This document shows positions 1 through 32,900 of a DNA stretch of 32,900 bases, piece after piece. Under the pieces are notes generated by a model. That model searched no databases. It was given only the letters and a program-made list of their open reading frames with translations, and had not been told where the DNA came from. Position 1 is the first letter of the stretch. Each line of letters starts with the position of its first letter. The stretch covers positions 1-32,900 of the forward strand of contig JAGGUZ010000004.1 in the NCBI GenBank assembly GCA_021158225.1, in the 5' to 3' direction. The DNA comes from a bacterium (GTDB lineage: Bacteria > Patescibacteriota > Gracilibacteria > UBA1369 > PNNO01). A program made the position numbers and the translations under genes.

Positions 1-605
1 ACCTCTTCTTTAAGCGTGATGATTTCCAGCGCTTTGGGGATTTGCTTTTCGGTAATTTGTTTTATGTTTTCAACTTCCTCGGTTAGATCTTCGATTGTAA
101 GTAGCTGATTCGGATCAATTTCACCTTTTCTTACGTACTCTTTGTTTATGTGAATGAGATATGTCTTGTCGATTGGAATGCCGTCTTTTTCGAAGGCAAT
201 TTTTTGGAAAGCCAGATCGGGGATGTGCTCGTCTTTTACTTGTGTAGCGGATTTAACTTCGTAAATATCCCACTTTTTTGTTTCGTCGTTAAAATGAAGG
301 ATGTCTGCTTTGCAATAGAGATTTTGTTTTGACGGTAGCGCGTTGGCCTGAAAAATAGTTTTGTTGCCTTCTTGAATGAGTGTTTGCGTTTCTTCTCGTC
401 CTTTTGCGTACCAACCTTTAACCTCTTTGCCACTTGTGAACTGCGGGAGCTTGTGCGCATAATCCTCAACTTCGTACCCTTGGTCGAACACAGCTTGCGT
501 TGTTTCGGTTACAGGCGGTGCGAGTTCTTTACGGAACTTGCTTAGCCAAAGCAACTTAGGACACTGAAGGTATCGGGTGTAGTCGGTTTTGGAGAGGGTA
601 AGCAA
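1..605 (-). CDS. DUF2779-type PD-(D/E)XK nuclease-like protein, 5' part only
   Basis: An open frame of about 201 codons runs off the left edge of the window, so the C-terminal part is missing. The N-terminus reads LTLSKTDYTRYLQCPKLLWL, the pattern that opens DUF2779 proteins and resembles the start of Cas4/RecB-like nucleases. Around residues 115-135 there is a CKADILHF stretch followed by WDIYEVKSAT, which fits the D...E-x-K core of the PD-(D/E)XK fold. I infer a nuclease-fold protein; the biological role of DUF2779 is not established. The frame has no ATG in the visible part. The only credible start is TTG at 605-603, because an in-frame TGA lies shortly upstream and an extended -10 promoter sits at 630-638, giving a leader of about 20 nt. 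Base composition is higher in GC than the rest: I counted 25/60 for positions 1-60 and 31/60 for 481-540, against 15/60 for 25201-25260. This could reflect transfer. Confidence 0.65.
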   Translation of the reverse strand, partial: MLTLSKTDYTRYLQCPKLLWLSKFRKELAPPVTETTQAVFDQGYEVEDYAHKLPQFTSGKEVKGWYAKGREETQTLIQEGNKTIFQANALPSKQNLYCKADILHFNDETKKWDIYEVKSATQVKDEHIPDLAFQKIAFEKDGIPIDKTYLIHINKEYVRKGEIDPNQLLTIEDLTEEVENIKQITEKQIPKALEIITLKEE

Positions 606-629
606 AGGTAGGGGATTAAATCATCTCGT

Positions 630-638
630 ATTATACCA
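630..638 (-). promoter_or_regulatory. Extended -10 promoter of the DUF2779-like gene
   Basis: On the minus strand the sequence reads TGGTATAAT, a perfect extended -10 element (TGnTATAAT). No convincing -35 is seen. It lies about 25 nt upstream of the TTG start and supports that start. Confidence 0.65.
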
Positions 639-893
639 CACCAATGCTAATAAACTTGGTTATGAATTCCAACATCTAATATAATACTGTTTGAATTTCA
701 TATATTTCTTTGTTTGTTAATGCACAAATAGCGCAAAGGGTAACCTACACATTAATAAGCAATAATTGTCAAATTAATTAAGTGTGGATTAAATACAAAT
801 GGAAGGAAATGGCTTAAATTTGCTATGCGTTAATTTTATCATCTTGAAAAATGGTATGTAAACATGATACATTTTTGCATGCGAAAATATCAT
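639..893. other. Intergenic stretch without a recognisable gene
   Basis: AT-rich, with no coding frame I can support. A weak promoter candidate for the following tRNA is TTGAAA at 844-849, with a poor -10 around 866-872. Otherwise I see nothing in it. Confidence 0.4.
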
Positions 894-971
894 AGGGCAT
901 TAGCTCAGTTGGCTAGAGCGCTTGCATAGTATGCAAGTGGTCATCGGTTCAAATCCGATATGCCCCCACCA
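894..971 (+). tRNA. tRNA with anticodon AGT (tRNA-Thr), unusual acceptor end
   Basis: The cloverleaf is clear: D-stem GCTC/GAGC, anticodon stem CTTGC/GCAAG with loop ATAGTAT (U33 followed by AGT), variable region TGGTC, and T-stem ATCGG/CCGAT with loop TTCAAAT. The acceptor pairs are GGGCAT with ATGCCC, only six Watson-Crick pairs. The first pair would be A894 against C966, a mismatch, and the encoded CCA (969-971) is one base further out than expected, with an extra C at 967. AGT reads threonine ACN codons. An A34 tRNA-Thr is rare in bacteria but known in mycoplasmas. The anticodon arm otherwise resembles tRNA-Ala(GGC). It could be a functional unusual tRNA or a decaying one. The next gene begins 31 nt downstream with no visible promoter of its own, so the two may be cotranscribed. 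Confidence 0.7.
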
Positions 972-1002
972 GATTATTTTTATACTTTTTGCAATTTTTT
1001 CT

Positions 1003-1794
1003 ATGGATACTTCTGAGGACGAAAGCGAGCGGGCTATTGATAAATTGGATAAAACCGAAATCATTATCGAAATGCTTTCCAAGGCTAGTCAAGAATTTTC
1101 TAAGGACTCTATTATACTATATCTTGCTTCTACTGATGCGCATAAGCTTGAGGACTTGCCCGAGTATAAACGTATCAGATTACCCTTACTTGCCTTGTTT
1201 CTATTCAATGAGCAGATTGAAAATGATTTTTTGTCCACAGGTTTGGTGTTAGAAGATCTTAGTAAACTGATTGATTTGCATGAGGAGGAAGAAGATTCAG
1301 ATGAAAGTATAATCCTTTTTGCGAAGGTCAGGTTGCTCATAGGCTTGTTTGCTCGTGGGGAAGATGGTTTTGAAGAAACTCTTAATGCCATGAAAAGAGA
1401 ATTTAGGGAGGGGATTATTGCCGAATATGTCTTTAATACTACAAAATTGCCACCGGTCTTATTAATTTCATTAGATGGCAAAGATAGGTCGTACTATAAA
1501 CTTACCAAAGATTCATTTGATAATTTGGATGTAAGTTCGGATTTTATTCGTAGGACTGTTAGTGATTGGGCAAGAAAAGCTGTTGATCTCAGATTTAAGG
1601 ACTCACATCCATTATTTAAAAAGCGGGCGTTTGAAAGAATGGATATAAAATCGCAATTGGATATGGATTCTCTATCTACATCTACATCACGGACAAAATT
1701 CAGAGGGGGTATAGATAAATGGCATATACTTCCAGACGATATCTTGGATAAACTTCTTGATGTTGATTTACTTAAAAAGTTGTTTAAGTTCTAA
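1003..1794 (+). CDS. Hypothetical acidic protein, 263 aa
   Basis: I do not recognise this protein. I place the start at ATG 1003. The frame stays open further upstream, but that part runs into the tRNA gene at 894-971 and would need a TTG start. The N-terminal region is strongly acidic (MDTSEDESE), and there is a run of acidic residues, HEEEEDSDES, near residue 105. Hydrophobic stretches such as LPLLALFLF look like buried helices rather than membrane segments, and there is no signal peptide or Cys motif. The C-terminal third is rich in Lys and Arg and contains a Ser/Thr-rich patch (SLSTSTSRTK). The gene lies 31 nt after the tRNA and 11 nt before the flavoprotein gene on the same strand, so all three may form one transcript. 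A mostly helical cytoplasmic protein is the most I can infer. Confidence 0.7.
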   Translation: MDTSEDESERAIDKLDKTEIIIEMLSKASQEFSKDSIILYLASTDAHKLEDLPEYKRIRLPLLALFLFNEQIENDFLSTGLVLEDLSKLIDLHEEEEDSDESIILFAKVRLLIGLFARGEDGFEETLNAMKREFREGIIAEYVFNTTKLPPVLLISLDGKDRSYYKLTKDSFDNLDVSSDFIRRTVSDWARKAVDLRFKDSHPLFKKRAFERMDIKSQLDMDSLSTSTSRTKFRGGIDKWHILPDDILDKLLDVDLLKKLFKF

Positions 1795-1805
1795 GCACAT
1801 ATTTT

Positions 1806-3008
1806 ATGAAAATAACAATTATAGGAGGAGGGGCGGCTGGAATGATGGCTGCGGCATCCGCATCTTCTTGCAATCCTTCAGCGAATATTCAAATAATTGA
1901 ACGTAATGACAAGATTGGGCGTAAAGTTGTTGTTTCCGGAGGAGGAAGATGTAATTTAACAACCGGAACGACGGATATTAATGAATTGATGAAAAACTAT
2001 CCACGAGGAAATAGGTGGCTCAAATTTGCTATGTATGAATTTAGTCCAAAAGATTGTTATGCATTTTTTGAAGCACATGGCGTTAAATTAAAAACTGAAG
2101 GCAATCGAGTTTTCCCAAAATCAGAAAGCGGTAAGGATATTGTTAATATGTTTTTAGGGATTTTCAAGAAAAATGGCGTTAAAGTTCTGTATAAAAAAGT
2201 TGTACAGGGTATAAAGAAAGATGGAGATATATTTAAAGTTAAATTAGAAGACGGATTCGTGTTGGAATCGGATAAAGTAATTATAACTACTGGTGGAAGT
2301 GCTTATTCTGCGACAGGCTCAAAAGGGGATGGATATAAATTTGCAGAATCTTTGGGGCATACGATTACTGGAATTGTTCCAACTTTAACATCGTTTTCTT
2401 CAAATGATGTATTTATAAAAGAACTTGCTGGAGTAAGTGTTAAGAATGTAAAGATCAAATTAATTGTTCAAAAAACATATAATTTTACAGGACCTTTTCT
2501 TTTTACTCACAAAGGAGTGAGTGGACCTGCTATCTTTGCTTTATCGGCATTTTCGGCTTATGAGAATTTTAATAATGGGGCAAGGTTGTATATAGATTTT
2601 GTTCCATATTTGAATCACGAAGAATTGAGAACTAAACTTTCGGAGAACTTGAATAATTATTTTATACGCAAAGTCTCGAAATACACTACTAAATCACTTG
2701 CGGAAGTGTTTAGAATAGATAGAACAAAAAAAGTGAACGAGATTAACAAAAAAGAGATTGCTTCCACTATAGAAAATCTTAAAAATTTCAAAATAAATAT
2801 TGTTGGTAGAATCCCTGGAAGTGAGATTGTAACCGCCGGCGGAGTATCTTTAAAAGAAGTAAATAAAAAAACAATGGAATCTTTAATTACTCCCGGGCTT
2901 TATTTCGCCGGAGAAATTCTTGATGTGGATGGTCTTACCGGTGGATATAATCTTCAGAATGCTTGGGCTACAGGAAAATTGGCCGGAGAAAATGTATATA
3001 CCTTTTAA
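1806..3008 (+). CDS. BaiN/HI0933 family FAD-dependent oxidoreductase
   Basis: This 400-residue protein has the features of the BaiN/HI0933 (YhiN) flavoprotein family. An N-terminal dinucleotide-binding motif GGGAAGMMAA lies at residues 7-16, followed by RKVVVSGGGRCNLTTG around residues 38-53, the family signature. A second FAD contact, ITTGGSAYSATGSKGDG, lies in the middle, and the C-terminus has GLYFAGEILDVDGLTGGYN. Length matches the family (about 390-420). Family members bind FAD, and BaiN was implicated in bile-acid dehydroxylation, but the physiological substrate in most bacteria is unknown, so only a generic redox role can be given. Start ATG 1806 is 11 nt after the preceding stop, which suggests cotranscription. 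No Shine-Dalgarno sequence precedes it. Confidence 0.93.
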   Translation: MKITIIGGGAAGMMAAASASSCNPSANIQIIERNDKIGRKVVVSGGGRCNLTTGTTDINELMKNYPRGNRWLKFAMYEFSPKDCYAFFEAHGVKLKTEGNRVFPKSESGKDIVNMFLGIFKKNGVKVLYKKVVQGIKKDGDIFKVKLEDGFVLESDKVIITTGGSAYSATGSKGDGYKFAESLGHTITGIVPTLTSFSSNDVFIKELAGVSVKNVKIKLIVQKTYNFTGPFLFTHKGVSGPAIFALSAFSAYENFNNGARLYIDFVPYLNHEELRTKLSENLNNYFIRKVSKYTTKSLAEVFRIDRTKKVNEINKKEIASTIENLKNFKINIVGRIPGSEIVTAGGVSLKEVNKKTMESLITPGLYFAGEILDVDGLTGGYNLQNAWATGKLAGENVYTF

Positions 3009-3151
3009 AAAATATAAATTTATTGTACTATTAAAAACACAAATATTTAACTTTAATACTTATGAAAATGAGGAATAAATTCTATTGCGTCAAATCAATC
3101 TACCTGTAAAAATAGGTTTTGTAAAAAACAGGTGATGTTGTTTTCTTTTAT

Positions 3152-3240
3152 GCCGCGGTGGCGGAATTGGTAGACGCGCAGGACTTAAAATCCTGTATGG
3201 ATCACACCATGTGAGGGTTCGATTCCCTCCCGCGGCACCA
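3152..3240 (+). tRNA. tRNA-Leu(UAA)
   Basis: An 89-nt class II tRNA with acceptor stem GCCGCGG/CCGCGGC. The anticodon stem CAGGA/TCCTG encloses loop CTTAAAA (anticodon TAA), followed by a long variable arm, T-loop TTCGATT and encoded CCA. It reads UUA and UUG leucine codons. It stands alone between the flavoprotein gene and the convergent nifS-like gene. Confidence 0.95.
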
Positions 3241-3270
3241 CCAAGAGTTGAGTTTGCGAGCGAAACTTTA

Positions 3271-3306
3271 TTACGAGTCGGTATATGAGCGTAAGAAAAT
3301 TTTTTT
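3271..3306 (+). terminator. Possible weak terminator after tRNA-Leu
   Basis: TTACG (3271-3275) can pair with CGTAA (3290-3294), and a run of seven T follows at 3300-3306. The stem is short and the loop large, so this is tentative. It would separate the tRNA from the convergent gene ending at 3305. Confidence 0.3.
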
Positions 3307-4465
3307 AGAGGCTTATAGGACTTATAGCTCTTAAATCTTCTGCAATCTTGGGAAGGACTTCGAGGACATAATCGATGTCTTTTTTTGTAGTGCTTCTCCC
3401 AAGTGTGAATCTTAAACTTCCATGTGCTACAAAACTTGGCTTTCCAAGAGCGAGTATTACATGAGAAGGATCCAAACTGCCGGAAGTGCAAGCTGAACCG
3501 GATGAAGCGCTTATTCCTTTCATATCCAATCTTAAAAGTAGTGATTCTCCTTCTATTTCAAGAATTGATATATTTACATTATTCGGTAGCCTGTTAATCG
3601 CATCGCCGTTTAATTGTGTTTTTGGAATTTTATTAAGAATTTCTTTAATCATATAGTCGCGCAATTTGGTTAATCTTTTGCTTTCTTTTTCTCTTTCTTT
3701 TTCCGCTATTTCCAATGCTTTTGCGAAACCAATTATCGCCGGAACATTTTCTGTTCCCGGTCGAATTTTCTTTTCTTGACCTCCGCCATACATTATTTGT
3801 GATAAAGCAATCCCTTTTCGTATGTATAAAACGCCAACTCCTTTTGGGCCATACATTTTACTTCCGTTTATTGTCATTAAATCAAGATGTAGCTTGTCTA
3901 CGTCAAGCATTAGGGCTCCGGTTGTCTGGCAAGCATCGGTATGGAAGGGAATACCTCTTTTCTTACAGGTCCGACCTATTTTGGCTATCGGCTGAATTGT
4001 TCCTATCTCGTTATTTGCATACATTATAGATACCAAGACAGTGTCGTCTCGCATGGCTTTTTTAACTTTATCGGGACTAACTATCCCATTTTTCTCAACG
4101 GGAATATATGTAACTTCAAAACCTTCTTTCTCAAGCGCTTCACACGCATGCAAGACGGCGTGATGTTCTATGTTTGATGTGATTATATGTTTTCCTTTGT
4201 GTTTATTTGCTCTTGCCACTCCAAGAATCGCCAAATTATCACTTTCCGTTCCTCCGGATGTAAAAATTATTTCTTCCGGTTTTGCATTTAATATTTCCGC
4301 AACTTGAAGACGAGATTTTTCTATCGCGTTTTTTGCAATTTGTCCGGTTTGATAAATTGAAGACGGATTTCCGAATTTATCAATAAAATAAGGCTTCATA
4401 ACCTCATATACAAGAGGGTCCATAGGGGTTGTGGCGGCGTGGTCTAAATATATATTATTCTCCAT
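3305..4465 (-). CDS. iscS: Cysteine desulfurase, NifS/IscS type
   Basis: A PLP-dependent class V aminotransferase fold of 386 residues that takes sulfur from cysteine, forming alanine and an enzyme persulfide for Fe-S cluster assembly. Diagnostic parts are YLDHAATTP at residues 6-14, the HH pair at 101-102 that stacks on PLP, HTDACQ near 175, NGSKMYGPKG with the PLP-binding lysine at about 203, RPGTEN around 235, and SSGSACTSGS with the active-site cysteine at about 326. Length matches group I desulfurases (about 390). Its start overlaps the end of the NifU-like gene by 11 nt, so the two are probably translationally coupled. It is the last gene of a three-gene minus-strand operon. No odd residues are seen. 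Confidence 0.95.
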   Translation of the reverse strand: MENNIYLDHAATTPMDPLVYEVMKPYFIDKFGNPSSIYQTGQIAKNAIEKSRLQVAEILNAKPEEIIFTSGGTESDNLAILGVARANKHKGKHIITSNIEHHAVLHACEALEKEGFEVTYIPVEKNGIVSPDKVKKAMRDDTVLVSIMYANNEIGTIQPIAKIGRTCKKRGIPFHTDACQTTGALMLDVDKLHLDLMTINGSKMYGPKGVGVLYIRKGIALSQIMYGGGQEKKIRPGTENVPAIIGFAKALEIAEKEREKESKRLTKLRDYMIKEILNKIPKTQLNGDAINRLPNNVNISILEIEGESLLLRLDMKGISASSGSACTSGSLDPSHVILALGKPSFVAHGSLRFTLGRSTTKKDIDYVLEVLPKIAEDLRAISPISL

Positions 4466-5099
4466 AGTATTGCAGTTTATATTGTTCTATTAATTCTTCA
4501 ATGCGTGATTTACAAGATCCACATCCTGTTCCGCATTTTGTTTTCTTTTGTACTTCTTCATATGTAAGCTTTCCTTCTAAAACGGCATCTTCAATTTCAT
4601 GATTTGTAACATTTAAACAGGTGCATATAACTTTTGCTTTGTCTTTTACTATTCTTCCTTCTTGTTTACTTTTTCTAAAATAATCATTTATTGCGGCTCT
4701 TAATGCCTTATCTCCGAGTACCGAACAATGGATTTTTCTGTCCGGAAGACCGGCCAATCTTTCAACAATATCTTGAGGTTTGATTTTGAAGGCTTTATCA
4801 ATACTCATTCCTCCGTTCTCCGTTACCATCTCGGAAAGAATTGAAGTTGAAGCAATGGCTGAAGCACAACCAAAAGTGCGCCATTTGCATTCAACAACAG
4901 TATCTGTAATATGGTCTACTTTTATCCACATCTTCATCATATCTCCGCAAGCCGGACTTCCAACATATCCCACTCCGTCTGACTTATATTCATTCGGATC
5001 TCCTTGTAAAAGATTTTTCGGGTTAAAAAAGTGCTCTTTCACTCTTTGCGAATATACCCAGCCGGATCCGTCTTGATTTTCATCTTTAGACGTATTCAT
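4455..5099 (-). CDS. nifU: NifU-like Fe-S scaffold with BFD-like [2Fe-2S] domain
   Basis: A two-domain protein of 214 residues. Residues about 15-145 are an IscU-type scaffold with the three cluster ligands in GSPACGDMMK (Cys51), FGCASAIAST (Cys78) and IHCSVLGDKA (Cys125). Residues about 155-200 form a BFD-like [2Fe-2S] domain with CTCLNV (Cys159, Cys161) and CGTGCGSC (Cys193, Cys196). The order is that of NifU, but the C-terminal Nfu domain of classical NifU is absent. It would receive sulfur from the adjacent cysteine desulfurase and build Fe-S clusters in the cytoplasm. The gene overlaps that desulfurase gene by 11 nt and begins 18 nt after the lipoprotein gene. Confidence 0.93.
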   Translation of the reverse strand: MNTSKDENQDGSGWVYSQRVKEHFFNPKNLLQGDPNEYKSDGVGYVGSPACGDMMKMWIKVDHITDTVVECKWRTFGCASAIASTSILSEMVTENGGMSIDKAFKIKPQDIVERLAGLPDRKIHCSVLGDKALRAAINDYFRKSKQEGRIVKDKAKVICTCLNVTNHEIEDAVLEGKLTYEEVQKKTKCGTGCGSCKSRIEELIEQYKLQYYGE

Positions 5100-5117
5100 A
5101 ATTGTATTAGTTAGACT

Positions 5118-5702
5118 TTATTCGACCTTAAAGCTTTTTACGATATTCTTTGAAGTTTCAGCTTGTAGATCGGATGTGTCTGGAAGATATGCCACGGTAA
5201 CGGTGTAGGCATCGCTACTGTTTACCGCATAAGTTTGCGCAATTCTAATTGTTGGTTCTACTTCGTTTTCTTTTCCTTCAAACAAAACGAACAAAGATTT
5301 TTGCATTTGTCCTCCTATGGCAATATTAAAATCCTCGTCGCGACTTATCTCTCTAAAATTAAGTAATGTCTGTTTATTTTCCGCCATAATTTCTTTTCCG
5401 TAATTTAACGAATTTGTAGCTCTGCTCAAGATTCTTTTTGTTACGTTTGCATTGGTCGTAAAAGTGCTGTTTTGAATATTATCTCTAAAAATAATTTGTG
5501 TTTCCTTTGGAATGTTCGATGTAAAATCTTTTGGCTCTATTGTTTGCCATTGATTCGGTATGCTTATGGAAAAGGTTGGAGCTTTATAAACGATAAAGTT
5601 CTTTAGTCGGTTTGTAGTATCTGCATTGTCGTTACTGTCAAAACAGCCTGTGAATGTGAAAACCGAAGTTAATATTATTAAACTTAAAATTGTGCGTCTC
5701 AT
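5118..5702 (-). CDS. Putative lipoprotein, PsbP/DcrB-like fold
   Basis: A protein of 194 residues with a lipoprotein signal peptide: MRRTILSLIILTSVFTFTGC, lipobox FTGC, Cys20. The mature part begins with a polar linker and then APTFSISIPNQWQ. This resembles the opening of PsbP-like/DcrB-like (DUF1795-type) domains, which read 'FSI.IP.GW' and end in a strand such as IVKSFKVE. I infer a surface-anchored single-domain lipoprotein of unknown ligand. It is the first gene of the operon with the NifU- and NifS-like genes (18 nt spacing), but nothing in the sequence ties it to Fe-S assembly. A TACAAT -10 candidate is at 5735-5740 on minus. Confidence 0.75.
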   Translation of the reverse strand: MRRTILSLIILTSVFTFTGCFDSNDNADTTNRLKNFIVYKAPTFSISIPNQWQTIEPKDFTSNIPKETQIIFRDNIQNSTFTTNANVTKRILSRATNSLNYGKEIMAENKQTLLNFREISRDEDFNIAIGGQMQKSLFVLFEGKENEVEPTIRIAQTYAVNSSDAYTVTVAYLPDTSDLQAETSKNIVKSFKVE

Positions 5703-5793
5703 ATACTCAAATTACTCATAAAATATACGAGCGTATTGTACAGATAATTGTTTGTATTTAAAAGGTATATTTTACGATAAAAAACTACTTCCC

Positions 5794-5821
5794 TTGATTT
5801 CGCTTGAAAAAAACATATTAT
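5794..5821 (+). promoter_or_regulatory. Promoter of the RimK-like gene
   Basis: TTGATT (5794-5799), a 16-nt spacer and TATTAT (5816-5821). The transcript would begin near 5828, only about 9 nt before ATG 5837, so the mRNA would be almost leaderless. This argues against the upstream TTG at 5804 as the start, since it lies inside the promoter. Confidence 0.5.
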
Positions 5822-5836
5822 ATACGAGCTTTAACA

Positions 5837-6766
5837 ATGAAAGATATGAAAATAGGTTTATTGCAGTTTAAACCTGGGGTTTCCGTAAGATCCAGAAAAC
5901 TGCCGAAAGATATTAAAATGCTTAGAAATGCTATTAAGGTAAGGGGACACATCCCCAAAGTTTTAAGGGTGGATAAGTGTCAGCTTTATTACACAAGGAC
6001 TACGCCAAAATTACTGTATGCCGGTAAGCCTTTTCCTAAAATTGATGTCATTATTCCGCGTTTCAGTGCTCTTGAAAATGTTGCGCTTAAGGCTACAATC
6101 GTTCATCAAATAGAGATGTTGGATATCCCGATTATTCAGAGCTACATGTCTTTGGTAAGGGCAAAAAACAAGCTTAGAACATTGCAGATGTTAACGGAAA
6201 AAAGTATTCCTGTTCCGAAAACAATGGTTGTTAGCAGATTTGAATATCTGGATGAAGCAATTAGAAAAATAGGTAGTTTCCCAATCATTATAAAAACGCC
6301 GTTTGGTTCTTTGGGAAAAGGAGTTGCTATAGTTGAAACAAGAAGGTCGTTACACAGTGCTTTTGATATGCTCTTAACAAGTCCGGATTTTAATTCTCTT
6401 TTAATTCAAGAATATGTAGCCGAATCGGAAGGGAAAGATATAAGAGTCTTTATTATTGATGGAAAGGTTGTTGTCGCAATGGAGCGAGATTCTCAAGGGC
6501 GTGATTTTAGATCGAATCTTGCACTTGGAGGAGAAGGCAAAGTTGTAAAACTTTCGGGAACCGAAAAGGAAATATCTTTGCTGGCTGCCAAGACGCTTAA
6601 TCTAAAAGTAGCTGGAGTTGATCTTTTACGTTCAAAAACAGGTCCGGTAATTATGGAAGTTAATGCAAATCCGGGTCTTGAGGGTATAACAGAAGTATCC
6701 GGGCTTGATGTGCCAGGGATGATTATTGATTACGCGATTAAATATAAGAAGTCGCTTAAGATCTAG
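5837..6766 (+). CDS. rimK: RimK-family ATP-grasp glutamate ligase
   Basis: An ATP-grasp ligase of 309 residues. It aligns by eye with E. coli RimK along its whole length: an N-terminal Rossmann-like part ending in IDVIIPRFS, then [17 protein letters not shown], the ATP-binding [51 protein letters not shown], and the Mg-binding [15 protein letters not shown]. RimK adds glutamates to the C-terminus of ribosomal protein S6; relatives ligate amino acids to other substrates. I am sure of the family and less sure of the substrate. ATG 5837 is preferred over TTG 5804, and ATG 5846 (MKIGLLQ), which matches the usual RimK N-terminus, is also possible. The 3' end overlaps the convergent clpP by 11 nt. 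Confidence 0.9.
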
Positions 6767-7382
6767 GTTTGATTATTTTGTCAATTAATCCGTATTTTTT
6801 CGCAGTTTCGGCGCTCATAAAATTATCTCTATCTGTGTCTTTTTCTATAACAGTCATTGATTGACCGCTATGTTTTGCAAGGATTTTATTTAAGCGTTCT
6901 TTTGTTCTTATAATATGATCGGCATGAATTCTTATGTCGGCCGCTTGACCTTCTATCCCTCCGAGAGGTTGATGAATCATGATTTCGGAGTTAGGAAGTG
7001 CAAAACGTTTTCCTTTTGCTCCTCCCGTAAGAAGTATAGCTCCCATTGAAGCTGCCATTCCAATACACACCGTTGATACGTCCGGTTTTATAAATTGCAT
7101 TGTGTCATAAATAGCCAAGCCCGCGGTTACATGTCCTCCGGGTGAGTGTACATAAAGAGTTATATCTTTCTTAGGATCTTGATTTTCGAGAAACAGAAGT
7201 TGAGCGATAACCGTGTTGGCCACAACATCGTTTATTGCGGATCCAAGAAAAACAATTCTGTCTTTAAGCAGGCGAGAGTATATATCGTAAGCTCTTTCTC
7301 CAAAATTTGTTTTCTCAATTACGGTTGGAACTAGTTGATCTGTAATGAGATTGTTATTTGGAGATGATTTGGAGTTTTGCAT
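6756..7382 (-). CDS. clpP: ATP-dependent Clp protease proteolytic subunit
   Basis: ClpP, the self-compartmentalised serine protease that works with Clp AAA+ unfoldases in the cytoplasm. The 208-residue form begins at ATG 7382; a longer form would need TTG 7418. [20 protein letters not shown] is the typical N-terminal segment. The catalytic triad is visible: Ser112 in GMAASMGA, His137 in MIHQPLGG and Asp186 in DTDRDNFMS. The oligomerisation and oxyanion region YVHSPGGHV is intact. Length matches the family (about 195-210). No Clp ATPase gene is adjacent. The stop overlaps the end of the convergent rimK-like gene. Confidence 0.97.
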
Positions 7383-7468
7383 AGAGGTTTGTTTTAAGTA
7401 AAATAAGGCTTTATTCAAGCTCTTTTATAATTATATCAAAAAAACGAAAAGATTTCCTTTAAAATCTC

Positions 7469-7498
7469 TTGACTTCTTTGTTTTTGTTACATTAGAAT
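7469..7498 (+). promoter_or_regulatory. 16S rRNA promoter
   Basis: TTGACT (7469-7474), an 18-nt spacer and TAGAAT (7493-7498). The transcript would begin near 7505, giving a leader of about 170 nt before the 16S gene. Confidence 0.75.
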
Positions 7499-7550
7499 AG
7501 ACCAGCATTTTCAGACGGAATTGGTATAAAAAAGTTTGATTTTCCCGATG

Positions 7551-7562
7551 TGTCCTTTAACA
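7551..7562 (+). promoter_or_regulatory. boxA antitermination element, 16S leader
   Basis: TGTCCTTTAACA closely matches the boxA consensus TGCTCTTTAACA and lies between promoter and 16S, as expected for Nus-factor antitermination of rRNA transcription. Confidence 0.65.
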
Positions 7563-7586
7563 TTTAGGGTGTAATAGAGAAACCTT
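7559..7586 (+). other. 16S processing stem, 5' arm
   Basis: These 28 nt are complementary to 9226-9252 downstream of 16S, with one bulged base and one G-T pair. The pairing encloses the whole 16S gene, as in RNase III processing stems. Confidence 0.85.
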
Positions 7587-7609
7587 GTTTATTTTAATTT
7601 TTTTTGGCG

Positions 7610-7665
7610 GTAATAATTTATTATTACTGACCAATTTTCAGCAGTAATGGTTTAAAACCATTGCT
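7610..7665 (+). other. Hairpins in the 16S leader
   Basis: TAATAA/TTATTA near 7611-7626 and AATGGTTT/AAACCATT around 7646-7662 can fold into short hairpins between the processing stem and the 16S 5' end. They are probably leader RNA structure, and no T-run follows. Confidence 0.4.
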
Positions 7666-7674
7666 ACTTCATAT

Positions 7675-9139
<1,465 letters not shown>

Positions 9140-9225
9140 CTAAGGAGATATATATCGTAATTATTAGTAATTCACTTACTAGTAGTTGTCGATCAGTGTC
9201 GAGCCTCATCCTTTTTGGATGGGGA

Positions 9226-9252
9226 AAGGTTCTCTATTACACCCTGAATGTT
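9226..9252 (+). other. 16S processing stem, 3' arm
   Basis: Complementary to 7559-7586 across 16S. It lies between the 16S 3' end and tRNA-Ala, so the precursor can be cut out without 23S being present on the same transcript. Confidence 0.85.
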
Positions 9253-9275
9253 ATTGAAAATGCTAAAGTGGCCTT

Positions 9276-9352
9276 GGGGCTATAGCTCAGTTGGCTAGAG
9301 CGCCTCGTTTGCACCGAGGAGGTCAAGGGTTCGACTCCCTTTAGCTCCACCA
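9276..9352 (+). tRNA. tRNA-Ala(UGC)
   Basis: A perfect cloverleaf: GGGGCTA/TAGCTCC acceptor, anticodon stem CCTCG/CGAGG with loop TTTGCAC (anticodon TGC), T-arm AAGGG/CCCTT, discriminator A and encoded CCA. This is one of the two tRNAs normally found in bacterial 16S-23S spacers. It lies 136 nt after 16S and very probably on the same transcript. No intrinsic terminator is visible after it, and the stop codon of the opposing gene is 7 nt away. Confidence 0.97.
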
Positions 9353-9359
9353 AAGAAAA

Positions 9360-11336
9360 TTAATTAAGGAAATCTATTTCAGCTTTTATTCCATATCTTG
9401 CATGGAATTTTTTGTATTCGCTTCTCGCTGTTTTCAGCATATCTTTATATAGTAGATTAAATTGACTGTATCCGTCTTTTAACAGTTCTTCCAGTAAATA
9501 GATTGCATACCTTGGATTATCCGTTAGAATCGTCATATGAGCGTTGACTTTTAATAGTTCTAAATATTTGTTCAAAACAGGTTTTATTTGGATAATAAAA
9601 TTGTTCAGAATTTCCGTATCGCCTTTGTTGTAAAGGCATATGAATTCATAATAATCACTCTCAAAATTGTTTTCTCCTCCAAGTATTTTTGCTTTTTGCA
9701 CATAATTCAAGCAATTCGAATAATTTTTTTGTTCATATGCAAGGGTGGTCAATTGAAGTGCTCCTTGACTATCCAACGGATTATTAAACTCAAGATATTC
9801 TTTAGCTTTGTTAATTGAATTTATCAGCCAAACCGAATCTTTATTTTTCTTGTAAACTTCAAAAGCGCTGTAAGATTGCGCAAGGCTTGCGTCTCTTGGG
9901 AAGAACAGTCTATTAGCTTTCCCGTAGGCTTCAAAAGCTTCTTTATGGTTATTGACTCCGGCTAAATTTCTTCCTTGTATGTAATATCTGCCATACCATG
10001 CTTCGTGTATGGCAAAAACCATGCCGGCAAGTGTTGCTATCAATATAATCGTTAATATCCATTTATTGTTAATAACTGCTTTTTTCCTTGTTTTTTTACG
10101 AGGCCATATTATTCCGATGAGTATAAAGAACGGAAAGCTTGTTGCAAAAAAATCAAAATTGTTGTCTATTGAATGATGTATCAGTAAGGAAAGAATTGTA
10201 ATGCTCGCGATTACAAAAATTTGTGATTTGTTTGAAAAAGATGTGATTAAAACAATTGCAAGCCAAAGAAGTAGCAAGGAGAAAAACAAAATTCCATTCT
10301 CGGCAATGATTTTTACAGGCAAACTATACGGATAACTGGATAGGGTTTTAAAGTTTTTTTCATAACTCTGCGAGATATAATTAAAACTTCCTGATCCCAC
10401 TCCGGTTAAAGGATGCGAAATAGCCATGTTCCACCCTCTTTGCATAGATGCGATTCTTTCCGTTATGGAGCTTGATTCGTCTTCCGATTGGAAAATAAGT
10501 TTTTCTTCCAACGATTGTATATGTTGAGAATTACTTCTTATTGTATTTATTCCGGAAACCAGAATTAGAGATATTAAAAAAGCCAATATAACTCTTAAAG
10601 ATTTACGATTGAATTTAAATGTTGTTATTGCTACGATAACGATTCCAAAAATGGCGCTAAGCCATGCCGCTCTTGAAAAAGTTAAAAGAAAACCGGTAAA
10701 CAAAACAAAACATGTAATACACATGTAGGCTGTTTGTTTTTTTGTTTTTGCTATGTGATGTAAATATACGGCTGGGATAATAGCCAATATATTTAAATTT
10801 GCAAGCAGATTTGGAAATCCGGCAAATGATTTGTTTGGCTTAACAAGCGGACCTATTAGTCTGTCAAACGGATGTCCGCCGGCATACATAAAAATTCCCC
10901 ATATGTCGAGTAAAACAACAACCGCAATAATTCCCAAAAAAAGTTTCATTAAATCGTCTTCTGTCCATTTGGCTTGATGTATTGTTAATACCAAAAGAAG
11001 TCCTCCTGATATGTTCATTAGTTCAAGTGAGCCGTTTGAAGGGGATAAATTGAATATAAATGTTATTAAGAAGATGGAAAGAGCGAGTAACATAAGAAGT
11101 TCGCTTATTCCGGGTTTGTTTTTTATCCAACTTCTATCGAAAAGGAGCAAGAAAGTACCTCCGACGATAAATGGCCAAGCATAGTGGATTACAAGGCTTT
11201 GCCCGCCTTGTTTTAATATAATGATCAGTATCCAAAACAAGATAGCCCCTATAATAAATATAAGGTTTCTATTGCCGATAATAGATTTTTTAGAGAGTTT
11301 CATGTTTGTTTCGTTAGGAGTGTCAATTGTTATCAT
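9360..11336 (-). CDS. O-antigen ligase/polymerase-like membrane protein with TPR-like tail
   Basis: A polytopic membrane protein of 658 residues. Residues about 25-410 hold roughly ten or more hydrophobic segments. A large extracytoplasmic loop around 262-345 carries SHPLTGVGSGSFN at 307-319, and LTFSRAAWLSAIFG lies near 218-231. Both are typical of the Wzy_C/O-antigen ligase family (WaaL, Wzy, PglL-like), which join or polymerise lipid-linked glycans. A last TM segment (427-445) is followed by about 200 residues of helical repeats (EAFEAYGKANRLFFP, then NYSNCLNYVQKAKILGG) that look like TPRs. The start may be ATG 11336 or ATG 11303 (MKLSKKS). The gene sits antisense to the rRNA direction, between tRNA-Ala and tRNA-Ile. 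Confidence 0.85.
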   Translation of the reverse strand: MITIDTPNETNMKLSKKSIIGNRNLIFIIGAILFWILIIILKQGGQSLVIHYAWPFIVGGTFLLLFDRSWIKNKPGISELLMLLALSIFLITFIFNLSPSNGSLELMNISGGLLLVLTIHQAKWTEDDLMKLFLGIIAVVVLLDIWGIFMYAGGHPFDRLIGPLVKPNKSFAGFPNLLANLNILAIIPAVYLHHIAKTKKQTAYMCITCFVLFTGFLLTFSRAAWLSAIFGIVIVAITTFKFNRKSLRVILAFLISLILVSGINTIRSNSQHIQSLEEKLIFQSEDESSSITERIASMQRGWNMAISHPLTGVGSGSFNYISQSYEKNFKTLSSYPYSLPVKIIAENGILFFSLLLLWLAIVLITSFSNKSQIFVIASITILSLLIHHSIDNNFDFFATSFPFFILIGIIWPRKKTRKKAVINNKWILTIILIATLAGMVFAIHEAWYGRYYIQGRNLAGVNNHKEAFEAYGKANRLFFPRDASLAQSYSAFEVYKKNKDSVWLINSINKAKEYLEFNNPLDSQGALQLTTLAYEQKNYSNCLNYVQKAKILGGENNFESDYYEFICLYNKGDTEILNNFIIQIKPVLNKYLELLKVNAHMTILTDNPRYAIYLLEELLKDGYSQFNLLYKDMLKTARSEYKKFHARYGIKAEIDFLN

Positions 11337-11455
11337 ACCTTAATTTTAGTTAGCCTTGAAATATTAAACTTTATCTTGCAAAAGAGTGTTTTCTTTGGCA
11401 AAATATCCGAGTTAACCAATTTAGTAATTAGTAATCGGCAATTGGTGATTAACTA

Positions 11456-11532
11456 GGGCTTGTAGCTCAGCTGGTTAGAGCGCGTCGCTGATAACGACGA
11501 GGTCCGTGGTTCAAGTCCACGCAAGCCCACCA
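11456..11532 (+). tRNA. tRNA-Ile(GAU)
   Basis: A perfect cloverleaf: GGGCTTG/CAAGCCC acceptor, anticodon stem CGTCG/CGACG with loop CTGATAA (anticodon GAT), discriminator A and CCA. It is the other classical 16S-23S spacer tRNA, here 2.1 kb past tRNA-Ala and 6.6 kb before 23S, so it must have its own promoter. A candidate is TTGCAA (11376-11381) with CAAAAT (11399-11404), spacing 17, of moderate quality. Confidence 0.97.
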
Positions 11533-11540
11533 TTTTGGAA

Positions 11541-12803
11541 TCATTCATATCTAAGAGCTTCAACAGGGGATAATTTGGAGGCTTTTTTGGCTGGATACAT
11601 TCCGAATAAAACTCCGAACAAAAGGGCGGAGGCAAAGCCTAAAAGTACTGCATCTAAAGTTATGCTCATTCCAAAATCGTAACCCTGAAGTTTTGCTCCA
11701 ATATTTGTGATTACAATAATAATACCTCCGAGCACAATTCCGATTGTCCCGCCAAGACCGGTTATTATTAAAGACTCCGCCAAAAACTGAGCTTTTATAA
11801 TTGAGTTTGAAGCGCCGATTGCTTTTCTTAGACCTATTTCACGCGTGCGCTCTATTACAGAAAGATACATAATATTCATAATTCCAACGCCACCTACAAC
11901 AAGTGAGATTCCGGCAACCGCAAGAACAAGCAATGTCATGCCAAACATAATGGTTCCAACCATCTTTATTGACTCTTCCATACTCGTTACTCTAAAATCT
12001 TCTTTTTCCGTATCGTTTGGAGGAATGTTGTGCTGTTTTCTTAATGTTCTTTTTATGTCTTCAACCGTTTCGCTTGTTTTTTTTGTATCGTGCATACTTA
12101 CAAATCCATACATAACATGATTAACTCCAAGTAGTTGCTTTTGCGCCGTTTTAAGAGGTACATATATCATTTTATCGAAGTTAAAATACATAATGTTTCC
12201 ACGAGCTCTTGTTATGCCTATAACCTTAAATGTGGTTTGATTTATTTTAATATTTTTCCCTATCGCATTTTCTCCATCAAAAAGTTGATTTTTGATTTCT
12301 GAACCAAGGACAACAACTCTTGCTTGTGAATTATCTTCTCTTTCCGTAAAAAATCTACCTTGCTGAATAATGGCATCTTTATCTATTTCCGGAAAAGTCG
12401 CTGTAACCGCAAAAATAGTTGACCGTATGGCTTTGTTTTTATAAACGCTTTTAAATTGTCCCATAGTCGCGGCATAGTAGTTATCGACATTCGGGATTTT
12501 TTTAAGCGCTATAAAGTCATCTCTTTTTAGTGTGGTTATTTCCGCTCCTCCAACCATGGATGCTGTCATTTCCAGGTCGGACGTGCTTGGGATTTTAATC
12601 TCAATTTCAATCGTATCCGCTCCAAAAGATTCTATCTGATTAAGAATAAAATTCTCAAGACCTCTTCCGGCGGACATAACAACTATAATGGTTGCGATTC
12701 CTATAACAATGCCTATTGTCGTTAAAAATGTACGGCCTTTGTTTGTTTTAAGACCTTCTATTGCAAGATGAACGACTAGTTTTAAGTTTTCTTTTGTTAT
12801 CAT
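11541..12803 (-). CDS. MacB/FtsX-type ABC permease, second copy
   Basis: A permease of 420 residues with the MacB architecture: TM1 near 25-45 (TFLTTIGIVIGIATIIVVMS), then a periplasmic MacB_PCD-like domain to about residue 285 (FFTEREDNSQARVVVLGSEI, AIGKNIKINQTTFKVIGI). Three C-terminal TM helices of the FtsX domain follow, with IERTREIGLRKAIGAS and a final PAKKASKLSPVEALRYE. It lacks an ATPase domain; the ATPase is encoded separately at 14016-14696. It is clearly homologous to the permease encoded just upstream (12806-14038), and only 2 nt separate the genes, so the two may form a heterodimer. It ends with TGA, 8 nt from the 3' end of tRNA-Ile. Confidence 0.93.
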   Translation of the reverse strand: MITKENLKLVVHLAIEGLKTNKGRTFLTTIGIVIGIATIIVVMSAGRGLENFILNQIESFGADTIEIEIKIPSTSDLEMTASMVGGAEITTLKRDDFIALKKIPNVDNYYAATMGQFKSVYKNKAIRSTIFAVTATFPEIDKDAIIQQGRFFTEREDNSQARVVVLGSEIKNQLFDGENAIGKNIKINQTTFKVIGITRARGNIMYFNFDKMIYVPLKTAQKQLLGVNHVMYGFVSMHDTKKTSETVEDIKRTLRKQHNIPPNDTEKEDFRVTSMEESIKMVGTIMFGMTLLVLAVAGISLVVGGVGIMNIMYLSVIERTREIGLRKAIGASNSIIKAQFLAESLIITGLGGTIGIVLGGIIIVITNIGAKLQGYDFGMSITLDAVLLGFASALLFGVLFGMYPAKKASKLSPVEALRYE

Positions 12804-12805
12804 GA

Positions 12806-14038
12806 TTATTCATAACGAAGTGCCTCTATGGCACGATAAGATGAAGCTCTTTTTGCGGGTGAATATCCAAAAGTAACGCCTATTATACCTATTGCTAAAG
12901 ATGCGTAGATAATTGAATCCGATGTTACTATGAAATCCCAAGAATATCCGAGATATTGTATAACAAAGGCAACAATAAATGAAAAAATTACTCCTATAAT
13001 AATGCCTATAATTCCGCCGAGTCCCGTAATTGCAACAGCTTCAATAAGAAACTGTTTAAGAATGTCTTTTCTTTGTGCTCCCAAAGCTTTTCTAAGACCT
13101 ATTTCGTGAGTACGTTCCGTAACGGATATATACATAACATTCATAATTCCAATGCCTCCCACGATAAGAGCTATAAAAGCTATCGCAGTTAGAAATAGTT
13201 TTATGCTTCCGGTTATTTTCTGCAATGTCGCCAGTCTTTGAGCCATACTTGCAACCGTAAAATCATCTTCACTCGGACTACTTATATGATGCCTTGTTCT
13301 TAGTACGTTTTGAATTGCAGGGATTGTTTGGTTAATGTATTGGCTGTCGTCTATTTTTATTTTAATTATACTCATATGATTTATGCCAAGCACAAGTTTT
13401 TGCATAGTTTTTGCCGGAATAAAAATTTGTGAATCATTGTTCGTAAAACCACTTGCTCCGCGTTTTTCGAAAACTCCGATTACTCTAAAATTTTGGTTGT
13501 GTATTTTAATGTTTTCTCCTATTGGATTCCCTTCATCAAAAAGCTCTTTTTTTATTGTGCTTCCAAGAATAACAACTCGAGCCAAACCGGAATCTTCCGC
13601 CTTACTAAAGAATCTTCCGTTTGTGACGATGGCATCTTCCACTTCCGGATACTTTGAATAAACCCCGTTTATTGTTGATTCACTTTTTCTGTTCTTATAA
13701 ACGATCTGCCCCACTGTTTTGTTGTAGCCGGAAACAGCTTGGACATGTGGTATTTTGCCAATTGCTTCAACATCGTCGTTTTTAAGTGTTGTTATTACCA
13801 CTCCCATAAGTGCGACCGGTGGCTCTCCTTCTTCCGTTCCTCCGGGTAAAACGCCTATTAAATTCGAGCCGATCGATTGTACTTGATTAACTATTAAAGA
13901 TTCCGCTCCGTTTCCGACGGATACTATTACTATAATTCCGGATACACCTATAATAACGCCGAGAATCGTTAAAAAAGCTCTCATTTTATTGGATAAAAGT
14001 CCTCTAATAGCAAGCTTAATTGTCAGAAATATGTCCAT
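12806..14038 (-). CDS. MacB/FtsX-type ABC permease, first copy
   Basis: 410 residues, same build as its downstream paralogue. TM1 is around 20-40 (AFLTILGVIIGVSGIIVIVS), the extracytoplasmic MacB_PCD-like domain contains FFSKAEDSGLARVVILGSTI, and three FtsX helices follow with VTERTHEIGLRKALGAQ and the end PAKRASSYRAIEALRYE. MacB-type systems are mechanotransmitters that push substrates (peptides, lipoproteins, glycolipids) through or out of the envelope and do not form a classical channel. Its start overlaps the end of the ATPase gene by 23 nt, which points to translational coupling. The substrate is unknown. Confidence 0.93.
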   Translation of the reverse strand: MDIFLTIKLAIRGLLSNKMRAFLTILGVIIGVSGIIVIVSVGNGAESLIVNQVQSIGSNLIGVLPGGTEEGEPPVALMGVVITTLKNDDVEAIGKIPHVQAVSGYNKTVGQIVYKNRKSESTINGVYSKYPEVEDAIVTNGRFFSKAEDSGLARVVILGSTIKKELFDEGNPIGENIKIHNQNFRVIGVFEKRGASGFTNNDSQIFIPAKTMQKLVLGINHMSIIKIKIDDSQYINQTIPAIQNVLRTRHHISSPSEDDFTVASMAQRLATLQKITGSIKLFLTAIAFIALIVGGIGIMNVMYISVTERTHEIGLRKALGAQRKDILKQFLIEAVAITGLGGIIGIIIGVIFSFIVAFVIQYLGYSWDFIVTSDSIIYASLAIGIIGVTFGYSPAKRASSYRAIEALRYE

Positions 14039-14696
14039 CTTTAATATGTATTATTCTCTGGGCGTGATGTGCAACATTGTCCTCGTGAGTAACAACAACT
14101 ATTGTGTGTCCTTTCTTATGCAGTTCGTCAAAAAGTATCATCATTTCATGCGTAGATTTGCTGTCCAAATTACCGGTCGGTTCATCTGCCAATATTAATA
14201 GGGGATTATTAACCAGTGATCTTGCAACTGCAACTCTTTGTTGCTCTCCTCCGGATAGCTCGTTTGATAGATTGTTTATTCTATGAGACAAGCCGACTCC
14301 ATCTATAAGTTCCTTGGCTCTTTTAATTTGTTCATCTTCTTTTACTCCGGCATAAATCATTGGCAGTCTTACATTTTCCAAAACGGAAGTTCTTGGTAGT
14401 AGATTAAAAGCTTGAAATACAAAACCTATTTTCTTGTTTCTTATTTCGGCAAGTTGGTCCTCATTGAAATTTTTTGTGTCTTTGTCTTCAAATATGTAAG
14501 TTCCGCTTGTTGGAATATCCAAAAATCCCAATATATGCATAAGCGTTGACTTTCCACTGCCGGAATGCCCCATAATCACAACAAACTCACCTTTGTGTAT
14601 TTCCAAATCTACACCTTTAAGAACCTCGGTCTTAACCGTGCCGGTTATGTATGTCTTTTTTAAATTGTGCGTACTAAGGAGAGTTTCTTTTTTCAT
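14016..14696 (-). CDS. ABC transporter ATPase, LolD/MacB type
   Basis: 226 residues with every ABC motif present: Walker A GHSGSGKST at 43-51, Q-loop FVFQAFNLLPR with Gln95, signature LSGGEQQRVAVAR from 147, Walker B LLILADEPTGNLD at 166-178, and the switch histidine in VVVTHED near 204. The closest pattern is the LolD/MacB/FtsE branch (YAGVKEDEQ, TGNLDSK). It would power the two adjacent permeases. It begins 17 nt after the adaptor gene and overlaps the first permease gene by 23 nt. Confidence 0.95.
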   Translation of the reverse strand: MKKETLLSTHNLKKTYITGTVKTEVLKGVDLEIHKGEFVVIMGHSGSGKSTLMHILGFLDIPTSGTYIFEDKDTKNFNEDQLAEIRNKKIGFVFQAFNLLPRTSVLENVRLPMIYAGVKEDEQIKRAKELIDGVGLSHRINNLSNELSGGEQQRVAVARSLVNNPLLILADEPTGNLDSKSTHEMMILFDELHKKGHTIVVVTHEDNVAHHAQRIIHIKDGHISDN

Positions 14697-14713
14697 ATCT
14701 TAATTTGTGAATC

Positions 14714-16624
14714 TTATTTTACGAATGTCACTATTTTATCTCCTTCTTTTAATCCCGATGTAATTTCTACATATTGGTCGCTTTCCAGCCCAGTGGTAAT
14801 AACCACTTTTTTTGGTGACCCATTTTTAAGAACTTCGACATAACGAGTATCGTTATCGTATTTAATTGCGCGGGTTGGAATAATAAGTATATTTTTCTTC
14901 TCATCCGTAATAATATCCAAGTTGGCAGTCATTCCGGATTTAAGTCTATCATCTTTAAGGTCGAATGCGGTTTTAATTTGATAATACACAACACCTTGTA
15001 TTACCGTTTCGGCTGGATCTATGTAAATAACTGACCCGTGTAATTTTTCTGTAAAATCAAGTGCGTCAATTGTCATTTCCACTTTGTCTCCTTTTTTTAT
15101 TTTAACTATATCTGTTTCCGGAACATTCGCTTCTACTATTAATTTGTCTGATTGAATAGCTAAAAAGGGAGAAATTGCACTTCCCGTAAGTGAAACATTC
15201 TCTCCAATTTTACCATATATGAAAGTGACTATTCCATTGATTGGAGCTATAAGCTGGCTGTCTTTGTAATTGTTTTCAGCTATTTTAAGTGCAATTTCCG
15301 CTTTGGAGATGTTTGCAAGAAGTGGAGCTAAATCGACATCTCTTGCAGGAGATTTTTTTAGAGCTAAAGTTGCAGTAGCAGAATCTAGAGCTGCTTTTTT
15401 TAAAGCCTCCATTGCAGTGGCGTTTTCTATGGCTGTCTGAGCATTTGTTTTTGCTTGTTCCAAGTTAAATGCGGATGTGCTTAGTGCGTTTTTGGCATCT
15501 TTATATTTATTCTCGGCTGCATCAATCTGAAGTTTATAATTTAATTTAAGAGTTTCTATATCCTGTGCGGATCCTGTTTTAATATTCAGTATGGTTGCTT
15601 GTGCGTCTTTTAATCTTATAAGGCTGTTTGAAAGTGAATTTGTTTTTGTTGAAACTTCAAGAATGAGATTTTGCAGATCGGTTCTTGAATAAGGGAGGTT
15701 TTCAAGTTCTGTTCCAAGTTGCGTAAGTAGCAAGAGAATACTGTTTGCACTCTCTATGGAAGAATCGAAGACTTTATCGAGATCGTCATGGGTGGGGCTT
15801 GTCGAAAGGTTGGTGTAGTCTAGAAGAGTGGTCTCGTATTTTTCGTTCGCGGGATTATAGTAATCGAGCTTGAGTCTGTTTTTTGTATGAGTTGGAAGTA
15901 GCATAAATCCCGTACCTCTGATACCGATTGTATCTTCGACTAAGAACATACTATCGTGCATTACTGTAATCAATGTATCCAAGTTTGTTTGAGTTTTCGA
16001 ATAAGCGCTGTTAAGTGCGATTGTTTGAGTGTTTGAGTCTCCGTCGAGATCGAGTTTTGATATTTCATTTTCAAGAAGTGATTTTGTGGTGTTAAATTCT
16101 TCCAACGCTGAATCTCTGTTTGCTTCAGCTTGTTTATAAGCTATTTTTGCGAGCTTAATGTTTGAGTTACTAATATTTTTTGTATTTTTTACTTCAATTT
16201 GGGCTGCATTATAGGCTGCCTTTGCGCTATCCACACTTGCTTGCGCTATTGAAATTTCTTCATATTTTGCTCCGGCTCTTGTTTGATTGTATTGCGCATA
16301 AGCATAAGAAACATTTGCCTTGTTCCTTTCTATTTCGAGTTCAAGAGAATCGTTTTTGAGTGTTGCCAGAGTTTCGTTTTCTGTAACACTGTCACCTTCA
16401 TTAATAAGTATATCTTTTATCGTTCCGCTTTTTTGAAAATTCATATTTATTGTCGGATCTGCCGTAATAGATCCTGTTGCGCTTACGGTTTGAGTAATAT
16501 TTCCCATCGTTGCTTCAGCTACAATGTATTCTTGTTTTTCACCGTTGTTTAAAAAGAAGTAGGCGATAACCACCAAAGTTATAGCAATAGCTCCATACTT
16601 AACTGCTTTTTTTGATAGGATCAT
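14714..16624 (-). CDS. MacA/HlyD-like membrane fusion (adaptor) protein, extended
   Basis: A periplasmic-adaptor-type protein of 636 residues. A TM anchor lies at about 8-25 (YGAIAITLVVIAYFFL). The first lipoyl half (IKDILINEGDSVTENETLATL) lies near 68-90, a very long helical region spans about 90-445, and the second lipoyl half APINGIVTFIYGKIGENVS follows. Beta-barrel and membrane-proximal domains come last (SGMTANLDI, ILIIPTRAIKYD, GLKEGDKIVTFVK). MacA-like proteins are usually about 370-400 residues, so the hairpin insert is unusually large. ATG 16624 is chosen because residues upstream in the same frame do not look like protein and overlap a TATAAT at 16665-16670. It is the first gene of the four-gene export operon. 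Confidence 0.92.
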   Translation of the reverse strand: MILSKKAVKYGAIAITLVVIAYFFLNNGEKQEYIVAEATMGNITQTVSATGSITADPTINMNFQKSGTIKDILINEGDSVTENETLATLKNDSLELEIERNKANVSYAYAQYNQTRAGAKYEEISIAQASVDSAKAAYNAAQIEVKNTKNISNSNIKLAKIAYKQAEANRDSALEEFNTTKSLLENEISKLDLDGDSNTQTIALNSAYSKTQTNLDTLITVMHDSMFLVEDTIGIRGTGFMLLPTHTKNRLKLDYYNPANEKYETTLLDYTNLSTSPTHDDLDKVFDSSIESANSILLLLTQLGTELENLPYSRTDLQNLILEVSTKTNSLSNSLIRLKDAQATILNIKTGSAQDIETLKLNYKLQIDAAENKYKDAKNALSTSAFNLEQAKTNAQTAIENATAMEALKKAALDSATATLALKKSPARDVDLAPLLANISKAEIALKIAENNYKDSQLIAPINGIVTFIYGKIGENVSLTGSAISPFLAIQSDKLIVEANVPETDIVKIKKGDKVEMTIDALDFTEKLHGSVIYIDPAETVIQGVVYYQIKTAFDLKDDRLKSGMTANLDIITDEKKNILIIPTRAIKYDNDTRYVEVLKNGSPKKVVITTGLESDQYVEITSGLKEGDKIVTFVK

Positions 16625-16664
16625 CTTTTCATTTATTACATGATTGTTTCTCAAAAAGCATACT

Positions 16665-16670
16665 ATTATA
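16665..16670 (-). promoter_or_regulatory. -10 element of the export operon
   Basis: TATAAT on the minus strand, about 40 nt before ATG 16624; no clear -35 at the normal distance. It lies back to back with the plus-strand promoter at 16736-16764. Confidence 0.5.
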
Positions 16671-16735
16671 TTAAGTCTTATTATGCAATGCGTGAAAAAT
16701 ATAGATTTATATTTCAATAAAGTCGCCGAAAGGAC

Positions 16736-16764
16736 TTGACAAAGAATTAGATATATTGTATAAA
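16736..16764 (+). promoter_or_regulatory. Near-consensus promoter of lipoprotein gene 1
   Basis: TTGACA (16736-16741), exactly 17 nt, TATAAA (16759-16764): eleven of twelve consensus bases. The leader would be about 26 nt and has no Shine-Dalgarno sequence. Confidence 0.85.
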
Positions 16765-16796
16765 GAAGTTCGCTGTAAAAATTAATTCTAAAAATT

Positions 16797-17267
16797 ATGG
16801 AAAATATGAGATCGGAAGAAAAAAATGTTTTAGAAGAAAACTCTCTTGTTGGTTGGCGTGTAAGAGGATTGATTGCAGCCGTTTCATTAGCATTATTGGC
16901 TACTTTGGGCGGATGTAAACAAAAAGCACCGAATTCACTTGAAAAATGTTTAGGTAAAGATCGTGCCACCGAAATTGAAGGACGATTGGGTAGGATGAGA
17001 AAAGTTTGTCACGAAAGAGTTAATGATTATGTCCATATTAATGATGGGAAAAAGATGATCGGTCTTAGAAAAGATGCTGAACATGCTTGTGGTGCTTACA
17101 AAGACGAACTTGATTTGACTATTATGGCTATAAGAACAAAATGGGATGAACTAAGAAGAGTGAGGAAGTGGTCCAGACGTAACGAGTGTGAAGTTGCGGA
17201 AAAAGTAACTTTGTCTAAAGCAAAAGCTCTTAAAGAAAGTGACAGCAAGGTTTTGGAAGAAGAGTAA
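16797..17267 (+). CDS. Putative Cys-containing lipoprotein, 156 aa
   Basis: I do not recognise the family. The N-terminus has an unusually long polar region of about 22 residues before the hydrophobic stretch GLIAAVSLALLATLGGC, whose LGGC fits a lipobox (Cys40). The mature part is highly charged and helical and has four further cysteines (KCLGK, VCHER, ACGAY, ECEVA), which could form disulfides outside the membrane. A coiled-coil-like, Lys/Glu-rich tail ends the protein. It is expressed from its own strong promoter, and the next gene has a promoter starting directly after this stop codon. I infer an abundant surface lipoprotein. The alternative is a small membrane-anchored protein not processed as a lipoprotein. 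Confidence 0.7.
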   Translation: MENMRSEEKNVLEENSLVGWRVRGLIAAVSLALLATLGGCKQKAPNSLEKCLGKDRATEIEGRLGRMRKVCHERVNDYVHINDGKKMIGLRKDAEHACGAYKDELDLTIMAIRTKWDELRRVRKWSRRNECEVAEKVTLSKAKALKESDSKVLEEE

Positions 17268-17296
17268 TTGACCTATTACTGCTAGAATGTTATAAA
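17268..17296 (+). promoter_or_regulatory. Near-consensus promoter of lipoprotein gene 2
   Basis: TTGACC (17268-17273), 17 nt, TATAAA (17291-17296). The -35 starts on the base after the TAA stop of the preceding gene. Confidence 0.85.
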
Positions 17297-17321
17297 TACA
17301 ACCTTTTTAATTCAATTTACT

Positions 17322-17612
17322 ATGATGAGAAAAAATAATTTAGAAAAACAGGAGCATACAGAATCTAGGCTCTCGAAAACGAATCTTGTTCAAGACAAGG
17401 AGTCGCCATTAAAAGTAAGAGTTGCACGTACTCGTTATGCAGTATTAATCGCTACCTTAATGGGAGCTTTATTTGGAGGATCGTGTGACGGATGTAACTG
17501 TTCCGCTACTTGGAAAGGAAGCGAAGTTGCGGGATGTTCTTGTGTGGACACGGGAGATAGTGCTAACAAAGCTCTTGGGCAAAAACAAAAAAAAGAAAAG
17601 CTTGATTACTAG
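17322..17612 (+). CDS. Putative small Cys-rich lipoprotein, 96 aa
   Basis: Family unknown. As in the preceding gene, a long polar N-terminal region (about 38 residues) precedes a hydrophobic segment, YAVLIATLMGALFGGSC, which ends in a lipobox-like GGSC (Cys55). Directly after it comes a cluster of cysteines: CDGCNCS, then GCSCVD. Such a CxxCxC...CxC pattern could bind a metal or form disulfides. The tail is Lys-rich (KALGQKQKKEKLDY). Own promoter, leader of about 20 nt, no Shine-Dalgarno. The start could be either of the two adjacent ATG codons. The shared layout suggests a functional link with the preceding lipoprotein, though the two mature parts do not look homologous. Confidence 0.65.
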   Translation: MMRKNNLEKQEHTESRLSKTNLVQDKESPLKVRVARTRYAVLIATLMGALFGGSCDGCNCSATWKGSEVAGCSCVDTGDSANKALGQKQKKEKLDY

Positions 17613-17638
17613 TTTGTATTCATTCAAAAAGTGTGCTG

Positions 17639-17647
17639 TGATATAAT
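17639..17647 (+). promoter_or_regulatory. Extended -10 promoter of the two-TM protein gene
   Basis: TGATATAAT, a perfect TGnTATAAT element, about 33 nt before ATG 17680. The -35 region (TTCATT) is poor, as is usual for extended -10 promoters. Confidence 0.65.
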
Positions 17648-17679
17648 ATCTTTGTGTTAGCAGTAATGAATACTTTTTT

Positions 17680-17934
17680 ATGGATAAATTCTTATTTGCA
17701 CTCTTCGGATTTCCGACCTCGTTCCTTATTGTTATATACAGGCAAAAAATAAAGGAATTTACGGGTAGCGTGGGTTTTGCCGAAAAATATCTTGGAAGGG
17801 GTGGAACTTACACGTTAATACTTCTAATAGGCGTCGGACTTTTTATAGTTACTTTGTTCTATATAACGGGTACTTTGCAGTCATTTCTAAGAACTGTTTT
17901 TGGACCGCTATTTCTTATGCCAAAATCTGCTTGA
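17680..17934 (+). CDS. Small two-TM membrane protein, 84 aa
   Basis: Two hydrophobic segments, at about 4-20 (FLFALFGFPTSFLIVIY) and about 44-66 (TYTLILLIGVGLFIVTLFYITG), are joined by a polar loop IKEFTGSVGFAEKYLGRGG. The loop and second helix resemble short uncharacterised membrane proteins that I recall from CPR genomes (pattern 'FTG..GFAEKYLG.GGTYT'). This is recollection rather than a search result. Function unknown. The TGA stop at 17932-17934 overlaps the -35 of the 23S promoter. Confidence 0.7.
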   Translation: MDKFLFALFGFPTSFLIVIYRQKIKEFTGSVGFAEKYLGRGGTYTLILLIGVGLFIVTLFYITGTLQSFLRTVFGPLFLMPKSA

Positions 17935-17959
17935 CTTTGATATTTTGATTCTATATAAT
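17931..17959 (+). promoter_or_regulatory. 23S rRNA promoter
   Basis: TTGACT (17931-17936), exactly 17 nt, TATAAT (17954-17959): eleven of twelve consensus bases, the best promoter in the window. Transcription would start near 17966, about 200 nt before 23S. It overlaps the end of the two-TM protein gene. Confidence 0.85.
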
Positions 17960-17965
17960 CTGAGC

Positions 17966-18091
17966 ACTTAAAGCTCATATTTAGCTTTTTTATGCGCAAA
18001 AACTTATACATACCCTTAAGGTCAAAAACGTAGAAAACATCGTTTTTTAGGTCTTAGGAGTGTGTATAGATAAGATACACACTTTTTTTTT
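17966..18091 (+). ncRNA. Structured leader of 23S: attenuator or separate small RNA
   Basis: From the predicted transcription start to the end of an intrinsic terminator is about 125 nt. Visible structure: AAAGCT/AGCTTT (17970-17975 with 17983-17988) followed by T's; CCTTAAG/CTTAGG (18014-18020 with 18053-18058) enclosing AAAAACG/CGTTTTT (18024-18030 with 18041-18047); then the terminator hairpin directly adjoining. A possible 13-codon ORF, MRKNLYIPLRSKT, runs from ATG 17992 to TAG 18033, ending just inside the second hairpin. This fits either transcription attenuation of 23S or an independent sRNA. It does not match SRP RNA or tmRNA by eye. The ORF may be chance. Confidence 0.5.
18059..18091 (+). 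terminator. Strong intrinsic terminator upstream of 23S
   Basis: AGTGTGTAT (18059-18067) pairs perfectly with ATACACACT (18075-18083) around a 7-nt loop, followed by nine T (18083-18091). It lies on the plus strand between the 23S promoter and the 23S gene. Confidence 0.85.
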
Positions 18092-18098
18092 GAGAAAA

Positions 18099-18110
18099 TG
18101 TTCATTGAAA
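18099..18110 (+). promoter_or_regulatory. boxA-like element, 23S leader
   Basis: TGTTCATTGAAA resembles the B. subtilis-type boxA TGTTCTTTGAAA. It lies 8 nt after the terminator's T-run and just before the processing stem. An alternative reading of TTGAAA (18105-18110) with TGTAAT (18130-18135) as a second promoter has a poor 19-nt spacing and would cut into the processing arm. Confidence 0.55.
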
Positions 18111-18116
18111 ATTAGG

Positions 18117-18155
18117 TTCACAAGTAATTTGTAATTACAAATTGCTAGTCATCAT
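18117..18155 (+). other. 23S processing stem, 5' arm
   Basis: TTCACAAGT and TTACAAATTGCTAGTCATC in this stretch are complementary to GATGACTAGCAATTTGTAA and ACTTGTGAA at 21245-21275, with a small internal loop. The stem encloses all of 23S, as expected for RNase III processing. Confidence 0.85.
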
Positions 18156-18167
18156 ATTAGTATATAA

Positions 18168-21162
<2,995 letters not shown>

Positions 21163-21165
21163 ATA

Positions 21166-21240
21166 CTATGATGACATTTAAGGTGTTTGTGCGTAAGTCC
21201 CGCCTTGGCGGGATTTAGTACTGACACTTTAATATCATCG
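21166..21240 (+). other. Structured 23S-5S spacer with GC palindrome
   Basis: GATGACATTTAAGGTGT (21169-21185) can pair with ACACTTTAATATCATC (21224-21239). Inside it is a perfect palindrome TCCCGCC-TT-GGCGGGA at 21198-21213, far richer in GC than its surroundings. The palindrome is not followed by a T-run, so it is unlikely to be a terminator. Confidence 0.6.
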
Positions 21241-21275
21241 TTAGATGACTAGCAATTTGTAAGAATAACTTGTGA
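21241..21275 (+). other. 23S processing stem, 3' arm
   Basis: Complementary to 18117-18155 across 23S. It lies between 23S and 5S. Confidence 0.85.
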
Positions 21276-21297
21276 AATAAAAAAATATTAAAAGCTC

Positions 21298-21419
<122 letters not shown>

Positions 21420-21431
21420 GGGTTTTTATAG

Positions 21432-22220
21432 TTATTTGGAAATTTCTTCGTTTTCTTCTTCTTTGGAAGCTTCGTTTCTTGACGATTCATCCAAAAGATC
21501 CGTATCCGTTTTTATATTTGTTTCTTCAAGGTTTTCAACTTTTTGATTACGAGACGTTAATGGATTATATGTTTCGTAAAAGAGTTCTATAAGTTGAGCT
21601 GTTGTTAATTGTTTAGTACTAAGTCCGGTGTTTTCGAGTCCGCCTTTTACAATGTTTACTCTTTGATTCAGGCTTTTCTTAAGTTGAATGAATTCATTAT
21701 GTCTTCTTTTTAATTCCGAGAAAGAATCTTTTGATGATAAGCCTTGAAAAAATCTTTGTAGAAAGTTTGGTTTTGTAGATCTAAACGGATCGTACGGAAC
21801 TATTACATAAAATTCTTTTTGCATAATATCTGCATATTCTACAAGTCGTTGGATATAATCCAAATATTCATATGTTTGCCTTTGCAAGAGTGTGTTGGTT
21901 TGTTTTTCCCCAAGATCGTTCAATTGATCAATATAATTATCTATATCCAATTTTTTTGACTTTATAAGAATTTGAATAGGGAACTCGATTGAATTTAAAA
22001 AACTTTGATATGAATAAATTATCGCATTTTGCTCATCTTCGGATTTTAAATTGAAATTAATGCTTGAAACTTTAAGAATAGATCTTATTCCTCCATTTTT
22101 AAGAACAAGACTATCATCGCGTATTTCAGCTATTTTTAAATACATTTGAGTACTTGCAAATGTTTTTTTTGCATTTTTCACACTTCCTGTTTTTTGTTTT
22201 GGGGTTGCTGTTTTAGTCAT
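21432..22220 (-). CDS. TraC-like N-terminal domain protein (type IV secretion related)
   Basis: 262 residues, soluble, with no signal peptide. The segment STQMYLKIAEIRDDSLVLKNGGIRSILKVSSINF, residues about 23-56, followed by SYQSFLNSIEFPIQILIKSKKLD and YVIVPYDP, matches my memory of the N-terminal domain of TraC/VirB4-like conjugation ATPases, found in CPR as a stand-alone protein. No Walker motifs are present, so it is not the ATPase itself. The C-terminal 60 residues are acidic and probably disordered. It lies 5 nt after the PrgI-like gene, supporting a shared role at a type IV secretion-like or pilus machine. A VirB4 ATPase gene is not in this window. Confidence 0.75.
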   Translation of the reverse strand: MTKTATPKQKTGSVKNAKKTFASTQMYLKIAEIRDDSLVLKNGGIRSILKVSSINFNLKSEDEQNAIIYSYQSFLNSIEFPIQILIKSKKLDIDNYIDQLNDLGEKQTNTLLQRQTYEYLDYIQRLVEYADIMQKEFYVIVPYDPFRSTKPNFLQRFFQGLSSKDSFSELKRRHNEFIQLKKSLNQRVNIVKGGLENTGLSTKQLTTAQLIELFYETYNPLTSRNQKVENLEETNIKTDTDLLDESSRNEASKEEENEEISK

Positions 22221-22225
22221 ACTTA

Positions 22226-22672
22226 TTATTGATTAGGAAGGTCTTTTCCGTAATTATCCAATATATCTGAAATATTTTTAATTTTCTTTATTGTTTGAGC
22301 CGCTTTTTCCTCTTTATCTTTGTTTCTTCTGTTTTTCTTGTTTTTTGTTTGTTCCAGTACTCCGGTTATAAGAACTTCTGCATCGGCTTTTCTCCATACT
22401 CTTTTCCTTGGAATAAGAAAACTTTCCAGAAGAAGGATTAAGAATTTTCCAAATGACACATTGTATATACGCAAAAATGCGGCCGCAAGAGTTATTAGTG
22501 AGATTATAAACACGGGTGGAAACCAAATTTCCCAATAATAAGTGCGAGCGAGTATTACATAAATTAAATACGCAAGACCACCGCCAGCACCAATAATTAT
22601 CATATGTCTTAAGGTAAGAGGTCCAACTATCTTGTCTGCCATTTGTACATTTTGAGGTACTTTTGCCTGCAT
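22226..22672 (-). CDS. PrgI family protein (type IV secretion related)
   Basis: 148 residues. The N-terminus QAKVPQNVQMADKIVGPLTLR is the hallmark of the PrgI family. It is followed by two TM helices (about 25-45, IIIGAGGGLAYLIYVILA, and about 50-70) and a short amphipathic segment, with a Lys-rich cytoplasmic tail. PrgI of Enterococcus pheromone plasmids is a VirB3-like inner-membrane part of the conjugation machine; in CPR such genes are thought to belong to a type IV secretion or pilus system. First gene of a pair with the TraC-like gene. Its promoter is at 22702-22731. Confidence 0.88.
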   Translation of the reverse strand: MQAKVPQNVQMADKIVGPLTLRHMIIIGAGGGLAYLIYVILARTYYWEIWFPPVFIISLITLAAAFLRIYNVSFGKFLILLLESFLIPRKRVWRKADAEVLITGVLEQTKNKKNRRNKDKEEKAAQTIKKIKNISDILDNYGKDLPNQ

Positions 22673-22701
22673 CTTTATTTTTGTGTTTTAAATATTAAAA
22701 T

Positions 22702-22731
22702 ATTATACCATGAAAAAGCCGTTTATTTCAA
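22702..22731 (-). promoter_or_regulatory. Promoter of the PrgI/TraC-like operon
   Basis: Minus strand: TTGAAA (22731-22726), 18 nt, TATAAT (22707-22702), preceded by TGG, so an extended -10 as well. It lies about 30 nt before ATG 22672. Confidence 0.8.
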
Positions 22732-22738
22732 TTTCTAT

Positions 22739-22766
22739 TTGCTAATGCTGTTTAGTTTGATAGAAT
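22739..22766 (+). promoter_or_regulatory. Promoter of lepA
   Basis: TTGCTA (22739-22744), 16 nt, TAGAAT (22761-22766). Transcription would begin near 22773, leaving a leader of about 63 nt. It is back to back with the opposite-strand promoter at 22702-22731. Confidence 0.55.
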
Positions 22767-22835
22767 TCTTTGGGAAAAAACACATCAAATTAACTCGAAA
22801 ATTGAATAAATAATTAGAACAATAAATGTAATTTT

Positions 22836-24665
22836 ATGAATAAAAATAGTGTTCAAAATATTAGAAATTTTTGCATTATAGCGCATATTGATCACGGCAA
22901 ATCAACATTGGCCGATCGTTTTTTAGAGATTACAAAAACTGTCGAAAAAAGAGATATGAAGCATGGACAGCTTTTAGATACTATGGATATAGAGCAAGAA
23001 AGGGGAATCACAATTAAGCTTCAACCAGTTAGAATGAATTGGAAGCATGAAGAACATGAATATATTTTAAATCTTATTGATACTCCGGGACATGTGGATT
23101 TTAGTTACGAGGTCTCAAGAAGTATTGCCGCTTGTGAAGGGGCTATTTTGGTTATTGATGCTAGTCAGGGTATTCAAGCTCAAACACTTGCCAATTGTTA
23201 TATGGCTATTGACCATAATCTTGAGCTTATTCCAGTACTTAATAAAATAGATTTGCCTTCTTCCGATGTTGAGCGTGTTTCTCAGGAAGTTGAAAATGCT
23301 TTTGGTATTCCAAAAGAAGAAATAATCACCGTATCTGCCAAAGAAGGCACAAACGTGGAAGAAGTTCTCAAAAGAATTGTAGAAAAAGTTCCACCTCCAA
23401 AAGAATCTTCACAAGATGATGAATTTAAAGCTTTAATATTTGATTCCGTTTACGATCCTTACAAAGGTGTTGTTGCTTATATAAGAGTAATGTCTGGTGG
23501 TGTTAAAAAAGGGCAATCCGTATATTTTCTTCATACTAAAAAACAGATTGATGTAATGGAATGCGGTTATTTTAGGCCGGGTTACAACCCTTCAGAAGGT
23601 CTTAATCCCGGAGAAGTTGGCTACATTGTAACTGGTCTTAAAACTGTTGCGGAAGCAAGAGTTGGAGATACAATATGGGCTTGTGGTAAAGAAAAATTAC
23701 AAATTAAAGATGCAAAGCCGTTAAGCGGATATACGGAGGTTAAGCCTTACGTGTTTGCCGGAATTTTTTGCGTGGATGGAGATGATTATCCTCTTTTGCG
23801 TGATGCTCTTGAAAAATTGCAAATTAACGATGCCGCACTTTCTTTTACTCCGGAGCAATCGGGAGCTTTGGGGTTTGGTTTTAGGTGCGGGTTTTTAGGT
23901 ATGCTTCATTTGGAAATTGTACAGGAGCGATTGGAAAGGGAATACAATCTGAGTTTAATTACAACGGCTCCATCCGTTTCTTATATCGCAGTTACACAAA
24001 ATGGCGAAGAAAAGTTTATCTCCAGTCCGGCACAATTGCCTCCTCCCGCTACTTTAACAGCTATTAAAGAGCCATGGATGAAACTTGAGATACTAACACC
24101 AAAAGATTACATAGGAGCTGTAATGAAACTTATTCAGGACAGAAGAGGTATAAATAAAGATATGCAATATATCGATCAAGACAGAGTTATTTTAACTTTC
24201 GAAATACCGCTGGCTTCTATTGTTATCGATTTTTATGATGCACTTAAAAGTGCTACTTCCGGCTATGCTTCAATGAATTATGAGTTTATAGATTACAGAC
24301 AAGACGATCTTGTAAAACTTGATATTTTGGTCGGGGGAAAGTTTGTTGAGGCTCTGTCCGTTATTGTTCACAGAAAAGATTCATACCATATTGGAGTTAG
24401 AATGGCTAAAAAACTTAAGGAGCTTATACCAAGAACTCAATTTGAAGTTCCTATTCAAGCGGCGATAGGGGCGAAGATAATTGCGAGAGAAACGATTAGA
24501 GCTTTAAGAAAAGATGTTACGGCTAAGTTGTACGGTGGTGATAGGACAAGAAAAGATAAGCTTTTAAAAAAACAAAAAGAAGGGAAAAAACGTATGAAAA
24601 AAGTTGGAAATGTGGATATTCCGCAAGAGGCGTTTTTAACAATATTGAAAAGAGACGATAAATAA
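22836..24665 (+). CDS. lepA: Elongation factor 4 (LepA)
   Basis: A 609-residue translational GTPase that acts on the ribosome during elongation or initiation. G1 is AHIDHGKST at 16-24, G2 lies in QERGITIKLQ, G3 is DTPGHVDF near 86, and G4 is NKIDLPSSD near 140. Domain II has FDSVYDPYKGVVAYIRV, and the LepA-specific C-terminal domain has RTQFEVPIQAAIGAKIIARETI and YGGDRTRKDKLLKKQKEGKKRMK. Length matches E. coli LepA (599). Start ATG 22836 is supported by the family N-terminus (IRNFCIIAHIDHG). No Shine-Dalgarno. Confidence 0.97.
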   Translation: MNKNSVQNIRNFCIIAHIDHGKSTLADRFLEITKTVEKRDMKHGQLLDTMDIEQERGITIKLQPVRMNWKHEEHEYILNLIDTPGHVDFSYEVSRSIAACEGAILVIDASQGIQAQTLANCYMAIDHNLELIPVLNKIDLPSSDVERVSQEVENAFGIPKEEIITVSAKEGTNVEEVLKRIVEKVPPPKESSQDDEFKALIFDSVYDPYKGVVAYIRVMSGGVKKGQSVYFLHTKKQIDVMECGYFRPGYNPSEGLNPGEVGYIVTGLKTVAEARVGDTIWACGKEKLQIKDAKPLSGYTEVKPYVFAGIFCVDGDDYPLLRDALEKLQINDAALSFTPEQSGALGFGFRCGFLGMLHLEIVQERLEREYNLSLITTAPSVSYIAVTQNGEEKFISSPAQLPPPATLTAIKEPWMKLEILTPKDYIGAVMKLIQDRRGINKDMQYIDQDRVILTFEIPLASIVIDFYDALKSATSGYASMNYEFIDYRQDDLVKLDILVGGKFVEALSVIVHRKDSYHIGVRMAKKLKELIPRTQFEVPIQAAIGAKIIARETIRALRKDVTAKLYGGDRTRKDKLLKKQKEGKKRMKKVGNVDIPQEAFLTILKRDDK

Positions 24666-24685
24666 GTGTCTAAAGTCTTGTTTGG

Positions 24686-24714
24686 TTGAAATAAAGGCTT
24701 TTTTGTGCTAAAAT
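24686..24714 (+). promoter_or_regulatory. Promoter of the peptide-binding/SpoIIE operon
   Basis: TTGAAA (24686-24691), exactly 17 nt, TAAAAT (24709-24714). Transcription would begin near 24721, which rules out the GTG at 24705 and fixes ATG 24744 as the start of the first gene. Confidence 0.8.
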
Positions 24715-24743
24715 TAAAAGAAAAACAAAAATCTATTTTAAAT

Positions 24744-26267
24744 ATGAAAATTATTGGAAAAATACTGTTTTATTTAATTCTTTTTGTAATTCTTGGATTT
24801 CTATTGGTGCAATTGTTTTTTAAAGATGAAGTTGAGAAGTTAAAAACTACGCATTTTCATCCTTCAAATGAGGTAAATTTATCTGAGAATAAGAAGCTTG
24901 TAGTAGCTTATTCTTTTAACTCCGATTCTTTTGAGCCGACATTCTACGATTCTGTAACAAGATCAAGAACATCTAATATATACGAGGGGCTTGTTTTAAC
25001 CGATAGAAATTTGGAACAGATCCCCGGTCTTGCTCTTTCTTGGGGGGAGATAGACGATACGACATGGGAGTTTAAGCTTAGACCCAATGTTATTTTTCAT
25101 GATGGGACGGATTTTGATGCTGATGATGTTATTGCAAGTTTTAAACGAGCGAAAACTTATAAATCTTCCGGGCTTAAAGATATTTTAAGCACAATAAGTT
25201 CAATAAAAAAAATAGATAAATTAACCGTGCATATTATTACAAAAGAACCCGATCCTATTTTGGTTAGTCGTGTAGCCACGGTATTTATATTTCCTTCGGA
25301 GAAAACGGATTTTAAAAAGCCAGTTGGGACAGGTCCTTATAAATTTGTTTCAAATACAAAAACCGAATTTTCAATAAAAAGGTTTGACGATTATTGGGGG
25401 AAACGATCTCATTATAAAGATGTTGTGTTTAAAACTATTCCAAATAAATTTGATAGATTGGATGCTATTAAAAACGGTGAAGTTGATATTTTGGCCAATG
25501 TGCCCCCATCTTTTACGGATGATTTAAAGATGCAAAGGAATGTTACAATAACATCTTTACCGAGTCTTGAGGTTAATTTTCTTATATTTAATTTTAAATC
25601 AAAGCTTCTAAAGGATGATAGAATACGTAAAGCTATTTCAATTGCCTTTGATAGAGATGTTTTTGTTGAAATCTCAAATGGTTTTGCAAGTCCGTCGAAT
25701 CAATTTATTAGTAATGGTATTTTTGGATTTAATCCGAATATAAAGAGCTCTTCTCAAGATATAACTGAGGCAAAAAATCTTATAAGGCAATACGATCCTT
25801 TCAAAAAACCTTCTGTTACAATTGATATGACAAATGAAGCTCAAGCTGTAGGGGATTATATAAAGAGTCAACTTAATGAAATAGGCTTGTCCGTAAAAAT
25901 TAATTACATTTCCTTTGAAGAATTGAAAAAGAAAATTTTTGATAAGACATCAGAGATGTACTACCTTGGTTGGCGTAGCGAAGTAGGTGATGCCAGCGGG
26001 TTTTATGAAAATGTTGTTTATTCCAAAGGACGATTTAACGGTGGAAATTTTAACAATAAAAAGGTTGATCAGCTTATAGCGCTCAGCACTAAAAATCTAA
26101 ATGAGAAGAAACGGCTTGAACAATTTCAGGAAATTATGAAAATAATTTTAGACGAGAAAATAATTGGTGTCCCTTTATTTGAAACAGATACTATTTATGC
26201 CGTTAGAGCTGGGATAGGTTTCCGTCCGCGACTTGATGGTTATATTCTTGTCTCCGAAATATTATAA
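24744..26267 (+). CDS. Membrane-anchored oligopeptide-binding protein (SBP_bac_5)
   Basis: A 507-residue family 5 solute-binding protein (OppA/DppA/NikA type). A single N-terminal TM helix (IIGKILFYLILFVILGFLLVQLFF) with no lipobox cysteine anchors it outside the membrane. Typical elements are VVAYSFNSDSFEPTFYD, SNIYEGLVLTDRN, WEFKLRPNVIFHDGTDFDADDV, VGTGPYKF, FLIFNFKSKLLKDDRIRKAISIAFDR and YYLGWRSEVGDA. Such proteins usually deliver peptides to an ABC importer, but no permease or ATPase gene is adjacent. Instead the next gene, 11 nt downstream, is a transmembrane SpoIIE-type phosphatase, so a sensory role is plausible (inference). Confidence 0.92.
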   Translation: MKIIGKILFYLILFVILGFLLVQLFFKDEVEKLKTTHFHPSNEVNLSENKKLVVAYSFNSDSFEPTFYDSVTRSRTSNIYEGLVLTDRNLEQIPGLALSWGEIDDTTWEFKLRPNVIFHDGTDFDADDVIASFKRAKTYKSSGLKDILSTISSIKKIDKLTVHIITKEPDPILVSRVATVFIFPSEKTDFKKPVGTGPYKFVSNTKTEFSIKRFDDYWGKRSHYKDVVFKTIPNKFDRLDAIKNGEVDILANVPPSFTDDLKMQRNVTITSLPSLEVNFLIFNFKSKLLKDDRIRKAISIAFDRDVFVEISNGFASPSNQFISNGIFGFNPNIKSSSQDITEAKNLIRQYDPFKKPSVTIDMTNEAQAVGDYIKSQLNEIGLSVKINYISFEELKKKIFDKTSEMYYLGWRSEVGDASGFYENVVYSKGRFNGGNFNNKKVDQLIALSTKNLNEKKRLEQFQEIMKIILDEKIIGVPLFETDTIYAVRAGIGFRPRLDGYILVSEIL

Positions 26268-26278
26268 GAATTCTTTTT

Positions 26279-27853
26279 ATGTACTCTATTAAAACAAAAT
26301 TAGTTGCCGTTATAACACTACTTGTTGTAGGGCTGTTTAGTGCCGCGGCTTTTTTGCTTATTAGAGAGAAACAAAAACAACTTACTCATGATATATATTT
26401 TCAAACTCGTTCGTTTGCAGAATTAACTGCTCCGAATATTATTAACAATTACAATCTTTATTTGGCGCAGAAAGGTTTTATTTATTTTAATAGGGAAATA
26501 ACTAAAGATTTTAATAGAACTCAGGATGTCGATTTGATTCAAATTTTTGATTACAGCGGACATCTGCTTTATGACTCAAAAGAAGAACGCGAGGCACAAT
26601 ATAGCGGACCGGTAAGAGTAATATCTGATGAAAATATCAAGACTCAGATTCAAGCACATAATTCATCGGTATTTACGCAATCGGGTAGGATTATATATCT
26701 CAAAAAAGATGAATCAGGACACGTTTCTTATGTTGATGAAAACGAAAAACCCATTGAATCTCTTGGGGAAATGGAAAGACTTTATTATATCGTTTATCCG
26801 GTTAATGACCATTTTGCTGTTATTTATTATGTAAATTATGACAATTTGGATGTGTTGCTTCGTACCGATACTTTAAGAATAGTTTTTCTGGCGGTGGTTG
26901 GGATGATAATAGGGCTTTTGCTTGCTATTTTCTTTGCCAATAAAATTACAAAACCTTTAAAAAAACTAACTGTCAGTTCGGGGATTATAGCAAAGGGTGA
27001 TTTTCAACATAGAGTTAATATTTCCACACATGATGAACTTGAAATTCTAGGTAACGCTTTTAACAAGATGGCGGAAGATTTGGATAAAAGTACAAAAGCT
27101 CTTGTTTACAAGGAACGTGTGGCAAAAGAACTTGAACTTGCTCAAAAGATTCAAAAAGGAAATATTCCAAAGGAAATTCCCAAAATGGAAGGTTTGGATG
27201 TGTCTGCGGGGATTGTTCCGGCTGAAGAAATTGGTGGAGATGTATATGATTTCTTAAAGAAAGATGACAATAACACGCTTTTTTATATAGGAGATGTAAC
27301 CGGGCATGGGGTTCCATCTGGAATTCTTGGATCAATTGCAAACGCGATGTTTTTCAGTTATGCCGAGGAACCTGATTTAAGGAACCTGATTATGGATGTA
27401 AACAAGGTTCTTAAAGTAAAATCTCCTCCAAATATGTTTATAACTTTGTGTCTTTTAAATTGGAATAAAATTGAAAGAAAGATGTCGTATGTAAATGCTG
27501 GGCATGAGCAAATAATTCATTTTAACGGAAAAACCAAAGAGGTTAAATTGCTTAAGGCGGGGGGAATTGCACTCGGAATGTTTCCGGATATATCAAAAAT
27601 GATTGAAGAACAGGTAATATCACTTGAGATAGGGGACAGTATTGTTCTTTACAGTGACGGTATCCCAGAAGCGTGGAAGAATGAAAAGGAACTCTATGGT
27701 ATGGACAGATTTAAATCTACTGTTCAACAATATGGAAATCTTGAATCTGCTACCGCAATACGAAATGCAATATTACAAAACGTAAAAACTTTTACCGAAG
27801 GTCACAAACAAATGGATGATATTACGCTTATTGTTATAAAGCGGAATTCTTAA
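26279..27853 (+). CDS. Transmembrane HAMP-SpoIIE (PP2C-type) serine phosphatase
   Basis: 524 residues. TM1 at 8-28, an extracytoplasmic sensor region of about 170 residues (cache-like size), TM2 at about 199-220, and HAMP at about 221-273 (NKITKPLKKLT... HDELEILGNAFNKMAEDL). A coiled-coil linker follows, then a SpoIIE/RsbU phosphatase domain from about 285. Metal-binding motifs are intact: GGDVYDF (Asp321), GDVTGHGVPSG (Asp339), YVNAGHE, LYSDGIPEA (Asp460) and MDDITLIVI (Asp513/514). RsbU-type enzymes dephosphorylate anti-sigma-factor antagonists. No such antagonist or anti-sigma gene is visible here. It shares an operon with the peptide-binding protein and ends 3 nt from the convergent glyA. 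Confidence 0.93.
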   Translation: MYSIKTKLVAVITLLVVGLFSAAAFLLIREKQKQLTHDIYFQTRSFAELTAPNIINNYNLYLAQKGFIYFNREITKDFNRTQDVDLIQIFDYSGHLLYDSKEEREAQYSGPVRVISDENIKTQIQAHNSSVFTQSGRIIYLKKDESGHVSYVDENEKPIESLGEMERLYYIVYPVNDHFAVIYYVNYDNLDVLLRTDTLRIVFLAVVGMIIGLLLAIFFANKITKPLKKLTVSSGIIAKGDFQHRVNISTHDELEILGNAFNKMAEDLDKSTKALVYKERVAKELELAQKIQKGNIPKEIPKMEGLDVSAGIVPAEEIGGDVYDFLKKDDNNTLFYIGDVTGHGVPSGILGSIANAMFFSYAEEPDLRNLIMDVNKVLKVKSPPNMFITLCLLNWNKIERKMSYVNAGHEQIIHFNGKTKEVKLLKAGGIALGMFPDISKMIEEQVISLEIGDSIVLYSDGIPEAWKNEKELYGMDRFKSTVQQYGNLESATAIRNAILQNVKTFTEGHKQMDDITLIVIKRNS

Positions 27854-27856
27854 GAG

Positions 27857-29101
27857 CTACAGGTTAATTCCCGGAACGGGAAATCCGCTACAAAGTTCCT
27901 TAACTTCTTCTTTAATTTTGGCGAGCTTGTCTTTGTCCGTATAATTATCCAATGCGTTGGAAATAAAATCTCCGACTTTTTCCATTTCCGGCTCTTTCAT
28001 TCCTCTTGTTGTCATTGCAGGAGTTCCGAGCCTAATTCCGCTTGGATCGAACGGCGAACGAGGATCAAATGGAACAGTGTTCTTATTAAGTGTTATCCCG
28101 GCTTTATCAAGAGCTTCTTGAGCAACTTTTCCCGGTATGTTTTTGTTGGTAAGATCGGTAAGAATTAAATGGTTGTCTGTTCCTCCGGAAACAAGGTCAA
28201 AACCGTGTTCTATTAAATTTTCAGCCAGTTTTTTTGCGTTTTTAACGATTTGTTCGGCATAATCTTTAAATTCAGGCTTTAAAGCTTCTCCAAAAGCAAC
28301 AGCTTTTGCGGCTGTAGTATGGTCGTGAGGTCCTCCTTGGAGACCCGGGAATACTGCTCTGTCTATGTCTTTTGCAAATTCTTTTTTACTCATAATTATT
28401 GCCCCGCGCGGGCCTCTTAAAGTTTTATGAGTTGTAGTTGTGATTACATCAAAATACGGAACCGGACTTTCATGAACTCCTCCGGCAATAAGTCCTGCAA
28501 TATGGGCAATATCAGCCATTGTAATTGCTCCAACCTCGTCTGCAATTTCCTTAAAAGCTTTCCAATTGATTTTTCGTGGATATGCGGTATAACCTGCGAT
28601 AATTAGTTTTGGCCTTTTCTTAATTGCAAGCTCTCGTATGGCATCCATATTTAATTGTTCGGTTTCTTTGTCAACTTCGTATGCTACGCAATTAAACGAT
28701 TTTCCGGAAAAACTAATCGGGAGACCGTGAGTAATATGACCTCCGTGATCCAATTTTAGACCCATAATAGTGTCTCCGTATTCAAGAAGTCCAAAATAAA
28801 CAGCAGCATTTGCCGGACTGCCGGAATATGGTTGAACATTTACATGTTCAACGCCAAAAAGTTCTTTGGCTCTGTCTATTGCAAGTTGTTCCACTTGATC
28901 TACATATTCTTGACCTCCGTAATACCTTTTCCCCGGATAACCTTCTGAATATTTATTTGTAAAAATAGAACCCGATGCTTCCATAACTGCTTGAGATGCA
29001 TAATTTTCAGAGGGAATAAGCTCGATTCCATATGCTTGGCGATGTTTTTCATGATTCAAAATATCGGCGACTTTCGGATCTGACTCTTGGAGTGAAGACA
29101 T
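27857..29101 (-). CDS. glyA: Serine hydroxymethyltransferase
   Basis: 414 residues. This PLP enzyme converts serine and tetrahydrofolate to glycine and 5,10-methylene-THF. Family motifs: [62 protein letters not shown], the PLP lysine at about 226 in [13 protein letters not shown], and [11 protein letters not shown]. The length is the bacterial norm (about 415). It follows the 5-formyl-THF cyclo-ligase gene by 12 nt, so both are probably one operon. Confidence 0.97.
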
Positions 29102-29113
29102 AATATAAAAAGG

Positions 29114-29692
29114 TTACTTATTAATGCGGTAAACCGTTTCTTCGGTGACTAAAGTGTCAACCGGAACATCGTGTTTTTGTGCAGGAATATTGTTAACAAT
29201 TTGGACTTTATATGCAAGCCCAATTTTATGGCAAGTAAGATGTTTGGTCAGTCTATCGTAATACCCTTTGCCATATCCTATTCTATGACCATTTTTATCA
29301 AAAACAATGCCGGGAATAATAACAAGATCCACTTCTTCGGGAGTGATAATTCTTGTGTGAGACTTAGGTTCCATTATTGAATAACTGCCTTTTTCTGTAT
29401 CATCAAAAGATTTTATCTCGTGTAATGTAAGCTTATTAAACTTTGTATGTGATTTTGGAACTATAATTATTTTTTTACCAAGATAATTTTTTATGAGTGC
29501 TCGTGTATCAACTTCATCTTTCATGGAAATATAAATAAAAACCTTCTTTGCTTTCTTCCATTCCGGTAGGCCGGTTATATTTTTATATATTTGATTGTCG
29601 AACTTTTCTTTTTTTGTTGCCGGTATTTGATGTTTTTTTTTGCTTATTTCGGTTCGTAATTCTTCTTTTGTTTTAACTTCGGTCTTATGCAT
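29114..29692 (-). CDS. 5-formyltetrahydrofolate cyclo-ligase
   Basis: 192 residues. It carries out ATP-dependent conversion of 5-formyl-THF to 5,10-methenyl-THF. Visible are KEELRTEISKKKHQ at the N-terminus, IYISMKDEVDTRALI, VDLVIIPGIVFDKNGHRIGYG, and the nucleotide/folate-binding GYGKGYYDR at 139-147. The C-terminus (HDVPVDTLVTEETVY) is also typical. 5-formyl-THF arises from a side reaction of serine hydroxymethyltransferase, which makes the pairing with glyA biochemically sensible. It is the first gene of the two-gene operon. A weak extended -10 (TGATATAGT) lies upstream on minus. Confidence 0.95.
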   Translation of the reverse strand: MHKTEVKTKEELRTEISKKKHQIPATKKEKFDNQIYKNITGLPEWKKAKKVFIYISMKDEVDTRALIKNYLGKKIIIVPKSHTKFNKLTLHEIKSFDDTEKGSYSIMEPKSHTRIITPEEVDLVIIPGIVFDKNGHRIGYGKGYYDRLTKHLTCHKIGLAYKVQIVNNIPAQKHDVPVDTLVTEETVYRINK

Positions 29693-29778
29693 TGTGTTAA
29701 CTTAAATCTTATAAATACCAACTATACTATATCACAGTCTTGCTTGCCATATATGTGAAATACAATTAAAATCAAGCT

Positions 29779-30510
29779 ATGAAAAAAAACGGTTGGATAA
29801 AAATAGTTGGGCTTTGTTTTACGGTTAGTCTTGTTGTTGGAATGATTGGAGGTGCGCTGACAAACGAATATTTAATCTCTTATTTATTCGGTCAACTTAC
29901 TCAAAAGCAAGAAGAGGATCTTCCGATTGTAAAAAAGGTTATTGAAGAAAAGGTTTATGTAGAGGAATCTTTAACTACAGACGCAATTGTAAAAGCCAGA
30001 CCTGTAGTTGCCACTTTATACTCTGGAAAAACATTAAAAGATGGAATTAACGGGGTTGTTCTTACTACGGATGGAGTTGTGGTATCTTGCGATCCAAAAT
30101 TGCAAAAGCAAAAGACTTGGAACATTATAGTTGGCGATCAAGATGTTGTTGAAGCGAATGTTATTCCTACAAATAGTAACAATGGTCTTATATATTTGCA
30201 GATTAAAAATAAAGGTGAGTTCTATAAAACCATTCCTTTAGCAAAAGATAATCTTAAGCTCGGGCAAAAGATGATTGTGTTAAATTCTGACTCTATTAGC
30301 AGTGCACTACTTTCGGAAATCGGTTCGAAAAATATGCACAGAATAGATCGCCAAGTTGGGGAAAAATTTGATTGCAGTCCGGTAATTAATTTGGGCGGAG
30401 AACTTGTTGGGATTGTTGCTTTAAATTCCAATAATAATCAGCCGGGAACAACTTTAATTATACCTGCTGAGAGTCTTGAAGAATTAATGGCAAAGGAAGT
30501 GGCTTTGTAA
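29779..30510 (+). CDS. HtrA/DegP-like protein without catalytic triad
   Basis: 243 residues with an N-terminal TM anchor (about 7-28, IKIVGLCFTVSLVVGMIGGA). The rest resembles a trypsin-like HtrA domain: NGVVLTTDGVVVSC (91-104) matches the 'GSGVI...DGYIVTN' strand, IPLAKDNLKLGQKMIVLNSD matches 'LGDSD.L.VGQ.V.AIGNP', and DCSPVINLGGELVGIVAL (198-215) matches 'NSGGPL.N..G.V.GI'. The histidine after VVVS is replaced (CDPK), the aspartate of 'D.AVL' is missing (NNGLIYL), and the serine position holds Asp. There is no PDZ domain. I infer an inactive binding or regulatory paralogue. The 3' end overlaps the convergent gene by 53 nt. Confidence 0.7.
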   Translation: MKKNGWIKIVGLCFTVSLVVGMIGGALTNEYLISYLFGQLTQKQEEDLPIVKKVIEEKVYVEESLTTDAIVKARPVVATLYSGKTLKDGINGVVLTTDGVVVSCDPKLQKQKTWNIIVGDQDVVEANVIPTNSNNGLIYLQIKNKGEFYKTIPLAKDNLKLGQKMIVLNSDSISSALLSEIGSKNMHRIDRQVGEKFDCSPVINLGGELVGIVALNSNNNQPGTTLIIPAESLEELMAKEVAL

Positions 30511-31873
30511 GTAATAATTCTTTTAACTCATCTGCTTCTTTTGTGCTATCCGGTTTAAGGATTTTTATTATGCCTGTACTATTTGTCTCTTTTACGGTAA
30601 AGCTTGTTATTAGTTTATTCCCAACAAAAATACCTATAACATTTCCGTTGTTTTCGTTTGTTATCTGCTGAATTTCCTCTTTCCCTTTGTTATTAAAATG
30701 TAATATTAGATATGGATTATATGATTCGTCATATCTTGTTTCAACAGATGCAAGGGTTGATTCGTCAAAATCTATATTTTGCCACTGTGAAGGTACAAGT
30801 GCATAAAAAAGTATTCCGAATTTAACTTGAGGTTGGGTATCTGATTCTTCGGATGCCGATGTAACTTTGTTTGCCTTTATAATATGATATCCGAAGGGTG
30901 TTTCCGTAACCGGTGATATTTGATTTTCTTCATTAAGAGCCAAAGCGGCATTCTCGAATTGCTCAACATAAGTTTTATTTCCGGCAGGGGTTTCCAATAC
31001 TCCTCCGTCTTTACTGTTAGATGCGTCATCTGAATATTCCTTTGCAAGTTTTGCAAAATCTTCTCCATTATTTAATTTCTCAACCAGTTCGTTTGCGAGT
31101 GCTTTTGCTTCATCTTGAGTTCTGCTTATGCTGTCTGATGCCCTCATTGCGCCTTTATATGCAATTAAAATATGGCTGACATCGACTGTTTTATTATGTT
31201 TTGTTACTTTTTCTTTATCTCTTTTATCGAAAAGTTTTACTATGGCTTTAATTTTAACTGGTGGCGCAAGAGGTGACGCTTGTTCCGAATATTCAATAAG
31301 TTTATCACTCATATCTCCAGGTTCCATGTTAAACAGTTTATCCGCAAAAACATCTTTAATTTCGTCTCTGTACATGAAATCGCTGTGTATATATACTATT
31401 CTGGCTGGATCTTTAAGCACTTCGTTTTGAGCTGTTGTTTCAAAATCAGCGTTGTTTTTTAATTTTTCCAAAGTGGCTTTTGCTTGCATGGTTAGGTCGG
31501 TTTCATAATCGCTTTCGTCTTTGAATTGCTTTTTAAAAGTTAGTAAAGTGTTTTTATCCAAAGCTTTTTTTATATCGTTTATATCGTCGATTGTTCCGAA
31601 TTTCAGTTTTAAATAATCAGAGTTATTTTCTTTTGATAGATTGGTTGATACATTTGTAACATTAAATTTATTTAATCTGCCGAGTATTGTCGTTTTAAGA
31701 TCTTCAAGTTTTCCATCTATATTTGCAGTATCTATATTTGTAGTATTCGCCAAATATGTAATATCATATGTTTTATATTTGCTCGATTTTGTTATATCGG
31801 TGCATCCGGAAAGCGGTAAGCTTACAAAAATTGTAATAATTAACAGAGGAGTAAGTCGCTTGAGCATGTTCAT
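30458..31873 (-). CDS. Lipoprotein combining SecD-like ectodomain and parvulin PPIase
   Basis: 471 residues with a lipoprotein signal (LLIITIFVSLPLSGC, lipobox LSGC, Cys24). Residues about 36-115 (YDITYLANTTNIDT... ILGRLNKFNVTNVS... LKFGTIDDINDIKKALDKNTLLTF) resemble the N-terminal P1 part of SecD. Residues about 125-225 look like a degenerate parvulin, and 230-338 a complete one (VSHILIAYKG, DFAKLAKEYSDDASNSKDGG, FGYHIIKANKV). Residues about 365-460 (LILHFNNKGKEEIQQITNEN, IGIFVGNKLITSFTVKE, ELLLTKPLPLPLILQD) resemble the P1 head and the 'LL..G.LP.PL' segment just before SecD TM2. None of the SecD membrane helices is present. I infer an outer-face folding factor helping secreted proteins. The parvulin part is sure; the SecD kinship is by eye. 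An extended -10 is at 31914-31922. Confidence 0.85.
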   Translation of the reverse strand: MNMLKRLTPLLIITIFVSLPLSGCTDITKSSKYKTYDITYLANTTNIDTANIDGKLEDLKTTILGRLNKFNVTNVSTNLSKENNSDYLKLKFGTIDDINDIKKALDKNTLLTFKKQFKDESDYETDLTMQAKATLEKLKNNADFETTAQNEVLKDPARIVYIHSDFMYRDEIKDVFADKLFNMEPGDMSDKLIEYSEQASPLAPPVKIKAIVKLFDKRDKEKVTKHNKTVDVSHILIAYKGAMRASDSISRTQDEAKALANELVEKLNNGEDFAKLAKEYSDDASNSKDGGVLETPAGNKTYVEQFENAALALNEENQISPVTETPFGYHIIKANKVTSASEESDTQPQVKFGILFYALVPSQWQNIDFDESTLASVETRYDESYNPYLILHFNNKGKEEIQQITNENNGNVIGIFVGNKLITSFTVKETNSTGIIKILKPDSTKEADELKELLLTKPLPLPLILQDSQQV

Positions 31874-31913
31874 TTTTAAAATTGTTATGATTTGTTTGTT
31901 CGGACCGAGAAAG

Positions 31914-31922
31914 ATTATACCA
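31914..31922 (-). promoter_or_regulatory. Extended -10 promoter of the SecD-parvulin gene
   Basis: TGGTATAAT on the minus strand, identical to the elements at 630-638 and 22702-22710. It lies about 40 nt before ATG 31873. No clear -35. Confidence 0.65.
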
Positions 31923-31946
31923 GAAATAGTGTGTTAGCTGAAAATA

Positions 31947-32900
31947 TTATTTTTTCACCGCTTTTATTGCTACGAAAATTAAAATACAAATTGAAAGAAT
32001 ACTTAAAGTAGCACCGATATAAACATCGAACGGTCTGTATTTAAACTCTACTATGTGATTCCCCGGATTTAATGCGACAGCCCTAAATGTGTAATTAGCT
32101 GTTATGTAGTTTTGAGGTTTTCCATCTACATAAAGGTTCCATCCGTTATAATCGACTTCACTCATAACAAGTATCGCTTTTTTGCTTAGATTCGTGTTTA
32201 TCTTTATGTATGAAGGATCCCGCTTTACTATCTTAATAGAAATTGGACTTGCGGTTTCTTTCTTGATGCCTAGATACTCCGGTTCTTTGTTTAGCAAAAC
32301 CTCGTTTTTAAAATCTACATCCCCTTGCTTTATTAGATTGTAAGCTTCTTTGTCGTTAACAACTTTGTAATTTTCCACTAAATAAGCTCTTAGCAAAAAG
32401 TTCTTATTTTGAGGTGGAAGTTTTTTTGAAGTAATTATGAATCCTACATTAAGAAAATCGTAAAGTTTATTGTTTATCGGTTTCCAGTTATTGTTTTCCA
32501 GTTTTGTAAAAAGATCATCGTATTTTTTTATTCTAATTCCACTTTTGCCCCATATATTCTCGATATTGAAATATTCCCAATCATATTGATTATCTAAAAA
32601 ATGATTTTCATCGGAGATACGAAATGGGGAGTTCAAGGGTGCTTGCTTAAATTGAGGAGAACCGATTTTTTCTGAATAGAATCTTTTATTATAGCCGTGA
32701 GAAAAAATATCAAAAACAACAAAGAAACTTATTACAATCATTAAAATTTGCATACCTATTTTGAATTTTCGGTTTGAGATTTTTTTCTCAAAAATAACTT
32801 TCGCTCCGATTGCGCTCATTACTGCAAGAGCCAAATAAAACATTCCCATTATCTGGACCGATATTCTGGCTTTTGAAAATCCGGGGAAGAATTTAAAAGG
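31947..32900 (-). CDS. YfhO-like membrane protein, C-terminal part
   Basis: The frame stays open through the right edge of the window, so the N-terminal and most membrane portions are missing and the ATG at 32849 is internal. The visible 317 residues start PFKFFPGFSKARISVQIMGM and contain two TM segments near the start, then an extracytoplasmic domain of about 210 residues, ending with a TM helix (YIGATLSILSICILIFVAIKA). The segment LVMSEVDYNGWNLYVDGKPQ, followed by TANYTFRAVALNPGNHIVEFKYRP, is the typical C-terminal domain of YfhO-family proteins (GT-C-like, linked to teichoic acid or glycan modification in Firmicutes). It would fit with the O-antigen-ligase-like gene as part of surface glycan synthesis. 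Substrate unknown. Confidence 0.8.
   Translation of the reverse strand, partial: PFKFFPGFSKARISVQIMGMFYLALAVMSAIGAKVIFEKKISNRKFKIGMQILMIVISFFVVFDIFSHGYNKRFYSEKIGSPQFKQAPLNSPFRISDENHFLDNQYDWEYFNIENIWGKSGIRIKKYDDLFTKLENNNWKPINNKLYDFLNVGFIITSKKLPPQNKNFLLRAYLVENYKVVNDKEAYNLIKQGDVDFKNEVLLNKEPEYLGIKKETASPISIKIVKRDPSYIKINTNLSKKAILVMSEVDYNGWNLYVDGKPQNYITANYTFRAVALNPGNHIVEFKYRPFDVYIGATLSILSICILIFVAIKAVKK

Follow-up and report, generated by a model that had tools for sequence, protein, structure and literature searches.

What a bacterium may do with a piece of its export motor that carries folding domains and lacks every membrane helix is the question raised by one gene of the window, the whole 32,900-nucleotide stretch analysed here, which is one contig of a gracilibacterial genome (990 kb, 33 contigs, 99% complete). 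The sequence-only reading of this locus had proposed an unusual single-protein version of SecDF plus PrsA, i.e., a combined translocation-release and prolyl-isomerase factor on the outer face of the membrane. The present analysis favours a foldase role over such a combined factor: the encoded lipoprotein is probably a PrsA-like surface foldase on a SecD P1 scaffold, derived from a truncated SecDF-parvulin paralogue.

The reading frame begins with ATG, is intact, and gives a product of 471 residues (Table 1). This product is a predicted lipoprotein, with LPLSGC as a lipoprotein signal of the PrsA type; in the alignment, the lipobox cysteine is present in five of the six family members with a complete N-terminus. 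The sixth, from G005 (L045:5803-7320, minus strand), has no lipobox cysteine (ALSWSSSDITKSS) and has an additional acidic segment, about 34 residues long, following the P1 base. Lipidation of the 471-residue protein is feasible because both Lgt and LspA are encoded in the host genome. Three genes for Lgt (prolipoprotein diacylglyceryl transferase) were found in this 0.99-Mb genome (G000:C16, C25, C6). A promoter scan gave a count near the shuffled mean. The gene at 29779-30510 on the plus strand encodes a membrane-anchored trypsin-like protein (PF13365, E 0.002, under the cut-off) whose catalytic serine motif is seemingly missing; it is convergent with the lipoprotein gene and overlaps the 3' end of the latter by 53 bp.

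Table 1. Features of the lipoprotein gene, in window coordinates.
Feature	Position	Strand	Basis
Whole gene: SecD ectodomain with a predicted lipid anchor and two parvulin domains, 471 aa	30458..31873	-	ORF, Pfam/NCBIfam, SecDF alignment, structure model
Signal peptide, residues 1-23, lipobox LPLSGC	31805..31873	-	Sequence
Cys24 of the lipobox, where the mature protein begins	31802..31804	-	Kept in 5 of 6 family members with a complete N-terminus
P1 base-like region, residues 37-115, without the SecD LGLDLQGG motif	31529..31765	-	Alignment with SecDF of own genome and relatives; 3aqo structural match
Degenerate parvulin 1, residues 116-222, without the first strand bearing the catalytic His	31208..31528	-	Pfam; match to SurA parvulin domain 1
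Intact parvulin 2, residues 223-342	30848..31207	-	Pfam; structural match; active-site positions
P1 head region, residues 343-465, with a PLPLPL stretch at its end (in SecD leading into TM2)	30479..30847	-	PF22599 over cut-off; alignment; structural match
Short C-terminal tail and stop codon, at the start of TM2 in SecDF	30458..30478	-	Overlaps 3' end of convergent gene

Pfam searches returned Rotamase_3 in two stretches (2.1e-29), Rotamase (PF00639) at residues 234-335 (3e-24; 86.3 bits against a cut-off of 21.7), and SecDF_P1_head (PF22599) at residues 372-460 (6.8e-8; 32.8 bits against 27). The NCBIfam SecD model (TIGR01129) aligned with residues 48-471 around a large insertion (1.2e-6), at 28 bits far under its cut-off of 244.4. 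The best NCBIfam peptidylprolyl isomerase model scored 74.6 against 303 bits and PrsA 36.2 against 343, both under cut-off; SurA scored 35.1 against 394, and the flanks of the parvulins match SecD P1. No match to PF02355 (SecD_SecF_C) was found in the lipoprotein; the six transmembrane (TM) helices of SecD are absent, and the protein stops where TM2 would begin. The LGLDLQGG (GG) motif that follows TM1 is absent from all six lipoproteins with a complete N-terminus and present in the SecDF of the same family, as aligned.

An AlphaFold2 model of the mature protein was computed from the window protein and 11 SecD-parvulin relatives; its mean pLDDT was 83 and its pTM 0.49, and the relative placement of its domains is uncertain. 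Its best PDB match was 3aqo, the P1 domain of T. thermophilus SecDF (VIA Z 19.0, 188 of 221 residues, rmsd 3.1, model residues 12-448). Structural comparison of parvulin 2 with Pin1 gave a Z of about 18, and Pin1 positions matched by hand place its active site at H234, D283, L293, F306, T325, and H330. Both histidines, the acidic residue, and the hydrophobic pocket of the parvulin active site are kept, and they are invariant or nearly so across the lipoprotein members. Parvulin 1, modelled alone (pLDDT 87), was closest to the first parvulin domain of SurA (VIA Z 9.6 over 87 residues); parvulins fill the first 20 rows of the VIA list, and every row below them has a Z of 4.1 or less. Foldseek alone returned nothing significant for the parvulin 1 model, and its parvulin reading rests on VIA and Pfam. 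Because this model begins at a helix, the strand with the catalytic histidine of other parvulins is missing.

These results bear out most of the anatomy first read from the letters, namely SecD P1 at either end, where the model shows the fold whose absence would have refuted that reading, a degenerate and an intact parvulin in the middle, the PLPLPL stretch at the end of the head, the loss of all SecD membrane helices, and the cysteine anchor. One detail changes. The parvulins are inserted in P1 as proposed, but they do not take the place of a P1 loop: the insert of about 240 residues follows the last strand of the P1 base (in SecDF, GKTIQLEFKE) and precedes the head, which starts with LTGEHF. 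The profile match to Thermus SecDF ends near residue 119-130 and restarts at 160; the insert therefore sits between base and head, and none of the head is replaced. The base-head interval may be a tolerant insertion site.

A separate full-length SecD, the search for which had been recommended, is present in the same genome. A gene on another contig (G000:C6 24733-27996; L004:4734-7997) encodes a SecDF of 1087 residues with SecD P1 and the SecD and SecF membrane domains; two parvulins, one degenerate and one intact, are inserted in its P1. The lipoprotein is 35% identical to this protein over 417 residues (E 5e-80), with the parvulin pair at the same insertion point; outside parvulin 2, the identity is 20-29%. 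Judged by this alignment, the lipoprotein is a cut-down paralogue of the host's SecDF-parvulin fusion. The notion of a single-protein SecDF plus PrsA is not supported for it: a separate full SecDF already carries the parvulin pair, LGLDLQGG, TM1, and the proton-relay helices have been lost, and its P1 is relaxed (see below). SecDF plus PrsA in one chain is a better description of the full-length paralogue, arguably the more striking protein because the export motor itself bears folding domains.

The SecDF-parvulin fusion is the norm in the order (53 of 59 genomes by our own count), and it also occurs in Parcubacteria-type lineages. Parvulin matches were found in 55 of the 59 genomes and, in all but two of these, are confined to SecDF frames or the lipoprotein. 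The two exceptions have short free parvulin frames: G013 (295 aa) and G029 (323 aa, besides its SecDF). The G029 frame (L052:1128-2057, minus strand) encodes a free, apparently secreted double-parvulin protein of 309 residues, related to the SecDF insert and without P1. When the survey was widened to class and phylum, several families again showed contiguous matches within SecD frames at least 680 residues long, and many others had an ordinary SecD; the fusion carriers named among the matches listed include Peregrinibacteria, Gracilibacteria, Uhrbacteria, Falkowbacteria, and Magasanikbacteria. For other phyla, Rotamase matched none of ten SecD/SecDF proteins (Bacteroidota, Ignavibacteria, Acidobacteriota, Verrucomicrobiota, and a Woesearchaeote). 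A hint of fusion from the 993-residue NCBIfam SecDF model NF009585 was not borne out by those ten proteins, which do not include the model's own members. In Bacteroidota SecDF (L158, L159, L160, L162, L163), about 150 residues in which Pfam recognises no domain separate the P1 base from the head, just where the parvulins sit in the fusion. The open-licence literature searched yielded no account of SecD fused to parvulins.

In the host genome, all PF00639 matches fall in SecDF or in the lipoprotein; searches for FKBP and cyclophilin gave no match there, and no separate PrsA was found in this 99% complete draft. A missed PPIase is possible because the assembly consists of 33 contigs. Since the order's parvulin matches, bar two, lie in SecDF or the lipoprotein across 59 genomes, no separate PrsA seems to be left for the work.

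Family f1 alone yielded the lipoprotein form, which occurs, always in synteny, in each of its seven sampled genomes. Its neighbours in all seven are genes named from sequence as serine hydroxymethyltransferase and 5-formyltetrahydrofolate cyclo-ligase. In G003 and G005, the lipoprotein and cyclo-ligase genes overlap at the start of the latter; in the other five genomes, the trypsin-like gene lies between the two. The contig of G004 holds only the 3' half of the lipoprotein gene, and the reading frame is intact in the other six members. In the tree, all six complete lipoproteins group in a single clade (100/100), and the stem leading to it is long, at 1.2 changes per column. This clade is placed among the SecDF proteins of the order, its position relative to families f1 and f2 not being settled by the tree; with so long a stem, a single clade of lipoprotein and f1 SecDF is neither shown nor rejected (p-AU 0.44).

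A second truncated copy was found in G350, a member of another lineage (L137:3769-5394, minus strand), where a 541-residue SecD-parvulin protein with a signal-like N-terminus lies in tandem with its 707-residue parent SecD. The two are sisters at 100/99. A single origin of the lipoprotein and the G350 copy was rejected (one-clade test, p-AU 7e-42), which means that SecD was truncated in this way on two or more occasions. The G350 copy, young and seen in one genome only, may be in decay. We see about even chances that, in these Patescibacteria, SecDF took up the extracytoplasmic parvulin foldase, PrsA disappeared as a separate protein, and release of the SecD ectodomain later gave rise to a free foldase at least twice, once as a lipoprotein and once with a signal peptide. 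If so, the export motor and the folding catalyst would form a single physical device, and the free foldase would have evolved from a translocase.

The function of the lipoprotein can be approached through the conservation of its domains. Mean pairwise identities were calculated by domain for the five genomes having both proteins. They were 76% for the base, 60% for parvulin 1, 52% for parvulin 2, and 70% for the head in SecDF, and 39%, 49%, 60%, and 53%, respectively, in the lipoprotein. The difference of differences between parvulin 2 and P1 was 0.33 (column-bootstrap 95% CI 0.22-0.44), a descriptive value as the genome pairs are not independent. Constraint is thus swapped: P1 is most and parvulin 2 least conserved in SecDF, whereas parvulin 2 is most conserved and P1 relaxed in the lipoprotein. 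This swap argues for a PrsA-like foldase rather than a translocation-release factor. Having no transmembrane helices, the lipoprotein cannot use proton flow; because the active site is kept and the proton-path helices are gone, a lipid-anchored PrsA-type foldase with P1 as a scaffold or chaperone surface is the simplest reading. P1 is relaxed, not lost (head 53%), which suggests that it keeps some function that a pure foldase reading leaves unspecified. PrsA itself is a membrane-anchored parvulin lipoprotein foldase whose PPIase is dispensable for some substrates, with other domains acting as chaperones (PMC12445088); the P1 part may therefore matter as much as the enzyme.

What the computations show is the homology, the anatomy of the domains and where they are inserted, the conserved gene order and orthology within the family, the constraint swap, and the absence of other recognisable PPIases; catalytic activity, a chaperone role, and a place near the translocon are inferred. 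In the proposed mechanism, a SecDF-parvulin paralogue would have been reduced to the extracytoplasmic P1 and its two inserted parvulins, tethered by lipid at the outer membrane face and probably located near the translocon. There, parvulin 2 would act as a prolyl isomerase on proteins as they leave Sec, and the scaffold of P1 together with the degenerate parvulin may offer a chaperone or docking surface.

A different role for P1 is that of a translocon-docked helper, in which it would bind the Sec translocon, SecDF, or the emerging chain, aid pulling or release, and bring the parvulin to the exit site. The P1 head is kept and, in the predicted model, folded like SecDF P1; SurA binds the holo-translocon, and AlphaFold predicts that both of its parvulin domains bind the P1 head of SecDF, thought to be polypeptide-binding (PMC9987972). 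However, P1 base and head are just the relaxed parts, TM helices, proton path, and LGLDLQGG are all gone, and the genome has a full SecDF; this role appears rather unlikely. The free ectodomain has the same domains as that of SecDF, and the two occur in one genome, so it might act as a decoy or regulator, adjusting export by competing for the partners of SecDF P1. Such a role is very unlikely, as divergence from the host's own SecDF is concentrated in P1, the part a mimic would keep. Truncation and faster evolution along the stem would also fit a duplicate heading for loss without a function of its own, but this is highly improbable given the intact frames, the position kept in seven of seven genomes, the active-site residues, and a parvulin 2 more conserved than that of SecDF. 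Family scans are dominated by parvulin matches, yet the idea of a normal PrsA or SurA parvulin whose SecD-like ends are due to chance is refuted by the full-length SecDF alignment, which takes in both P1 parts, and by the structural match to 3aqo.

In sum, a PrsA-like foldase remains the probable role of the lipoprotein. The fusion and the lipoprotein connect two functions carried out by different proteins in the bacteria studied so far, and a translocase part was released as a likely foldase; this suggests how a lineage with a minimal genome gets its exported proteins folded when it has no separate PrsA.

Compared with known systems, the lipoprotein shares with SecD/SecDF (TIGR01129; PF21760, PF22599, PF02355; T. 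thermophilus SecDF 3aqo/5yhf) the P1 base and head fold, the order of elements, and the proline-rich end before TM2; it differs in having no TM helices, LGLDLQGG, or SecF half, and in its two inserted parvulins and lipid anchor. The host SecDF-parvulin fusion shares both parvulins and the site of their insertion but is a full membrane translocase, with P1 strongly conserved and parvulin 2 least. The G350 copy likewise consists of P1 and parvulins with nothing from TM2 onwards, a signal-like N-terminus replacing TM1; it is, however, independent in origin, without a lipobox, and a young tandem copy in one genome. Like PrsA, the Gram-positive lipoprotein foldase, the protein is extracytoplasmic, predicted to be lipid-anchored, and equipped with one intact parvulin, whereas the N- and C-terminal chaperone domains of PrsA are replaced by SecD P1 and the degenerate parvulin. 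In SurA, the first parvulin domain is degenerate and the second intact as to activity. The lipoprotein has the same tandem order, and its parvulin 1 is closest to the first SurA domain; SurA differs in being soluble and periplasmic, with a chaperone core of its own instead of SecD P1. A parvulin pair covalently next to the P1 head, in SurA-like order, provides natural fusion evidence for the contact between SurA and the P1 head, and makes that contact testable.
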